A stretch of 64,000 nucleotides of DNA from Micromonospora sp. WMMA1363 (GTDB lineage: Bacteria > Actinomycetota > Actinomycetes > Mycobacteriales > Micromonosporaceae). The first letter of the stretch is position 1; every line of letters starts with the position of its first letter. Position numbers and translations under genes: made by a program. This document shows positions 1-64,000 of the stretch, one piece after another. The DNA lies in NCBI RefSeq assembly GCF_030345795.1, contig NZ_JAUALB010000001.1:3464001-3528000 (forward strand). The letters run 5' to 3'. Below the pieces are notes generated by a model that ran no database searches, was not told the DNA's origin, and was given only the letters and a program-made list of their open reading frames with translations.

Positions 1-755
1 CGAATATCGTCGGCGTAGCGGACGAACCGGTGACCGCGCTGCCACAGCTCCCGGTCCAAGTCGTCGAGCATGATGTTCGACAAGATCGGCGAGAGCGGGG
101 AGCCTTGCGGCGTTCCCTCCTCGGTCGCCAGTTTGACCCCGTCGACCATCACCCCGGCTTCCAGGTACCGGCGGATGAGCTTGAGCAGCTTACGGTCGTC
201 AACCTTGCGAGCCACCCGCGCCATCAGCGTGTCGAACTGAACCCGGTCGAAGAACCGGTCCAGATCGACATCGACGACCCAGCGCAGCCCGTCAGCGACC
301 GCTCGCCGCGCGACCCGTACCGCCCGGTGGGCGGACTTGCCGGGACGAAACCCGAAGCTGGCACCGCTGAAATGCGGGTCGAAGATCGGCGTGAGTACCT
401 GCGCGATCGCCTGCTGGATCAACCGGTCCAGCACCGTGGGCACACCCAGATTCCGCGAACCGCCCCCGGGCTTGGGGATCACCACCCGGCGTACCGGCTG
501 CGGCTGGTACGTGCCCGCGTCCAGAGCCGCCCGGACCTGCCCCCAGTGCTGACGTAGCCACCCACGAAGCTCGTGCGTGGCCAGGCCATCCACACCGGGT
601 GCACCCCGATTGGACTCCACACGCTTCAGCGCCCGGCCAAGATTCTGCGGCGTGAGCATCTGCTCCCACAACGACAGCTCCCCGGCCTCGAAGGCGTTCT
701 CCCCAATGCGCGCCGACCGGCCGCTACGCTCCACCGCAGGCTTTGACGGACTCAC
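1..755 (-). CDS. ltrA: Group II intron reverse transcriptase/maturase (C-terminus outside window)
   Basis: Intron-encoded RT that reverse-transcribes and helps splice its host intron. Reading leftward from a GTG at 755, the frame shows the RT0-RT1 region (LWEQMLTPQNLGRALKRVE, then GAPGVDG), RT2-RT3 (IPKPGGGSRNLGVPTVLDR, FGFRPGKSAH), RT4 (VVDVDLDRFFDRV), the EGTPQGSPLSPILSN block and, at the window edge, the catalytic RYADD motif. Maturase (X) and any HNH domain lie beyond the edge. The GTG at 755 has a GAGGG Shine-Dalgarno; the next upstream in-frame stop is at about 839. The frame is intact in the visible part, so the element may still be active. The short ORFs on either strand here are shadows. 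Confidence 0.85.
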   Translation of the reverse strand, partial: MSPSKPAVERSGRSARIGENAFEAGELSLWEQMLTPQNLGRALKRVESNRGAPGVDGLATHELRGWLRQHWGQVRAALDAGTYQPQPVRRVVIPKPGGGSRNLGVPTVLDRLIQQAIAQVLTPIFDPHFSGASFGFRPGKSAHRAVRVARRAVADGLRWVVDVDLDRFFDRVQFDTLMARVARKVDDRKLLKLIRRYLEAGVMVDGVKLATEEGTPQGSPLSPILSNIMLDDLDRELWQRGHRFVRYADDI

Positions 756-1400
756 CGTCGCCGCCCTCGATGAGCCCACGTCCGCGGGATGGCTGCGATC
801 ACCGCGACCGGCACGAGCAACACCAGATCCTTCGCCTCACCTAACGTTCGGCCCTTCCCGACGTGAAACATCGATCCCCGCCGGTACTATGGCCTCTGCT
901 GACTTCTGCCCGGTCCATCCCGCCCTCACGGCCGAGACGGTCACCACCATCGGCGGTGACACCCGGACAGACCTCCCCGGATAAGAACGACCACTTTCCC
1001 CCTACGCCCGCCGCGTCTACGTGACGGCCCTGTCGATGGTGACGGGCTTCGTCGTGCGATGCCGACTCACCCAAACCGTCCCGCCTCACTACGCGGTTCG
1101 TGTTCCTCGGTGCAGGGTTTCGCCTCGGGCTTCCTCCCGACCCCGCCTCACGACGACGCCGTTGCCTCCGGCTCGGGGCAAGCACCACCTCTCTCCCCAG
1201 GGGACTCTCACCCCCAAGCAATCGCCCATGCCGGGCATACATCGACGCCGCACCGCTACGCGGCACGCCACCGAACAGTCCAGCAGCCGGAACCGCCGGA
1301 AACCCAGCCAAACAAACCAATCGATAAACTCGGATTTCATCTCTTTCTTGACGGCAACTGTGACGGCAACGCAGGCCGACACCGACCAACCACGACGCAC
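1..1400 (-). mobile_element. Group II intron, 3' part cut by window edge
   Basis: On the minus strand the intron seems to begin at 1400 with GTGCG, the usual group II 5' end. It runs through about 640 nt of structured RNA before the reverse transcriptase gene. The RNA part has typical domain I-III text, such as the GGGGGTGAGAGTCCCC stem near 1190-1205 and a GTCAGCAGAGGCCATAGTA stretch near 885-905. The RT reads off the left edge, so domains V and VI and the 3' splice site are not visible. The 5' exon ends in a perfect hairpin (1401-1442). Insertion directly after a terminator-like stem is the known habit of bacterial class C introns; the class assignment is inference. Confidence 0.8.
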
Positions 1401-1442
1401 GACAGCGAGCGAGCCACTACGGGATGTTACTCGCTCGCTGTC
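1401..1442 (-). terminator. 13-bp perfect hairpin at the intron insertion point
   Basis: GACAGCGAGCGAG (1401-1413) and CTCGCTCGCTGTC (1430-1442) pair perfectly around a 16-nt loop. The hairpin lies 18 nt after the stop of the 58-aa ORF that closes the RHS cassette, as expected for that transcript's intrinsic terminator. The intron begins at the very next base on the minus strand, so any U-tract has been displaced. Confidence 0.6.
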
Positions 1443-1460
1443 GAGCGGAGCGCCCGTTTC

Positions 1461-1637
1461 CTAATTCCCCAAGCCGCCAGCTACGCCCTCTAGCAGCCAC
1501 GACTTGACCGAATCAATAAGCGCTTTTACTGCCGATTCACCCTCTATCGTGTGGTGCTCCGAAATAACTTGTCCGGTCTCCACCTCAGCCAATTCAATCT
1601 CTGATTGGCCGTCCTCCCACAACACAATCTGACTCAT
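1461..1637 (-). CDS. Small hypothetical protein (58 aa) at the end of the RHS cassette
   Basis: An acidic protein beginning MSQIVLWEDGQSEIELAEVE and ending SWLLEGVAGGLGN; no family recognised. The ATG at 1637 is preferred over the upstream TTG at 1685 because the N-terminus then reads as a soluble beta-rich protein; the Shine-Dalgarno (AAGG) is weak. Local base composition is much lower in GC than the core genome, matching the RHS tip and the neighbouring membrane protein. Its place downstream of a toxin-type RHS protein makes an immunity or cassette-specific function possible, but nothing in the sequence proves it. Confidence 0.5.
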   Translation of the reverse strand: MSQIVLWEDGQSEIELAEVETGQVISEHHTIEGESAVKALIDSVKSWLLEGVAGGLGN

Positions 1638-1751
1638 TCGATGTTCGCCTTGCCTGAGCCCTGGAGGACGGACCACGTGCAACAACTGCTACACACAGTT
1701 GCAGGCCATTACTCAGAAACCCTCGGCGACCAAGACAGTCACGATAACGAT

Positions 1752-2150
1752 TCATTGCGAAACGAGGTGATCTGCGAACCTGATCGCGACGGCCGCAACG
1801 ATTAGCTGTCCGACAAATTCGACGCCAAGATAGACGGACCTGGGTGTGATAAATAAACCAAGACACGCTACGGGCAGCAGGAGCATTAAGCAGAGCATCC
1901 GCAAGTAAATAGTATTGCCAGATACTCGGCCTATCGCCGCCAGCACCGCCAAAATCACCACTGACGGAAGAAAGTAAAAGAAGAATTCTACGCCCAGCAC
2001 AAGACCCACGCCTTCTAACACAGGCGAGCTGAGATAATCCTCCGCGCCGATAAGAACGAGCAGGAGAGTGAACTTTGCCGGGATGAGTAAAGCGGCCACT
2101 GCGGAGGTTCGCCCAAGCCACCAGCCGCCGCCCCTGCGGCGGGGAGTCAC
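1752..2150 (-). CDS. Small integral membrane protein, candidate immunity partner of the RHS protein
   Basis: About 132 aa with roughly four hydrophobic segments (AALLIPAKFTLLLVLIGA, VGLVLGVEFFFYFLPSVVIL, YLRMLCLMLLLPVACLGLFI and a last one around GQLIVAAVAIRFA). No family recognised. A GTG at 2150 overlaps the RHS stop as GTGA, so translation is probably coupled; an in-frame start at 2186 inside the RHS gene is the alternative. GC is low, like the RHS tip. In polymorphic toxin systems the gene right after the toxin tip usually encodes its immunity protein, and membrane immunity proteins tend to pair with membrane-acting or periplasmic toxins. That role is inference from position only. Confidence 0.6.
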   Translation of the reverse strand: MTPRRRGGGWWLGRTSAVAALLIPAKFTLLLVLIGAEDYLSSPVLEGVGLVLGVEFFFYFLPSVVILAVLAAIGRVSGNTIYLRMLCLMLLLPVACLGLFITPRSVYLGVEFVGQLIVAAVAIRFADHLVSQ

Positions 2151-5100
2151 CTCAGCACCCCCGCTCCCGGAAGGGACGTATACCACGACAGTTCCCTATT
2201 TCTCCAAGCAGGCATCGATTTCAACCCCCAGGCACCTCCCGTCGGAGTCATGTCTCGCGCGAGATACCGCGAACTTCCGTCGCTTGCATACTGTACCGCC
2301 TGAAACGATGGATAGTCATCTCCCTCGAGCGCAACGGTCACACCGCGATAGACATGCTTCCCCGAGGACAACAAAGGCGACAATTCCCCACGCGAGAATC
2401 TGATCGTCAGTCGCCCTTCGATCGAACAGCAAGGCAACGCGCTATTCAAACCGCCATAATCGGCCTGCAGCATGCCCTCGGTTACACCATCCCGAGAGGC
2501 CGAGATCTTGATATGATTGGCCCCACCATCCACTATGGCATCCTGCGGCTCGCAATCGCCATCGCGCCAGCACGACATCACCACGGTATAGCTTACCTGG
2601 CCGGTGTCAGTATCCCATGCAAGGGCTATTCGATACGGAAGCCTGGGATCGGTGCCGAAGCCGCGATCGTCGCCGCGAAGCGCACCGAAGGCGGCGGTAT
2701 TGTCTTGAATGAAGAAAGTGGCCGCGATTAGCCCGTTTCCTGGCGCTTTCGGGCCAGGAACAATTGTCCGGACATCCCCTTGTTGTGGAGATCCGAAAAA
2801 TAGGTCACGCACTGACGTCATTCTTGGCCTCTGCCTTGCGGCGACGGTCCACTTTTTTTTATGGACGTTGTAAGTGACCTTCTTGTTCCGCTTTTTCCAG
2901 TAGGTTTCCTCTTCGGCTCCACCGCCGGTGGCCAGCGGAATAAGGCCACTGGGGTCGCTGTAGGTGGTGGGGTTGTTGTGGCCGTAGGCGTATGGGTTCC
3001 ATTGCTGGGGGTCGGTGAGGTCGATGATGGGGTCGACGCTGATGAAGCGGCCGAGGGTGGGGTCGTATTCGCGGGCGCCGAGGTGGGTGAGGCCGGTGGG
3101 GTCTTGGGTGCCGCCGAGGAAGCCTTTGTCCATGTTGGTGGGCCAGGTGCCGGTGGTGGTGCCGCGTTGTTCGCCGTAGGGGAGGGTGCGGCGTGTGGCG
3201 GTGGTGAGGGTGGTGGCGTTGATGGTGAGTTCGGCGGTGCCGTGGTGGTCGCTGGTGATCCAGTGGAGGTTGGTGGCGGTGCGGATGGCGATGGTGCGGC
3301 CGGCGAAGGTGTAGTAGCGGGTGGCTTGCTTAATGCCGCTGTTGGTGTGGCGGATTTCGGTGCCGCCGGGGAGGTAGAGGGTTTTGCCGGTGGGGTCGGT
3401 GCGGATGAGTCGGCTGCCGTCGGCGTCGTAGATGTAGCTGGTGGCGCCGTCGTCGTCGGTGGTGGCGGTGAGTTTGCCTTCGCGGTCCCAGGTGAGGGTT
3501 TGGGTGTCACCCGTGGTGGTGGGTCGGGTTGTGGTGTTGCCGGCGTCGTCGTAGGTGTAGCTGCGGTTCCAGGTGGCGCCGCCGGTGGCGGTCACGTTCG
3601 TGACGGCGTGGGGCCTGGGATCGCCGGCGTTGGGGTAGGTGTAGGTATGCGTGGTGTCCGTGGTGCCGTGGCGGGTTTCGGTGGTGCGGTTGCCGATGTC
3701 GTCGAGGGTCCAGGTGTGCCAGTACGGGTCGGTGGCCCCGTCGATCTGGCTCCACGCGGTGGGCTTGGTGGCGCAGGTGCCGCCCTCCGGGGTCCAGGCT
3801 TCGGTCAGGCGGCGTAGGTGGTCGGTGGTGAAGCATTGGTGGTCGGCGGTGCCGCCGCCGGGGGTGTCGTGGATTTCGGTGACGTTGCCGGCGTTGTCGT
3901 AGGTGTAGGTGTGGTTCGCGGCCTCGGATTTGAGCTCGGGGACGACGTTGGTGCTGGTGAGCCGGCGGGTGGGTTCGTCGATGGTGGCGGTGACGGCGAC
4001 ACGGCGGCCGAATTCGCCAAGTTGGTACTGGGTAAGTTGGTCGAGTTTGTCATAGATGACGTCGTAGACGTAGATCTGAGCTGAGGAGAAGGGGCCGGCG
4101 GGGGCGCCGACGTCGGTGTAGCCGAGAGTCAGGGTTTCCGCGGGTAGGTCAGCGGCGGCGGGCATGGCGACCCGGAAGGGCAGCCCGTTGGCGCGGTAGG
4201 TGTGTTTGGTGGTGTAGGTACAGGTGTTCGGGCTCGCGGCGGCGCACAAGTCTGACTGTGCTGCCGGGAGCACCGTGGAGGTGGATGTGGGTCGACCGTA
4301 GGCGTCGTAGGCGTCGACCTGGGTGGTGTAGGGGTTGCCGCCTGCGTAGCGGATCGCTGCGGTGGGTTTACCCTTGCCGTTGGGCAGCGTGTCGTACACC
4401 CATTCAGCGCGTTTGGCCCCGCTGGTGGTGTCGTCGCGCACGCTGGTTTTGCGGCCGAGTTCGTCGTAGGTGTAGGCGATGGGGGATCGTCCCGTGGCCG
4501 AGCTGGTTTCGAGGTTGCCGGCGGCGTCGTAGGTGCTGGTGGTGGTGCCCTTGTCCGGGTCCACCGCCTGGGTTTGCCGGCCGCGCAGGTCGTAGGTGTA
4601 GGACCAGGCGTTGGCGCCGGTGACGTCGGTGACGGTCTTGAGTTGTCCGAGCAGGGTGTAGGCGTAGCTGGTCTTGTCGAACGTTGCCGGGTCGTCACTG
4701 CCGAGGTCGGTGGGGTTCTTGTACTGGCGCAGGGCGGTGGTGCGGCCGTGGGCGTCGGTGATGGTGGTGGTGGCGGTGCCACCGGTCGGTGGGGTGGTGT
4801 GGACGCGGTCACCGCCGTAGCTGGTGGTGGTGCGCCACTTCTCCACGCCGTTGGCGAGCAGGATCTGCGCGGTCTGCCGTCCGGCGCCGTCGTAGGTGTG
4901 TTGGGTGATCGAGGGGATCTGGCCTTGTGGTGTGGCCAGGCTGGTGTTCACCGCGGTGTTGGTGGAGTCGTAGTAGGGCGCGGACGTCCACGCGGTCGCA
5001 CCGAGGCTGTTGGTCATCGTGTCGGTGACCGTGCGTCCACCGCCGGTGGCCTGGAGTTGGTTCTGTCGCAGCCGCAGGAACCCGTCATACAGGTTCACCG

Positions 5101-8100
5101 ACGTGCGGTACGTCCTCCCGGTCGGCAGGAGAGACTCGGTGGTGACCGCGGTCGGGCCACCGCTCTTACGGACCTGGTAGGCGAACTTCATGCTCGGTGT
5201 TTGGGTGGCCTTGTTCCGGCCGGGCTTCCACGCGTTGGTCAACCGGCCGAGACCGTCGTAGGTGAGTTCGGCGACCGCGCCGTTGGCGTCGGTGACCTTC
5301 GTCGCGGCGCCCCACGCCGGCACCAGCAGGGTCGTGCTCGCGTGCCCCTTCGGGTTGGTCACCACGGTCTGGACGACCTGACCACCGTTCGCGGTCGTGT
5401 GAGCGGTGGTGGTGGTGTGCCCACGCGGGTCGGTAACAGCGGTGATGCGGCCGTTGGTGTCGTAGGCCATGGTGGAGGTGCGGGTATACACCGGTGTGCT
5501 GCCGCTGAATGTCTCCAGTTCCTCGGTGCGGACCACGTTGCCCTTCGTGGGCGCCTGGCCGTGAGAGGAGTCGTTGACGTAGGTGTCGTAGAACGACCGG
5601 GACCGGTTCAGGACGGTGGCCGGGTCGGCGGGGGTCGGGGCGCCGGCACAGAGCCTGGACAGGGTTTCGGTCTGCGACGCCCGGTTGATCATCCAGATGG
5701 CGTCGTTACGGGCATAGCTGGTACGGGTGCACGTCTCGTCACCGGTGACGGCCTCGTCGCCGTGGTCCTCGACTGTGACCGGTAGGCCGTCACTGTTGTA
5801 ACTGGTGACAGTCTTGGCGTATCGGTGTCCGCCGGCGGCGAGGGCGGTGCGGGCGCGGGCGACGTCGGTGTCGACCATCCACGCCTTCGTGGTGATGCCG
5901 TTGCGGCTGCGGGTGGCGGTGGGCCCATTGATCCACGGGTCGTTGCGGGTGGAGGCCACCTCCGCGCCACTCGGCCCGTTCTTCGTGATCGTCTGCAGTT
6001 CGAAGCCCCGCAGGGCTTCGTGGTCCTCGATGGTGCCGCCCCAGGAGTCGGTGACCCACACATCCTTGACACCCGAGCTGGCCTTGTCGCCGTCGAGGCC
6101 GCGTAGGTAGCGGTGCTCGACGGCGGTCTGCTGCCCGGTCGTGTCGCCGTGCCGGACGGTGACCTTGCCGTAGCCGCGCCAGTCCCCCCAGGTGCGGTAC
6201 TTGTCCTTGGTCAACTCGTCGGTGTTGTACGCCCACGCCGGGGTGTCGTAGTCGTACAGGGTGACCTCGGACGGCTGGTCCGTGACCGTGTCATCAAGGT
6301 CGATGCGGGTGACGACGTACTTGTGGAACCAGTCCAACGTCGGCGGTTGCCCGTCCGGGGAGTAGTACGACGGCATGCACCGCTTCGTGTTGGTCGCCGG
6401 GCTGGGCAGCGTCGTGCGGGTGCAGTCCGCACCGGAGTAGGAGACGATGATGTCCCCACCGGTCTCCGTGTGCACCGCCTTGATCCGCCACCGATACAGC
6501 GCCGTACGGTCGTCGTCCGGGCCGTCGACCCGGTTCGGCAACGGATCAGAACCACTGTCGAACGTGATCTCCGGGTCCGACACGACCGCACCGCCGGCGG
6601 TGGTGACATGCCCGGTGCGGGTGATCCCCCGCAGCCACATCGGCACGGTCTCACCGTTACCCGCGTTCAGGAACTCGTGCCGCAACGCCCACGACTCCAC
6701 ATCCGCATACGTGGACGTGCCGCTCCGGGTCTGCGCGGTGACCTTCGCCAGCCGGCGCGCGCTCCAGAACGTCGGCGCGCCCTGCGTCGTACACGGCGCG
6801 GTCTTGCAGTACTGGTCCCACGGGGTGTCATGCCAGTTCGCGGTCACCGGATCCGACGTCCACGCCGCCCCGCTCCAACACGACGTGAGGCACCGCTCGG
6901 CGGTGGTGAACAGCACCCGCAGCGGCGCCGCCTGGCTGTATTCGGCGTTGGCGCGCATGCCGTACTCGACGCGCTTCAGATACCCACCGCGGTCGTAGGT
7001 GGTGCGCTGGTCGGGGTTGAGATCACGGGCGTAGGCGCCGGTCTCCGTGCCGTAGAAGTACGCCATCGAGTTCGCGTTCGGGTCCACGACGTAGTCGAGG
7101 TTCCACCGCCACGCCTGCGCGCAGTGGGCGTCGGCGAACGTGGCGTCGTAACACGGCTCACCCGGGTTGTTTCCGAACACCGGCACCGTCCACGTCGAGT
7201 CCGTGACCGGCTTGCCGCTGCTCCAACCGGGCAGCTTGTGGTAGCCGAAGAAGTACTGGGTGCCGTCGGTGGTGGTGACCTTCCAGTACTCGTTGTCGTT
7301 GTCGCCGTTCCCCCGCGCCGAGTTGGTCAGCCTTTCGACCTTCGTGCCGTCGTCGTTGCGGAGCCGCCACACCGACCCGTCCCGGATCAACTCCCCGGCG
7401 TGGCCGTTGAGTGACAGGGTCGCGTTGTCACTGAACCAGCACAGGTCACCGGTCTTGTGACCAGGATTGTCGTCGTCACACGACTGGTACTTACGTTCGA
7501 TGAACCCCGGCCAGGTATCCCAGCCGTCACCGATCCAGGAACCCTGGTTGTTGGTCAACGCCGTCCGACCGTCGACACTGCCCGACGAGTACGCGAAACT
7601 GACATCCGGCGCCGGTCCGCCGAGGGAGGGCGGCACCCGCAGCGGATACGACCACGAGAAGTCACCCGTCTGCGTGGACACCTGCCACTGGCCTGCCGGC
7701 GAGAGACTCGTCGCGGTGTAGTCACCGTTGTCACCCGACGCCCCGGCCTCGACAGCGAGCACCATCGACGCCCGCGCCCCGACGGCCACGGTGGCCGCCA
7801 CCTCACTGTTCGCGGTGTCGTTGTCCGTCGGCACGGGGGTGCGGGTGCGACACGCCTCCACCTCCGGCGTGCTCAGGGCACACTCCGGCAGCTGCACCAA
7901 CCGCAGCCGTGACGCCCATCCCCCACCATAGGCCCGCGCGAAGCCCGCGTAGTCGACCTGGACCCGCGCCCGCCCCACCCCGGGCTTCCCATCGGCGCGG
8001 GCAGCCGACACCAGCAGTCCCTCCACACCGGCCTTCGCGGTGGCGGCCCGGTCGTGCACCTTCACCTTCACCGCCGACACCGCCGCAGCGGCACCCCTAC

Positions 8101-8527
8101 GCGGCAACACATCATCCGCCGGCGGCACGGCGGACACCGTGACCGGAAGAGTGCCGGCGCGGGCACGGACCGGGCCGGTCAACCCCGCCCGGGTCGTACG
8201 CGCCTTACCAGCCGCCACGGTCGCCGCAGCCACATCAGCGACCGCGGTCCCCGACGGCCACACCACATCCTTCGCCCCCGCCGTCACCCTCGACGCATCG
8301 GCATGATGAGAACGGCCAGGAGTGGGTTTGCCAGCACGCGCCGCCACCCCGGCAGCGTCTTTGGGCTTGGGCGGATCCCACTTCGGCGCCGCCACCGCGT
8401 CCGGCTGCTCACCCAACATCGTCAGCGTCAGCACCGCCGACAAGCCCGCAGCCAACCACACCGACCGCCCCGCCCGCCGACCGAAACCCTGACTCCGGCG
8501 TCGACCCGGGCCTACTGCACTCACCAC
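2147..8527 (-). CDS. Secreted RHS/YD-repeat protein with variable C-terminal tip
   Basis: 2126 aa. GTG start with AGGGGAG Shine-Dalgarno. An N-terminal signal peptide (hydrophobic core SVWLAAGLSAVLTLTML, then AVAAP) sends it out of the cell. Residues about 270-900 contain the region typical of actinobacterial RHS proteins (SYPLRVPPSLGGPAPDVSFA). YD repeats (YTYDLRGRQT, YTYDNAGNVTEI, YTYDDAGN and others) fill about 1000-1750. The RHS core signature GAREYDPTLGRFISVDP and NPYAYGHNNPTTYSDPSGL ends near residue 1864. The last 262 residues (2150-2935) share nothing with the core, have lower GC, carry two Cys-rich spots (SCWRDGDC, LPCCS) and match no toxin family I know. RHS cores form cocoon-like shells around such tips. 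Toxin activity is inferred from architecture. Confidence 0.9.
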   Translation of the reverse strand: MVSAVGPGRRRSQGFGRRAGRSVWLAAGLSAVLTLTMLGEQPDAVAAPKWDPPKPKDAAGVAARAGKPTPGRSHHADASRVTAGAKDVVWPSGTAVADVAAATVAAGKARTTRAGLTGPVRARAGTLPVTVSAVPPADDVLPRRGAAAAVSAVKVKVHDRAATAKAGVEGLLVSAARADGKPGVGRARVQVDYAGFARAYGGGWASRLRLVQLPECALSTPEVEACRTRTPVPTDNDTANSEVAATVAVGARASMVLAVEAGASGDNGDYTATSLSPAGQWQVSTQTGDFSWSYPLRVPPSLGGPAPDVSFAYSSGSVDGRTALTNNQGSWIGDGWDTWPGFIERKYQSCDDDNPGHKTGDLCWFSDNATLSLNGHAGELIRDGSVWRLRNDDGTKVERLTNSARGNGDNDNEYWKVTTTDGTQYFFGYHKLPGWSSGKPVTDSTWTVPVFGNNPGEPCYDATFADAHCAQAWRWNLDYVVDPNANSMAYFYGTETGAYARDLNPDQRTTYDRGGYLKRVEYGMRANAEYSQAAPLRVLFTTAERCLTSCWSGAAWTSDPVTANWHDTPWDQYCKTAPCTTQGAPTFWSARRLAKVTAQTRSGTSTYADVESWALRHEFLNAGNGETVPMWLRGITRTGHVTTAGGAVVSDPEITFDSGSDPLPNRVDGPDDDRTALYRWRIKAVHTETGGDIIVSYSGADCTRTTLPSPATNTKRCMPSYYSPDGQPPTLDWFHKYVVTRIDLDDTVTDQPSEVTLYDYDTPAWAYNTDELTKDKYRTWGDWRGYGKVTVRHGDTTGQQTAVEHRYLRGLDGDKASSGVKDVWVTDSWGGTIEDHEALRGFELQTITKNGPSGAEVASTRNDPWINGPTATRSRNGITTKAWMVDTDVARARTALAAGGHRYAKTVTSYNSDGLPVTVEDHGDEAVTGDETCTRTSYARNDAIWMINRASQTETLSRLCAGAPTPADPATVLNRSRSFYDTYVNDSSHGQAPTKGNVVRTEELETFSGSTPVYTRTSTMAYDTNGRITAVTDPRGHTTTTAHTTANGGQVVQTVVTNPKGHASTTLLVPAWGAATKVTDANGAVAELTYDGLGRLTNAWKPGRNKATQTPSMKFAYQVRKSGGPTAVTTESLLPTGRTYRTSVNLYDGFLRLRQNQLQATGGGRTVTDTMTNSLGATAWTSAPYYDSTNTAVNTSLATPQGQIPSITQHTYDGAGRQTAQILLANGVEKWRTTTSYGGDRVHTTPPTGGTATTTITDAHGRTTALRQYKNPTDLGSDDPATFDKTSYAYTLLGQLKTVTDVTGANAWSYTYDLRGRQTQAVDPDKGTTTSTYDAAGNLETSSATGRSPIAYTYDELGRKTSVRDDTTSGAKRAEWVYDTLPNGKGKPTAAIRYAGGNPYTTQVDAYDAYGRPTSTSTVLPAAQSDLCAAASPNTCTYTTKHTYRANGLPFRVAMPAAADLPAETLTLGYTDVGAPAGPFSSAQIYVYDVIYDKLDQLTQYQLGEFGRRVAVTATIDEPTRRLTSTNVVPELKSEAANHTYTYDNAGNVTEIHDTPGGGTADHQCFTTDHLRRLTEAWTPEGGTCATKPTAWSQIDGATDPYWHTWTLDDIGNRTTETRHGTTDTTHTYTYPNAGDPRPHAVTNVTATGGATWNRSYTYDDAGNTTTRPTTTGDTQTLTWDREGKLTATTDDDGATSYIYDADGSRLIRTDPTGKTLYLPGGTEIRHTNSGIKQATRYYTFAGRTIAIRTATNLHWITSDHHGTAELTINATTLTTATRRTLPYGEQRGTTTGTWPTNMDKGFLGGTQDPTGLTHLGAREYDPTLGRFISVDPIIDLTDPQQWNPYAYGHNNPTTYSDPSGLIPLATGGGAEEETYWKKRNKKVTYNVHKKKWTVAARQRPRMTSVRDLFFGSPQQGDVRTIVPGPKAPGNGLIAATFFIQDNTAAFGALRGDDRGFGTDPRLPYRIALAWDTDTGQVSYTVVMSCWRDGDCEPQDAIVDGGANHIKISASRDGVTEGMLQADYGGLNSALPCCSIEGRLTIRFSRGELSPLLSSGKHVYRGVTVALEGDDYPSFQAVQYASDGSSRYLARDMTPTGGAWGLKSMPAWRNRELSWYTSLPGAGVLR

Positions 8528-8676
8528 GCCGCTCCCCTACGCGTTCGGACCTGACTGCGCTACCGATGCTGCATATTTCTCAATAGCGGGTGACCCTCAC
8601 CCATCCGGTCACGACTCCCGCGGACCGGCTGCCCGCCCTTTTGTCTGGCGCGAAACCAACCCGCTGACACACCGCG

Positions 8677-11538
8677 CTACGGCGAACTCATCCGACAGAT
8701 CTCAACGTTGCTCAGTACCCGCTGGAAGGCATACACATCGGACACCTGCCCGACGAGCTGATGCGCGGGCGTGTCGTCCTCGCCCTGCGTCCCGCGTCCG
8801 ATCAGGAACGCGCCGCCGGCCGGCGGGGATGACGCGAGAGCGGCCTCACCGAAATCACCCGCGCAGCGCACGGGGTCACCCATCACGTGCACCTGGACCA
8901 TGCCCTGCGTCGAGTCGTACACACCGGCCAGATGCACCCACTCGCCCTCGCTGACTGGCCACGACACCGGCTCCGCGCAGGCGGCCGTCAGCCCGCCGTC
9001 ACCTGCAGCCATCGTGAAGCAGAATCCACCCGCTCCACCATTCGCATCCTGCCGGTACTGCAGGCTCACATCGCTGACGTCATCCCCAGCCTGCGAAACG
9101 GCCGTCTGCACGTTGCCCGACGCCAGATCCGTCAACTTCACCCACGCGGTCACCGTGAAGGCCTTCGTCGTATCGAGCACCGGGCTCGACGTGGCGATCT
9201 CGCCCGAACCGTCGAAGCTGGCCACCTGCCCACGCTCCGGATCCGCCACCCAGGTCGCTCCCGACGAGAGAGTGCCGGGCATCGCCGTCACCGAAGAACC
9301 GATCGGCGGACACACGACATCACCGGCGTCCTGGTTACCCGAGTCCGTAGCCGTGGTCCCCGCCGTCTCATCCAACCGCCAGTTCCAGCAGCGGTTAGGA
9401 GCCGGTGTCACCCAGAACTGGTGCTCGGCAGTCGGACCGACATTGCCTGCGACGTCCTTCGCCTTCGCGTACAACGTGTGCACCATATCCGTCGCCGGCG
9501 CGTACGAATCGGTCGTCACCGTGGTCGGGTCACCGCCCGTCGCCGACACCGTCGTCACCGGCCCCGCATCCACCTGCCAGGTGAACTCGGCGGCATCCGA
9601 AGCGGAAGTCAGGGTGAACGTGCCCGCGGTGCCCACCTCAGCGCCCCACTGCTTGGCAGGAAACGCGCTTGACGTAACAGACGACAACTCAGGCGGGGAC
9701 GTGTCGACCGTGAAGCTGTACCAGGGGCCCCAGCCACTCCACAACCCCAGCTCGTCCACTGTGGTCGCGTGCCAGTAGTACGTTGCCCCCGACGCCAACT
9801 TGCCCGCCGGAACCTGAGACGTCGCGGTCGCGGTCGCGTTACCCGACGTCGTGACGAACGACCGCGGCATCGTCGTGCTACTCACCACGATCGGCGCCGA
9901 CAGGCTCGCCGCCGTCCGGATCTCGAACGCCGTCTGTAACACACCGCCATCCGCGTCCTGCACCTGCGCCCGCAACGTCGGCCTCAGATTCCGCACCACC
10001 GCCGGAGACGAACACCGCAAATAGCAATCCGACGTCGTCGTGAACGGCTTTCCGACCGGCCGCGCCGGAACCATGTCGTACTGCACAACCAGGGCTGTCT
10101 TGTTCGGCAGGAAATTCGTCCACTGATAGTAGTCAGACTCGCTGGCCGCCCGCATACCGAACGTCATCGCGGTAGCACCGGCACTCACCCTCGCCTGCAC
10201 CGCCGACTTCAACGCCCCACCAAACACGTTGTCGTCGTCACCCTTGGGACACGACGCCTCATTCGCATCGAAATGCTTCGTGTCCAGATACTTCAACCAG
10301 CCATTAGCCGCGGTATTCCACGTGTACTGATAGAAGTGACTGATATGCTCCGTCTCCCACAACTGGATATCCGTACCCGCACAATCCGCCGTATGATCAG
10401 CAGTCACCTTGAACTCCGCCGACAGGATCCTCGAGCCAGCCATGGCAGCAAAGTTGTGGAACTGCATGTGCGTACGCCACACATTCGACGTCTTCCACTG
10501 CCGACCCACCTTCAACTCGTCATGCTGGTTGAAATACGAGTGGTTCGGGTTGTCGTCCATCACGTTCGTCCAGTACGCCGGCGACGGATACGCAAAATTC
10601 GGATCGATGTAAACCGGGAAGACCGCATCCGGCGACCGCAGCACTTCCTGCACCGGCACCACCGTCAACCGCGACTGCGACACCTCAGCATCCATCCGCA
10701 CCCGATGCGGCTCAACCGGCTCATCAACGGCCGCCGCACCCACCAGGGCGTCCAACACCGCCGGCGACCACTCCCCGGACCGGGCTGCCACCTCTATCCC
10801 CGACGAGTCGGGAGACGCCCACATCGACGGCGCTGCAGCGGCAAACACCACCTCACCCGCGGCGTCCACCGCCTCGATCGCCCCGTCCGACTGTTCCCGC
10901 AGCGTCACACCCTCCGTCGCCACATCGAACGACAGCGACGCCAACGCGGGATTTGCCGCCGCCTCCGCCGACTTCACCACAAACAACTGTTGATACCAAC
11001 TGTCACCAACACGGACCTGCAAATCCACGCCCGGAAAGACCTCTGGATACGTCGCGAGGTCACCGCTCAGCACCGGCGCCGGCAAATCCGCCGACCACGT
11101 CAACGCAATCCGCCGACCAGGCTCACCCAACGTCAACAACGGACCCGAACCACCACCGGACAACGTCAAATCCTGAGTCGTGGCCACCGGCGACACTGTC
11201 CCGTCACCGTTACGCGCCAGAGTCGTGTCAATATCGACCCACTCAGACCCCTGCAACGTCCGAACCGGAACCGGCGACATCACCGCCGTCATCGTCTCAT
11301 CCGGATTCGCATACGCCAACAACGTCTCCGACCGCATCGAAGACACCTCAACCTGCGCATCACAGGCCTCAGCCGTCGCCAACGCGGCCTCGACAGTCGC
11401 CACCTCATCGACACACGCCGCCGACGCCGACGCCGCCGGCACGACCACCCCGCCGAATACCGCGACCACCGCCACCACGGCAGCCAAACCGGCCACCCGC
11501 CGCCCGCCACCCCACGGCCACACCACACCGGCCAACAA
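8677..11538 (-). CDS. Secreted LamG-like/DNRLRE-like multidomain protein upstream of RHS
   Basis: About 953 aa from a TTG at 11538, which has a GGGGGG run just upstream; GTG at 11523 is an alternative, and the frame stays open to 11892, so the start is uncertain. A secretion signal (AGLAAVVAVVAVFGGVVVPA, then ASASA) comes first. A DNRLRE-like beta region (VFPVYIDPNFAYPSPAYWTN, SRILSAEFKV) lies mid-protein, followed by Ig/Fn3-like segments (GATYYWHATTVDELGLWSGW) and a C-terminal concanavalin-like LamG fold (AFTVTAWVKLTDL, EWVHLAGVYDSTQGMVQVHV). Same orientation as the RHS gene with a 149-nt gap, so probably co-expressed. Such proteins often sit beside actinobacterial RHS genes; binding to glycans or to the RHS shell is a guess. 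Confidence 0.8.
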   Translation of the reverse strand: MLAGVVWPWGGGRRVAGLAAVVAVVAVFGGVVVPAASASAACVDEVATVEAALATAEACDAQVEVSSMRSETLLAYANPDETMTAVMSPVPVRTLQGSEWVDIDTTLARNGDGTVSPVATTQDLTLSGGGSGPLLTLGEPGRRIALTWSADLPAPVLSGDLATYPEVFPGVDLQVRVGDSWYQQLFVVKSAEAAANPALASLSFDVATEGVTLREQSDGAIEAVDAAGEVVFAAAAPSMWASPDSSGIEVAARSGEWSPAVLDALVGAAAVDEPVEPHRVRMDAEVSQSRLTVVPVQEVLRSPDAVFPVYIDPNFAYPSPAYWTNVMDDNPNHSYFNQHDELKVGRQWKTSNVWRTHMQFHNFAAMAGSRILSAEFKVTADHTADCAGTDIQLWETEHISHFYQYTWNTAANGWLKYLDTKHFDANEASCPKGDDDNVFGGALKSAVQARVSAGATAMTFGMRAASESDYYQWTNFLPNKTALVVQYDMVPARPVGKPFTTTSDCYLRCSSPAVVRNLRPTLRAQVQDADGGVLQTAFEIRTAASLSAPIVVSSTTMPRSFVTTSGNATATATSQVPAGKLASGATYYWHATTVDELGLWSGWGPWYSFTVDTSPPELSSVTSSAFPAKQWGAEVGTAGTFTLTSASDAAEFTWQVDAGPVTTVSATGGDPTTVTTDSYAPATDMVHTLYAKAKDVAGNVGPTAEHQFWVTPAPNRCWNWRLDETAGTTATDSGNQDAGDVVCPPIGSSVTAMPGTLSSGATWVADPERGQVASFDGSGEIATSSPVLDTTKAFTVTAWVKLTDLASGNVQTAVSQAGDDVSDVSLQYRQDANGGAGGFCFTMAAGDGGLTAACAEPVSWPVSEGEWVHLAGVYDSTQGMVQVHVMGDPVRCAGDFGEAALASSPPAGGAFLIGRGTQGEDDTPAHQLVGQVSDVYAFQRVLSNVEICRMSSP

Positions 11539-11945
11539 ACCCGACCCCCCGAAGTCGACACGTCCCAGCGACCCTAGATCAAACCGGACGAACGCGAAAG
11601 ACCCTACGCCCGCCCAACCAAGCCAAAGACCCGCCCCTTTCACCCCAGAAGCACCAACAGAGTCGCGATGGTGAATACTTGCGCAACTCCGAGTTGACGC
11701 ACTCTGACCGTCCCACCGTCGCCGAGCGACTGACCGTCGACGTTCGTCGGAGGGCGTGGCAGCCGTCCGGGTCAACTCGCCCGTTAATCCGCCGTCGTCG
11801 TCATTCACGGCGGGCAGGCCGATGGCCCTCCGGGGATTGTGGATAAACGCGCGCCGTTGCCGGGCCCCACAGCGACCAGTCATCCCGTACACCCCTGAAC
11901 AGCACGTGAGCGCAGACAGCGGCCCGACCGCCGGCAGGGATGGTC
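11539..11945. other. Gap between the LamG-protein start and the GntR gene
   Basis: About 400 nt that probably hold the LamG-RHS promoter. The LamG frame extends open through most of it on the minus strand, but its translation there lacks domain features and the plus-strand ORFs are low-quality. No RNA gene or repeat was recognised. Confidence 0.4.
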
Positions 11946-12185
11946 CTACGGCTTGCGGAGCCAGGTCTTCGGATCGGTGACGAAGACACCCTTGCCCTGG
12001 TGGCGGTCGATCACCTCGAGCGCCTCAAGCCGGATGAACACCTGGCGGATCGTGGACGCGCCAACCTGATGCAGCTCGCACAGCTGGGCGATCGACGGAA
12101 GCTTGTCGCCCGGCTTGAGCTTGCCGCTCTCGACGTCCGACATGATCTGGTTGGAGATTCTCAGGTAATCCGGTACAGCAGGCAT
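11946..12185 (-). CDS. Short GntR-family winged-helix regulator
   Basis: 79 aa, essentially only the GntR DNA-binding domain: residues 4-70 (PDYLRISNQIMSDVESGKL, PGDKLPSIAQLCELHQVG, STIRQVFIRLEALEVIDR, GKGVFV). There is no effector domain, unlike full-length GntR members (about 240 aa). Strong GAGGAG Shine-Dalgarno 4 nt before ATG 12185. It is transcribed away from the DivIVA-like gene; a near-perfect palindrome lies in the shared intergenic region. Minimal GntR proteins of this type are common on actinomycete integrative elements and as small local repressors. Its target here is unknown; autoregulation is the simplest guess. Confidence 0.85.
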   Translation of the reverse strand: MPAVPDYLRISNQIMSDVESGKLKPGDKLPSIAQLCELHQVGASTIRQVFIRLEALEVIDRHQGKGVFVTDPKTWLRKP

Positions 12186-12256
12186 GGCGCTCCTCGCGTG
12201 GCCCTTCGATTCGATCACGCTTCCCGGCACCTCGACAAGCCGACGCTCACCTGACC

Positions 12257-12285
12257 TTGACTCTTGCGCCTTACGCGCATAAGTT
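12257..12285 (+). promoter_or_regulatory. Candidate promoter with overlapping GntR-type palindrome
   Basis: TTGACT (12257-12262), a 17-nt spacer and TAAGTT (12280-12285) resemble a -35/-10 pair reading toward the DivIVA-like gene. The palindrome CTTACGCGCATAAG (12270-12283, one mismatched pair) lies in the spacer and -10, where a repressor would block transcription. The short GntR protein encoded 85 nt away is the obvious candidate binder. Confidence 0.4.
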
Positions 12286-12394
12286 GACCGGCGAGTGCTC
12301 CTCGCGTGGCAACGAGTAGGGCTCGATCCCCCGGTCGGGGTGGGCTGGGCACCACGGCTCACCCCGGCCCACCCGGTCAGGAGAGGTGGTCGAC

Positions 12395-12790
12395 GTGCGT
12401 AACCCGTTCCGGCGTCTCCGTCGAAGGGCGGACCGTCCAGCCCCGAGCCACCCCGCGGATCGCACCGGCTCGCCCGGCGGCGGGAACACGGTCCGCCCCA
12501 CCGCAGGCGTCGGCGACGCGGACGGCCGCCGGTTGGTCGCCGGCAAAGCGGGCGGGCACTACCGGTCGGCGGCGCGCCGGCCGTTGAGCCCGGGGCAGGT
12601 GCGGGAGCGGCAGTTCGCGCGGGCCGGGCGTGGCGTCGACGCGACCGAGGTGGAGCTGTTCCTCCGCCGGGTCGCGGACGACCTCGCCGCGCTGCACGCC
12701 GAGCTGGGACGCACCCGCGACGAGAACGTCCGGATCAAGCGGGCGCTGCGCGACTGGCAGTCCCGGTTCGCCCCGGGCGTGCGGGCGTGA
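12395..12790 (+). CDS. DivIVA-domain-like protein
   Basis: 131 aa. Basic, disordered N-terminus (VRNPFRRLRRRADRP, Pro/Gly-rich to about residue 50), then a DivIVA-like module: LSPGQVRERQFARAGRGVDA followed by a predicted coiled coil (VELFLRRVADDLAALHAELG, TRDENVRIKRALRDW). Full DivIVA/Wag31 proteins have a longer coiled coil, so this is a short relative, perhaps placed at poles or septa through the module. The GTG at 12395 has GGAGAGG 8 nt upstream; the GTG at 12386 overlaps that site. Its stop overlaps the next start. Confidence 0.75.
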   Translation: MRNPFRRLRRRADRPAPSHPADRTGSPGGGNTVRPTAGVGDADGRRLVAGKAGGHYRSAARRPLSPGQVRERQFARAGRGVDATEVELFLRRVADDLAALHAELGRTRDENVRIKRALRDWQSRFAPGVRA

Positions 12791-13068
12791 CCGCGCCGGA
12801 CGTCGACGACCGGCCGCGTTTCGTCGTTCACCTGACCCTCCGCGCCGCCGACCTGGCCGGTGCGCACCTGCTCGCCCGCGCGCTCGCCCGGTCCCTGGCC
12901 TTCCTGCCCGAGCTGGTGCTCGGCGAGACGACGGTCACCGTGGACGGCGCACCCGACGTACACCACCAGGTCTTCTGCGACCGGTTGCTGGGCCACGGCT
13001 GGCGCTGCCTGCTGCGGCCCGACCACGACGGCGACTGCTCCCGACGGTTCCTCCGGCCCGTCACGTGA
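12787..13068 (+). CDS. Hypothetical protein coupled to the DivIVA-like gene
   Basis: 93 aa; GTG start overlaps the previous stop (GTGA), so the two are probably translated together. No recognised family. The sequence reads as a compact alpha/beta protein (RPRFVVHLTLRAADLAGAHL, ELVLGETTVTVDG) with two Cys (VFCDRLLGHGWRCLL) and no signal peptide or membrane span. Codon use matches core genes. It ends just before a strong bidirectional terminator. Confidence 0.7.
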   Translation: MTAPDVDDRPRFVVHLTLRAADLAGAHLLARALARSLAFLPELVLGETTVTVDGAPDVHHQVFCDRLLGHGWRCLLRPDHDGDCSRRFLRPVT

Positions 13069-13120
13069 CGCGCGGCCCGTCACAGGACCGGCGCATACCA
13101 GGGATCGCGCCGACCGGACG

Positions 13121-13156
13121 ACTGCGGCCCGCCACCAGCGGGTGGCGGGCCGCAGT
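13121..13156. terminator. Bidirectional terminator hairpin
   Basis: A perfect 16-bp stem, ACTGCGGCCCGCCACC with GGTGGCGGGCCGCAGT, closed by an AGCG tetraloop. It lies between convergent genes ending at 13068 (+) and 13172 (-) and lacks a long U-tract, as is common in actinobacteria. Confidence 0.85.
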
Positions 13157-13171
13157 CGATCAGAGCGTGGG

Positions 13172-13504
13172 TCAGTCGGTGACCGTGACGGCCACCTCGT
13201 TGATGCCGCGGGCGGCGGTCACCACGACGTCGCCGTTGCCGTGCCGGGACAACGCCCGCACCGTCCAGGCGCCGGGGGCGGCGAAGAAGCGGAACTGGCC
13301 CGCCGGCGAGGTGACCACCTCGGCGGTGAACTCACCGGTGGCGTCCAGCAGCCGGACGTACGCGCCGGGCACCGTCTCGCCCTCCGCGGAGCGGACCACG
13401 CCGGTGATCACCGTCTCCTTCTCCAGGTCGAGGCTGGCGGGCAGCGGGGCGGCCTGGTCGGGTGCGGCGCAGCCGGCGGCCGTGGCAGCGGTGGATGCGG
13501 TCAT
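13172..13504 (-). CDS. sseC: DUF1416 (SseC-type) sulfur metabolism-associated protein
   Basis: 110 aa. Matches the actinobacterial DUF1416/SseC family, which always accompanies a thiosulfate sulfurtransferase (cysA-sseC pairs in mycobacteria). Residues about 30-105 form a small beta-sandwich of carboxypeptidase-regulatory type (ITGVVRSAEGETVPGAYVRL, PAGQFRFFAAPGAWTVRAL). The single Cys at residue 12 (AAGCAAPD) is a conserved-looking N-terminal feature. ATG at 13504 begins one base after the sulfurtransferase stop, so translation is coupled. Biochemical role unknown; context places it in thiosulfate or cysteine sulfur handling. Confidence 0.88.
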   Translation of the reverse strand: MTASTAATAAGCAAPDQAAPLPASLDLEKETVITGVVRSAEGETVPGAYVRLLDATGEFTAEVVTSPAGQFRFFAAPGAWTVRALSRHGNGDVVVTAARGINEVAVTVTD

Positions 13505-13505
13505 G

Positions 13506-14354
13506 TCAGGCCTCCCCCGGCTCGTCGCCGAGCGCGACCGGCACGCCGACCAGCGAGCCGTACTCGGTCCAGGAACCGTCGTAGTTCTTCACGTTCCGGT
13601 GGCCGAGCAACTCCTGCAGCACGAACCAGGTGTGCGAGGAGCGCTCGCCGATCCGGCAGTACGCGATGGTCTCCCTGCTGTCGTCCAGCCCGGCCTCGGC
13701 GTAGATCCGGCGCAGCTCGTCGTCGGACTTGAAGGTGCCGTCCTCGTTGGCCGCCCTCGACCACGGGACGCTGATCGCCGTCGGCACGTGGCCGGCCCGC
13801 TGCGCCTGCTCCTGCGGCAGGTGGGCGGGGGCGAGCAGGCGGCCCGCGTACTCGTCCGGGCTGCGCACGTCGACCAGGTTCGTCGTGCCGATCGCGGCCA
13901 CGACCTCGTCCCGGAAGGCCCGGATCGAGGTGTCCGGCTGCCGCGCCACGTACCGCGTCGCCGGGCGGCTCACCGCGTCCCTGTCCAACGGCCGGGCGTC
14001 CAGCTCCCACTTCTTGCGACCGCCGTCGAGCAGCTTGACGTCGCGGTGGCCGTAGAGCTTGAAGTACCAGTACGCGTACGCGGCGAACCAGTTGTTGTTG
14101 CCGCCGTACAGGATCACGGTGTCGTCGTTGCCGATGCCCCGCTCCGAGAGCAGCGCCTCGAACTGAGCCCTGTCGACGAAGTCCCGGCGGATCGGGTCCT
14201 GGAGGTCGGTCTTCCAGTCGAGCTTGATCGCGCCGGGCAGGTGGCCCGTGTCGTAGGCCGAGGTGTCCTCGTCGACCTCGACGAAGACGACGCCCGGGGC
14301 GTCGAGGTTCTTCTCGGCCCAGTCGGCCGGGACGAGTGCGGTGTCGCGACTCAT
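13506..14354 (-). CDS. Thiosulfate/3-mercaptopyruvate sulfurtransferase (tandem rhodanese)
   Basis: 282 aa, normal for two-domain rhodaneses. It transfers sulfane sulfur from thiosulfate to an acceptor thiol in the cytoplasm. The N-terminal non-catalytic rhodanese domain covers about 5-130 (HLPGAIKLDWKTDLQDPIRR, VILYGGNNNWFAAYAYW). The C-terminal catalytic domain covers 150-275, with the active-site loop AYCRIGERSSHTW containing the catalytic Cys. Chosen start ATG 14354 has GGGAG 8 nt upstream; the open frame to 14435 has no better site. Forms an operon with sseC and is preceded about 200 nt upstream by a Cys-containing leader peptide, which implies cysteine-dependent control. Mycobacterial orthologues are called CysA/SseA. 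Confidence 0.9.
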   Translation of the reverse strand: MSRDTALVPADWAEKNLDAPGVVFVEVDEDTSAYDTGHLPGAIKLDWKTDLQDPIRRDFVDRAQFEALLSERGIGNDDTVILYGGNNNWFAAYAYWYFKLYGHRDVKLLDGGRKKWELDARPLDRDAVSRPATRYVARQPDTSIRAFRDEVVAAIGTTNLVDVRSPDEYAGRLLAPAHLPQEQAQRAGHVPTAISVPWSRAANEDGTFKSDDELRRIYAEAGLDDSRETIAYCRIGERSSHTWFVLQELLGHRNVKNYDGSWTEYGSLVGVPVALGDEPGEA

Positions 14355-14555
14355 CAGATCACTCCCTGGTGAGGATGGATGGTGTACCAGCACGAGGCAT
14401 CGAAAGACGTGACGATCGCACCGCGCGGATTCCACCGGGTGGACGGATCACGGGTTCGTGCGACGGCGCCGCTGCCGGGCGTTGACAGGGAGAACAGGGA
14501 AGACAGACGCCCCTGCGTGCCGGCCGCTGTCAGGCAGCCGAGGACAGCCCCGCCG

Positions 14556-14633
14556 TCAGATGACGGGGCGACACAGGCAGGTGGCCACGCGGCACAGGTC
14601 GACCGCGCGCCGTTTGGTGAGGAACGTCCCCAT
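14556..14633 (-). CDS. Cys-containing leader peptide (25 aa) upstream of the sulfurtransferase operon
   Basis: A tiny ORF: ATG at 14633, 25 codons, TGA at 14556-14558. It begins MGTFLTKRRAVDLCRV and ends ATCLCRPVI. This matches the actinobacterial Cys-rich leader peptides (Ms5788A type, with KRRAVDLCR and a C-terminal Cys cluster) that precede cysA/sseC operons and act by cysteine-responsive attenuation. A stem formed by the last codons (GCCCCGTCA) and the sequence just after the stop (TGACGGCGGGGC) could serve as the switch. Family recognition is from memory; regulation is inferred from the family. Confidence 0.8.
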   Translation of the reverse strand: MGTFLTKRRAVDLCRVATCLCRPVI

Positions 14634-14728
14634 GGCCAGGGAGCCTACCAGTGATCCCGGGCGAGACCACCGCGCCGACCAGCATCCGGGACATCGGCGG
14701 CGGGTGGCGCCCGTCGAGCCGTCGCCCG

Positions 14729-15514
14729 TCAGCTCACCGAGTTGATCGGCACGTCCGTCGCGTCCGCGGTGACCTGGAGCCCCTCGGGCAGCGCCCGCAC
14801 CTCCCGGACGACGAGCCCGAACGGCAGAGCCGGCAGCGGCACGTCGATCGAGATGCTCTGCGCGTAGGTGTTGAGCAGGGCGCGGGCCGGCGCCACGTCG
14901 GGCAACCCCTCGGCGGTCAGGTCGTTGAACCGTAACGCCACCTGGCCCTGCTCGCTGACCTCGATGTCGGCCGCGCCGGTGGCGGTCAGCCGCTGCCCGA
15001 AGAGGTCCACCGGGGCGGTGACGGCGAGCCGACCGTCCCGCTCACCCAGCTCCAGCCCCTCGCGGTCGAGCAGCGCGACGAGGCTGTCGTAGCTGATGAT
15101 GCCGGTGCCGGTGACGGTCTCGGCGACCACGTCCCCCTGCCCGGACCGGATGGTGTCCAGGGAGGCCGTCACGTTGCGGGCGTCCACATCGAGCGTCGGC
15201 AGCGCCACCGCGTCGCCCCGCACCGACCCGCGCACCTCGCGCAGACCGATGGAGATCCGCTCGTACCGGCCGTTCAACACCTGGGTGAGGAAGGGGAAAC
15301 CACCGATCTCGACCTCCGGCGGGGAGGACCGGACATCCTGGTTGGCGACCTCCTGCCGGACCTGGTCGGCGAGCACGCGCTCGGCCACCCCGACGGCCAC
15401 GCGGTCGGCCACCGCCAGCAGCCCGACCAGGACCAGCAGCAGGACGACGAGGACGACGAGCGCGCGGCGGCCCCGCCGGCGGGGCCGCACCTGGTACGCG
15501 TACTCCTCGGTCAC
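14729..15514 (-). CDS. LmeA-family (DUF2993) phospholipid-binding protein
   Basis: 261 aa. An Arg-rich N-terminus and one membrane anchor (ALVVLVVLLLVLVGLLAVAD, residues about 17-36) place the rest outside the membrane. The remainder is the beta-rich DUF2993 domain (PPEVEIGGFPFLTQVLNGRY, then VDVDARNVTASL-type repeats), as in mycobacterial LmeA, which binds phospholipids and supports mannan-lipid elongation. GTG 15514 is chosen because of GGAGG 5 nt upstream; the longer frame to 15691 has no support. It stands alone between the leader-peptide locus and a membrane protein gene. Confidence 0.85.
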   Translation of the reverse strand: MTEEYAYQVRPRRRGRRALVVLVVLLLVLVGLLAVADRVAVGVAERVLADQVRQEVANQDVRSSPPEVEIGGFPFLTQVLNGRYERISIGLREVRGSVRGDAVALPTLDVDARNVTASLDTIRSGQGDVVAETVTGTGIISYDSLVALLDREGLELGERDGRLAVTAPVDLFGQRLTATGAADIEVSEQGQVALRFNDLTAEGLPDVAPARALLNTYAQSISIDVPLPALPFGLVVREVRALPEGLQVTADATDVPINSVS

Positions 15515-15587
15515 GTTGCCTCCTGTCGTCCTGCCGCCGCCGTGCCGCGACGGTGGTACCCGAACGGGCACGATCTCAACCGCGGGG

Positions 15588-16520
15588 TCAGAGCACCAGC
15601 TTGCACATGGCGTACGCGGCGGGCGCGGCGAGGGCGAAGCCGGCGAGCGGACCCTGCATGTGCCGGGCCACCCACATGGTGGGCTGCTCACCGGCCATCA
15701 GCCGGCCCGCCTCCGCGTACCCCACGGCGAGGTCGGCGAGGACGGCGGCGACGGCCGCGACCAAGCCCATGATCGCGGCCCGGGTGGGGGTGAACGGGGT
15801 CACCAGGTAGCTGCCGAGGACCGCGCTGACGAGCGTGCCGACCATGGCCCCGCCGACGACGCCGGCGGCGCCCCGGGGAACCTGGGGGGCCAGTCGGGGC
15901 CAGGCGGCGAACGCGTCGGTGACCCGGGCGACGGCGAGGGCGACGCCGGCGGCGGTGAGGCAGACCGCGATGGTCTGGGTGCCGGCCGGAGTCCGGCTCA
16001 GCGTGATCAGCGTCGCGACGGCGACCACACCGGCGACGATCAGCGCGGTGCCCCGCAGCCCGTCGGTCACCCGGACCCGGTCGACCCGGCGGACGAGCTG
16101 CCCCAGGACGGCGACGACCAGGCCCGCGAGGAGGACCTGCACCAGCGGCATCAGCCGGGCGACATCGCTCCGCACGGCCACCGCGTCGGCCGCGACCGCG
16201 GCGACGGCGCTGACCGCGCCGACCACCGCCAGCGCGGGCGGCCGCACCGCCGTCGTCCAGGCCAGCACCGAGAACGCCTGGACGCTGAGGACGACGATGG
16301 TGAACGGCAGCCGGTTACCGGGACCGGAGGTCTGTGCCGCCAGCACCAGACCGGCCCCGAGCAGCGCGGCGAAACCGGCGACGGAGAGCGCGAGTGACCG
16401 GCGCACCGCGACGGGCGGGGTGGCCTCGTCGTCGCCGGGGCGGGACACCGGCGACGCGCCAGCGGATGGTTGGTCGGGCCGCGGGGCACGGCCGGCCTCG
16501 GGCGTGCTGGAGGGAAACAC
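15588..16520 (-). CDS. Polytopic membrane protein of unknown function
   Basis: About 310 aa with some eight hydrophobic segments ([73 protein letters not shown] and others) after a Pro-rich cytoplasmic head. The GTG at 16520 ([10 protein letters not shown]) is preferred over the ORF limit at 16673 because the upstream part reads as non-coding; the Shine-Dalgarno is weak. No transporter motif seen. It is divergent from glnR, sharing a 275-nt intergenic region. Confidence 0.7.
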
Positions 16521-16795
16521 CCACCGATCGTGCCAGACCCCGCGGTCAGCTGCGACCGTGCCGGACCCGGCGGGCACCACGGGGGGTCGCGGTTTCGGGC
16601 ACGTTAAATCCGCGGCCCGATCACGGGCACACCGGGCAAACGGGAAATGGGCAGGAGGCTCAGCGTGGGCCATCGGTTACGCTCAAGCCGTTACCCGCCC
16701 GTCAGCGACGCCGGGACCCACCTAAGTTCCCAGCGCCACCCGCGAGGCGTGCCGCTGGTCGTGCGCGGCCGAGTGCCGCCGGGACGGAGGTGATC

Positions 16796-17509
16796 GTGGA
16801 GATCCTGCTGCTGGTGACCGCGCGTGCAGGTGAACCGTCCGCTGTGCTGCCGGCACTGGACCTGTTGCCGCACTCGGTCCGCACCGCCCCACGCGACGTC
16901 CGGACCCTGGTCGCCGGCCCCAGCCCCGACGCGGTGCTGGTCGACGCCCGCTCCGAGCTGAGCGAGGCTCGGGCCACCTGCCGGATGCTGCACGCCACCG
17001 GGCTCGGCGTGCCGCTGGTCGCCGTGGTCACCGAGGCGGGCCTGATCGCGCTCAGCGCGGACTGGGGCGTCGACGACGTCATCCTCGCCTCGGCGGGCCC
17101 GGCCGAGGTCGAGGCACGGCTGCGTCTCGTCGTGGGCCGGTTGAGCAACGCGGCCGCCGGGACCGGTGGCTCGATCCGGGCGGGCGAGCTCACCATCGAC
17201 CCCGACACCTACGCCGCCAGGCTCAAGGGCCGACCGCTCGACCTGACGTACAAGGAGTTCGAGCTGCTCAAGTTCCTGGCACAACACCCGGGCCGGGTCT
17301 TCACCCGGGACCAACTGCTGCGCGAGGTGTGGGGGTACGACTACTTCGGCGGCACCCGCACCGTGGACGTGCACGTCCGGCGACTGCGGGCGAAGCTCGG
17401 TTCGGAGTACGAGTCGATGATCGGCACGGTGCGCCAGGTCGGTTACAAGTTCGTCGTCCCGCCGTCCCGTTCCCTGCCGGAGAGCGAGCCGGCGCCGCTG
17501 CCGGTCTGA
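16796..17509 (+). CDS. glnR: GlnR-type OmpR-family orphan response regulator
   Basis: 237 aa. Closely resembles streptomycete GlnR, the master regulator of nitrogen assimilation genes. The receiver-like domain (1-115) is atypical: it reads [20 protein letters not shown] and [19 protein letters not shown], keeps the single Asp (VLVDAR), and has no partner kinase next door. The winged-helix effector domain (135-225) carries [40 protein letters not shown] and [16 protein letters not shown] 16796 has GGAGG 5 nt upstream. The position near the pst cluster matches the streptomycete order and fits known GlnR-PhoP cross-talk. Confidence 0.88.
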
Positions 17510-17594
17510 CCCGACTCGATCGGGGAATCATCCGTTTCGCGCAGTAAGTTCACTTTATTCTGACTGCCGGCTGGGCCAGTCAGAGGGGGCGACA

Positions 17595-17645
17595 GTGCGT
17601 GCGGTGACGATGGGGTCTGCGGCTCGACGCGGGCGGGCCGACTGA
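17595..17645 (+). CDS. Possible 16-aa leader peptide coupled to the deacetylase gene
   Basis: GTG at 17595 has a strong AGAGGGGG Shine-Dalgarno 5 nt upstream and reads VRAVTMGSAARRGRAD before TGA at 17643-17645. That stop overlaps the ATG of the deacetylase (TGATG), whose own Shine-Dalgarno is poor. This looks like a short upstream ORF that delivers ribosomes to the main gene. No peptide family recognised. Confidence 0.35.
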   Translation: MRAVTMGSAARRGRAD

Positions 17646-18511
17646 TGCGGGTCTCCCCGGCCGTTCGCGCCCTCGGCATCGTGACGCTGGTGGTGGTGGC
17701 GCTGCTCGGCTCCGCGTACGCGCTCGGCCGCAGCCTCGTCCCGGACCGGCCGCCCGCCGGCGTCACCGACACCCCCCGCCACGCCGGCCCGTCGCCGGCC
17801 GACGACCGGGACAGCGGCGCGGGCCCGTCCCCGTCGATTGGCGCCCCGGAGGGGGCCACCCGACCCGGGCCCGCCGGGACCGCCGGGCCCGAAAACGTCG
17901 ACGGCCTCCCCACGTACGGCGCTCGCAGCACCACCGGCACGGAGACGGTCGCGTTGACCTTCGACGACGGGCCGGACCCTCTCTACACCCCACAGATCCT
18001 GCAGATCCTGCGCGAGTTCGACGTGACGGCCACGTTCTGCGTGGTCGGCGAGAACGCGCTCAACTACCCGGAGCTGATCCGGGCGATCGTCGCCGACGGC
18101 CACACCCTGTGCAACCACACCTGGGATCACGACATCACGCTCGGCGCCCGGTCGCCGGATTGGATCCGAGCCGACCTGATCCGGACCAGCGAGGCGATCC
18201 GGGCGGCGGTGCCGGACGCCACGATCGCCTACTACCGCCAGCCCGGTGGGGCATGGACCTACTCGGTGGTGTCGGTGGCGGAGGACCTCGACATGATCCC
18301 GCTGCACTGGACGGTCGACCCGGCGGACTGGCAGACGCCCGGCGCCGACCGGATCTCGTCAATGGTGATCAACAACGTGGAGCCCGGCGCGGTCGTGCTG
18401 CTGCACGACGCCGGCGGGGATCGACAGGGCACGGTGGACGCGCTCTACCGGATCCTGCGCTACCTCACCGGCCGGTTCCACGTGGAGGCGCTACCGCCCG
18501 GCAGGACATGA
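17645..18511 (+). CDS. Membrane-anchored polysaccharide deacetylase (NodB fold)
   Basis: 288 aa. One N-terminal membrane anchor (ALGIVTLVVVALLGSAYALG), a Pro/Gly-rich linker to about residue 95, then a carbohydrate esterase 4 domain. All five CE4 motifs are visible: TFDDGPD, NHTWDHD, RQPGGAW, the HWTVDPADWQ region and LLHDAGG. It should act outside the cell on N-acetylated glycans such as peptidoglycan or chitin; substrate not predictable. ATG 17645 overlaps the stop of a possible leader ORF. Same strand as glnR upstream and mshD downstream. Confidence 0.9.
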   Translation: MRVSPAVRALGIVTLVVVALLGSAYALGRSLVPDRPPAGVTDTPRHAGPSPADDRDSGAGPSPSIGAPEGATRPGPAGTAGPENVDGLPTYGARSTTGTETVALTFDDGPDPLYTPQILQILREFDVTATFCVVGENALNYPELIRAIVADGHTLCNHTWDHDITLGARSPDWIRADLIRTSEAIRAAVPDATIAYYRQPGGAWTYSVVSVAEDLDMIPLHWTVDPADWQTPGADRISSMVINNVEPGAVVLLHDAGGDRQGTVDALYRILRYLTGRFHVEALPPGRT

Positions 18512-18526
18512 TGACGGCCGCGGCGG

Positions 18527-18612
18527 ACGCCGCCCGACCGGCCCGACCCGCCCGATCGGCTCGACCGACCCGATCGGCCCGACCCGCGCAACCGGCTCGA
18601 CCGGCGCGACGG
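18527..18612. repeat. GC-rich degenerate short repeats
   Basis: The gap between the deacetylase and mshD is built of repeated CGACCCGCCCGATCGG / CGACCGACCCGATCGG-like units of about 10-22 nt. It may have arisen by slippage; no gene or hairpin function is evident. Confidence 0.5.
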
Positions 18613-18639
18613 ACCGGGGGCACGGGCTACGGTGACCCG

Positions 18640-19566
18640 ATGAGCAGCGCCGAACCCACGACCGACCGGGTGTCCCGGACCGACCGGCTCGGCCCGGCGG
18701 ACATCGCCGACGTGCTGGCCCTGGCCGACACCGCCGGGGACGCCGACGGCGCGGGCCCACTCGACGAGCACGTCCTGCTCCGGCTTCGGGACCCCGAGGC
18801 CCCGGCGGCACACCTCACCACCCGCACCGACGACGGCACCCTGACCGGATACGCGCACCTGGACACCACCGACCCGGCGGCGGGCACCGGGGTGGAACTG
18901 GTCGTCCATCCCGCGCACCGCCGACGCGGCACCGGACGGGCACTGGCACGCGGTGTGCTGGCGGCCGCCACCGGGCCGCTGCGGGCCTGGGCGCACGGTG
19001 ACCATCCGTCCGCCGCCGCGCTCGCCGTCGACCTCGGGTTCCGGCGGGCCCGGGTGCTCTGGCAACTGCGCCGCCCGCTCACCGCCCCGATACCGGAGCC
19101 GCGCCTGCCCGACGGGGTCACGTTGCGCGGGTACCGGCCCGGCGCCGACGACGACGCGTGGCTGGCGCTCAACGCGCGGGCCTTCGCCGACCACCCGGAG
19201 CAGGGCCGCTGGACCGCCGCCGACCTGCGGGTACGCCTCGACGAGCCATGGTTCGACCCGGCCGGCTTCCTGCTCGCCGTCGACCGGTCGACGGGTGAGC
19301 TGCGCGGCTTCCACTGGACCAAGGTCCACGAACGGCCCGGCGCGGCCCGGATCGGCGAGGTGTACGTCCTGGGTGTCGACCCGACAGCGCACGGCGGCGG
19401 GCTCGGCAGGGCGCTGACCGCGGCCGGCCTGGCATACCTGCGGGACGTCCGCGGCCTGGACCGGGTGATGCTCTACGTCGACGAGTCGAACACCGCGGCG
19501 GTGGCGCTGTACGAGCGGCTCGGCTTCGCCCGTTGGTCCGCGCACGTCAACTACCAGCTGGGCTGA
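18640..19566 (+). CDS. mshD: Mycothiol synthase
   Basis: 308 aa, the standard length for MshD, which acetylates Cys-GlcN-Ins with acetyl-CoA in the last step of mycothiol synthesis. Two GNAT folds are visible: the N-terminal one with VELVVHPAHRRRGTGRALAR, the C-terminal one with IGEVYVLGVDPTAHGGGLGR and VMLYVDESNTAAVALYERLG. It ends with the typical FARWSAHVNYQLG. The ATG at 18640 fits the family N-terminus; the longer open frame upstream is repeat sequence. Followed after 3 nt by a pstS-like gene, so probably co-transcribed. Presence of mshD marks the host as an actinobacterium. Confidence 0.92.
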   Translation: MSSAEPTTDRVSRTDRLGPADIADVLALADTAGDADGAGPLDEHVLLRLRDPEAPAAHLTTRTDDGTLTGYAHLDTTDPAAGTGVELVVHPAHRRRGTGRALARGVLAAATGPLRAWAHGDHPSAAALAVDLGFRRARVLWQLRRPLTAPIPEPRLPDGVTLRGYRPGADDDAWLALNARAFADHPEQGRWTAADLRVRLDEPWFDPAGFLLAVDRSTGELRGFHWTKVHERPGAARIGEVYVLGVDPTAHGGGLGRALTAAGLAYLRDVRGLDRVMLYVDESNTAAVALYERLGFARWSAHVNYQLG

Positions 19567-19569
19567 GCA

Positions 19570-20682
19570 ATGGGCGGCCGGCGGGTGGCGACGTGGCGGC
19601 GGCGCACGCCCACCGGCCCGCACCGCCGGTGGGTGTGCGCCACCCTGGCCGGGCTGTGCGGCACGCTGCTGCTCGCCGCGTGCGCGTCCGGTCGGCTCGA
19701 CGGCCCGGTCCCGAAGGAGTTCTGCGCCGCCGGCACGCTGAACGCGCAGGGTTCCTCGGCCCAGCGCAACGCCATGGAGCGGTGGATCAACGCGTACCAG
19801 CGGTCGTGTCCCGGGTCGACCATCAACTACGAGGCCACCGGATCGGGCGCCGGCATCAAGGCTCTGGTCTCCGGTGTCGCGGACTTCGCCGGCAGCGAGT
19901 CCCTGCTCGAGCCGAAGGAGCAGGTCCAAGCCGACGTGCAGTGCTCCGGCGGACGGGCGATCAGCCTGCCCATGGTGATCGGCCCGGTCGCGGTGGCCTA
20001 CCAGCTCGGTGGCGTCCCGGAGCTGCGGCTGACCCCGGGCACGCTCGCAGGGATCTTCACGGGCCAGGTGAAGCGGTGGGACGACCCGGTGATCCGGGCC
20101 GACAACCCCGGAACGTCGCTGCCACCGGCACCGATCCACGCGATCCACCGGGCCGAGGACTCCGGCACCACGGAGACCTTCACCACCTATCTCGCCTGGG
20201 CCGCACCGGCGGAGTGGACACTGGGCTCCGACCGGAAGTGGCCGGCATCCGGCGGCAGCGGCGCCGAGGGATCGGAGCGGCTGGCCGAGGCGGTCCGCGC
20301 CACCGACGGCGCGATCGGCTACCTGGAGCTGTCGAACGCCCGCAACGAGGGACTGTCGGTGGCCCGGATCCGCAACGCGTCGGGCAATTTCACGGCCCCG
20401 TCGGCGGAGGCCGCCGCGCAGGTCGTCCCCGAGCCGAGAGACGACCTGCGGGTCGACGTCGACAGCGGCAGCCGGGCCGACGGGGCCTACCCGATCGTGT
20501 TGGTGACGTACGAGATCGTCTGCGACCGTGGTTTGGCCGTGGACGAGGTGCCGCTGGTCCGGGGCTTCCTGGGGTGGGCGGTCAGCGCCGACGGCCAGGA
20601 GCTCATCACCGAACTGGGCTTCGCGTCGCTGCCCGAGTCGCTGCGCCAGCGGGTGGCGGCCGAGGTGGCCCGGATCTCCTGA
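19570..20682 (+). CDS. PstS-like phosphate-binding lipoprotein (first paralogue)
   Basis: 370 aa. Signal with lipobox LLLAACAS. The mature part follows the PstS fold: GTLNAQGSSAQRNAMERWIN, INYEATGSGAGIKALVSGVA, LPMVIGPVAVAYQL, IHAIHRAEDSGTTETFTTYL, and AYPIVLVTYEIVC near the end. It resembles the canonical PstS encoded 400 nt downstream but is more divergent, with a longer basic N-terminus. It sits directly behind mshD (3-nt gap), so it has no promoter or PHO box of its own and is separated from pstSCAB by a terminator. It may be a constitutive binding protein feeding the same PstCAB permease. Confidence 0.88.
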   Translation: MGGRRVATWRRRTPTGPHRRWVCATLAGLCGTLLLAACASGRLDGPVPKEFCAAGTLNAQGSSAQRNAMERWINAYQRSCPGSTINYEATGSGAGIKALVSGVADFAGSESLLEPKEQVQADVQCSGGRAISLPMVIGPVAVAYQLGGVPELRLTPGTLAGIFTGQVKRWDDPVIRADNPGTSLPPAPIHAIHRAEDSGTTETFTTYLAWAAPAEWTLGSDRKWPASGGSGAEGSERLAEAVRATDGAIGYLELSNARNEGLSVARIRNASGNFTAPSAEAAAQVVPEPRDDLRVDVDSGSRADGAYPIVLVTYEIVCDRGLAVDEVPLVRGFLGWAVSADGQELITELGFASLPESLRQRVAAEVARIS

Positions 20683-20771
20683 CCCTGATCCTCCTCGTCC
20701 CGCACCAGCTGCGCCGCCACGGCTTCGCGCCGTTCGCCATCTCCGTGGCACGGTGACGTCAGGTGGCCCGC

Positions 20772-20809
20772 CCCCCGGGCGTGGGCGTGGGCGCGCCCAC
20801 GCCCGGGGG
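20772..20809 (+). terminator. Terminator after the mshD/pstS-like transcript
   Basis: A 15-bp perfect stem: CCCCCGGGCGTGGGC (20772-20786) pairs with GCCCACGCCCGGGGG (20795-20809), 8-nt loop, no U-tract. It separates the mshD unit from the PHO-box-controlled pstSCAB operon. Confidence 0.8.
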
Positions 20810-20944
20810 TCACCGCCGGATAACGGCCACAACTCGGCCCGGTAACGGCCAGCCGGACAAATGTCCATACTTCCGACAGTGGTAGGCGAGTTCACGTAAC
20901 GGACAACCCACCCTAAGCGAGCAGTCATCACAAAGGCCGCGCGT

Positions 20945-20966
20945 GTTCACCCCTCATTCACTTGCG
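20945..20966 (+). promoter_or_regulatory. PHO box of the pstSCAB operon
   Basis: Two adjacent 11-nt units, GTTCACCCCTC and ATTCACTTGCG, match the actinobacterial PhoP direct-repeat pattern (G/A-TTCACC-n5). A further half-site, GTTCACGTAAC, is at 20890-20900. The site is 120 nt upstream of the pstS start, a usual distance given the leader. Expected role: activation by PhoP under phosphate starvation. Confidence 0.7.
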
Positions 20967-21086
20967 ACCGGCGAACCAGTCACCTGGCACTCCTAACTTT
21001 TGGTCCAGCCGGTCAGCGTGCCGGCTCCTCCGGCCCCGAACCCGGGGCGCCAGATTGCAAGCCAGACGTGAAGGGAAACCCCTCAG

Positions 21087-22190
21087 GTGAAGCTCCAGCG
21101 GCACGGCACTCTCGCCTGCCTCGCTCTTACCGCGACGCTCGCTCTCAGTGCATGCGGCTCGGACAACAACGAGCCTGCCAACCCGTCGGCCTCCGGGTCG
21201 TCCGCCGCGGCCGACTGCGCCACCGGCACGCTGAACGCTCAGGGCTCCTCGGCGCAGAAGAACGCCGTCGACGAGTGGATCAAGGCGTACCAGCAGAAGT
21301 GCAGCGACGCGCGAATCAACTACGAGCCCTCCGGTTCGGGCGCCGGTATCGAGGCGTTCATCGCCGGTACGGCCGACTTCGCCGGCTCGGACTCCGCGCT
21401 GAAGGAAGATGAGCAGCCGAAGGCCGACGCCCGGTGCGACACCGGCAAGGCCATCAACCTGCCGATGGTGATCGGCCCGGTGGCCATCGCCTACAACCTC
21501 AACGGCGTGGACGACCTCCAGCTGCAGCCGGCCACTCTGGCCAAGATCTTCGCCGGCAAGATCACCAAGTGGGACGACGCGGCCATCAAGGCCGACAACC
21601 CGGACGCCACGCTGCCGTCGACCGCGATCAACGCGGTGCACCGCTCGGACTCGTCCGGCACCAGCGCCAACTTCACCGACTTCTTGTCGAAGACCGCCGA
21701 GGCGGACTGGACCTTCGGCAAGGCCAAGGAGTGGAAGGCTCCGGGTGGCACCGGTGCGGCCAAGTCCGACGGCGTGGCCAGTGCCATCAAGAACCAGGAC
21801 GGCAGCATCGGCTACGTCGAGTGGTCGTACGCCGAGAACGGCGGCCTGAAGATGGCCAAGGTCGGCAACGGCGCCGGCGAGTTCGCCGCGCTGACCGCCG
21901 AGGCGGCCGGCAAGACCATCCAGGGCGCCACGGTCGAGGGCCAGGGCAACGACCTGAAGATGAAGATTGACTACAACACCAAGGAGGCCGGGGCCTACCC
22001 GATCGTCCTGGTGACGTACGAGATCGTCTGCGAGAAGGGCATCGCCGCCGACAAGCTCCCGCTGGTCAAGGGTTTCCTCGGCCACGCGGCCAGCACCGAG
22101 GGCCAGGCGGACCTGACCGAGCTGGGCTACGCCCCGCTGCCGGAGACCGTCCGCGCCAAGGTCGAGACCGCTGTCAAGAGCCTTTCCTGA
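21087..22190 (+). CDS. pstS: Phosphate-binding lipoprotein PstS
   Basis: 367 aa periplasmic-type binding protein of the high-affinity phosphate ABC transporter. Signal peptide with lipobox TLALSACGS; phosphate-binding loops GTLNAQGSSAQKNAVDEW, EPSGSGAGIEAFIAG, DFAGSDSAL and VHRSDSSGTSANFTDFLS. GTG 21087 starts the family-typical MKLQRHG-like N-terminus. It leads the operon pstS-pstC-pstA-pstB behind a PHO box. Codon use is more Lys/Asp-rich than its paralogue encoded just upstream, as expected of a strongly expressed secreted protein. Confidence 0.95.
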   Translation: MKLQRHGTLACLALTATLALSACGSDNNEPANPSASGSSAAADCATGTLNAQGSSAQKNAVDEWIKAYQQKCSDARINYEPSGSGAGIEAFIAGTADFAGSDSALKEDEQPKADARCDTGKAINLPMVIGPVAIAYNLNGVDDLQLQPATLAKIFAGKITKWDDAAIKADNPDATLPSTAINAVHRSDSSGTSANFTDFLSKTAEADWTFGKAKEWKAPGGTGAAKSDGVASAIKNQDGSIGYVEWSYAENGGLKMAKVGNGAGEFAALTAEAAGKTIQGATVEGQGNDLKMKIDYNTKEAGAYPIVLVTYEIVCEKGIAADKLPLVKGFLGHAASTEGQADLTELGYAPLPETVRAKVETAVKSLS

Positions 22191-22240
22191 CCTGACCGGT
22201 AGCACCACACCACGAATCTCACATCGGAGCGAGCGAGCTG

Positions 22241-23326
22241 ATGGGTGACATCCCTCCCCGCTCGGCCGACGCCGGCACCGGCGGGACCCCCGTGACCCCG
22301 AGTCACGAGCGTCCCGCCGGTGCCTCGGCGCTTCCGGCCGAGGCACCACTTCGCACCCCCGGTAGCCCAGGGCTGGGCGGCGGCGGCGCACTGCCGCGGG
22401 CCCGCAAGTTCGGCGCCGAACGGGCCTTCCGCGGCCTCACGTTGGCCGCCGGGAGCACGGTCCTGGTGATCATCGCGGCGATCGCGATCTTCCTGATCGC
22501 CAGGGCGGTCCCGGCACTGCAAGCCAACACCGAGAACTTCTGGACATTCGAGGGTTGGTTCCCGAACGACGCAGAGCCGAAGTTCGGCATCGGCGCCCTC
22601 GCCTTCGGCACGGTGCTCAGCTCGGTGTTGGCACTCCTGATCGCGGTGCCGATCGCCCTTGGCATCGCGCTCTACCTGTCCCACTACGCGCCGCGCCGGG
22701 TGGGCACCACCCTCGGCTTCCTGATCGATCTGCTCGCGGCGGTGCCCAGTGTCGTCTTCGGCCTCTGGGGACGGGACATCTTCATCAATCCGGTCCGCGA
22801 CTTCTCCGTCTGGCTCAACAAGTACTTCGGCTGGCTCCCCGTCTTCGGTGGCGACGGACCTTTCGGCAAGTCGATCATGCTCGGTGCCCTGGTGCTGGCG
22901 ATCATGGTGCTGCCGATCATCACCTCGCTCTCCCGTGAGGTTTTCCTACAGACCCCGACCGCCAACGAGGAGGCCGCCCTCGCGCTCGGCGCCGGCCACT
23001 GGGAGATGATCCGGACGGCGGTGCTCCCCTACGGCCGCCCGGGCATCATCGCGGCGGTCATGCTCGGCCTGGGTCGCGCCCTCGGCGAGACCATCGCGCT
23101 CGCCATGACCCTCGGCATCACCTTCAACATCTCGTTCAACCTGATCGAGAACGGCGGCAACACCATCGCCGCCAACATCGCCAACACGTTCGGCGAGGCG
23201 AACGAGACGGGTCGGGGCGCACTGATCGCCTCGGGTCTGGTGCTCTTCGCCATCACTCTGATCGTCAACATGACCGCGCGGGCGATCATCTACCGCCGCC
23301 GGGAGTTCACGGAGTCGGCCGCATGA
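22241..23326 (+). CDS. pstC: Phosphate ABC transporter permease PstC
   Basis: 361 aa. After a 55-residue disordered head come six membrane spans of the PstC type ([57 protein letters not shown], and [18 protein letters not shown] last). The EAA loop [20 protein letters not shown] docks on PstB. The motif [13 protein letters not shown] is family-specific. It follows pstS by 50 nt and overlaps pstA by 4 nt (ATGA). Confidence 0.95.
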
Positions 23327-24414
23327 CCACCACCGTCACCTCGCATCACACCCGCCCGCCGAACCAACCGCCGACGCTGCGCGCCCGACGCCTGCCGAGG
23401 TACGCCGCGCCAGCCATCGCGCTGGCCGCCCTGCTGCTCGCCGCCGCGCTGGTGTACGGCGCCGGCATCGGCGGTCCGGTCCTGGTCCTGGTGATCGGGG
23501 CGCTGCTCTACCTGACCGGGTTCTACCTCGCGGCCAACGCCGTCGAGGGTGGCCGGTCGGCCCGCAACCGCACCTGGAGCGCCCTGATCCACTCAGCGTT
23601 CGTGCTGGCCGTGCTGCCCCTGGCCTCGGTGGTCTGGACGCTGCTCAGCAGGGGCCTGGAGCGGTTCGACGCCAACTTCTTCGGCACCTCGATGAACAAC
23701 ATCGGGGCACGGGATCCGGAGGGTGGCGCGTACCACGCCATCATCGGCACGCTGGAGCAGGTCGGTATCGCCACGCTGATCACCGTCCCGCTGGGCATCC
23801 TCTGCGCGATCTACATCGTCGAGTACGGCCGGGGCAAGTTCACCTTCGCCATCCGGTTCTTCGTCGACGTGATGACCGGTATCCCGTCGATCGTCTCCGG
23901 CCTGTTCATCCTGGCGTTCTGGATCCTGGTCATCTCGCCGTACCTCAGCCCCACCGGCCGGCCGTTCTTCTCCGGCTTCGCCGCGGCACTGGCGCTGAGC
24001 GTGCTGATGCTGCCCACGGTCGTCCGGTCGACCGAGGAGATGCTGCGCCTGGTCCCGGCACCGCTGCGCGAGGGCGCCTACGCGCTCGGCGTGCCGAAGT
24101 GGAAGACGATCCTGCGGATCGTGCTGCCGACCGCCCTGCCGGGCATCGTCACCGGTGTCATGCTCGGCATCGCCCGCGCGGCCGGCGAGACCGCCCCGGT
24201 GCTGCTCGTCGCCGGTGGCGGAGCGGCGATCAACTTCAACCCGTTCGAGAACAACCAGTCCTCGCTGGCGCTCTTCGTCTACCAGCAGGCCGGCGACGCG
24301 TCCAAGTACGCGCCCGCGCGGGCATGGACCGCGGCCCTCACCCTGGTCGCCCTCGTGCTGATCCTGACGATCACCGCGAAGCTGCTGGCCCGTCGCAACC
24401 GGCTCAGCCGCTGA
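23323..24414 (+). CDS. pstA: Phosphate ABC transporter permease PstA
   Basis: 363 aa, partner of PstC in the membrane channel. Has the typical PstA features: [52 protein letters not shown], the EAA loop [20 protein letters not shown], and [17 protein letters not shown]. Starts inside the pstC stop (ATGA overlap), so translation is coupled. Followed 17 nt later by pstB. Confidence 0.95.
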
Positions 24415-24431
24415 ACCCCGGAGGTACCACC

Positions 24432-25208
24432 ATGGCCAAGCGCATCGAAGCCTCGAGCGTCACCGCGTACTACGGCGGGTTCAAGGCGATCGAGGACATC
24501 AACCTAACCGTCGAGCCGAAGACGGTCACCGCTCTGATCGGGCCGTCCGGCTGCGGCAAGTCCACCTTCCTGCGGTCGATCAACCGGATGCACGAGGTGC
24601 TCCCCGGTGCCCGGGTCGAGGGCAGCCTGACCATCGACGGCCAGGACATCTACGACCGCGACGTGGACGTCACCGCCGTCCGCCGGATGATCGGCATGGT
24701 CTTCCAGCGGCCCAACCCGTTCCCGACGATGAGCATCTTCGAGAACGTGGTGGCCGGCCTGCGGCTCAACGGCGTCCGCCGCAAGTCGATCCTGGAAGAG
24801 GCGGCCGAGAAGGCGCTCCGCTCGGCGAACCTCTGGGACGAGGTGAAGGACCGGCTCGGCAAGCCCGGCGCGGGCCTCTCCGGCGGTCAGCAGCAGCGGC
24901 TCTGCATCGCCCGCACCATCGCGGTCGAGCCGCAGGTGGTGCTGATGGACGAGCCCTGCTCCGCGCTCGACCCGATCTCCACGCTGGCCATCGAGGACCT
25001 GATGTTCCAGCTGAAGGACAAGTTCACCATCGTCATCGTCACGCACAACATGCAGCAGGCCGCCCGGGTCTCGGACCGGACCGCGTTCTTCTCCATCGAG
25101 AAGACCGGCGACCCGGGTCGCCTCATCGAGTACGACAACACGCAGAAGATCTTCAGCAACCCGAGCGTGAAGAAGACCGAGGACTACATCACCGGCCGCT
25201 TCGGCTGA
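24432..25208 (+). CDS. pstB: Phosphate ABC transporter ATPase PstB
   Basis: 258 aa cytoplasmic ATPase that powers phosphate import. Walker [10 protein letters not shown] (residues about 38-46), Q-loop [12 protein letters not shown], signature [15 protein letters not shown], Walker [14 protein letters not shown], and H-loop [11 protein letters not shown] are all intact. Start ATG 24432 has GGAGG upstream. Ends with the family-typical EDYITGRFG. Operon end is marked by the 18-bp hairpin at 25255-25302. No phoU follows here, unlike in enterobacteria. Confidence 0.96.
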
Positions 25209-25254
25209 GTCACGGAGTCTCGGTCGGCCGGAATCTCCGGCACGCGTGCGGACA

Positions 25255-25302
25255 ACGCGGAACGGGTGGTCATTCTCGCGGGAGTGACCACCCGTTCCGC
25301 GT
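25255..25302. terminator. Strong bidirectional terminator between pstB and the NUDIX gene
   Basis: ACGCGGAACGGGTGGTCA (25255-25272) pairs perfectly over 18 bp with TGACCACCCGTTCCGCGT (25285-25302) around a 12-nt loop. It serves the convergent genes on both sides. Confidence 0.9.
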
Positions 25303-25310
25303 CCGGCCGT

Positions 25311-26156
25311 TCAGCGGAGGACGAAGCGGGCTTCCCCGTCGGGGCGGAGGTCGAGGCGGGGCGTGACCGGGGTCGCGGGGTCGCGGGTCGCCGAGGCCGC
25401 ACCGACACCGGCCAGGTCGCCGCACGCCGCGACCTGGCCGAGGGTGACCAGCGTGGGCGGCAGCATCGTCAGCTCGCCGGCGTCCGCCGGGCGGACCCAC
25501 AGCGTCCGGTCGGCCTCGCCAGAGACGTCCCGGGTCAGCTGCCCCGCGGGCAGCAGCGCCGCGAAGAAGTACGTGTCGAAGCGGCGCGGCTCGAACTCCG
25601 GCGTGATCCACCGGCTCCACGGCAGCAGCAAATCCGACCGGAGGGTGAGCCCCCGCTCGGCGAGCAGGTCGGCGAAGCCCACCTCGCGCCGCTCCAACGC
25701 GACCCGGGCCGCCTCCCAGTCGTCCCCGCTCACGTCGCCCACGACGGTGCGGGCGTCCGGGCCGGCGAGCAGGACACCCGCCTCCTCGAACACCTCCCGC
25801 GCGGCGGCGCAGACCACCGCCTGCGCGGCGGCCGGCGCCAACCCGAGGCGGGCTCCCCACTCCGCCGGGGCGGGCCCCGCCCAGCCCACGTGGGCCTGCG
25901 AATCAGAAACGTCGACCCCACCACCAGGGAAGGCGTACATGCCGCCGAAGGCCATCGCGGCGACCCGACGGATCAGGTACACCTCGAAGTCGGCGCCGTC
26001 CGTCACGGCGCGCTCGGGCCGGCCGCCGGCCGGGCGGAGCAGCAACACGGTGGCCGCGACCCGGGGAACCGCGGGGACGCCACCCTCGGCGTGGAACCGC
26101 CGGGCATGCTCCACCAGCGCCGCCGGCGCGGGGAAGCCGTCGGGATCGATCGTCAT
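25311..26156 (-). CDS. NUDIX hydrolase
   Basis: 281 aa. NUDIX fold at residues about 30-240. The box is split by an insertion: FPGGGVDVSDSQ starts it and AAREVFEEAGVLL supplies the REVxEEAG core that binds the catalytic metal. It belongs to the long, NUDT19-like branch (acyl-CoA-type diphosphatases), with the RWITPEFEPRRFDTYFF segment. Substrate cannot be assigned. Divergent from the Gfo/Idh gene; convergent with pstB. Confidence 0.88.
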   Translation of the reverse strand: MTIDPDGFPAPAALVEHARRFHAEGGVPAVPRVAATVLLLRPAGGRPERAVTDGADFEVYLIRRVAAMAFGGMYAFPGGGVDVSDSQAHVGWAGPAPAEWGARLGLAPAAAQAVVCAAAREVFEEAGVLLAGPDARTVVGDVSGDDWEAARVALERREVGFADLLAERGLTLRSDLLLPWSRWITPEFEPRRFDTYFFAALLPAGQLTRDVSGEADRTLWVRPADAGELTMLPPTLVTLGQVAACGDLAGVGAASATRDPATPVTPRLDLRPDGEARFVLR

Positions 26157-26244
26157 GCGGCGAGCCTAGGGCATGCCTCCCGGGGTGCTCCGGCTCCCGG
26201 GCGCCGACCCGGTCCGTTCGCTGATCTTCAGTAGCGTTGCCACC

Positions 26245-27213
26245 ATGACGCGATGGGGCATTCTCGCGACCGGTCAGATCGCCGGCCGCTTCGCTGACGA
26301 CCTCCGGCTGGTGCCGGATGCCGAACTGGTGGCGGTCGGTTCGCGGACCGCCGAGAGCGCACAGCGCTTCGCGCGCCGGCACGGCGCGCCCCGGGCGTAC
26401 GCCTCCTGGTCGGACCTGGCGACGGACCCGGAGGTGGACGTCGTCTACGTCGCCACCCCGCACGCCGCCCACCATGCGGCTGCCCTGACCTGCCTGCGGG
26501 CCGGCCGGCCGGTTCTGCTGGAGAAGCCGTTCACCCTCGACCTGGCCACCAGCCGGGAGCTGGTGGCCACGGCGCGCGCGGCCGGGGTCTTCCTGATGGA
26601 GGCCATGTGGATGCGCACCAACCCGCTGCTCAGGCGGGTGTGCCAGCTGGTTGCCGACGGGGTTGTCGGCACGGTGACCGGCGTGCGGGCCGACTTCGGC
26701 GTGACCGGGCCGTTTCCGCCCGAGCACCGATCGCGGGCCCGCGCCCTCGGTGGTGGGGCGCTGCTGGACCTGGGGGTCTACCCGGTCAGTCTGGCCCACC
26801 TGCTGCTCGGGGTGCCCGACCACGTCCGGTCGTGGGCGAAGCTGAGCCCGGAGGGGGTGGACGAGAACACCGGGATCGTCTTCGGGTACGACTCCGGGGC
26901 AGTCGCCACGCTGAGCTGCGGCATGGTGGGCGCCACCGGGCTGGTCGCCTCGGTCACCGGCACCGCGGGGCGGATCGACCTGCCGGAGCCGTTCTTCCGG
27001 CCCGGCTCGGTCACGCTGCACCGAGTCGGCGAAGACCCGGAGACGACCACGGGCGAACTGGTCGGCAACGGCTACCAGTACGAGGCCAGCGAGGTGCAGC
27101 GCTGCCTCGCCGAGGGGCTCCTGGAGAGCCCGCTGGTGCCGCACTCCGCGACCCTGGAGATCATGGCGCTGCTCGACGACATCCGGGCGCAGATCGGCGT
27201 CGACTACGCGTGA
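26245..27213 (+). CDS. Gfo/Idh/MocA-family oxidoreductase
   Basis: 322 aa. N-terminal Rossmann NAD(P) domain (WGILATGQIAGRFADDL, VDVVYVATPHAAHH, then the EKP motif VLLEKPFTLD) and C-terminal alpha/beta dimer domain (GGGALLDLGVYPVSLAHLLL). Such enzymes oxidise or reduce sugars and trans-dihydrodiols; the AMWMRTNPLLRRV segment resembles dimeric dihydrodiol dehydrogenases. ATG 26245 fits the family start, although the open frame extends to 26173. Single gene. Confidence 0.88.
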   Translation: MTRWGILATGQIAGRFADDLRLVPDAELVAVGSRTAESAQRFARRHGAPRAYASWSDLATDPEVDVVYVATPHAAHHAAALTCLRAGRPVLLEKPFTLDLATSRELVATARAAGVFLMEAMWMRTNPLLRRVCQLVADGVVGTVTGVRADFGVTGPFPPEHRSRARALGGGALLDLGVYPVSLAHLLLGVPDHVRSWAKLSPEGVDENTGIVFGYDSGAVATLSCGMVGATGLVASVTGTAGRIDLPEPFFRPGSVTLHRVGEDPETTTGELVGNGYQYEASEVQRCLAEGLLESPLVPHSATLEIMALLDDIRAQIGVDYA

Positions 27214-27250
27214 GACGACGTCGGGCCCAGCCGTCGGCGGGGCCCCACGT

Positions 27251-27312
27251 GGCCGCTCAGCCGAAGAAGGGGCGGGCGGGAGGTTGGCCACTCAGCCGAA
27301 GAAGGGGCGGGC
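27251..27312. repeat. 27-nt direct repeat duplicating the pit 3' end
   Basis: GGCCGCTCAGCCGAAGAAGG (27251-) recurs as GGCCACTCAGCCGAAGAAGG (27286-) 35 nt later; each copy continues GGCGGGC. The second copy holds the real pit stop codon; the first lies just downstream, so a short tandem duplication of the gene end is likely. Confidence 0.7.
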
Positions 27313-28296
27313 CAGGAGGTACATCAGGGCGCCGATGGAGCCGGCGGCGGGAAAGGTCAGCACCCAGGCGCCGATGATGTTGCCGGCGACGCCCCAGCGA
27401 ACGGCGGAGAGCCGCTTGGTGGCGCCCACGCCCATGATCGCCGAGGTGATCGTGTGCGTGGTGGAGATGGGCGCACCGAGGACCAGGGCCTGGAAGTAGA
27501 GCACCGAGCTGGCCACGGTCTCGGCGGCGAAGCCCTCCGGCGGGCGCAGGTCGATGATCCTCCGGCCCAGCGTCCGGATGATCCGCCAGCCACCGACGTA
27601 GGTGCCGACGGCCAGGACGGCGGCCGAGGTCCAGAACGTCCACTCCGGGATGACCGTGGCGTCGTCCTGGAAGCCACCCACGAAGAGCGCGAGAACCACG
27701 ATGCCGATGGTCTTCGCGGCGTCCTGCATGCCGTGGCCAACCGACATGGCCGCGGCCGAGGCGGTCTGTGCCCAACGGAAGCCCCGGTTGAGCCTGCCGG
27801 GTTGCCCCTTCCGGAAGATCCACCGGACGGCGATCATCGCGAGGTAGCCGAGCAGGAAGCCGACCAACGGCGACAGGATCATCGGGATGACGACGTTCTC
27901 CCCGATGCCGGTCCAGAGCACGGTGCCGGACGCGGCGATGGTCGAGCCGACCAGGCCGCCGATCAGCGCGTGCGACGACGACGAGGGCAGGCCGAAGTAC
28001 CAGGTGATGATGTTCCAGATGATCGCGCCGACCACGCCGGCGAAGACGATGCCGAGGCTGGACGTGCCGGTGGGCAGCTTGACCAGCCCGCCACCCACGG
28101 TCTTGGCCACCTCGGCACCGAAGTGGGCGCCGACGAAGTTGCCGACCGCGGCCATGACCAGGGCCGCCCGCGGGGTCAGCGCCCGGGTGGAGATGCTGGT
28201 CGCGATCGCGTTGGCGGCGTCGTGGAAGCCGTTGGTGTAGTCGAACACGAGAGCCACCGCGATCACCGCCAGCACGGCGATGAGTTCCGGACTCAC
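27292..28296 (-). CDS. pit: Low-affinity inorganic phosphate transporter (Pit family)
   Basis: 334 aa, about ten membrane spans. Pit signatures occur twice as an inverted repeat: the N-terminal DYTNGFHDAANAIATSI and the C-terminal GAPISTTHTITSAIMGVG; also YFGLPSSSSHALIGGL. It moves metal-phosphate in with protons. GTG start at 28296. It lies 3 nt after the DUF47 gene, which is its usual partner, so the two form an operon. Streptomycete pitH genes of this type sit beside pst as here. Confidence 0.93.
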   Translation of the reverse strand: MSPELIAVLAVIAVALVFDYTNGFHDAANAIATSISTRALTPRAALVMAAVGNFVGAHFGAEVAKTVGGGLVKLPTGTSSLGIVFAGVVGAIIWNIITWYFGLPSSSSHALIGGLVGSTIAASGTVLWTGIGENVVIPMILSPLVGFLLGYLAMIAVRWIFRKGQPGRLNRGFRWAQTASAAAMSVGHGMQDAAKTIGIVVLALFVGGFQDDATVIPEWTFWTSAAVLAVGTYVGGWRIIRTLGRRIIDLRPPEGFAAETVASSVLYFQALVLGAPISTTHTITSAIMGVGATKRLSAVRWGVAGNIIGAWVLTFPAAGSIGALMYLLARPFFG

Positions 28297-28299
28297 GGA

Positions 28300-28926
28300 T
28301 CAGGACTCCTTGACCGCGATGGTCTCGACGGTGTTCGCCACGTGCTCGAAGGCGTCGCAGGCGGCTTCCAACTCGTCGGCCACCTCCTTCATCTTCAGGA
28401 CGGTCAGCGCGTCGTACTCGCCGGAGAAGAGGCGGACCAACAGCATCCGGTACGCCTGGTCGCCCTCGTTCTCCAGCCGGTTGCACTCGATCCAGTAGTC
28501 CTCGAGGAACTTCATGGTCTTCAGGTGGGGCATCGCCTCGGCGGTTAGCTTGGCCTGCTGGTCCAGCACGTTGACCAGCTCGTGCATCTCCCGCGGCAGC
28601 GAGGGGAGCTGGGTCAGGCCGTACAGGTAGAGCAGGTTACCGACCGCCTCCAGGTGGTCCATCACGTCGTCCAGCTGAGAACCGAGCCGGTAGATGTCCT
28701 CCCGGTCGAACGGCGTGACGAAGGTAGAGTTGATCTTCTTGAACAGCTCGTGGGTGATCTGGTCGCTGTCGTGCTCCACCTCGGTGAGCCGCTCGCTCAC
28801 CGACTCCACCGCCACGCCGGGCAGGGCCAACTCGTTGAGGAGCCGGGTGCCCCGCACCAGGTTGTGCGCGGCCCTCGTGAACAGCTCGTAGAAGGCGTCC
28901 TCGTTCGGGCGGAAGGGAAACTTCAC
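28300..28926 (-). CDS. DUF47 (PhoU-like) Pit accessory protein
   Basis: 208 aa, all-helical PhoU-like protein found next to Pit transporters, thought to control their activity. Visible features: FRPNEDAFYELFTRAAHNLV, VEHDSDQITHELFKKINSTF, FDREDIYRLGSQLDDVMDHL and VLKMKEVADELEAACD. GTG 28926 has GAGGTC 8 nt upstream; the longer frame to 29049 covers the promoter region and is not used. First gene of the DUF47-pit operon, with a candidate PHO box about 120 nt upstream. Confidence 0.9.
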   Translation of the reverse strand: MKFPFRPNEDAFYELFTRAAHNLVRGTRLLNELALPGVAVESVSERLTEVEHDSDQITHELFKKINSTFVTPFDREDIYRLGSQLDDVMDHLEAVGNLLYLYGLTQLPSLPREMHELVNVLDQQAKLTAEAMPHLKTMKFLEDYWIECNRLENEGDQAYRMLLVRLFSGEYDALTVLKMKEVADELEAACDAFEHVANTVETIAVKES

Positions 28927-29043
28927 AGCACAGACCTCGTCGTGTCGGTGGCGGGGGTGGCGGCGGCACGGAGACACACCTGCCTGGGGATGGTAGGTAA
29001 CGTCGGATCCAGGGATTCGCCGGCCCAACACCGGCCAGACCCC

Positions 29044-29076
29044 CCTCACCGCCTATTCACCTCTTATTAACCCTCA
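29044..29076. promoter_or_regulatory. Candidate PHO box upstream of DUF47-pit
   Basis: Three consecutive 11-nt units on the plus strand, CCTCACCGCCT, ATTCACCTCTT and ATTAACCCTCA, follow the PhoP repeat pattern with exact 11-nt spacing. The site overlaps the ppk2 stop codon and lies about 120 nt upstream of the DUF47 start, reading opposite to it. PHO boxes work in either orientation, so phosphate control of DUF47-pit is plausible but untested. Confidence 0.5.
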
Positions 29077-30046
29077 CCCTTTTCTCAGACCCCAACAGCC
29101 GCTCCCGTTCCCGCCGTAGGTCGAACCCGGCAGGAGGATACCCGAGCGTGAGAGCGCCGAACGTCTCCCTCAGCAGGTGCGCGACCGCCCAGTCCCGGTA
29201 CCACTTGCGGTCCGCGGGGACCACGTACCAGGGCGCGGCTTCCGTGTCGCACCGGCTCAACGCCTCCGCGTACGCGGTCTGGTAGTCGTCCCAGCGGGCC
29301 CGGGCGTTGACGTCCGACGGGTCGTACTTCCAGTGCTTACGCGGGTCGCCCAGCCGCTCCAGTAGCCGCCGGCGCTGCTCGGCGTACGATATGTGCAGCA
29401 GCACCTTGACCGGGGTCACCCCGGCGTCGACCAGCTCCCGCTCAAAGGTGTTGATCTCGTCGTACCGGGCCCGCCAGACGGTCTCCGGCACCAGCGACTC
29501 GACCCGGGCCACCAGCACGTCCTCGTAGTGGGACCGGTTGAACACCCCGACGTACCCGGGCGGCGGCAACGCGCACCGGATCCGCCACAGGAAGTCGTGC
29601 CGAAGTTCCTCGGGGGTGGGCGGACCGAACGAACGGATGTGCAGCCCGAGCGGGTTCATCGCCCCGGCGACGCGCTTGACGGCGCCGTCCTTACCGCCGC
29701 AGTCCATCGCCTGCAGCACGAGCAGCACCCGGGGCGCACCACCCGCCACCCCACCCCGCGGCCCACCAGTCGCCTGCGCCGCCGCCTCGCCCGTCGTTCC
29801 CGCCCGAGCCTTCGCCGTGGCGAACAGCATCTCCTGCTGCCGGGCCAGTTCCCCGCCGAGCAGCCCGACCTGCGCCCGGGCCCAGCCCTTGCGGTCGTCG
29901 CCGGTCACGTCCCGGCCCGGCAGGCCGGGGGTCGACCCAGGGTCGACCACCGCGAGATCGACCCGGCCACCGGCGCCCGCCCGCAGCCTCCTCCGCATCG
30001 CCCCGCCCACCGGCCCCACCACACCCGACACATCGATAGCACTCAT
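29057..30046 (-). CDS. ppk2: Polyphosphate kinase 2 family protein
   Basis: 329 aa. PPK2-fold kinase that transfers phosphate between polyphosphate and nucleotides. Walker A QAMDCGGKDGAVK, then FNRSHYEDVLVARVE and DAGVTPVKVLLHISYAEQRR with the lid Arg residues, and a typical YRDWAVAHLL end. A long, low-complexity N-terminal part (about 95 residues) precedes the kinase core; an internal start near residue 17 is possible. Located between pit and a DUF402 gene, it extends the phosphate theme of this region. The preferred nucleotide is not predictable. Confidence 0.9.
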   Translation of the reverse strand: MSAIDVSGVVGPVGGAMRRRLRAGAGGRVDLAVVDPGSTPGLPGRDVTGDDRKGWARAQVGLLGGELARQQEMLFATAKARAGTTGEAAAQATGGPRGGVAGGAPRVLLVLQAMDCGGKDGAVKRVAGAMNPLGLHIRSFGPPTPEELRHDFLWRIRCALPPPGYVGVFNRSHYEDVLVARVESLVPETVWRARYDEINTFERELVDAGVTPVKVLLHISYAEQRRRLLERLGDPRKHWKYDPSDVNARARWDDYQTAYAEALSRCDTEAAPWYVVPADRKWYRDWAVAHLLRETFGALTLGYPPAGFDLRRERERLLGSEKRVRVNKR

Positions 30047-30270
30047 GCCCGCATCCTCGCCTACCCCGCCAAGCTCCGCTTCCCTCCGACGGTCACGCTC
30101 CTCCCCGACGTCACGGTGGACGATTCAGGCCCGCTCGGGGTCTTCGCGAGGCAATGCCGACGACGTGCCGGTCGCCCCTGTCCCGGTCCGACGCCGCTGA
30201 CCCGTGCCGCCCGTGACCACGGGCCGGGCCAGCAGGGCGCCGCTCCACCCCGGGCGGCCACGTGCCCGGC

Positions 30271-30777
30271 TCACACCACCAGTGCGAGCCACTTCCGGTA
30301 CGACGTGGCGAACGGTTCGGTGTCATCGCCGAGCGCACCGAGCAGCCAGCGGGCCGCCGCCTCCGCCTTGGTGACCACCTCGTCCGGGTAGTCGAACCGC
30401 TGCCGGTGCACGGCGAACTCGTCCTCGTCCCGCAACTCGACCAGGCCGGTGCCCCGACGGCGCACCACGTCGAGGTCGAGGTCGACCAGGTGCACGGTGT
30501 CCTCGTCCACCCACCGGGCCGGGCTGGTGATGTCGCAGTAGACCTCGCTGGTGCGTGGCGGCGGGTTGAACATGCCCGTCCACCAGGCGTGGTGCGGCAC
30601 CAGCAGCACGAACGGGATCTGCTCGACCGAGGGACGGCCGTGGTAGACCGAGGGGGTGCCGGTGGTCACCCCCAGCCAGACGCCGAGGTCGTCCTCCGTG
30701 AGCCGGCGGGCCGGGTAGTCGCGGTGGGCGCTGCCGTCGTACTTGCGGTAGATCACGCGGACCACGTCGCTCGGCAT
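30271..30777 (-). CDS. DUF402-domain protein
   Basis: 168 aa. DUF402 fold (nucleoside di/triphosphatase-like, related to FomD/Ntdp): RVIYRKYDGSAHRDYPAR, MFNPPPRTSEVYCDITSPAR, and HLVDLDLDVVRR followed by ELRDEDEFAVHRQRFDYPDE carrying the conserved acidic residues that bind metal. ATG 30777 has AGGGTG 7 nt upstream; the upstream frame to 31605 is the shadow of dinG. Divergent from dinG with 134 nt between them. Substrate unknown. Confidence 0.85.
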   Translation of the reverse strand: MPSDVVRVIYRKYDGSAHRDYPARRLTEDDLGVWLGVTTGTPSVYHGRPSVEQIPFVLLVPHHAWWTGMFNPPPRTSEVYCDITSPARWVDEDTVHLVDLDLDVVRRRGTGLVELRDEDEFAVHRQRFDYPDEVVTKAEAAARWLLGALGDDTEPFATSYRKWLALVV

Positions 30778-30911
30778 GACTGGCACCCTAGCCGATTCGG
30801 TTGAACCGGCGCGGCAGGGAAAGAACCGGGCGGCCGGCCGCCGGCCCACCGTGAGGACGCCACGGCGCCCGTCGGGCGACGCCTGTCGGGATCGGCGGGT
30901 ACCGTCGCACG

Positions 30912-33023
30912 GTGACCCCGCCGCGCACCGCCACCGGTTCCGCCAGCCCGTCGTCCCGTGCTCAGGGCCGGCGCTCCGGCAGCCCGGCGAGCGGGGCCGA
31001 CCTGCTCGAGGCGGCGGTCGGCGCGGTGCCCGGCGGCGCGGCGCGCCCCGGCCAGCAGGAGATGACGGCGGCGATCGAGGCGGCCGTGACAGCCCGCGAG
31101 CACCTGTTGGTGCAGGCCGGCACCGGCACCGGCAAGTCGCTGGCGTACCTGGCCCCCGCGCTGACCGTCGACGGCCCGGTGGTCGTCTCCACGGCCACCC
31201 TGGCGCTCCAGTCCCAGCTCGTCGACCACGACCTGCCCCGGCTCGCCGACGCGGTGGAACCGCTGCTGCGCCGGCGTCCCACCTTCGCCGTGCTGAAGGG
31301 CCGGCACCACTACCTCTGCCTGGCCCGGCTCGACAGCGCCACCGAGGAGGAGCCGGGGGACACACTCTTCGATGCCCCCCGCCCCGCCGGGGGGACGACG
31401 TGGCTCGGCGAGGCGGGCCGGCTCGGCAGACAGGTCCAGCGGTTACGCGACTGGGCGGAGAAAACCGGCACCGGCGACCGCGACGAACTGGACCCGGGCG
31501 TCGACGACCAGGCCTGGCGGCTGGTGTCGATGCCGGCACGGGAGTGCGTCGGGGCGACCCGCTGCCCGTTCGGGGCGGAGTGTTTCGCCGAGGCGTCCCG
31601 GGCACGCGCCCGCGAGGCGGACATCGTGGTGACCAACCATAGCCTGCTCGCGGTGGACATGCTGGCCGGGCGGCAGATCGTGCCGCCGCACCGGCTGCTC
31701 GTCGTCGACGAGGCGCACGAGTTGGCCGACCGGGTCTCCTCCGCCGCCCAAGCGGAACTGGTGCCGGAACTGATCGACCGGTCCACCCGCCGGGCCCGGC
31801 CGCTGCTGCGCCCGGAGACCGCCGACGCGCTCACCGCCGCGGGCGACGCGCTGGCCGTCGGGCTGGGCGAGACGCCGGCCGGGCGGATCACCGCCGGGCT
31901 GCCGGCCCCGCTGCGTGCGGCGTGCACGCTGCTCGACGCGGCGACCCGCGCCGCACTCGACGCGATCGGCGACGTCAAGGCCGACGATCCGGATCCGGTC
32001 CGCAAGCAGCAGGTGAAGGCGGTGCTCGACGAGCTGTCGACCACGGCCCAGCGGCTGCTGGAGGAGCCCGACCACGACGTGGCCTGGGTGGAACGGAACG
32101 ACGCCACCGGGCGGCAGGCGCTGGTGGTCGCCCCGCTCTCGGTGGCCGGCACGCTCGCCACCCATCTCTACGAGGAACGCACCGTCGTCGCCACGTCCGC
32201 GACGCTGACCCTGGGCGGCCGTTTCGACACGGTTGCCCGGGCCCTCGGCCTGGACGTCCCCACCGCGCCACCGTCCCCGGCCGCCGCCGCCCTCGCCGCC
32301 GCCGCGGGTGGCGGACCCGCCACCGCCCCGGCCGCCCCGGCCACCTGCGGGCCGGGGTGGCGGTCACTCGACGTGGGGTCACCGTTCGACTACGCCCGGC
32401 AGGGCATCCTCTACGTCGCGGCGCACCTGCCCCGACCCAGCGTGTCCGGCCTGCCGGACGCCGCCGGCGCGGAGCTACGCGGGCTGATCGAGGCGCTCGG
32501 CGGGCGTACGCTCGGGCTCTTCTCCTCCCGACGGGCGGCGCAGCAGGCCGCGGAGCTGATCCGGGCCCACACCGACCTGCCGGTGCTGCTGCAGGGCGAG
32601 GAGGCGCTGCCACTGCTCGTCCGCCGGTTCCGGGACGAGCGGTCGAGCTGCCTGTTCGGGGTGATGTCGCTCTGGCAGGGGGTGGACGTGCCCGGCGACT
32701 CCTGCCAGTTGGTCGTCATCGACCGGCTGCCCTTCCCCCGGCCGGACGAGCCGCTCGCCGCCGCCCGGGCGGCCGCGGTCGACGCGACCGGCGGGTCCGG
32801 ATTCGCCGCGGTCAGTGTGCCGATCGCCGCCGTCCGGCTCGCGCAGGGGGTGGGCCGGCTGATCCGGGCCACCGGGGACCGGGGCGTGGTCGCGGTCCTC
32901 GACTCCCGGCTGGAGACCGCCCGAGGATACGGCCCGTTCCTGCGCCGCTCGCTGCCCCCATTCTGGTACACGACCCGCCCGGACGTCGCCCGCGGCGCCC
33001 TCGAACGCCTCGCCAGGACCTGA
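30912..33023 (+). CDS. dinG: DinG-type ATP-dependent DNA helicase with Fe-S cluster motif
   Basis: 703 aa, superfamily 2 XPD-like helicase for DNA repair. Walker A AGTGTGKS (residues 69-76), DEAH at 266-269 (VVDEAHELAD). Four Cys at about 136, 212, 218 and 224 (YLCLARL, ECVGATRCPF, AECF) have the spacing of the 4Fe-4S domain. Motifs IV-VI at the C-terminus: TLGLFSSRRAAQQ, FGVMSLWQGVDVPGD and RLAQGVGRLIRATGDRGVV. GTG start 30912. An Ala/Pro-rich insert near residue 455 is probably a loop. Single-gene unit, convergent with the AI-2E gene. Confidence 0.92.
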   Translation: MTPPRTATGSASPSSRAQGRRSGSPASGADLLEAAVGAVPGGAARPGQQEMTAAIEAAVTAREHLLVQAGTGTGKSLAYLAPALTVDGPVVVSTATLALQSQLVDHDLPRLADAVEPLLRRRPTFAVLKGRHHYLCLARLDSATEEEPGDTLFDAPRPAGGTTWLGEAGRLGRQVQRLRDWAEKTGTGDRDELDPGVDDQAWRLVSMPARECVGATRCPFGAECFAEASRARAREADIVVTNHSLLAVDMLAGRQIVPPHRLLVVDEAHELADRVSSAAQAELVPELIDRSTRRARPLLRPETADALTAAGDALAVGLGETPAGRITAGLPAPLRAACTLLDAATRAALDAIGDVKADDPDPVRKQQVKAVLDELSTTAQRLLEEPDHDVAWVERNDATGRQALVVAPLSVAGTLATHLYEERTVVATSATLTLGGRFDTVARALGLDVPTAPPSPAAAALAAAAGGGPATAPAAPATCGPGWRSLDVGSPFDYARQGILYVAAHLPRPSVSGLPDAAGAELRGLIEALGGRTLGLFSSRRAAQQAAELIRAHTDLPVLLQGEEALPLLVRRFRDERSSCLFGVMSLWQGVDVPGDSCQLVVIDRLPFPRPDEPLAAARAAAVDATGGSGFAAVSVPIAAVRLAQGVGRLIRATGDRGVVAVLDSRLETARGYGPFLRRSLPPFWYTTRPDVARGALERLART

Positions 33024-33124
33024 CCCCGGGCGTCAGCCCCGCCCCGACCCGGCGTGCCCGTTGACTCCGCGCGCGCCCTCAGGGAACGAGCGGCCTTGGC
33101 GCCCGCCGAGACCGCTCATTCATG

Positions 33125-33210
33125 GACAGCGAGGGAACCGCGGGAACCGTTCACTGACAGCGCGGAAACCGCGGGACCCGTTCACTGACAGCGTGGGAAA
33201 CCGCCGGTCC
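33125..33210. repeat. 31-nt tandem repeat, about 2.7 copies
   Basis: Units begin GACAGCG and end CCGTTCACT: 33125-33155, 33156-33186 and a partial from 33187. The first two differ at a few positions. They lie between the convergent dinG and AI-2E genes, in a 214-nt gap without coding potential. Function unknown. Confidence 0.75.
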
Positions 33211-33237
33211 TGGCGGCGGCGCGGTGGGCAGGGTTGC

Positions 33238-34614
33238 TCAGGTGGCCTGGCTCGCCACCACCACCGCGTCCGGTGGGGTCGCCGGGACGGTACGGGCGGC
33301 GAGGCGGCGGACGGCGGTGTTGAGCACGGCGATCAGCGGCACCGCGACCAACGCGCCCGTGATCCCGGCGAGGACCACACCGGCGGTGATTCCGACGATC
33401 ACCGCAAGCGGGTGGATCGCCACCGCCCGACCCATGATCAGCGGCTGGAGCACATGCCCCTCCAACTGCTGCACGCCGACCACCGCCCCGAGAATGATCA
33501 GCGCGGTGATCACCCCGCTGTCGACCAGGGCGACGAGCACGGCGACCACACCCGACAGCGTCGCACCGACGATCGGGATGAACGCCCCGAGAAAGACCAG
33601 CGCGGCGAGTGGCAGGGCGAACGGGACGTCGAACACGACCAGGAAGATCCCGATGCCGACCGCGTCGATGAAGGCGACCAGAACCGTCGCCCGCACGTAC
33701 GCGCCCAACGTCTGCCAGGACGCTCGACCGGCGTCGTCGACCTTCCAACGGGCGTTCACCGGGAGGAGCCGGACCAGGAAGCGCCAGATCCGGCTGCCGT
33801 CCCGGAGGAAGAAGAACGTCGCGAAGAGCACCAGGATCGTGCCGGTCAGCACCTCGGCCAGGGTGGCCGCGGTGCTGAGCGCCCCGCTGGTCAACCCGTC
33901 GGTGTTGGAGTTGACCCAGTCCTCGGCCTCCTTGATGTAGCGGTCCAACTGGCCGTCGTCGAGGTGCAGCGGGCCGGTCTTCAACCAGTCCTGGATCTGG
34001 CGTACGCCCTGGGAAGCCTTCTCGCTCAGCTCCGGCACGCCCTGGATGAACTCGTTGACCACCAGGGTCAGCGTTCCGATCACCCCGGCCAGCCCGCCCA
34101 CCAACACCACTGCGGTCGCCAGCGACCGCGGGAACTGGGCCCGCAGCAGCCAGCCGACCGCCGGAGCGAGCAGGGCCGACAGCAGCAACGCGATCGCCAG
34201 CGGGATGATCACGATCCGGATCTGGCCGACGATCTTCAACAGGGCCCACGCGACGATGCCGACCGCGATCAGCCGCCACGACCACGCGGCGCTGATGCGC
34301 AGCGCGTGCGGCACGTCGGCGTCGTCCCGGCTGATCGTGGAGGTGTGCATCGCGGCCGGCGGTTGCCCGCCGACCACGGTCGCCGACGCAGGCGCCACCG
34401 GGCCCGGCGCCGCCGGCGAGGCGGTGCGCGGCTCGACGGCCGCCTCGGTACGGCGGGCATCGACCGACTCGCGCCGGGCGCGGAGCGCCGCACGGCCCGA
34501 CTCGTACGCGCGACGGACCCGTCCACGCATCCGCTCGAAGCGGCTCAAGCGCACCTCCCGGCGATAGCGCACCTCCCGGCGATGTGGCTGCACCGGCATG
34601 GCGGTACCGGCCAC
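33238..34614 (-). CDS. AI-2E (PerM)-family permease
   Basis: Up to 458 aa. After a basic, disordered head of about 105 residues come the eight membrane spans of the AI-2E family (LIAVGIVAWALLKIVGQIRI, IVIIPLAIALLLSALLAPAV, GTILVLFATFFFLRDGSRIW, FVLGAFIPIVGATL-like segment and HPLAVIVGITAGVVLAGITG). Members act as Na+/H+ antiporters or small-molecule exporters; signal export is not implied. ATG 34614 is the furthest start; a duplicated GCCGGGAGGTGCGC block near 34550-34585 makes a start at VRLSRFERM possible. Confidence 0.87.
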   Translation of the reverse strand: MAGTAMPVQPHRREVRYRREVRLSRFERMRGRVRRAYESGRAALRARRESVDARRTEAAVEPRTASPAAPGPVAPASATVVGGQPPAAMHTSTISRDDADVPHALRISAAWSWRLIAVGIVAWALLKIVGQIRIVIIPLAIALLLSALLAPAVGWLLRAQFPRSLATAVVLVGGLAGVIGTLTLVVNEFIQGVPELSEKASQGVRQIQDWLKTGPLHLDDGQLDRYIKEAEDWVNSNTDGLTSGALSTAATLAEVLTGTILVLFATFFFLRDGSRIWRFLVRLLPVNARWKVDDAGRASWQTLGAYVRATVLVAFIDAVGIGIFLVVFDVPFALPLAALVFLGAFIPIVGATLSGVVAVLVALVDSGVITALIILGAVVGVQQLEGHVLQPLIMGRAVAIHPLAVIVGITAGVVLAGITGALVAVPLIAVLNTAVRRLAARTVPATPPDAVVVASQAT

Positions 34615-34740
34615 GGGTCAGGTCGGACAGGATACGCCCGATCATGCCACCGTAGAGCAGATCCGCCACACGTTGCCCGCCGCACCCGGCCGGGTAACCA
34701 CGCCAGGGCCGGCGAAGCGGGACACGGTAGCGTCTGCGAC

Positions 34741-35079
34741 GTGACCGCCGACCAGAATCTCGAGTCCGGCCTGCCGATCCGGCTTCTACACGATCGCGTG
34801 CTGGTGCGCGTGGAGGAGGGCGAGGGTGAGCGTCGCTCCACCGCCGGCATTGTGATCCCGGCGACCGCCGCGGTCGGCCGGCGGCTGGCGTGGGCCACCG
34901 CGGTGGGGGTGGGGCCGAACGTCCGCTCGATCGTCTCCGGGGATCGGGTCCTTTTCGACCCGGACGACCGGTCGGAGGTCGAGTTGCACGGGCGTGGCTA
35001 CGTGCTGCTGCGCGAGCGGGACGTGCACGCCGTCGCCGCTGAGCGCGTCGAACCGGACTCGACCGGGCTGTACCTCTAG
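34741..35079 (+). CDS. GroES-like (Cpn10) protein, not linked to groEL
   Basis: 112 aa. A Cpn10 fold is visible: RLLHDRVLVRVEEGEGERRS, then the mobile-loop position TAGIVIPATA, then AVGVGPNVRSIVSGDRVLFD and YVLLRERDVHAV. It differs from classical GroES in the loop after VIPATA and in a longer N-terminus, so it may be a specialised co-chaperone. No CIRCE element is seen in front and no groEL is adjacent; the groEL of this window is 14 kb away. GTG 34741 is the likely start. Confidence 0.8.
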   Translation: MTADQNLESGLPIRLLHDRVLVRVEEGEGERRSTAGIVIPATAAVGRRLAWATAVGVGPNVRSIVSGDRVLFDPDDRSEVELHGRGYVLLRERDVHAVAAERVEPDSTGLYL

Positions 35080-35216
35080 CGTTTTCCAGCCGCACCTCTG
35101 GCGTGTTCCAGCAGCGCTGGCCGGCCCGCGCCGAGTCGGCACTGCTGAAGCGCACCCACCGTTTGCACCGCTCCGTCCCGGGAAGCCAGCCGCACCAGAG
35201 GCCCTGGGGAGGGACG

Positions 35217-35384
35217 ATGCCGGTATTGGTGAAGAAGCTGTTGCTCTGGGGCGGCGTCGCGTTCCTGATCTATTTCATGGCGTTCCGACCCGAGGGCGCC
35301 GCGGAGATGTTCAAGGCCATCGGCGCCGTTCTGATGGCGATGGCGCAGGGCCTCGGCGACTTCCTGACCAGCCTGATGACCTGA
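35217..35384 (+). CDS. Small membrane protein (55 aa)
   Basis: ATG 35217 has a strong GGGGAGGGA Shine-Dalgarno. The sequence has one membrane span (LLLWGGVAFLIYFMAF) and an amphipathic C-terminal half (MFKAIGAVLMAMAQGLGDFL). No family recognised; similar short proteins occur in Micromonosporaceae as far as I recall. Located 138 nt after the GroES-like gene on the same strand. Confidence 0.7.
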   Translation: MPVLVKKLLLWGGVAFLIYFMAFRPEGAAEMFKAIGAVLMAMAQGLGDFLTSLMT

Positions 35385-35392
35385 CCTGACCG

Positions 35393-35448
35393 GCGTCAGG
35401 CCCGGCCCGGGGCGTCAGGCCCGGCCCGGGGCGTCAGGGCCGGCCGGG
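35393..35448. repeat. 19-nt-period GC-rich repeat at a convergent gene junction
   Basis: GCGTCAGGCCCGGCCCGGGG occurs at 35393 and 35412, with a partial third copy from 35431 that runs into the 3' end of the protease gene. CCTGAC-CGGC-GTCAGG (35385-35400) forms a small hairpin. The block may act as terminator for both genes. Confidence 0.55.
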
Positions 35449-36924
35449 CGGCCAGGGCGCCGGCGGGCGGAAGCCGGGCCAGCCCGGCGGCGGACCATAG
35501 CCCGGCGGCGGACCATAGCCCGGCGGCGGACCGTAGCCGGCCACGAACGCCGGCGGGGGCGGCGGAGTCAGCACGACGGGGATCGGGACCACCGGCTCGT
35601 CCGGAGCGTCCACCGGCCGCTGTGAGCCGTCCGGGAAGCGCAAATGGTACCGGCGCCCATCCCAGACGCCGATCGGGGCCTGCGGATCCCGGCCCACGAA
35701 GAACGCCCGGTAGCCGCTGATCGCTTCGAGCAGGTGCTGCTCCTCGGCGGCGGCCCGAGCCTGGTCGGCCGGCCGGCTGTCCAGCCCACGGCGCATACCG
35801 TCGCGCAGCAGCGCGAGGCGGGTCGCCGCGAACTGGTACCCGCGCATCGCCCTCAGTCCGGCGTCACCGCCCACCCGCTTGGCCCACACCCGGGCCGCGT
35901 GCCGCCGCCCCAGGCTGCTGAGCGCCGCCACCTCGGGCGGGGTGAGCCAGCCGGCGCGGACGTAGTCAGGCAGGGTGCGCTCGGTGAGCCGCCCCTCCCA
36001 GGAACGCAACCAGACGGCCAGCCCGACCATGCCGAAGAAGATCGGCACCATGACACCGAGGAAGCCGTACAGCAGGATCAGTGGCTGGCCGGTGGCCTGG
36101 GTCAACGTCGGCAGCAGGTTCCACGTGCCGTGCAGCATCATCGCCAGCAGCAGGCCAGCGGCCGGCGCGAGCACCCGCACCCGCCGGTCGGCCGACCGGG
36201 CGGCGATGCCGAGCCCCACCCCGGTCATCGAGGTGAAGAGCGGGTGGGCGAACCCGAAGAGCAGGATCCGCACGATGAAGATCGCGATGACCTGCTGGGT
36301 GCCGGTCGCCGGGCCGTACTGCTGCACGCCGCTGGCGTACCCGTGGCCGCCGAGGTAGAGGATGTTCTCCACCATGGCGAAGCCGATCGCGGACAGCCCG
36401 CAGTAGACCAGGGCGTCGGTGATCCCGGAGAACTCCCGGCGCCGGAAGATCAGCAGCAGGATCGGCCCGAGCGCCTTGGTCAACTCCTCGATGAACGGCG
36501 CGACGAGCACGGCCGTGAGCGCGGTCGGTAGGTTCAACGCCTCGAACCGGCCGGCGGCGTAGCTGTTCACGGTCAGCGAGGCCGCGGTGGAGACGAATGC
36601 GCCCCAGGCGAAGCAGAAGATCAGATACTTCAGCGGCTCCGGCTCGTAGCGGTCGAGCCAGAGGAAGCAGGCCACCAGCACCGGGACCGGGAGCACGGCG
36701 GCCGCCGTGCCGATCAGGAGAGCCTCACCGCCCAGATTCGTGCCCAGCCGGAAGAGCATGAAGACCGCGCACGCGGCGATCAGCAGGATCACCCCGGCCA
36801 GCACCACGGCCCGGATCCAGTTGATCCGGCGCCGGGGGGCCGTCGGCGTGCCACCGACCGGCGACGGAACGGGCACGGCGGTCGGCGACGGCGGCAGGGG
36901 CGCGCCGGGTGGGGTGTCGGACAT
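35434..36924 (-). CDS. PrsW-family intramembrane metalloprotease
   Basis: 496 aa. Pro-rich head, then about nine membrane spans. PrsW motifs are present: APFIEELTKALGPILLL (EExxK), CGLSAIGFAMVENILYL (ExxN-like) and FGFAHPLFTSMTGVGLG with the metal-binding His; a second His lies in AMMLHGTWNLLP. PrsW of Bacillus cleaves anti-sigma factors; the target here is unknown. A cytoplasmic region of about 130 residues and a tail of repeated GYGPPP units end the protein. ATG 36924 is chosen because upstream sequence is intergenic. Divergent from the SAM-riboswitch gene. Confidence 0.88.
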   Translation of the reverse strand: MSDTPPGAPLPPSPTAVPVPSPVGGTPTAPRRRINWIRAVVLAGVILLIAACAVFMLFRLGTNLGGEALLIGTAAAVLPVPVLVACFLWLDRYEPEPLKYLIFCFAWGAFVSTAASLTVNSYAAGRFEALNLPTALTAVLVAPFIEELTKALGPILLLIFRRREFSGITDALVYCGLSAIGFAMVENILYLGGHGYASGVQQYGPATGTQQVIAIFIVRILLFGFAHPLFTSMTGVGLGIAARSADRRVRVLAPAAGLLLAMMLHGTWNLLPTLTQATGQPLILLYGFLGVMVPIFFGMVGLAVWLRSWEGRLTERTLPDYVRAGWLTPPEVAALSSLGRRHAARVWAKRVGGDAGLRAMRGYQFAATRLALLRDGMRRGLDSRPADQARAAAEEQHLLEAISGYRAFFVGRDPQAPIGVWDGRRYHLRFPDGSQRPVDAPDEPVVPIPVVLTPPPPPAFVAGYGPPPGYGPPPGYGPPPGWPGFRPPAPWPPGRP

Positions 36925-36990
36925 GCCGCCAGCGTAGCCACCGCCGGCCCGGCGGGCCGTCCGCATCGGGGCCCCGATATGCTGCCGACA

Positions 36991-37110
36991 GGTCACGAGC
37001 GCCAGCGTCAAGCCCCGGCTTGCTGGCCGGCAACCCTCGTCGAGGTTCGCGGTGGGGTGCCCCGGGTGATGACCGGGCCCGGCCCGATCCGCGTGCTGGG
37101 CAAGCGCGGA
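36991..37110 (+). ncRNA. SAM riboswitch (actinobacterial SAM-IV type)
   Basis: The leader begins GGTCACGAGCGCCAGCGTCA, followed by AGCCCCGGCTTGCTGGCC, GGCAACCCTCGTCGAGG, then GCGGTGGGGTGCCCCGGGTG and ATGACC, closing the outer helix near 37073. This is the well-known text of actinobacterial SAM-binding leaders with the SAM-I-like core (GGCAACC, GGGGTGCC) and a different periphery (SAM-IV). It precedes a class V aminotransferase by about 50 nt. Expected effect: high SAM represses the gene. The exact 3' limit is uncertain. Confidence 0.85.
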
Positions 37111-37156
37111 CCCCGCCCGTGTGCCCACCGGGGTCCCGGACCCGGAGGTACCGTCG

Positions 37157-38422
37157 ATGACCCTCACCATCTTCCCCCCGGCGGCGCCGTCGCGGGGGAC
37201 CACGGCCGGACCGCTCGACGTGCTCGGCGTACCCGGTCAGGTCAACCTCGACTACGCCGCCACGGCGCCGTGCGCGCGGGTCGCGGCCGACGCGGTGGCC
37301 GATCTGCTTCCCTGGCACGCGAGTGTGCATCGGGGCGCCGGCGCGCTGTCGCGACGCTGCACGCTCGCCTACGAGCGGGCCCGGCAGACGGTCGGCGACT
37401 TCTTCGGCGCCCGGACCGACGACCACGTGATCTTCACCCGCAACACGACGGACGCGCTCAACCTCCTGGCGCGGGTGCTGCCGGCCGGCACCACGGTGGT
37501 GACGTTCGGCGGCGAGCACCACGCCAATCTGCTGCCGTGGCCGCCCGGCTCCGTCCGACTGCCGGTGCCGGCCGACCCGGCCGGTGCGGTCCGCGCGCTC
37601 GACGCCGCTCTCGGCGAGCTGCGCCGGGGTGGCGTTCCCGGTCGGGACCTGCCGGTTTTGGTCGCGGTGACCGGGGCCGGCAACGTGACCGGCGAGCTCT
37701 GGCCGGTGACCGAGCTGGCCCGGGTCGCCCGGCGACACCGGGCTCGGATCGCGGTGGACGCCGCGCAGCTCGCCCCGCACGCCCCCGTCGACCTGACCGC
37801 GCTCGACGTCGACTACCTGGCCGTCTCCGGCCACAAGCTGTACGCGCCGTTCGGCGCGGGGGCACTCGTCGGGCGGGCGGACTGGCTGGACGCCGCGCCT
37901 CCCTACCTGGCCGGTGGTGGCGCGACCAGCCATGTCGGGGCCGCCACCCACGACGTCCGGTGGGCTACCGGGCCGGCCCGGCACGAGGCCGGCACCCCGA
38001 ACCTGCTCGGCGCGGTTGCCCTCGCCGCGGTCTGCGCCGCCCTCGCCGGGGCGGACCGGGACGCGCTGCACGACGCCGAGCAGGCGCTGCTGGCCCGGCT
38101 GCGGGACGGCATCGCGGCACTACCGCACGTGGTCGAGTTGCGTGCCTTCGGCCCGGACTCGCCCCGGGTGGGGATCGTCTCGTTCGTGCTGGCCGGTCGC
38201 GACTCCGCCGAGGTGGCGGCCCACCTCGCGGCTGACCACGACATCGGGGTACGGGACGGACTGTTCTGCGCCCACCCACTCGCCCGCCGCCTGCTCGCCG
38301 AGGCGGCCGGCCGGAGCGGCCGGCGGGACCTGCCACCGACAGCGCTGCGGGCCAGCATCGGCCTGGGCAGCACCGAGGAGCACGTGGACCGGCTGTTCGC
38401 CGCGCTGGCCACGCTGGGCTGA
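37157..38422 (+). CDS. Class V aminotransferase / cysteine desulfurase-like enzyme
   Basis: 421 aa PLP enzyme. Fold-type I motifs: QVNLDYAATAPCARVA, HRGAGALSRRCTLAYERAR, TRNTTDALNLLARVLP, the PLP Asp in RIAVDAAQLAPHAPVD, and the Schiff-base Lys in VSGHKLYAPFGAG. The catalytic Cys region of NifS/IscS desulfurases is not clear, so the reaction may be desulfuration or a related beta/gamma-elimination. ATG 37157 has GGAGGT 7 nt upstream. The SAM riboswitch in front implies a role in sulfur amino acid supply. No iscU/sufU neighbour is seen. Confidence 0.85.
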   Translation: MTLTIFPPAAPSRGTTAGPLDVLGVPGQVNLDYAATAPCARVAADAVADLLPWHASVHRGAGALSRRCTLAYERARQTVGDFFGARTDDHVIFTRNTTDALNLLARVLPAGTTVVTFGGEHHANLLPWPPGSVRLPVPADPAGAVRALDAALGELRRGGVPGRDLPVLVAVTGAGNVTGELWPVTELARVARRHRARIAVDAAQLAPHAPVDLTALDVDYLAVSGHKLYAPFGAGALVGRADWLDAAPPYLAGGGATSHVGAATHDVRWATGPARHEAGTPNLLGAVALAAVCAALAGADRDALHDAEQALLARLRDGIAALPHVVELRAFGPDSPRVGIVSFVLAGRDSAEVAAHLAADHDIGVRDGLFCAHPLARRLLAEAAGRSGRRDLPPTALRASIGLGSTEEHVDRLFAALATLG

Positions 38423-38524
38423 GCCCCACCCGCACGGGTCGGACGGCGCGGGCCGGAGCGTGGCACCGGTCAGCCGACGGGCAGGGCCGAGGGCGGTTCC
38501 GGGCCGTTCCCGTCCCCGCCCCGA

Positions 38525-39754
38525 CTACCCCGACCGGTTCATCTCGCCGAAGGATCTGCGAACCAGGCGGTTCGCCTCCTCTTGGCTGATGCCGGAGGCG
38601 ACCAGCAGGTCACTCGCGGTGGTGCGCACCTGCGCGATCACGACGCTGCCGGAGAAGCCCACGCCCTCGCCGTACGCCCGGCCGGCCTCACTGACCGCGC
38701 GCAGTGACCGTTCGCGGGCCTTCTCGGGCTCCACGCCCTGGGCGAACTCGTGCTTGAGCAACCGCACCGACTCGGCGAGGTGGGCTACCGCGTCCGGCAT
38801 CGGCTCCGGGACCGGCTCCTCGTCCTCGATGAGCGTGACCGCCCGCCGGATCAGGGTGCCGCTGTTCCGCATCGCCCGGTCGACCGGGTCGGCCGCCTCG
38901 GCGTAGTGGGTGAGCTCGTCGCGCCGGTGCCAGCGTGCCGGCGACAGCATGGCGGTCTCCTTGGCTCCCTCGATCGCCTCGCCGAACGTGGCCAGTTCCT
39001 CCTTGTTGTCCCGTAGTCGTTCCAGCGCCCCCTGGGCCTTGTCCCGGTCCCGGTCGCGCAGGCCGTCCGCGGCGACGTCCAGCTGCGCGGCCAGCAGGTC
39101 CAGGGCCGGGCGGGCGGCCCGGTTGAGCACCCGCAGTGGGTTCAGTGGGAGGAGCAGGGCCGTGACCAGCAGCGCGACGCTGCCGCCGACGAGCGCGTCA
39201 ACGAAGCGGGGAATCTCCAGGTCCTCGATCGATGGGCTGAGCGTGACGATCAGCACCGCCGTCGCCGCCGACTGGATGACGATCGCGACGCTGGCTCCGG
39301 CGAAGACGGTGAGGATGATCGCCGAGGTCACCACGAGGCCGAGCTGCCACGGGCCGGTGCCGAGCAGGTAGATGAGGAGGTCACCGACGGCCACCCCGGC
39401 ACCAACCCCGATGATCAGCTCGATCGTCCGCCGGAACCGTTGGCCGACCGACACGGCCAGCGTGCCGACCGCCGAGATCGGCGCGAAGACCGGCTGCGGG
39501 TTACCGAGCAGTTCGTGCGCCGCCAACCAGGAGAGCCCGGCGGCGAGGCCGGCCTGGACGGCGAGGCCCAGCGCCATGCGGACCCGGTGCAGGCGGTCGC
39601 GCACGTTCGCCTTCCCCAGGTGGTGCAGCTGGTTCACTGCCTCGGCGATCCGCGCGCCGTCGATGTCCACGCCACGGTCGCGCAACCCGAACCGCTGTCT
39701 CAGCGAGGGTCGTCCGTCCTGGGCCACGGCCGGTACTACCCATACCGCGCCCAC
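38525..39754 (-). CDS. FUSC-family (aromatic acid exporter-like) membrane protein
   Basis: About 409 aa. Six hydrophobic segments in the first 200 residues (LGLAVQAGLAAGLSWLAAHE, PVFAPISAVGTLAVSVG, LIIGVGAGVAVGDLLIYLLG, VVTSAIILTVFAGASVAIVI, then ALVGGSVALLVTALLLPLNP) are typical of FUSC/ArAE proteins; a long helical cytoplasmic domain follows. The start is not settled: GTG 39754 has AGGA upstream, GTG 39727 is the alternative, and the much longer open frame to 41236 is the antisense shadow of the oxidase gene. Probably divergent from that gene, with 97 nt between. Confidence 0.8.
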   Translation of the reverse strand: MGAVWVVPAVAQDGRPSLRQRFGLRDRGVDIDGARIAEAVNQLHHLGKANVRDRLHRVRMALGLAVQAGLAAGLSWLAAHELLGNPQPVFAPISAVGTLAVSVGQRFRRTIELIIGVGAGVAVGDLLIYLLGTGPWQLGLVVTSAIILTVFAGASVAIVIQSAATAVLIVTLSPSIEDLEIPRFVDALVGGSVALLVTALLLPLNPLRVLNRAARPALDLLAAQLDVAADGLRDRDRDKAQGALERLRDNKEELATFGEAIEGAKETAMLSPARWHRRDELTHYAEAADPVDRAMRNSGTLIRRAVTLIEDEEPVPEPMPDAVAHLAESVRLLKHEFAQGVEPEKARERSLRAVSEAGRAYGEGVGFSGSVVIAQVRTTASDLLVASGISQEEANRLVRRSFGEMNRSG

Positions 39755-39851
39755 CGAATCCTGCAACCACCCGGAAGGATCCCTCCGCCGCACGCCACCG
39801 CCACCTCGGGCCCCGTCCACCCCAACAGGCGGGGGTCGTAGCCTCGGCGGC

Positions 39852-41246
39852 ATGGATCCCCTCCTCGACGAACTGCGCGCCGCGCTCGGCGACGACGCCG
39901 TGCTGACCGATCCGGATCTGCTTCGGACGCACGAACGGGACGAGGCAGACCTCTGCGCCGCGGGTAGCCCCCTCGTCGTCACCCGGCCGCGGGACACCGC
40001 CCAGGTGGCGGCTGTCGTCCGAGCCGCCGCCCGGCACGGCGCGCCCGTCGTGCCGCAGGGCGCACGGACCGGGCTGGCGGGCGCGGCGAACGCGGTCGAC
40101 GGCGCCGTGGTGATCAGCACCGGGGCGCTGGACGCCATCGTGGAGATCGATCCGGTCAGCCGGATCGCCGTGGTGCAGCCCGGGGTGGTCAACGCCGCGC
40201 TCGCCGCCGCCGTCGCCAGGCACGGCCTCTGGTACCCGCCCGACCCCGGCTCCTGGGAATCGTCGACCATCGGCGGCAACGTGGCCACCAACGCCGGCGG
40301 CATGTGCTGCGTCAAGTACGGCGTGACCACCGAGTACGTACTCGGCCTGGAGGTGGTGCTCGCCTCCGGCGAGGTGCTGCGCACCGGCCGGCGGACCGCC
40401 AAGGGCGTGGCCGGGTACGACCTGACCCGACTCTTCGTCGGCTCCGAGGGCACCCTCGGAGTGATCACCGAGGTGACGGTCGGGCTGCGGCCCGCCCCAG
40501 CGGAGTCGTTGACCATGGTGGCGGTGTTTTCCTCGACGACCGCAGCCGGAGCGGCCGTGGCCGAGATCGCCGTCCAGGGACTCTCCCCCAGCCTGCTGGA
40601 GTTGCTCGACCAGACGCACCTGCGGGCGATCGAGGCGTACCGGCCGATGGGGCTGCGAACCGACGCGCGGGCGCTGCTGCTGGCCGCCGTGGACACCGGC
40701 CCGCGAGCCGCCGACGACCTGGCCGACCTGACGGCGGTCTGCGCGGCGGCCGGCGCCGACGAGGTGTACGCGGCCACCGACGCGGTGGAGGCGGCGGCGC
40801 TGCTGCAGGCCCGGCGGCTGGCGCACCCGGCGATGGAGAAGTTCGCCGCCGACTCGCACCCGGACGGCAACGGCGGGCTGGTCATCGACGACGTGGCGGT
40901 GCCCCGCGGGTCGCTGACCGCGCTGCTCGACGGGGTGACGCGGATCGCGGCGGAGTGCGACGTGCCGATCGGCGTCGTGGGGCACGCCGGGGACGGCAAC
41001 CTGCACCCGAACATCGTGGTGGACCGGGCGGACCCGGTAAGCCTGAAGCGGGGACGCCGGGCCTTCGACGAGATCATGCGACTGGGGCTCGACCTCGGTG
41101 GCACCTGCACCGGCGAGCACGGGGTCGGGCTGCTCAAGCGCGACTGGCTGGCTCGCGAGATCGGCCCGGTCGGCGTGCGGGTGCACCAGGCGATCAAGGC
41201 CGCGCTGGACCCGACCGGGCTGTTCAACCCCGGCAAGGTGCTGTGA
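39852..41246 (+). CDS. FAD-binding oxidase, glycolate oxidase (GlcD)-like
   Basis: 464 aa. N-terminal FAD-binding type 4 (PCMH) domain: VVPQGARTGLAGAANAVDG, WESSTIGGNVATNAGGMCC, GYDLTRLFVGSEGTLGVITE. C-terminal FAD-linked oxidase domain with the HAGDGNLHPNI metal site and TGEHGVGLLK, ending PTGLFNPGKVL. The family oxidises D-2-hydroxy acids such as glycolate or D-lactate. No GlcE/GlcF partners are adjacent, so it may be a stand-alone D-2-hydroxyacid dehydrogenase. ATG 39852. Confidence 0.9.
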   Translation: MDPLLDELRAALGDDAVLTDPDLLRTHERDEADLCAAGSPLVVTRPRDTAQVAAVVRAAARHGAPVVPQGARTGLAGAANAVDGAVVISTGALDAIVEIDPVSRIAVVQPGVVNAALAAAVARHGLWYPPDPGSWESSTIGGNVATNAGGMCCVKYGVTTEYVLGLEVVLASGEVLRTGRRTAKGVAGYDLTRLFVGSEGTLGVITEVTVGLRPAPAESLTMVAVFSSTTAAGAAVAEIAVQGLSPSLLELLDQTHLRAIEAYRPMGLRTDARALLLAAVDTGPRAADDLADLTAVCAAAGADEVYAATDAVEAAALLQARRLAHPAMEKFAADSHPDGNGGLVIDDVAVPRGSLTALLDGVTRIAAECDVPIGVVGHAGDGNLHPNIVVDRADPVSLKRGRRAFDEIMRLGLDLGGTCTGEHGVGLLKRDWLAREIGPVGVRVHQAIKAALDPTGLFNPGKVL

Positions 41247-41284
41247 CGGAAGTCGTGGTGGACGCTGCGGACAACGCGGATCGG

Positions 41285-43114
41285 TCAGTGGGACGACGAC
41301 GGAAGTCCGACCGGATCTCCGTCCGCACCCCGATCCGCGGCGAGGCCCCGCACGTCCGGAGCGCCGAGCCGGGCAGCGTCCGCGGTCGCGTCGTCCGGCA
41401 TCAACTGCGAGTTCCGCTCAGCCGCCACGCGCGCCCGGTAATGCGCGATCTCCCGCGCCCGCGCGTCGGCGTCCCACCCGAGCACCGCCCCCATCAGCTC
41501 CGCGGCGTGCTCGGCGGACTCCAGGCCGCGATGCGCGGTCTCGATGGAGATCCGGGTACGGCGGGCAAGCACGTCCTCCAGGTGCAGCGCCCCCTCGGCG
41601 CGGGCTGCGTAGGTGACCTCGGCGGCCACGTACTCGGGCGCGCCGGCCAGCGGTGAGGCGAGCAACGGGTCGGCATCGACCAGTGCGAGCAGTTCCAGGG
41701 TGAGCGTGCCGTACCGCTCCAGCAGGTGCTCCACCACACCGACCGGCACCCCGTGCCGCCGGGCCAGGTCGGCCCGGTCGCGCCACATCGCCGCGTACCC
41801 GTCGGCGCCGAGCAACGGCAGATCGGCGGTGCGCGACGGGCGGGCCTCGCCGAGCCGGCGGGCGGCCCGGTCGACCACGTCCGAAGCCATCACCCGGTAC
41901 GTCGTGTACTTCCCCCCGGCGACCAGCAGCAGCCCGAGCATGGGCTCGAACACGGCGTGCTCCCGGGACAACTTCGAGGTGGAGTCGGCCTCACCGGCCA
42001 GCAACGGCCGCAGGCCCGCGTACACGCCCTCGATGTCCGCGGTGGTGAGCGGACGGTCCAGGACGGTGTTGACCTGCGCAAGCAGGTAGTCGATGTCACG
42101 GGCCGAAGCGGCCGGGTGGGATCGGTCGAGCCGCCAGTCGGTGTCGGTGGTCCCGATGATCCAGTGCCCGCCCCACGGGATGACGAAGAGCACGCTCGTC
42201 GGGGTCCGCAGGATGAGCCCGGTCTCCCCGGTGATCGCCGACCGGGGCACCACCAGGTGCACGCCCTTGGACGCGCGGACCCGCACCCCGGGGCGCAGCC
42301 CGACGTCGTTGAGCATCCGCGACATGTCGTCGCTCCACACGCCGGTGGCGGCGATCACCGTGCGGGCACGTACCTCGACCTCGGCGTCCGGGGAACCGGC
42401 GGGCGCCTCCAGGTCCCGGACACGGACCCCGGTGACCTCGCGGGCCTGCCGGATCAGGCCAACGGCGCGGGCGCTGGTGACCGCGGTCGCGCCGAGGCTG
42501 GCGGCGGTCCGGGCGAGGGTGACCACCAGGCGGGCGTCGTCGACCTGGCCGTCGTAGTAACGGATCGCGCCGGCCAGCCCGTCGGTCCTGAGACTCGGGA
42601 AGACCCGGCGGGCGCCCTCTCGGGTCAGGTGCCGGTGCAGCGGCATCCCACGACCGCCACCGAAGACCCCGGCGAACGCGTCGTACGTCGCCACCCCGGC
42701 CCCGTAGTAGGACCGGCGGAACACCCGGGCCGGCAGGTCCCGGATCCCCTTGCCGGGCAGCGGCACCAGGAACGGCACCGGGCGGACCAGGTGCGGTGCG
42801 AGCCGGGTGGCCAGCAGGCCCCGCTCGGTGAGCGCCTCGTGGACCAGGTGGAACTCGAGCTGCTCCAGGTAACGCAGGCCGCCGTGGATCAGCTTGCTGG
42901 ACCGGCTGGACGTGCCCGCGGCATAGTCACGGGCCTCGACCAGCGCAACCTTGAGACCACGCGAGGCGGCGTCCAGCGCGGCACCCGCACCGGTCGCCCC
43001 ACCACCGATGACCAGGACGTCGAAGCGCTCGGCGGCGAGCCGGCGCAGGTCGGCCGCCCGCCGCTGCGGGGAGAGTTGACCGGCGGTGGCTCGGGACACG
43101 TTGGGATCACGCAC
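41285..43114 (-). CDS. glpD: Aerobic glycerol-3-phosphate dehydrogenase
   Basis: 609 aa. Oxidises sn-glycerol-3-phosphate to dihydroxyacetone phosphate at the membrane and passes electrons to quinone. FAD site FDVLVIGGGATGAGAALDAA (about residue 30), then GTSSRSSKLIHGGLRYLEQ; GHWIIGTTDTDW and GLLLVAGGKYTTYRVMA are typical, and a C-terminal helical domain (DAC) follows. GTG 43114 has GGAG upstream; the ORF extending to 43753 is unsupported. Convergent with the oxidase gene. No glpF/glpK nearby. Confidence 0.93.
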   Translation of the reverse strand: MRDPNVSRATAGQLSPQRRAADLRRLAAERFDVLVIGGGATGAGAALDAASRGLKVALVEARDYAAGTSSRSSKLIHGGLRYLEQLEFHLVHEALTERGLLATRLAPHLVRPVPFLVPLPGKGIRDLPARVFRRSYYGAGVATYDAFAGVFGGGRGMPLHRHLTREGARRVFPSLRTDGLAGAIRYYDGQVDDARLVVTLARTAASLGATAVTSARAVGLIRQAREVTGVRVRDLEAPAGSPDAEVEVRARTVIAATGVWSDDMSRMLNDVGLRPGVRVRASKGVHLVVPRSAITGETGLILRTPTSVLFVIPWGGHWIIGTTDTDWRLDRSHPAASARDIDYLLAQVNTVLDRPLTTADIEGVYAGLRPLLAGEADSTSKLSREHAVFEPMLGLLLVAGGKYTTYRVMASDVVDRAARRLGEARPSRTADLPLLGADGYAAMWRDRADLARRHGVPVGVVEHLLERYGTLTLELLALVDADPLLASPLAGAPEYVAAEVTYAARAEGALHLEDVLARRTRISIETAHRGLESAEHAAELMGAVLGWDADARAREIAHYRARVAAERNSQLMPDDATADAARLGAPDVRGLAADRGADGDPVGLPSSSH

Positions 43115-43393
43115 GCACTCCACCGTAGCCGCCCCATCCTCTCCTGCGGCATCCGCGACGACCGGGAGGGAACGGACGGGCCGCCGCCCCACGCAACGAT
43201 CACCAACCGCTGACACCCCGTCGCATCCACCCGCTTCCCGAACCCGTCCGCAGCCCGCCGACGTCCGGCGACCTCCCGGTCGAGATCCCGCCCCGAGGCG
43301 CCGTGGTTTCGCCCCCGGGGTACGCGACGTGACAGGCGCGCTGCCGACTTCGTGGCGGCGGCGTACCGCCTTCCGGTGACGTACTGTTTTCCG

Positions 43394-46006
43394 GTGCAGC
43401 CTCAACGCCCCGGAGACCACGTCACCCCGAATCCGGCCGGCACCGGGGGCGGCAGCCCCTGGGCGGTGGTCGCCGCCGTGGTCACCGGGCTGTGGATCGT
43501 CGGGCTCACCGTGCTCGCCCAGCTCGGCGGGTGGTTGACCGACCAGATCCTGCTGGCCTCCGGGCTGGATCGGGCGGTGTTGCTCTGGCCGGTGACGGCC
43601 GTGGCCGTCGTGCTTGTGGCCGGCACACCCGCCCTGGTGCTGGCGCTGGCTCCTCGCTCGGCCGCCGTGCGCGGCACCGGCCGGGTGTGGTCGGCCGGGC
43701 TGCTGGTCCTCGGTTCGCTGAGCCTGCTGCGGGCGCTTCCACCGGTGCACCACGAGGCGTACCTCGCCGGGCTCGCCGGCATGGCCGCGCTGGCGGCTCT
43801 CGTCGCTCAGCGACTCCGGCGCCGCCGGATCGCCGCCCCGGCCGTCGGATCGCCACCTGGGCCCGCCGTGTCCACCGGGGGCCGACCGGCCGGGCCGCCC
43901 GGGCCGGCCGGGCCGCCCGGGCCGGCCGGGTCGGGCGGGTCGGGCATCCCAGCCGGATCGGGCACGCCGGGCTGGTTCGGCACTCGGGCGACAGACGACG
44001 TGGCCGGATCGGACACCGACGGCGGCGGTGCCGCGGATGCACGCCGGGCGTGGGCGTCCGGTCGGGCGCCCCGGCCCGCCTCCGTGACGCTGCTCGGCCT
44101 CGCCGGTGGCCTCGCGCTACTGCTGCCCTGGGTGTGGATCGGCGCGCTCGGCGGGCTGCTGGAGACGCTGCTCGCCGCACTCGCCGCGGCGGCCGTGGGC
44201 GGGCTGGCGGCGGCGCTGCTGGACGAGGCGTTCTGGTCTCGCTTCGCCGTGGACACACCTCCCCGACCGGGCCGCCTGGTGCTGGTCGGCGGGTTGGTCG
44301 CCGGCGTCGTGCTGCTGCTGCTCGGCGCGGGTGTCGGGCAGTCCGGCGCGCAGCTTCCGCTCCTGCTGACCCTTCCCCCGGCCGGCTTCGCGCTGGCGGC
44401 ACTGGCCGCGGCGGGACGACGCACGACGACCGGCGGCCGGGCGGCGGCGGCCTGGTTGGTCGGGCTCGGCGTCCTGGGCCCGCTCGCCTGGACCGACTCC
44501 GAGGAGATCACGCTGGTCCTGGCCGCCACCCGGGACGTGCCGTTCTGGGTGGCAGCCGCCGCCGGCGTGGGGCTCGCCGTCGCGGTCCTGCTCGCCGTGG
44601 CGTACGGCGTGCTGCTCGCCCGGCGGCACGCCACGACGCCGGGCCGGGCGGTGGCTGGCGCCGCCACCGCTGTCCTGTTGGGTGCGGCCGGCGTGGTGGC
44701 CGTCGGGCCGGGACAGCCCGGCTTGCACGGCGAGCGCCTGTTCGTGGTCCTGCGGGAGCAGGCCGACCTGGGCGGCGTGCCCAGCACGACCGGGCGGGCC
44801 GGTCGCGACGCCCGGGCCGCCGAGGTCTACCGGCGGCTGGTCGAGACGGCCGACCGCAGCCAGGCCGACCTGCGCCGTGACCTGCGTCGGCTCCGGCTGA
44901 AGCACACGCCGTACTACCTGGTCAACGCGATCGAGGTGGACGGCGGGCCGGTGGTGCGGGCCTGGCTCGCCGACCGCCCCGAGGTTGACCGGGTGCTGGT
45001 CAGCCAGCGGGTCCGCCCGCTACCCGCGCCGGCCGGCACCAGCCGGGGCGACGCGCCCCCGCCGCGCGGCCCCGAGTGGAACGTCCGGCTGATTGGCGCG
45101 GACCGTGTCTGGTCGGCGCTCGGGATCACCGGCGCCGGCGTGACGGTCGGCAGCTCGGACTCCGGCGTGGACGGTTCCCACCCGGCGCTCGCCGGTGGTT
45201 TCCGGGGCGGCGATGACTCGTGGTACGACCCGTGGAACGCCACCACCGCCCCGACCGACCAGGGCGGGCACGGTACGCACACGGTGGGCAGCGCCGTCGG
45301 CCGGGACGGCGTCGGGGTGGCCCCCGGAGCCTCCTGGACCGGCTGCGTCAACCTGGACCGCAACCTCGGCAACCCGGCGTACTACCTGGACTGCCTTCAG
45401 TTCATGCTGGCGCCCTTCCCACCCGGCGGCGACCCGTTCGGCGATGGCCGGCCGGACCGGGCACCGGACATTCTCACCAACTCGTGGGGCTGCCCGGCGG
45501 TCGAGGGTTGCGACCCGCGGGTGCTGCGGCCGGCCACCACCGCCCTGGACGCCGCCGGCATCCTGGTGGTGGCCGCCGCCGGGAACACCGGCCCGCACTG
45601 CGGCTCGATCGATGATCCACCGGCCCCGTATCCGGACGTGTTGACCGTCGGCGCGGTCGACCGGCAGCGCCGGGTGACCGGCTTCTCGTCCCGCGGCCCG
45701 GCCGCGGGCGGGGCCGCCAAGCCGGACCTCATGGCACCCGGCGACGATGTGCTCAGCGCGATGCCGGGCGGCGGGTACAGCGTCCTCAGCGGAACGTCGA
45801 TGGCGACGCCGCAGGTGGCGGGGGTCGCGGCGCTGATGTGGTCGGCCAACCCGGCGCTGGTGGGGGACCTGCCCAAGACCCGGCGGATCCTGGCCGCGAC
45901 CGCCACCCCGGTTCCGCTGCCCACCGACCGGTGCGGTGACCCGCGGAACGTGACCGGCGCTGGCCTCGTCGACGCCTACGCGGCTGTCCGCGCCGCTCAA
46001 CGGTGA
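43394..46006 (+). CDS. Membrane-embedded S8 (subtilisin-like) serine protease
   Basis: About 870 aa. The first 450 residues contain some ten hydrophobic spans (VVAAVVTGLWIVGLTVLAQL, VTLLGLAGGLALLLPWVWIG, LVLVGGLVAGVVLLLLGAG and others) broken by a Gly/Pro-rich cytoplasmic-looking loop. A stalk with inhibitor_I9-like region follows, then the peptidase: Asp in SSDSGVDGSHP (about 588), His in GGHGTHTVGSA (about 626), Asn in VVAAAGNTGPHCG, Ser in LSGTSMATPQVAG (about 801). All catalytic residues are present. The protease should face outside. GTG 43394 is a best guess; the Shine-Dalgarno is weak. This many membrane spans is unusual for S8 enzymes. Confidence 0.82.
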   Translation: MQPQRPGDHVTPNPAGTGGGSPWAVVAAVVTGLWIVGLTVLAQLGGWLTDQILLASGLDRAVLLWPVTAVAVVLVAGTPALVLALAPRSAAVRGTGRVWSAGLLVLGSLSLLRALPPVHHEAYLAGLAGMAALAALVAQRLRRRRIAAPAVGSPPGPAVSTGGRPAGPPGPAGPPGPAGSGGSGIPAGSGTPGWFGTRATDDVAGSDTDGGGAADARRAWASGRAPRPASVTLLGLAGGLALLLPWVWIGALGGLLETLLAALAAAAVGGLAAALLDEAFWSRFAVDTPPRPGRLVLVGGLVAGVVLLLLGAGVGQSGAQLPLLLTLPPAGFALAALAAAGRRTTTGGRAAAAWLVGLGVLGPLAWTDSEEITLVLAATRDVPFWVAAAAGVGLAVAVLLAVAYGVLLARRHATTPGRAVAGAATAVLLGAAGVVAVGPGQPGLHGERLFVVLREQADLGGVPSTTGRAGRDARAAEVYRRLVETADRSQADLRRDLRRLRLKHTPYYLVNAIEVDGGPVVRAWLADRPEVDRVLVSQRVRPLPAPAGTSRGDAPPPRGPEWNVRLIGADRVWSALGITGAGVTVGSSDSGVDGSHPALAGGFRGGDDSWYDPWNATTAPTDQGGHGTHTVGSAVGRDGVGVAPGASWTGCVNLDRNLGNPAYYLDCLQFMLAPFPPGGDPFGDGRPDRAPDILTNSWGCPAVEGCDPRVLRPATTALDAAGILVVAAAGNTGPHCGSIDDPPAPYPDVLTVGAVDRQRRVTGFSSRGPAAGGAAKPDLMAPGDDVLSAMPGGGYSVLSGTSMATPQVAGVAALMWSANPALVGDLPKTRRILAATATPVPLPTDRCGDPRNVTGAGLVDAYAAVRAAQR

Positions 46007-46111
46007 CGTCGGGGGCGGACCGTGGCGCCGTGGCCCGTCCCCTGGGCCTGACCCGGTTTGACGGACATCCCAGCTCAGAGGGGCTGTGTGCTCCTCGGGA
46101 GGATGTTCATC

Positions 46112-46423
46112 ATGGAAGGCATGGGCAAGAAACCACGCCGGCCGCGCAGAGCGTTCACGCCGGAGTTCAAGGCGGAGATCGTCGAGGTGTGCCGGCGGGG
46201 TGACCGATCGGTGGCGCAGGTCGTGAGGGACTTCGACCTGACCGAGACCGCGGTCCGTGAGTGGGTCAGGCAGGCCGACATCGACGCCGGCACCCGCAGC
46301 GACGGGTTGACCAGCGACGAGCGCGACGAGCTGGCGCGGCTGCGGCGGGAGAACCGCCGGCTCCGCGAGGACGTCGACATCCTGAAACGGGCCACGGCTT
46401 TCTTCGTGAGGGAGACCCGGTGA
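46112..46423 (+). CDS. IS3 transposase OrfA (helix-turn-helix)
   Basis: 103 aa. Residues about 10-65 form the IS3 HTH_Tnp_1 domain that binds the inverted repeats (RRAFTPEFKAEIVEVCRRGD, SVAQVVRDFDLTETAVREWV). A leucine-zipper-like coiled coil (ARLRRENRRLREDVDILKRA) follows, typical of OrfA. ATG 46112 has GGGAGG upstream. Its stop overlaps the orfB start. Confidence 0.9.
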   Translation: MEGMGKKPRRPRRAFTPEFKAEIVEVCRRGDRSVAQVVRDFDLTETAVREWVRQADIDAGTRSDGLTSDERDELARLRRENRRLREDVDILKRATAFFVRETR

Positions 46424-47316
46424 ACGTGTACCCGTTCATCGAGGCGGAGAAGGCGCGGCCCGACGGGAACGTGAAGCGTTCCTGTGAGCTGCTGGAGGTC
46501 TCCCGGTCCGCCTACTACCAGCACCGTGCCGGGCCGTCGCGGCGGGAACGCGACGACGCAGACCTCGCCGCCCGCATCGCGCAGATCCACGCCGACTCGG
46601 CCGGCACCTACGGCGCACCCCGGGTCCGCGCCGAACTCGCCGCCCAGGGGCGGCGGCACTCCGGCAAGCGGGTCGCCCGGCTGATGCGGGGCGCCGGGTT
46701 GTGCGGCCGCACGCCGAAGCGGTGGCGCACCACGACCGTGCCCGACCCGGGGGCGGCGTTGTCGGCGGACCTGATCCGCCGGGACTTCGACGTCGCCGCC
46801 GGCCGGGTCGACACCCGCTGGTGCGGCGACATCACCTACATCCACACGTGGGAGGGCTGGCTGTACCTCGCCACCGTCATCGACATCGCCTCACGCCGGG
46901 TTGTGGGCTGGGCGACCGCCGACCACCTACGGACCGATCTGCCCGCTCAGGCGTTGTCCAACGCGATCGCCGTCCGACGCCCGACCGGGCCGGTGATCTT
47001 CCACAGCGACCGGGGTTGCCAGTACACGAGTGCGCAGTACGCCCGGCTGGCCGACCGCAACGGGGTGCGGTTGTCGGTTGGTGGGCGGGGTCAGTGCTGG
47101 GACAACGCCGTCGCGGAGTCGTTCTTCGCCACGATCAAGACCGAACTGCTCGACCGGAGGGCGTGGCCGACCCGGGCCGCCGCCCGTGCGGCGATCTTCG
47201 AGTGGATCGAGGGGTGGTACAACACCCGCCGCCGCCATTCCACCCTGGACTACATGAGCCCGGCCGAGTATGAGGCGACGGCCTATTCCCGCAGGCCAAC
47301 GAGCAAGGTAGCGTGA
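46420..47316 (+). CDS. IS3 transposase OrfB (DDE integrase)
   Basis: 298 aa. N-terminal HTH_21 (KRSCELLEVSRSAYYQ, GTYGAPRVRAELAAQGRRHS) and an rve integrase core. DDE residues: Asp in WCGDITYIHTWEGWLYLATV, Asp in IFHSDRGCQYTS, and Glu in WDNAVAESFFATIK. The frame is intact, so the element could be active. GTG 46420 overlaps the orfA stop (GTGA), giving coupled translation; frameshifting to an OrfAB fusion is usual in the family, but no slippery site was checked. Confidence 0.92.
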   Translation: MNVYPFIEAEKARPDGNVKRSCELLEVSRSAYYQHRAGPSRRERDDADLAARIAQIHADSAGTYGAPRVRAELAAQGRRHSGKRVARLMRGAGLCGRTPKRWRTTTVPDPGAALSADLIRRDFDVAAGRVDTRWCGDITYIHTWEGWLYLATVIDIASRRVVGWATADHLRTDLPAQALSNAIAVRRPTGPVIFHSDRGCQYTSAQYARLADRNGVRLSVGGRGQCWDNAVAESFFATIKTELLDRRAWPTRAAARAAIFEWIEGWYNTRRRHSTLDYMSPAEYEATAYSRRPTSKVA

Positions 47317-47428
47317 GATCAACTTACCGACCCTGTCCGTCAAACCGGGTCAACCCCACCCGGGAGGCCGGAGCGGCAACAGGGCTCCTTCTTAACAGAA
47401 CGGCTGTGGTGTTCTAGGGTCGGCGTCC

Positions 47429-48364
47429 GTGGACGTGGACGTGGAGATCGTCGAGCTGGCCCTGGACCATTTCTCGACCGTGACTCAGCTGTGCGGACAG
47501 GCGCTGGACCTGCCGGAGGACGCCGCCGAGGCGCCGGCCGTCGTGGACGTGCTCTGGCCCCGGGCCGCCGTCGACCGGACCGTGGTCGTGCTGGGCGGGT
47601 ACCGGAACGGTGAACTGGTCGGCGTGCTGATCGGCTCGACCTCCGGCGGAAACGGCACGCTCGGCCATGTGGATCTGGTCGCCGTGGACCCGGCGCACCG
47701 GCGGCGCGGGGTCGGGCGGGCACTGCTGGCGTACGCCGAGGAAAGGTTCGCCGGGCTCGGGGCGGTGGAGGTGCTGCTGGCCGGCAACCCCCCGCATTAC
47801 GCCTGGCCGGGCGTCGACGTGCGCTACACGCCGGCGGTCTGCGCGGCGCTGGCCTTGGGCTACACCCAGGATCGAACGGCCTGGAACATGACCGCCGATC
47901 TGTCGTCCGACGGAAGCCCGGCCCTGCGCCCGACGGCGCCGGCCGAGAGACGGCTGGCCGGCCAGGGCGTGACGGTACGCCGGGCTGGGCCGGCGGACCT
48001 GCCGGCACTGACGGCCTTCGCGCGGTCGACGTTCGGCGGCACCTGGGACACGGAACTGGCCGGCTCGGTCGGCCGGGACCGGGCCGGCTGCCACCTGGCG
48101 GAACGCGACGGCGAGGTGCTCGGGTTCGCCGCCTGGGGCTCGTCGCGGCCGAGTTGGTTCGGCCCGATGGGCACCGCGCCGGCGGCCGAGGGATCCGGCA
48201 TCGGTGCGGTTCTGTTGCGCCGGTGCCTGGCCGACCAGCGCGCGGCGGGCGTCACGGCGGCGCAGATCGGCTGGGTGGGGCCGGTGCGCTTCTACTCGGG
48301 CAGTGCGGACGCCCGGATCGAGCGGGTCTTCTTCCTGTACCGGAAGACGCTCGCGGATCGATAA
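47429..48364 (+). CDS. Tandem GNAT acetyltransferase
   Basis: 311 aa with two GNAT folds, N-terminal VDLVAVDPAHRRRGVGRALL (acetyl-CoA loop) and C-terminal GSGIGAVLLRRCLADQRAAG with RFYSGSADARIERVFFLYRK. N-terminal repeats of VDVDVE are short. GTG 47429 begins the reading frame directly downstream of the IS right end, so the IS may have displaced its promoter. Substrate unknown; double GNATs resemble mycothiol synthase in layout only. Confidence 0.82.
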   Translation: MDVDVEIVELALDHFSTVTQLCGQALDLPEDAAEAPAVVDVLWPRAAVDRTVVVLGGYRNGELVGVLIGSTSGGNGTLGHVDLVAVDPAHRRRGVGRALLAYAEERFAGLGAVEVLLAGNPPHYAWPGVDVRYTPAVCAALALGYTQDRTAWNMTADLSSDGSPALRPTAPAERRLAGQGVTVRRAGPADLPALTAFARSTFGGTWDTELAGSVGRDRAGCHLAERDGEVLGFAAWGSSRPSWFGPMGTAPAAEGSGIGAVLLRRCLADQRAAGVTAAQIGWVGPVRFYSGSADARIERVFFLYRKTLADR

Positions 48365-48365
48365 A

Positions 48366-48404
48366 GGGCGAATAGGATAGATCACCTGATAGTCTCATTC
48401 GCCC
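48366..48404 (+). terminator. Possible terminator after the GNAT gene
   Basis: GGGCGAAT (48366-48373) pairs with ATTCGCCC (48397-48404) around a long AT-rich loop, starting 2 nt after the GNAT stop. It is only 8 bp, so weak. Confidence 0.4.
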
Positions 48405-48416
48405 GCATCGGCCATC

Positions 48417-48452
48417 GGCGCCCCCTACCGTTTCGGTAGAGGAGGCGCCATG
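48417..48452 (+). promoter_or_regulatory. Hairpin that hides the ribosome binding site of the next gene
   Basis: GGCGCC...CTACCG (48417-48430), loop TTT, CGGTAG...GGCGCC (48434-48449). The 3' arm contains the GGAGG Shine-Dalgarno and ends right at the ATG of 48450. Folding would block ribosome entry, so the small gene may be controlled by temperature, a protein or coupling. Confidence 0.45.
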
Positions 48453-48653
48453 ACCACGGACGACGAACGACCCGGCCCGCTGCCCTTCGACCGCTTCGAC
48501 TACGGCGACGCAGAGCAGCGGGCGGAGATGGACGGCACCGACGACCCCCCGGCCGACGAACCGGCGGCGGTGGTGGACGAGCCGGTCCCGGTCGTACCGC
48601 AGCCGTACGACCGGGCACGGAAACGGCGCAACCAACGGCCGTTGCCGACCTGA
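48450..48653 (+). CDS. Small acidic hypothetical protein (67 aa)
   Basis: Acidic, Pro-rich, likely disordered (MTTDDERPGPLPFDRFDYGD, then repeated DEP/VVDEPVPVV) with a basic tail RARKRRNQRPLPT. No family. ATG 48450 follows GGAGG, which lies in a hairpin. The tail codons are the start of a 22-24-nt repeat array that continues past the stop. Confidence 0.65.
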   Translation: MTTDDERPGPLPFDRFDYGDAEQRAEMDGTDDPPADEPAAVVDEPVPVVPQPYDRARKRRNQRPLPT

Positions 48654-48727
48654 GGAAACGGCCGCTGCCATATGAGGAAATGGGCGGTTGCCGACCTGCG
48701 GGAACGGGTCGGTGCCGGCCTGAGGAG
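48635..48727. repeat. 22-24-nt degenerate tandem repeat, four units
   Basis: Units such as ACGGCCGTTGCCGACCTGAG (48635), ACGGCCGCTGCCATATGAGG (48658), ATGGGCGGTTGCCGACCTGC (48680) and ACGGGTCGGTGCCGGCCTGA (48704). The first unit encodes the tail of the 67-aa protein. The rest is non-coding. Confidence 0.65.
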
Positions 48728-48737
48728 ATACGCGGAA

Positions 48738-48766
48738 GGGGCGGACCGCTGAACGCGGCCCGCCCC
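48738..48766. terminator. Bidirectional terminator before groEL end
   Basis: GGGGCGGACCGC and GCGGCCCGCCCC pair over 12 positions with one mismatch around TGAAC. It lies between the 67-aa gene (+) and groEL (-). Confidence 0.7.
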
Positions 48767-48788
48767 TCCCGGTGTCGTGGAGCTGGAC

Positions 48789-50594
<1,806 letters not shown>

Positions 50595-50609
50595 CTACCG
50601 CCCCGACCA

Positions 50610-50636
50610 TTGGCACTCACGGTATGCGAGTGCCAA
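50610..50636 (-). promoter_or_regulatory. CIRCE operator 1 (HrcA site) upstream of groEL
   Basis: TTGGCACTC - 9 nt - GAGTGCCAA, a perfect 9-bp inverted repeat matching CIRCE (TTAGCACTC-N9-GAGTGCTAA) with one symmetric change. About 200 nt upstream of the groEL start. Confidence 0.92.
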
Positions 50637-50644
50637 TGACCTGT

Positions 50645-50671
50645 TTAGCACTCTCCCTTGCCGAGTGCAAG
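50645..50671 (-). promoter_or_regulatory. CIRCE operator 2 upstream of groEL
   Basis: TTAGCACTC - 9 nt (TCCCTTGCC) - GAGTGCAAG. The left arm is consensus; the right arm has two mismatches. It lies 8 nt beyond the first CIRCE and 15 nt from the stop of the next gene. Confidence 0.85.
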
Positions 50672-50685
50672 CGCGACCGCCCCGG

Positions 50686-51615
50686 TCAGCCGAGTTCCGC
50701 GGCCAGCCGCGCCGCGTTCACCGGCCCCTCATGAGCGCGCTGCTCGGCGTAGGTCACCACCAGGCCGACCTGCTGGGCGAGGTAGGCCGGCAGGGACAGC
50801 ACGGCGGCGACCACGATCACGGCGAACAGCCCCACCGTCGAGCCGGGAGAGCCCAGCGGGTCCACGCCCAGCGGCACCGAGCCGACGGACTCCACCACGC
50901 CGGCCACCACCGTCGCCACCATCACCGCAGCCATGATCAGCGCCACCCGGCCGAGCAGCAGCCCGAGCCGGTCGTGGAACATCCGGAAGGCGCGGCCGAT
51001 CGGCGGCTGGCGCTCGAAGAGGTACACCGGCCCGAACAGGCTCAGCGCGAACGCGACGTAGAGACCGGGCAGCAGGCACAGGCACAGACCGATGCCGAGG
51101 AGCAGACTCACCAGCAGGGTCCAGGCCCACAGGCCGAGCGCACGACGCAGACCGTAGCGGACCGCTTCACCGAACCCGACCGGCTCGCCGGCCGCCTGTC
51201 GGGCGATCACCCAGGTGCCGGCCGCCCACCCGACGCTCTGCACCAGACCGAAGAGCAAAGTGCCGCCGATGACGACGCCGAACAGGGTGGCCAGATCGGT
51301 GGCGAACGTGTCGGGAAGCAGCGCGGACCCGTCGGCCGCGGCCGCCTCCCAGTCCGCCGAGGGATCGACCGCGTACGTGAGCGCGCTGATCAGCGCGGCC
51401 GGCAGCACCTGGGTCAGCAACACGATCGGCAGGAGCAGGCGCCAACCCCGGCGGACCGCAGCGAGGCAGCGACCGAACCAGCCGTCCAGCCCGGCACCTG
51501 GCGGAGTGACCAGTGGATCATTCGGATCAACCCCGGGCACGGACCAACCGGGAAACGCCGGGCCGGGCCAGGCGTGAGCGCCCGGGTACCAGGGGCCGGG
51601 GGCAGCCGGCGGCAC
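50686..51615 (-). CDS. Polytopic membrane protein, N-terminus apparently frameshifted
   Basis: 309 aa from the in-frame GTG at 51615. About six membrane spans (WRLLLPIVLLTQVLPAALIS, LFGVVIGGTLLFGLVQSV, LLVSLLLGIGLCLCLLPGLY, GRVALIMAAVMVATVVAGVV, GLFAVIVVAAVLSLPAYLA). No clear family; it resembles the membrane domain of glycerophosphodiester phosphodiesterase-type proteins. The real start seems to be further upstream at 51770 in another frame, so this copy may be broken or carry a sequencing error. The codons just before 51615, read in this frame, give GPYPGYPTPESSWGPGG, a plausible continuation of the Pro-rich head. Confidence 0.75.
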   Translation of the reverse strand: MPPAAPGPWYPGAHAWPGPAFPGWSVPGVDPNDPLVTPPGAGLDGWFGRCLAAVRRGWRLLLPIVLLTQVLPAALISALTYAVDPSADWEAAAADGSALLPDTFATDLATLFGVVIGGTLLFGLVQSVGWAAGTWVIARQAAGEPVGFGEAVRYGLRRALGLWAWTLLVSLLLGIGLCLCLLPGLYVAFALSLFGPVYLFERQPPIGRAFRMFHDRLGLLLGRVALIMAAVMVATVVAGVVESVGSVPLGVDPLGSPGSTVGLFAVIVVAAVLSLPAYLAQQVGLVVTYAEQRAHEGPVNAARLAAELG

Positions 51616-51674
51616 ACCGCCCGGACCCCACGACGACTCCGGGGTGGGATAACCGGGGTACGGCCCCGGGGCGG

Positions 51675-51770
51675 CGCACCCGGAACTGGACCTGCCGGCC
51701 GCGCACCGGAAGCCGGGTCGGGGTCGCCCGGCGCGGGAGACGGCACGGTCGGAGGCGGCTGGTCGGACAA
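51675..51770 (-). pseudogene. Detached N-terminal segment of the membrane protein
   Basis: TTG at 51770 has GAGGAGGG 5 nt upstream and reads LSDQPPPTVPSPAPGDPDPA (Met-initiated) up to GPVPGAP. After that the natural continuation (APGPYPGYPTPESSW) is in the frame of the downstream membrane protein. A one-base difference in the run GCGCCGCCCCGGGG (about 51665-51680) would rejoin them. Confidence 0.6.
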
Positions 51771-51899
51771 CGAACCCTCCTCAGCGATAGCTGGAACGGC
51801 TCATCCTCCCCGGTGCGGCGCCGACACCGCACCCCCGCCCGGCCGTGGATCGGATCACGGCCGGGGTGGTCGGCCCCACCCGTGGGGCCGCTCGCCGAC

Positions 51900-52103
51900 T
51901 CAGGCGATGACGCGTACCCGTTCGGCCTGAGGCCCCTTCTGGCCCTGGGCGATCTCGAACTCCACCCGCTGGCCGTCGTCCAGCGCCTTGTAGCCATCCA
52001 TCTCGATGGCGGAGAAGTGAACGAAGACGTCCTGCCCGCCGTCGACGGCGATGAAGCCGTAGCCCTTTTCGGCGTTGAACCACTTCACGGTGCCCTGTGC
52101 CAC
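51900..52103 (-). CDS. cspA: Cold shock protein (CspA family)
   Basis: 67 aa single cold-shock domain that binds single-stranded RNA and DNA. RNP1 KGYGFI and RNP2 VFVHF are present in [19 protein letters not shown] and [23 protein letters not shown] 52103 has GAGGAA 7 nt upstream. A long untranslated leader is expected, within the 210-nt gap up to the divergent GNAT gene. It stands on its own between the membrane protein and GNAT genes; the groEL-cspA-thrC order matches streptomycetes as I recall. Confidence 0.95.
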
Positions 52104-52313
52104 GGTGCACTTCCTCACTATGCGCGGCGTATCACTACCCGCGGTCCGCTGCGCCGGCCCGCGGGACGGCACCGGTTCGGCGATCGGGGACGGTCGCTGA
52201 ATCGGTGACCGAAATCGCACGCTACACGAGGCGTGACGGCGGCGCACGACCACAAATCGGGCATATTCCGAGCGATGCGCATTGCCGTCCGCCGCTGTGG
52301 TACGCATGCGGGC

Positions 52314-52859
52314 ATGACCAGCACTCCGGGCCGGCCCGGCCCGGAGCGGGTGACGGCACGACAGGCGCAGGTGCGGCGGATCCGGCCCGGGGACGGCGCC
52401 CGGATGCGGGCCCTCCGGCTGGAGATGCTCGCCGACTCGCCGCTCGCCTTCCTCGAGACGATCGCCGACGCGGCGGCCCGCCCGCACGCCGAGTACGCCG
52501 CCCGCGTCGCCTACACGTCGACCGGCACGGACACCGCGCAGTTCGTCGCCGACCCCGGGGGCCGGCTGGTCGGCCACGCCGGCGGCACGGTGGCCCCGGA
52601 CGAGCCGGGGCTCACCGTCGTCTACGCCGTGTACGTCACCCCGGCCTGGCGCGGCACCGGGCTGCTGGCCGACCTGATCGATGCGGTGGCCGGCTGGTCG
52701 CGCGCCGGCGGTCGGCGGGAGCTGATGCTGGAGGTGGTGGTCGGCAACGACCGGGCCTACCGGGCGTACCGACGACTGGGTTTCCTCGACACCGGCGTCC
52801 GCGTGCCGCACCCCACGATCCCCACCCTCACCGAGCTGCGGATGCGCCGCGCGGTGTGA
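52314..52859 (+). CDS. GNAT-family N-acetyltransferase
   Basis: 181 aa. One GNAT fold: motif [21 protein letters not shown] and motif [21 protein letters not shown], ending [20 protein letters not shown]. The N-terminus reads [23 protein letters not shown] 52314 is chosen because the upstream extension is in the cspA leader region. Convergent with paaN. Substrate unknown. Confidence 0.86.
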
Positions 52860-52868
52860 GCACGCCCG

Positions 52869-54542
52869 TCAGCCGTGGCGGCGACTCTGGACGATGCGGA
52901 ACCGGTTCGCCACGTACGCGGCGTCCGTCAGCGCCGCGTTGGCCGCCGCGTTGGCGCCGCTGCCGTGGAAGTCGGAGAAGGCCGCGGACTGGTTCACGAA
53001 GACCCCGCCGGTCAGGTTGGCCGACAGGTGCACCCCGACCTCGATCGCCGCCGTCTCGGCCGCGTCCAGCACCGCATCGTCGGTGGAGTAGACCGCGGCG
53101 GTCAGCGCGCCCTTCGCACCGATGGTGGACCGCAGGATCTCCAGACTGTGCGCCGTGGAGTCGGTCGCGATGGCGAACGAGATCGGGCCGAACCACTCCC
53201 GCGAGTAGGTCCCGGTGTCGCCGGCATCCAGCCTGACGATGGTCGGCGTCCGGACGACCGCGCCGGGGAACGCCGGGTGCTCGAGCGGACGGGACTCCAG
53301 CACCGGCTCGCCGACCTTGGTCACCTCGTCGAGGCGCTCCAGCACCCCGTCGTTGACGATCGCACCGGTCAACTCGACGCCCCGAGCCGGGTCGACGGTG
53401 AGCTTGCCGACCGCCGCCGCGATGCCGGCGGCCACCTCGTCGAAACTCTTGTGCCCCTGGTCGGTCTCGATGCCGTCGCGCGGGATCAGGATGTTCTGCG
53501 AGGTGGTGCACATCTGCCCGCTGTACAGGGTCAGCGTGAAACCCAGGTTGCGGCACATCCCGGCGAAGTCGTCGGTCGAGTCGACCACGATCGGGTTCAG
53601 GCCGGCCTTCTCGGTGTAGACCTGCGCCTGCCGGGCGTTGGCCTCCAGCCAGTCGCCGTACTCGGTGGAGCCGGTGAAGTCGACGATCTTCACGGCCGGA
53701 TGCTGGGCCAGCGTCGAGGCGAGCTTCTCCCCGGCCGCCTCGGGAGCCAGCAACACCAGGTTCGGGTCGAAGCCGGCCTCGGCGAGCACCTCCCGGGCGT
53801 AGCGCACGGTGATCGCGAGCGGCAGCACCGCCCGCGGATGCGGCTTGACGACCACCGGGTTGCCGGTGACCAGCGAGGCGAACAGCCCCGGGTACGAGTT
53901 CCAGGTGGGGAAGGTGTTGCAGCCGATCACCACCGCCATCCCGCGCGGCACCACGTGGAAAGTCTTGGTCATCCGCAGCGGGTCCCCCTTACCCGCCGCC
54001 TTCTCCCAGCCGGCCGTCCCCGGGTGCCGGGTCATCTCCGCGTACGCGTAGGCGACGGCCTCCAGCGCGCGGTCCAGCGCGTGCGAGCCGCCGGCCTGGA
54101 AGGCCATCACGAACGCCTGACCGCTGGTGAACTGCACCGCGTTGGCCAGTTCGAAGATGTTGCGGTGCAGCCGGGCCAGGATCTCCAGGCAGACACCCAC
54201 CCGGGCCTGCGGCCCGGCGTCCCGCCAGGCGGGCAGCGCGGCGGTGGCGGCGGCGACGAGCTGGTCCGGCGCCGCGTGCGGGTAGCGGACGCCCAGGTCG
54301 ACGCCGAACGGGCTGACCTCGGTGGCGACCGTGCTCCCGTCACCGGGCTGGTCGAGCGGGAAGTCGTGACCGAGGTACGCCTCGAAGGCGGCCTTGCCGT
54401 CGGCGGCGGCGGTCTCGCCGTACACCCGGGGGCTGGGCGACTCCGGGTAGGCGGACCAGTACCCGCGTTCCGATATCGCGGTCAGCGCCCGGGTGAGGGT
54501 GTCGGCGTGCCTGTCGTACAGGGGGTGCGGAGTCTCCGTCAT
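52869..54542 (-). CDS. paaN: Phenylacetic acid degradation protein PaaN (aldehyde dehydrogenase)
   Basis: 557 aa, the length of actinobacterial PaaN. An ALDH fold with NAD site (FPTWNSYPGLFASLVTGNPV, VKPHPRAVLP, DFTGSTEYGDWLEANA) and catalytic Cys in TLYSGQMCTTSQNILIP. There is no hydratase fusion, so it is the short PaaN type. No other paa genes are in the window. ATG 54542. Confidence 0.88.
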   Translation of the reverse strand: MTETPHPLYDRHADTLTRALTAISERGYWSAYPESPSPRVYGETAAADGKAAFEAYLGHDFPLDQPGDGSTVATEVSPFGVDLGVRYPHAAPDQLVAAATAALPAWRDAGPQARVGVCLEILARLHRNIFELANAVQFTSGQAFVMAFQAGGSHALDRALEAVAYAYAEMTRHPGTAGWEKAAGKGDPLRMTKTFHVVPRGMAVVIGCNTFPTWNSYPGLFASLVTGNPVVVKPHPRAVLPLAITVRYAREVLAEAGFDPNLVLLAPEAAGEKLASTLAQHPAVKIVDFTGSTEYGDWLEANARQAQVYTEKAGLNPIVVDSTDDFAGMCRNLGFTLTLYSGQMCTTSQNILIPRDGIETDQGHKSFDEVAAGIAAAVGKLTVDPARGVELTGAIVNDGVLERLDEVTKVGEPVLESRPLEHPAFPGAVVRTPTIVRLDAGDTGTYSREWFGPISFAIATDSTAHSLEILRSTIGAKGALTAAVYSTDDAVLDAAETAAIEVGVHLSANLTGGVFVNQSAAFSDFHGSGANAAANAALTDAAYVANRFRIVQSRRHG

Positions 54543-54594
54543 GCCCGCCATCATGCAACAGAAGGCGGCACGATCAGTAGGGCCGTGTCACAGC

Positions 54595-55611
54595 TCAGAT
54601 CGTCAGCTGCCAGTTCGTCCAGGCGTCGACCGGGCGGAACCCCAGCTGCTCGTTGATCCGGATCATGTGCTCGTTGACCGCCGCGTTCCAGGTGTCGATC
54701 GCCCGGACCTGCGGCTCGGACTCGACCGTGTACCGCAGATTCTCGACCTTGGCCAGCAGCCCCAGCCGGTGCCCGCGGTGTTCCGGGTCGACGATGGTGG
54801 TCTGCTGCCACGCGTGCCACGGCGAGTAGGAGTTGACGTCCAGCATGGTCCAGGCGACCAGCCGGCCGGTCGCCTCGTGCACCGCGCCGTAGTGGTAGTC
54901 GCGCCGGCCCCGGGCCGCGAGCACCTTTTCGGTCGCCCGGACCCGCCCGGCGTCGACCTTCTCCGCCTCCAGCTTCAGGTCACCCAGCGGGGCGTCCGTG
55001 TTCATCCGGCTCTCCAGGCGGGCCACGTCGGCGACGTACTCCTCCGGGACCGGGCCGCGCCAGGTCACCCCGCGGTAGCCGCCGGCGCGTTCGCGGGCAC
55101 CGGCCAGCAGCTCGTCCAGCGCGGCCTGGTCGACCGCCGCGACGTCGAGCCGCCGCCGGACGTCCTCCAGCGCCGCGTGCGCGCCGGTGGCCGCGGCGAA
55201 GGCCCCGCCGGCCGCCGGCCGGTCCGGCCCGTCCGGCAGCGCCAGCACCGTGTCCCCCAGCATCCGCTTGCGGCCCCGCTCGCGGGCCGCCTCGACGGCG
55301 TACGCGAGCAGCGCGCGGCCGGCCCCCCGGCGCCGGTGCGCCGGGTGGACCGCCAGTTCCACGCTCACGTTGTCGGTGTTGTCGAGCTGCGGGAACCGCA
55401 GCACGAGATGCCCGACCGGGACGCCGTCGAGCCGGGCAAGGGCGTGGCTCACCACGGCACCCGGCATCGGGTGGGCCGCTTCCGCGGCGAACTCGTCCCG
55501 GGTCTGGACCGGGAAGTCGGGCACATCGGTGGCGGTCGCGGCGACGACCCGGTGCGCCTCGTCGATCGCGGTCGGGTCCGAGACGTCATACGGCGTGACG
55601 GTCAGGCTCAT
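54595..55611 (-). CDS. Tandem GNAT acetyltransferase
   Basis: 338 aa with two GNAT domains: N-terminal VSVELAVHPAHRRRGAGRAL and C-terminal WQQTTIVDPEHRGHRLGLLA, ending NEQLGFRPVDAWTNWQLTI. This two-domain architecture with a C-terminal active fold is common in actinobacteria. ATG 55611. It ends 52 nt before the paaN start, same strand, so co-transcription is possible. A 12-bp hairpin lies 24 nt upstream of the start. Confidence 0.87.
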   Translation of the reverse strand: MSLTVTPYDVSDPTAIDEAHRVVAATATDVPDFPVQTRDEFAAEAAHPMPGAVVSHALARLDGVPVGHLVLRFPQLDNTDNVSVELAVHPAHRRRGAGRALLAYAVEAARERGRKRMLGDTVLALPDGPDRPAAGGAFAAATGAHAALEDVRRRLDVAAVDQAALDELLAGARERAGGYRGVTWRGPVPEEYVADVARLESRMNTDAPLGDLKLEAEKVDAGRVRATEKVLAARGRRDYHYGAVHEATGRLVAWTMLDVNSYSPWHAWQQTTIVDPEHRGHRLGLLAKVENLRYTVESEPQVRAIDTWNAAVNEHMIRINEQLGFRPVDAWTNWQLTI

Positions 55612-55634
55612 GAGGCAAGCCTGCGCCGGAAACG

Positions 55635-55669
55635 CGATCGGGGCCAACGGTTTTCGCTGGCCCCGATCG
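55635..55669 (-). terminator. Hairpin between thrC and the GNAT gene
   Basis: CGATCGGGGCCA and TGGCCCCGATCG form a 12-bp perfect stem with an 11-nt loop containing four T. It could end the thrC transcript, about 200 nt after its stop, or affect the GNAT leader. Confidence 0.6.
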
Positions 55670-55868
55670 GACGTGGTCGGGAGGGACGATCGCACAACGC
55701 CTCCGGCGCTGGGTCGTAAGAACTTCGCAAAGTCTCCGGCGAAACGCCCTCCCGCACCGAGCATCTTGCGCCGCCCGATTGCTGCCGTCAAGTCCTGGGC
55801 AGCGCGTTTTCACCACTCACCGCAAAAAGTCGATTACCACCCGGATCGGCCGAGGAGTCCTGGATAGA

Positions 55869-57155
55869 TCAGCCGAGGAGGCCGGCGTCACGGGCGGCGC
55901 GCAGGGACGGTTTGATGCGGTGGGTCGGGCCGACCTGGCCGGCCACCGCGTCCAGCGTCTTCAGGCCTTCGCCGGTGTTGAAGACCACCGTCTCCGCGGT
56001 CGGGTCGAGGTGGCCGGAGTCGACGAGCTTGCGCAGCACCGCCACGGTTACCCCGCCGGCGGTCTCGGCGAACACGCCGGTCGTCCGGGCGAGTAGCCGG
56101 ATGCCGGTGCGGATCTCGTCGTCGTCGGCGTACTCCATCCAGCCACCGGTACGCCGGACCGCATCGATGGCGTACACGCCGGCGGCGGGGTCACCGATGT
56201 TCAGCGACTTGGCGATACCGGTCGGCTTGACCGGGGTGATGGTGTCGCTGCCGGCGTGCAGCGCGGTAGTGATCGGGTTGCATCCCGCGGACTGCGCGCC
56301 GAACACCTTCCAGCCGCCCGCCGGCGCCTCGACCAGGCCGATCTCGACCAGTTCGCTGAACGCCTTGTCGACCTTGGTCAGCAGCTCACCCGAGGCCATC
56401 GGGATCACCACCTGGGCGGGGATCCGCCAGCCGAGCTGCTCGGCCACCTCGTACCCGAGCGTCTTCGAGCCCTCGGCGTAGTAGGGACGCACGTTCACGT
56501 TGACGAACGCGGTGTCCTCGAACTCGTCGGTTTCGACGAGTTCGCCGCAGAGCCGGTTCACGTCGTCGTACGACCCGTCGATCGCGATCAGGTCGCCCCC
56601 GTACACGGCGGTGGTGACCACCTTGCCCTGCTCCAGGTCGCTGGGGATGAAGACCACCGACCCGGCGCCGGTCCGCGCGGCGTGCGCGGCGACCGAGTTG
56701 GCCAGGTTGCCGGTGGAGGCGCAGGCGAACCGGCTGAAGCCGAGCGTTCGCGCGGCGGTCAGCGCCACCGAGACCACCCGGTCCTTGAAGGAGTGGGTCG
56801 GGTTGGCACTGTCGTCCTTGACCCACAGCGCCGCGGTGATGCCCAGTTCGGCGGCGAGGTGCGGGGCGGCGACCAGCGGGGTGCAGCCCGGGTCGAGGGT
56901 GACCCGGGTGGCCGGGTCCTGACCGGCGGGGAGCAGCGCCGCGTACCGCCAGATGTTCTGCGGGCCGGCCTCGATCTGCTCGCGGGTGATGGTGGCCAGC
57001 GCGGCGGTGTCGTAGTCGACCTCCAATGGCCCGAAGCACTCGTAGCAGGCGTGCTGGGCGGCGAGCGGGTAGCGGGCCGAACAGGCACGGCAGACCAGGG
57101 CGCGGGCCGGGCTGGTGGTGGTGTCGATCCCTGTGGGGGCGAGCGTCGACGTCAT
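55869..57155 (-). CDS. thrC: Threonine synthase
   Basis: 428 aa. Converts O-phosphohomoserine to threonine with PLP. N-terminal zinc-ribbon-like Cys pairs (VCRACSARYP, HACYECFGPLEVDY); PLP Lys in DDSANPTHSFKDRVVSV; phosphate loop ACASTGNLANSVAAHAA; GIAKSLNIGDPAAG. ATG 57155 is preceded by GAGAGGAA. The SAM-I riboswitch directly in front links it to methionine status: O-phosphohomoserine/homoserine is the branch point between threonine and methionine. The gene order next to paaN, cspA and groEL matches streptomycetes. Confidence 0.93.
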   Translation of the reverse strand: MTSTLAPTGIDTTTSPARALVCRACSARYPLAAQHACYECFGPLEVDYDTAALATITREQIEAGPQNIWRYAALLPAGQDPATRVTLDPGCTPLVAAPHLAAELGITAALWVKDDSANPTHSFKDRVVSVALTAARTLGFSRFACASTGNLANSVAAHAARTGAGSVVFIPSDLEQGKVVTTAVYGGDLIAIDGSYDDVNRLCGELVETDEFEDTAFVNVNVRPYYAEGSKTLGYEVAEQLGWRIPAQVVIPMASGELLTKVDKAFSELVEIGLVEAPAGGWKVFGAQSAGCNPITTALHAGSDTITPVKPTGIAKSLNIGDPAAGVYAIDAVRRTGGWMEYADDDEIRTGIRLLARTTGVFAETAGGVTVAVLRKLVDSGHLDPTAETVVFNTGEGLKTLDAVAGQVGPTHRIKPSLRAARDAGLLG

Positions 57156-57167
57156 GTCGAGATTCCT

Positions 57168-57300
57168 CTCATCTTTCCCCCGCGTCACGCTCCGCGGCGG
57201 GGACGGAATTGGCACCTGCCCCGCTCGTCGCTCTGCGGTGAGCGCGCGGGGTGGTTGCCGGGGCGTCGTCGGGCCGTATCCCTCAGCCCCTCTGGATGAG
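57168..57300 (-). ncRNA. SAM-I (S-box) riboswitch controlling thrC
   Basis: Read on the minus strand: P1 5' arm CTCATC (57300-57295), AGAGGGGCTGAGGGATACGG, CCCGACGACGCCCCGGCAACC, a P3 region, GGTGCCAATTCCGTCCCC and the P1 3' arm GATGAG (57173-57168). All S-box signature positions (GAGGGA, GGCAACC, GGTGCCAATTCC) are present. The P1 3' arm overlaps the Shine-Dalgarno GAGAGGA (57170-57164) of thrC, so SAM binding would directly hide the ribosome site. This fits a translational OFF switch. Confidence 0.93.
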
Positions 57301-57529
57301 GTATTCAGTTGTGCCGTGCGCCGCCGAGTCTAAGCACCGGCCGTCGGCTGGCGACGACCGCTTCCCACCCTGTGACCAGATGTGACCTACTCCGCAGCGC
57401 GGGGACAATCCTCTCACGCCCTCTGGGGCTGCCCCGTTTGTGCTATCGCACCCGCTCCACCCGGCGCCCTTGCTGCGAAAGCCGCATCTCCGGCGGGCCT
57501 CCCAACCACGGACCGGGATCCCCATCACA

Positions 57530-58106
57530 GAAGTGTCACCGATGGCGACGGGACCGCGATCGGCGCCCTGCCCGCCGACGCCGGCAGCCTGCACCCCGAC
57601 GGCGCCGCCGACCAGGCGCCGGTCGCCGAGCTGACCGACCTCAACCCGTACACCGTCGTCCCGTCGGAGATCAACGTGATGCCCGCCAGGTCCGCCCCGT
57701 TACCGGGACCGCAGGCCGCTTCTGTGGCGGCAGCATCACCAACGGCCGAGCCGCCACCGGTGCACTACGTCGGCAAGACCGCGGGGTCGGCACTTGGCTG
57801 GCCGCACGGGCACCAGCCAAGTCGGTCAGGTGATGCCGAGTAGGACCAAGCCACCCGGGTTTGGCCTGGTGAACCCGCAAGTCGGTGAACCCGCAAGTCG
57901 GTGATCGCCTAGACGGTCTCGGTGGTGAGCCGTTTCGGCTGGTCGACGCGACGTCGGCCAGCCGACCATCGCCGAGCCGGCCAGCCGACCATCGCCGAGG
58001 CCCGTCGCCCGCGCCGAGCGGAGCAGAGCATCGCCCCGTCGATGCGCTGACCCTGACCCTGGGCAGCTCGCAGGCCGTCCACAACCACCCGAACGTGCTC
58101 GGCTGA
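57530..58106 (+). pseudogene. Possible decayed gene remnant on the plus strand
   Basis: From about 57530 the plus strand has near-100% G/C third positions for some 50 codons (GDGTAIGALPADAGSLHPDG and AELTDLNPYTVVPSEINVMP) with no start codon and no Shine-Dalgarno. A second, separate in-frame end reads VDALTLTLGSSQAVHNHPNV and stops at 58104-58106, inside a strong terminator hairpin. The stretch between is broken and carries short repeats. I infer one or two decayed genes; I know no matching family. Confidence 0.3.
57868..58000. repeat. Two short tandem duplications (16 bp and 23 bp)
   Basis: GGTGAACCCGCAAGTC is repeated at 57868-57883 and 57884-57899. A 23-nt unit starting CGGCCAGCCGACCATCGCCG is repeated at 57955-57977 and 57978-58000. 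Slippage products in the same repeat-rich stretch. Confidence 0.75.
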
Positions 58107-58124
58107 ACGGCCGAGCACGTTCGG
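58089..58124 (+). terminator. Intrinsic terminator with T-run
   Basis: CCGAACGTGCTCGGC (58089-58103) pairs with GCCGAGCACGTTCGG (58110-58124) perfectly, followed by TTTG. The TGA of the preceding frame lies in the loop. It shows that a plus-strand gene once ended here. Confidence 0.8.
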
Positions 58125-58242
58125 TTTGCACGGCCCCGGCACCCGCCTCGACAAAGGAGACGCATGTGACGGCGTCCGAGAAGCTGCCGGGTGCGTCGGA
58201 CGCATCGGATGTGGCGGATATGTCGGAGATATACCGGGTGTA

Positions 58243-58525
58243 TCGGTGCGTTCTGGCACGCGTGGCGTGTGCTGGCATACGTGGCGTGTGCTGGCATACG
58301 TGGCGTGTGCTGGCATACGTGGCGTGTGCTGGCATACGTGGCGCATGCTGGCGCGTGGCGCATGCTGGCGCGTGGCGCATGCTGGCGCGTGGCGCATGCT
58401 GGCGCGTGGCGCATGCTGGCGCGTGGCGCATGCTGGCGCGTGGCGCATGCTGGCGCGTGGCGCATGCTGGCGCGTGGCGCATGCTGGCGCGTGGCGCGTG
58501 GCGCGCGTACGTGGCGCGTGCTGGC
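58243..58525. repeat. Minisatellite: 4 x 19-bp then 9 x 17-bp units
   Basis: Four exact 19-bp units (CGTGGCGTGTGCTGGCATA, 58261-58336) are followed by nine exact 17-bp units (CGTGGCGCATGCTGGCG, 58337-58489), then degenerate copies to about 58525. A partial unit precedes at 58250. The two unit types share CGTGGCG and GCTGGC. Open frames through it on both strands (for example HAPACATRQ repeats on minus) are by-products of a repeat without stops. A 9-bp repeat (GCGTCGGAC-like) lies just before, at 58192-58227. Confidence 0.92.
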
Positions 58526-58712
58526 GGGCCGATGCGCCGATGCGGGCCGATGGCGCGGCCTGGGTGGTCGAGCTCCACAGCGGCGTCGGCGGCACCGTCC
58601 CCGGCAGCGGTCTCCTGGACGGGGCAGTTCCACAGCGGGCCACGATCGCACGGGCGGGCAGCCACGGGGGCACTCCCGCGACCACAACCGGCGCGGATGC
58701 GAGGATCAACCA

Positions 58713-59393
58713 ATGCTCCCCCGCACCCCCATGCCGGCCCGCCAGTCCGCCCCGTCGATCGCCGCTGCCGGCGCAGCCACGGCGTTCTTGCTCGCCGGCT
58801 GTGTAGCGACCGGCACGCCGGCGCACGACTCCGCCACAGTGCCGCCGTCGTCGGTCGCCCCGCAGGGAACGCCGTCGGCCGACTGCCCGGAGTCGGGGGT
58901 TCGGATCCGGTCACGTGGGGTCGACGCAGCGATGGGGCTACGCGCGATGGGGCTGGAGCTGTCCAACTGCGGCACCCGCTCCTACCCGCTGCACGGCTAC
59001 CCGGCGCTGCGCCTGCGGGACGGCGACAACGGCCCGGTGCCGGTCCGGGTCGTTCCCGGGGCGAAGGGGATCACCTCGGGCTTCGACGACCCACCCCGGC
59101 CGCTGGTCCTCGCCCCCGGCGAGCGGGCCCGCGCCACCGTGCTCTGGCGCAACCTGGTCACCGACCCGACCGTCGTCGCGACGAACGCCGAGCAGATGGA
59201 GGTCGCACCGGGCGCCGGCCAGCCCGGGCAGGAGGTCGACACGGAAGGCGGGATCGACCTCGGCAACACCGGTCGGATCGGAGTCAGCCCCTGGAAGAGA
59301 CGCCCACCGGAGACACCCGCCCCCACGGCCCCCACGCCGACCCGGGGATCGTCCGTCGACGGGACTGCGGTGCCGGACGTGTCGCTGCTATGA
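58713..59393 (+). CDS. DUF4232-type secreted lipoprotein
   Basis: 226 aa. Signal with lipobox (SIAAAGAATAFLLAGCVATG), Thr/Pro-rich linker, then a DUF4232-like beta domain (GLRAMGLELSNCGTRSYPLH, YPALRLRDGDNGPVPVRVVP, PLVLAPGERARATVLWRNLV) and a Pro/Thr-rich tail. ATG 58713 has GAGGA 7 nt upstream; the open frame to 58191 through the minisatellite is not used. Role unknown. Convergent with the ABC permease gene; the two overlap by 6 nt at 59388-59393. Confidence 0.85.
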   Translation: MLPRTPMPARQSAPSIAAAGAATAFLLAGCVATGTPAHDSATVPPSSVAPQGTPSADCPESGVRIRSRGVDAAMGLRAMGLELSNCGTRSYPLHGYPALRLRDGDNGPVPVRVVPGAKGITSGFDDPPRPLVLAPGERARATVLWRNLVTDPTVVATNAEQMEVAPGAGQPGQEVDTEGGIDLGNTGRIGVSPWKRRPPETPAPTAPTPTRGSSVDGTAVPDVSLL

Positions 59394-60317
59394 CACGACG
59401 TCCTTACGGGTGAAGCGCCAGAACGCCAGGCCCCAGAACAGCGTCGCGTAGCTGACCGCCGAGATCGTGCCCCGGACCACGTCGTCGGTCTGGATGGGTG
59501 TCGACAGCAGGCCTAGCCACGCGGTGCTGTAGTGCGTCGGCAGGAAGCTGCGCAGCACTCCGAGCGCGGTGATCTGGTCGAGGATGCTGGACAGGATCCA
59601 GAGCAGGACCGCGCCGCCGACCGCGCCGAGCGCCGCGTCGGTCGACACCGACAGCAGGACGGCCAGGCCGGCCACCACCAGGAGTACGACGGCCAGGTAC
59701 CCGAGCACCGCCAGCAGCCGCAGCAGCCCCTCCCCCGGGTCCAGCTGCGCGGCGACCGTGCTGCGCAGCGGCGCCCAGCCGTAGCGAAGAGTGCCCAGCA
59801 GCAGTGCCGTGCCGGCGAGCAGCAGCAGGGCCAGCGCCGAGTACGCGAGCGCGACCAGCAGCTTCACCGCGAGCAGTCGGGCGCGGGGCACCGGCACGGC
59901 GAGCAGGTAGCGCAGGCTGCCCCAGCTCGCCTCGCTGGCCACGGTGTCGCCGCAGAACAGCGCCACCACGACCACCAGCAGGAACGACGCGGAGACGAAG
60001 ATGGTGAACAGGGTGAAGTTCAACCCACCGGTGGTGGCGAGCTCGATCAGGCTGCCGAACTCGCCCCGCCCGTTGTCGTCGTCGCCGGAGCCGAACTGGA
60101 ACGCGATCAGGATGATCAGCGGCAGCAGCACCATGAACCCGAGCGCGAGCTGGGTGCGCCGCCGGGACGCCTGCCGGCGGAACTCGGCGACGAACGGCAG
60201 CGTGGCGGACGGGCGGTAGCCCGCCGCCGCACCGGACGCCGCGCCGCCGGACGCCGCGCCGCCGGACGCCGCGCCACTGGAACCGCCCGTACCCGGCTCG
60301 ACCGTCGTGCCCGCCAT
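59388..60317 (-). CDS. ABC-2 type transporter permease
   Basis: 309 aa. A Gly/Ala/Ser repeat head (GGAASGGAAS) and six membrane spans (LALGFMVLLPLIILIAFQFG, FVSASFLLVVVVALFCGDTV, LLVALAYSALALLLLAGTAL, LLRLLAVLGYLAVVLLVVAG, LGAVGGAVLLWILSSILDQI and a last one with FWGLAFWRFTR). Its ATG at 60317 overlaps the stop of the preceding hydrolase-ABC fusion gene by one base (TGATG), so it is the membrane partner of that ATPase. Substrate unknown. Confidence 0.87.
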   Translation of the reverse strand: MAGTTVEPGTGGSSGAASGGAASGGAASGAAAGYRPSATLPFVAEFRRQASRRRTQLALGFMVLLPLIILIAFQFGSGDDDNGRGEFGSLIELATTGGLNFTLFTIFVSASFLLVVVVALFCGDTVASEASWGSLRYLLAVPVPRARLLAVKLLVALAYSALALLLLAGTALLLGTLRYGWAPLRSTVAAQLDPGEGLLRLLAVLGYLAVVLLVVAGLAVLLSVSTDAALGAVGGAVLLWILSSILDQITALGVLRSFLPTHYSTAWLGLLSTPIQTDDVVRGTISAVSYATLFWGLAFWRFTRKDVVS

Positions 60318-63178
60318 CACCGGTCCCCACTTCCCCGAGAATTCTCGCCGACCAGGGCGAGGAAGGCGTCCTCCAGGCGGCGCCGGGGCACCACCCGGTC
60401 CACCCCGATACCGGCCCGGACCAGCTCGGCCACCACCTCGCTGCGGGCGGTGCCGTTGGTGTCCACGACGAGATGGCCGTCCCCGTCGGGAAGCACCCGG
60501 ACACCCGCCATCCGGTCCAGGACGGTCCGCGCGGCCGCCTGGTCGGTCACCTCGACCAGCACACTCGGCGACTCGCCGACGATCTCCCCGACCGGGCCGG
60601 CCGCGACGATCCGACCCTTGTTCACCACGGCGGCGTGGGTGCAGGTCTGCTCCACCTCGGCGAGCAGATGGCTGGAGACCAGCACCGCGCGCCCGCCGGT
60701 GGCGTACCGCCGCAGGACCCGGCGCATCTCGGCGATCTGCGGCGGGTCGAGCCCGTCGGTCGGCTCGTCGAGCACCAGCAACTCCGGCAGCCCCAGCATC
60801 GCCTGGGCGATCGCCAGGCGCTGCTTCATGCCATGGCTGTACGTCTTGACCTTCCGGTGTACGGAGGCGCCCAGCCCGGCGATCTCCAAGGCCTCGTCGA
60901 CGTGCGCGTCCGCCCACGGCCGACCGGTGGCCCGCCAGTACGCCCGCAGGTTCGCCAGGCCAGACAGGTGCGGCAGGAAACCAGGCCCCTCCACGAGCGC
61001 GCCGATTCGGGACAGCACCGGCGAGCCCGGCACCAGCCGGTGCCCGAACACGTAGACCTCGCCGGCCGTGGGCTGGGTCAGCCCCATCAGCACCCGCAGG
61101 GTGGTCGTCTTGCCGGCACCGTTCGGGCCGAGCAGGCCCACCACCTGGCCCGGGTGCACCTCGAAGTCCACGTTCGACACCGCGACGAAGCCGTCCGCGT
61201 ACTCCTTGCGGAGTTCCCGGACGACCAGCGGGGTGTCCGCATAGTCCGGGTGGACGCTGCTCTCCTGGCGGCGGTGCCGACGGCGCAGGACGGCGACGAC
61301 CACGACCAGCCCGACCGCGATCGCGGCCAGCAGACCGGCGAGCACCCAGCGCCACCCGGCAGCCGCGGTCGGGATCGGCTCAGCGGCCACCGTGGGCAGC
61401 GCCACCGCGCCGTCGTCGAGGGCCACGGTGTACCCGGTCGGCTCGACCGGGGTGGCGTACGCCTGGTCGGAAGTGGCGACCACCATCCGCAGCCGGTGCC
61501 CGGCCTCGACCCGGCGGACGACCGCCGGCAGGGTGACGGTGACCGGCGCCGCGTCCCCGACGTCGCGCGGCAACCCGGTCAGCCGGACCGGCGCCACCAG
61601 CCCGTTGGGCAGGGTCGCCGCACCGGCCCCGTCGACGTCGTACAGCTTGACGAAGAGCACCGCCTCCCCGGTCGGGGACGCGACGCGGATCGAGACGGTC
61701 GGCGCGCCCACCACGTCCACCGCAGCCGGCAGCGGCGCGGACTCGAAGCGGGCGTGCTGGCCGGGGACGTCCCCGGCGACCCCGCCCAGCAGCGAGGAGA
61801 GTTCCCCGGCGAACGGCACCGACGAGATCGCGGCCGGGTTGCCCGCCGGCGGGTTGGCGATCCGCTGCGGCGGACCGGCCACCACCACCTGGTGGCGTCC
61901 GGTGCCGGTCAGCCCCGGGTAGTCGGTGCTGCGGTACCCGCTGGCGACCAGGCCTCGATCCAGGGCGTCGAACCCGGCGATCCGGGAGAAGGTGAAGTCG
62001 TCGCCCGGCGCCGGGCCCTCGCCCTTGACGTAGTGGTCGAGCCACTGCGCGGTCAGGAACCGCACCCGGTCCGAGTCGGTCGTCGGGCCCTCTCCGCCGT
62101 CGTGGCCACCGGTGAACCAGGCGACCCGGACCGGGGTGCCGTTCGCGGCGATCCCCCGCGCGTTGGCGTCGGCCTCGGCGAGCGGGAAGAGGGTGTCCGC
62201 CGCGCCCTGCACCAGCAGGGCCGGTGCCTGGATCCGGTCCAGCACACCCGCCGGACTGGAGCGGCGGAGCAGGTCGACGGCGGCCTGGTCGGCCCGGCCG
62301 GTGGTGGCGATCCGCAGGTACGCGGCGCAGACGTCGGCCGCGAACCGGCCGCAGGACGGGTCGGCACCGGCCGGGGCCCGTCCCGGAACGCTCCCGGGAC
62401 CGGCGCCCGGGCCGGGGCCGGGCGGCCCAGCCGGGGCGGGGGCGCCCGCCGGTTGGCCGCCGGTCGCTCCCGAGCTGCCCTCGGGTCCGGAGCCGACGTT
62501 GCCGCCGCCGAAGAACAACCCCGCCCAGCCTTTCTTGAACACCCCCGCGACCGGCTCCTTGCCCGTGTTCTCCGGCAGGAACGCGCGGGAGAGGTCGTTC
62601 CAGGTGATCATCGGGACGATCGCGTCGACCCGGGTGTCCCGGGCGGCGAGCAGCAGCGCCAGGCCACCGCCGTACGAGCCGCCCACCACGCCGACCCGCG
62701 GGTCGCCGGCGGTGTCGGTGCGGACCTCCGGTCTGGCGGCGAGCCAGTCCAGCAGACGCTGCGCGTCCCGCACCTCGTAGTCGGGGTGATTCAGGTGGAT
62801 CTGCCCGCCGCTGCGCCCGAAGCCGCGCGCCGTCCAGGTCAGCACCGCGTACCCCCGGCCGGCGATCTCCTCGGCATCGGCGTGGACCGACTCCTTGGTG
62901 CCGCCGAAGCCATGTCCGAGCAGCACCGCCGGCACCTGCGCGACAGCGGACGCGCCGTCCGGCAGGTACAGGGTGGTGTCCAGGTCGACCGGCTCGTCAC
63001 CGGTCGGCCCGGACCAGACGGTGAGCAGCGCCGACGCGGTGCGCGGCCCCGGCCGCTGCGGCCGGACCGCCCAGGCCGCGACCGCGGCGAGCAGGGCGAC
63101 CACCACCGCGGTGGCCACCGCGCGCCGGCGGTTGGGCAGGGCATGCCGGATCCACGCTGCCGAGAACGGCGATCTCAT
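60317..63178 (-). CDS. Fusion: extracytoplasmic alpha/beta hydrolase + ABC transporter ATPase
   Basis: 953 aa. N-terminal signal/anchor (AVATAVVVALLAAVAAWAV), then a CocE/X-Pro dipeptidyl peptidase-like hydrolase with nucleophile elbow GGSYGGG (Ser168) and the acid/His region FTGGHDGGEG. A Gly/Pro-rich insert lies near 255-300, and a beta-sandwich domain (PTVSIRVASPTGEAVLFVKL) at about 470-600. A membrane span follows at 608-631 (VLAGLLAAIAVGLVVVVAVL), then an ABC ATPase at 649-953: Walker A GPNGAGKTT (684-692), signature YSHGMKQ (780-786), Walker B LLVLDEPTD (800-808), H-loop VSSHLLAEVEQ. The hydrolase would face outside and the ATPase inside. ATG 63178 is likely; GTG 63187 is an alternative. 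Confidence 0.85.
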   Translation of the reverse strand: MRSPFSAAWIRHALPNRRRAVATAVVVALLAAVAAWAVRPQRPGPRTASALLTVWSGPTGDEPVDLDTTLYLPDGASAVAQVPAVLLGHGFGGTKESVHADAEEIAGRGYAVLTWTARGFGRSGGQIHLNHPDYEVRDAQRLLDWLAARPEVRTDTAGDPRVGVVGGSYGGGLALLLAARDTRVDAIVPMITWNDLSRAFLPENTGKEPVAGVFKKGWAGLFFGGGNVGSGPEGSSGATGGQPAGAPAPAGPPGPGPGAGPGSVPGRAPAGADPSCGRFAADVCAAYLRIATTGRADQAAVDLLRRSSPAGVLDRIQAPALLVQGAADTLFPLAEADANARGIAANGTPVRVAWFTGGHDGGEGPTTDSDRVRFLTAQWLDHYVKGEGPAPGDDFTFSRIAGFDALDRGLVASGYRSTDYPGLTGTGRHQVVVAGPPQRIANPPAGNPAAISSVPFAGELSSLLGGVAGDVPGQHARFESAPLPAAVDVVGAPTVSIRVASPTGEAVLFVKLYDVDGAGAATLPNGLVAPVRLTGLPRDVGDAAPVTVTLPAVVRRVEAGHRLRMVVATSDQAYATPVEPTGYTVALDDGAVALPTVAAEPIPTAAAGWRWVLAGLLAAIAVGLVVVVAVLRRRHRRQESSVHPDYADTPLVVRELRKEYADGFVAVSNVDFEVHPGQVVGLLGPNGAGKTTTLRVLMGLTQPTAGEVYVFGHRLVPGSPVLSRIGALVEGPGFLPHLSGLANLRAYWRATGRPWADAHVDEALEIAGLGASVHRKVKTYSHGMKQRLAIAQAMLGLPELLVLDEPTDGLDPPQIAEMRRVLRRYATGGRAVLVSSHLLAEVEQTCTHAAVVNKGRIVAAGPVGEIVGESPSVLVEVTDQAAARTVLDRMAGVRVLPDGDGHLVVDTNGTARSEVVAELVRAGIGVDRVVPRRRLEDAFLALVGENSRGSGDR

Positions 63179-63591
63179 GCGGGACACGGTACGGCCCGGA
63201 TCCTGAGTGATGCCTGAGATCCTCCGTACGTCCGTCCGGTTGCCCCGATCGGTGCCGACGATCAGGGCGACCGCGTCCCGCCCGGACCGTCCGGCGAGAT
63301 GAATTCGGATCGCGTGAATTCCGATCTTCCAGGGAATATCCGCCTGATTCCACCAAGTCATCCTCGTTGATCGCACGCTCAGTACCGACCCCCTGCGCGG
63401 TGCGTGACTTTGCGCCAGGTGACGCGAACCCGACTGAACGACGACGAGAAGAGCTCGTGGAGCGTCCGCTAACTTCCGGGTCCGGTGTACGGGACTCGCT
63501 GCCGTTCACGGATGCCCGCCAACGCCTACGTTCCGCCAACGCCCACGTTCCGTTTACCTCCCCTTCCACCTCCGCCGCAGGAGTACCAACC
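63179..63591. other. Intergenic stretch between divergent genes
   Basis: About 410 nt with promoters for both flanking genes presumably inside. A 17-bp tandem duplication (CGCCAACGCCTACGTTC and CGCCAACGCCCACGTTC, about 63517-63550) and AATTC-rich short motifs (63300-63325) are the only visible features. No ORF, RNA or terminator was recognised. Confidence 0.45.
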
Positions 63592-64000
63592 ATGACCCTC
63601 CCCGCGCCGCGGGCCCGCCGCCGACCCTCCGTCACGGGTCGCCTGTTGCCGTCGCTACTGGTGCTGACGCTCCTCGCACCGCTGACCGTCCTCTTCGTCC
63701 AGTCCTGGCGGTCCCTCGGTGACGACCACGACCTGGTCACCGCCGAACGCCTCGGCATCGAGTACCTGCGAGCGCTCTCCCCGGTGACCGACGCGCTGGT
63801 GGACGCGCAGACCGCCGCCGTCACCGGTCGACCGGTCCCCGGCGACGCGCTGACCCGCACGGTCGAGGCCGCCGCCGCGGTCGACGCACGGCTCGGCGAC
63901 GAGCTACGCAGCAGGGAGCGGTGGGCCGGCCTGCGGGCCAAGATCGAGGCGCTGCGGGACCGTGGGCCGACCGAGCCGGACACGGCGTACGCGGCGTACG
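63592..64000 (+). CDS. Membrane sensor-like protein, N-terminal part (cut by window edge)
   Basis: The first 136 codons are visible. ATG 63592 with a weak AGGAG upstream. One N-terminal span (LLPSLLVLTLLAPLTVLFV) and a helical extracytoplasmic domain (DLVTAERLGIEYLRALSPVT, EAAAAVDARLGDELRSRERW) resemble four-helix sensor regions of chemoreceptors and histidine kinases. The output domain is beyond the edge, so kinase, cyclase or receptor cannot be decided. Confidence 0.7.
   Translation, partial: MTLPAPRARRRPSVTGRLLPSLLVLTLLAPLTVLFVQSWRSLGDDHDLVTAERLGIEYLRALSPVTDALVDAQTAAVTGRPVPGDALTRTVEAAAAVDARLGDELRSRERWAGLRAKIEALRDRGPTEPDTAYAAY

Follow-up and report, generated by a model that had tools for sequence, protein, structure and literature searches.

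RHS polymorphic toxins carry exchangeable C-terminal tips, as set out in the sections of PMC3482391 drawn on here, and for the UmbC proteins of umbrella toxins 77 toxin families have been reported, of which 4TM tox, Ntox71, a deaminase and a lipid II phosphatase are named in the portion of the main text used here (PMC11062931). The 64-kb stretch of DNA analysed here (the window) contains, in its list of open reading frames (ORFs), an RHS ORF of 2126 aa (2147..8527 (-)). Residues 1-1864 of its product, the core (2936..8527 (-)), match RHS_repeat, SpvB and Rhs_assc_core; the Rhs_assc_core match reaches residue 1862 and a DPSG motif occupies residues 1858-1861. With its RHS/YD repeats and RHS-associated core the protein has the build of the RHS polymorphic toxins, and ALF repeats, which would mark an UmbC carrier, find no match in it at E <= 1 in Pfam. 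The DPSG motif is followed by a tip of 262 aa, then by a gene for a four-span membrane protein and one for a 58-aa protein, and GC is low in each of the three; this is the layout that a sequence-only reading of this DNA had described. The tip, the last 262 residues of the RHS protein (2147..2935 (-)), is lower in GC than the core, as that reading had also held (0.572 vs 0.681, with GC3 of 0.616 vs 0.878); the values are 0.556 and 0.617 for the membrane gene and 0.520 and 0.593 for the 58-aa gene. Positions 1461-2935 as a whole have a GC of 0.560, and of 1251 equally long stretches, taken in 50-nt steps through the 64-kb window, only two reach so low a GC. We count the low GC of the module for the toxin-immunity reading. 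Our best explanation, to which we give a probability of about 0.8, is that the RHS tip and the coupled four-span protein form a putative polymorphic toxin-immunity module whose tip family is unnamed in Pfam and NCBIfam. What the sequence itself shows is the tip swap, a distribution over several carriers, the overlapping genes and the predicted fold, each taken up below.

A paralogous locus in the same genome (L021, G000:C1:5964000-5978000) has an RHS gene that is 97.4% identical in DNA to that of the window over 5532 nt. The match stops at gene nucleotide 5588, just past the DPSG codons; its last 80 nt already show a clustering of single differences. The L021 tip consists of PT-HINT (pretoxin HINT) and a GH-E nuclease (HNH nuclease). 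Judged from the alignment, the two RHS genes represent a direct tip swap, and the suggestion that the module had been exchanged is borne out by this near-identical core that ends at the DPSG motif. Upstream DNA is also duplicated at this locus, at 94% across a stretch of 1159 nt and 82% across one of 684 nt. A comparison of related strains for tip swapping near residue 1864, which the sequence-only reading had proposed, gives the same picture: among 30 near-core RHS loci (60-95% identity; L021 and 29 others, one per genome, a subset of all core matches) the tip body is shared by L120 alone, which is the same place as L028, and the nine of these loci with a core identity of at least 72% all have other tips. 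A core match (E <= 1e-20) is present in 120 of 160 genus genomes and the tip body in five of the 160, own included, with a linker-only match in three further genomes. A variable tip on a conserved core, as in RHS polymorphic toxins, is found here. The linker comprises tip residues 1-41 (2813..2935 (-)) and is common to RHS proteins with other tips. Its residues 3-38 and 3-41 match two other places in the same genome, and linker-like stretches precede other tips in relatives, so that the linker is, from these matches, a possible second exchange point. Another RHS locus of the same genome (L004 9574-12761) has a deaminase-like tip, as read from its motif, after the same linker, and an RHS copy truncated to 406 aa follows the deaminase-like tip gene.

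The tip body extends from tip residue 34 to the stop (2147..2836 (-)) and is delimited as a predicted all-beta, toxin-like domain by an alignment of 26 tips including the window's own (A2), by an AlphaFold model and by a match to the solved structure 3c5p. The claim that the tip matches no known toxin family agrees with our searches, which gave no Pfam or NCBIfam match above a curated cut-off. In Pfam the window tip hit no family at E <= 1, and in NCBIfam, which was searched with the window's tip only, it gave a single row, attributable to chance (E 0.21 and 10.9 bits, against a cut-off of 312); the Pfam search of all 26 aligned tips found no family at E <= 0.01. No catalytic motif was recognised in the tip. 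Six columns are invariant in all 26 tips (G35, I43, G55, R58, G79 and P176, in A2 numbering) and S88 is nearly so; GD.R and YP are motifs of the family. Each of the 12 rows of a narrower alignment (A1) has the cysteines C89 and C95, which are not kept throughout A2. The AlphaFold model of the tip body is all-beta (pLDDT 87.1, pTM 0.86), and there is one clear solved relative of this fold, 3c5p, with likeness over most of the domain. The earlier proposal of a new toxin fold is thus not supported, the fold being common to the tip and to a solved structure.

The tip family is spread over several kinds of carrier. At family level matches occur in 25 of 354 genomes, and in 13 genomes they lie in the tip body; profile A1 matches in 10 of 394 in a class-wide draw. 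The full RHS query recovered three proteins, own included, from a large protein set, and a query with an ALF carrier recovered one more (8000 candidates scored). The tips are found on RHS, ALF-repeat, EspA_EspE, LGFP, GDSL, FN3-like and lectin-like proteins. ALF-repeat carriers are about 1200 aa long, and PF03752 is present in all six that were scanned. Genes that are umbB-like, a call made by eye from the mutual likeness of the three genes, which matched no family, adjoin three ALF carriers (L027, L055 and L056); L055 also has an umbA-like neighbour, a trypsin and tachylectin protein. Three tip proteins come from genomes of the same order (L078-L080), of which L080 has an EspA_EspE N-terminus and L078 and L079 have no Pfam match. 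A further tip ends an RHS protein of the Streptomyces plasmid NZ_CP107895.1 (L094).

A membrane partner was defined as an ORF of 80-240 aa with at least two hydropathy spans and a start no more than 60 nt from the tip stop. Counted on 24 tips (L053 and L069, at contig ends, were left out), the rule is passed by 13. By carrier, these are 13 of the 17 tips that are on RHS, ALF or EspA-like proteins or stand alone, against none of the seven on LGFP, GDSL, FN3-like, lectin and similar carriers (Fisher p 0.00095, for a carrier grouping made after seeing the data); for polymorphic-toxin-like carriers without L078-L080 the count is 10 of 14. As a control, the rule was applied to 123 large genes, tip genes counted in, from the window and from 21 fetched loci; 10 pass it, and eight of these are tip-bearing. 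The RHS loci with other tips, 29 in number and including the near-identical paralogue L021, gave no partner; at 11 of the 29 less than 300 nt lie behind the stop. At the level of sequence association, these counts favour the idea that the four-span protein is a membrane immunity factor. Start and stop overlap (GTGA or like) in the window, at L025, L026, L028 and L055 and at the second L058 tip, and L058 has the pair twice in tandem, as tip-membrane-tip-membrane. The plasmid tip L094, found afterwards, also passes the rule; its membrane ORF (6663-7106, three spans) has an ATG that overlaps the stop (TGATG) or sits 19 nt before it, and is not in the gene table of the plasmid record, itself incomplete. 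The RHS tips L052, L066 and L072 have no membrane partner; L052 is the nearest relative with known surroundings (40%) and yet lacks one. The first L058 RHS tip fails the strict rule: the full membrane gene behind it begins at +184 and is preceded by a short coupled ORF.

These four RHS tips count against the module reading, as do the LGFP, GDSL, FN3-like and lectin proteins that end in the same domain without a membrane gene and the record of 3c5p, which gives no function. Partnerless occurrence on LGFP, GDSL and lectin-like proteins, a closest solved relative of unknown function and the predicted all-beta fold would all suit a non-toxic tip, a beta domain with a binding or structural role at the end of surface proteins, and a membrane protein that anchors or exports this tip. 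However, the partner tracks the tip rather than its carrier, being present with RHS, ALF and EspA-type carriers and missing at the 29 RHS loci with other tips, including the near-identical paralogue with the nuclease tip, and membrane genes also stand alone. We regard a non-toxic role of this kind as improbable.

The proposed immunity protein is a four-span membrane protein of 132 aa (1752..2150 (-)), as indicated by hydropathy, an AlphaFold model and its relatives. The ORF list starts its gene at GTG 2186; GTG 2150, which overlaps the RHS stop (GTGA), is the likelier start and gives the 132 aa. Four spans are seen in the hydropathy profile, and four long helices in the model (pLDDT 80.1, from 6 sequences). 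Relatives with 43-45% identity stand alone in three genus genomes that gave no match in the tip search, and weaker relatives occur in three more family genomes, in one case next to broken pieces of the tip. Membrane-protein relatives in genomes without a tip match are as orphan immunity genes would be, and they could also reflect an independent role. A word-based search of a 5.8-billion protein set with the membrane protein returned its own copy only. Three stand-alone relatives (L086, L087 and L088) differ in their surroundings, although their DNA is 80-85% alike across 438-547 nt, and one genome (G254, L057/L106) has a tandem of broken tip pieces and membrane-protein pieces. Between the own-type and ALF-type membrane proteins there is no detectable homology (hhalign probability 0.3 on the percent scale, E 0.21), and a single immunity family is therefore not demonstrated. 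This non-homology and the lack of a recognised catalytic motif also count against the module reading.

If the tip and the four-span protein are such a module, then, going by what is known of RHS and umbrella toxins, the RHS shell would be exported and the tip released near the DPSG motif. The tip would then kill related bacteria by acting at or inside their cell membrane or on a target in the envelope, and the translationally coupled four-span protein would block it at the membrane and so serve as the immunity factor. We infer action at the membrane or envelope because the partner is multi-span and the nearer relatives of the tip have a cysteine pair, and we give this site of action an even chance. 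The same module could instead deliver a cytosolic enzyme, from which the membrane protein would bar the cytosol, guarding no membrane or envelope target; up to the site of action this coincides with our best explanation. The other tips of the same genome, an HNH nuclease and a deaminase-like tip (the latter from motif reading), and the six columns invariant in 26 tips, R58 among them and S88 nearly so, are what an enzyme might lead one to expect. The predicted all-beta fold, however, matches no known enzyme toxin that we found, and the cysteines C89 and C95, which A1 keeps in every row but A2 does not, would be in keeping with an oxidising compartment. A cytosolic enzyme seems to us rather unlikely.

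The 58-aa ORF (1461..1637 (-)) resembles the C-terminal half of the TriTu immunity protein, with a partial match to PF24689 (E 5.5e-4, 20.2 bits, profile 44-82 of 91); a 74-aa frame of the same ORF gives E 7.8e-5 and 22.9 bits over profile 41-82 of 91, and a full-length match above the curated cut-off of 27 bits was not obtained. TriTu guards against an EF-Tu-modifying toxin. A TriTu match is present in four of 160 genus genomes, own included, and is above the cut-off in one. The likeness to this immunity family would be explained if the actual immunity factor were the 58-aa protein, the membrane protein having nothing to do with the tip, but the likeness concerns the second half of the profile only, below the cut-off, and among the loci examined the relatives of the 58-aa protein lie in TriTu loci only, beside no other tip. 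We consider that reading very improbable, nor is there support for the 58-aa gene acting as a second cognate factor: from its matches the gene is probably what remains of an earlier TriTu-like immunity gene or module. Behind this last gene lies a perfect 13-bp inverted repeat, read from the sequence (1401..1442 (-), arms 1401-1413 and 1430-1442), at which the transcription unit probably ends. A group II intron (Rfam RF02001, RF01998 and RF00029) with a reverse-transcriptase-like ORF is located at positions 1-1400 (-) of the window and L005 8338-10158; it directly adjoins the inverted repeat, which is abutted by GTGCG. Some group II introns insert after terminators, and the GTGCG-repeat junction fits.

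One family with a recurrent membrane partner links RHS tips to umbrella-type and EspA/EspE-type tips. We tentatively suggest, at somewhat less than even odds, an all-beta toxin superfamily that includes 3c5p, attacks the membrane or envelope, is countered by multi-span immunity proteins and is traded among RHS, umbrella-particle and type VII-type actinobacterial delivery proteins. A fold known here from one solved structure would thereby receive a testable role, that of a toxin domain, and since the tip and membrane gene pair is small and clonable the idea of membrane immunity is directly testable.

Compared with TriTu, the 58-aa ORF matches the second half of PF24689, with the first half missing and a score below the cut-off, and the tip shows no Pfam-recognised toxin family. 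The solved relative 3c5p (BAS0735) is a 197-residue chain, a protein of unknown function, and is not listed by the narrower profile A1. As in umbrella toxins, going by the portion of PMC11062931 used here, relatives of the tip end ALF-repeat proteins, some with umbB-like neighbours, but the window carrier, unlike UmbC, is an RHS protein. Because that report gives 77 UmbC toxin families, the tip family, unnamed in Pfam and NCBIfam, may already be listed there as one of them. Unlike the RHS polymorphic toxins, the window has a tip family that is not in Pfam or NCBIfam and a membrane partner without a named family. It shares with them, as described in the sections of PMC3482391 drawn on here, a core ending at a DPxG motif, a variable tip, a small gene directly downstream and a tip swap between paralogues. 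The putative polymorphic toxin module is thus of a known kind, with a tip family that has no name in Pfam or NCBIfam.
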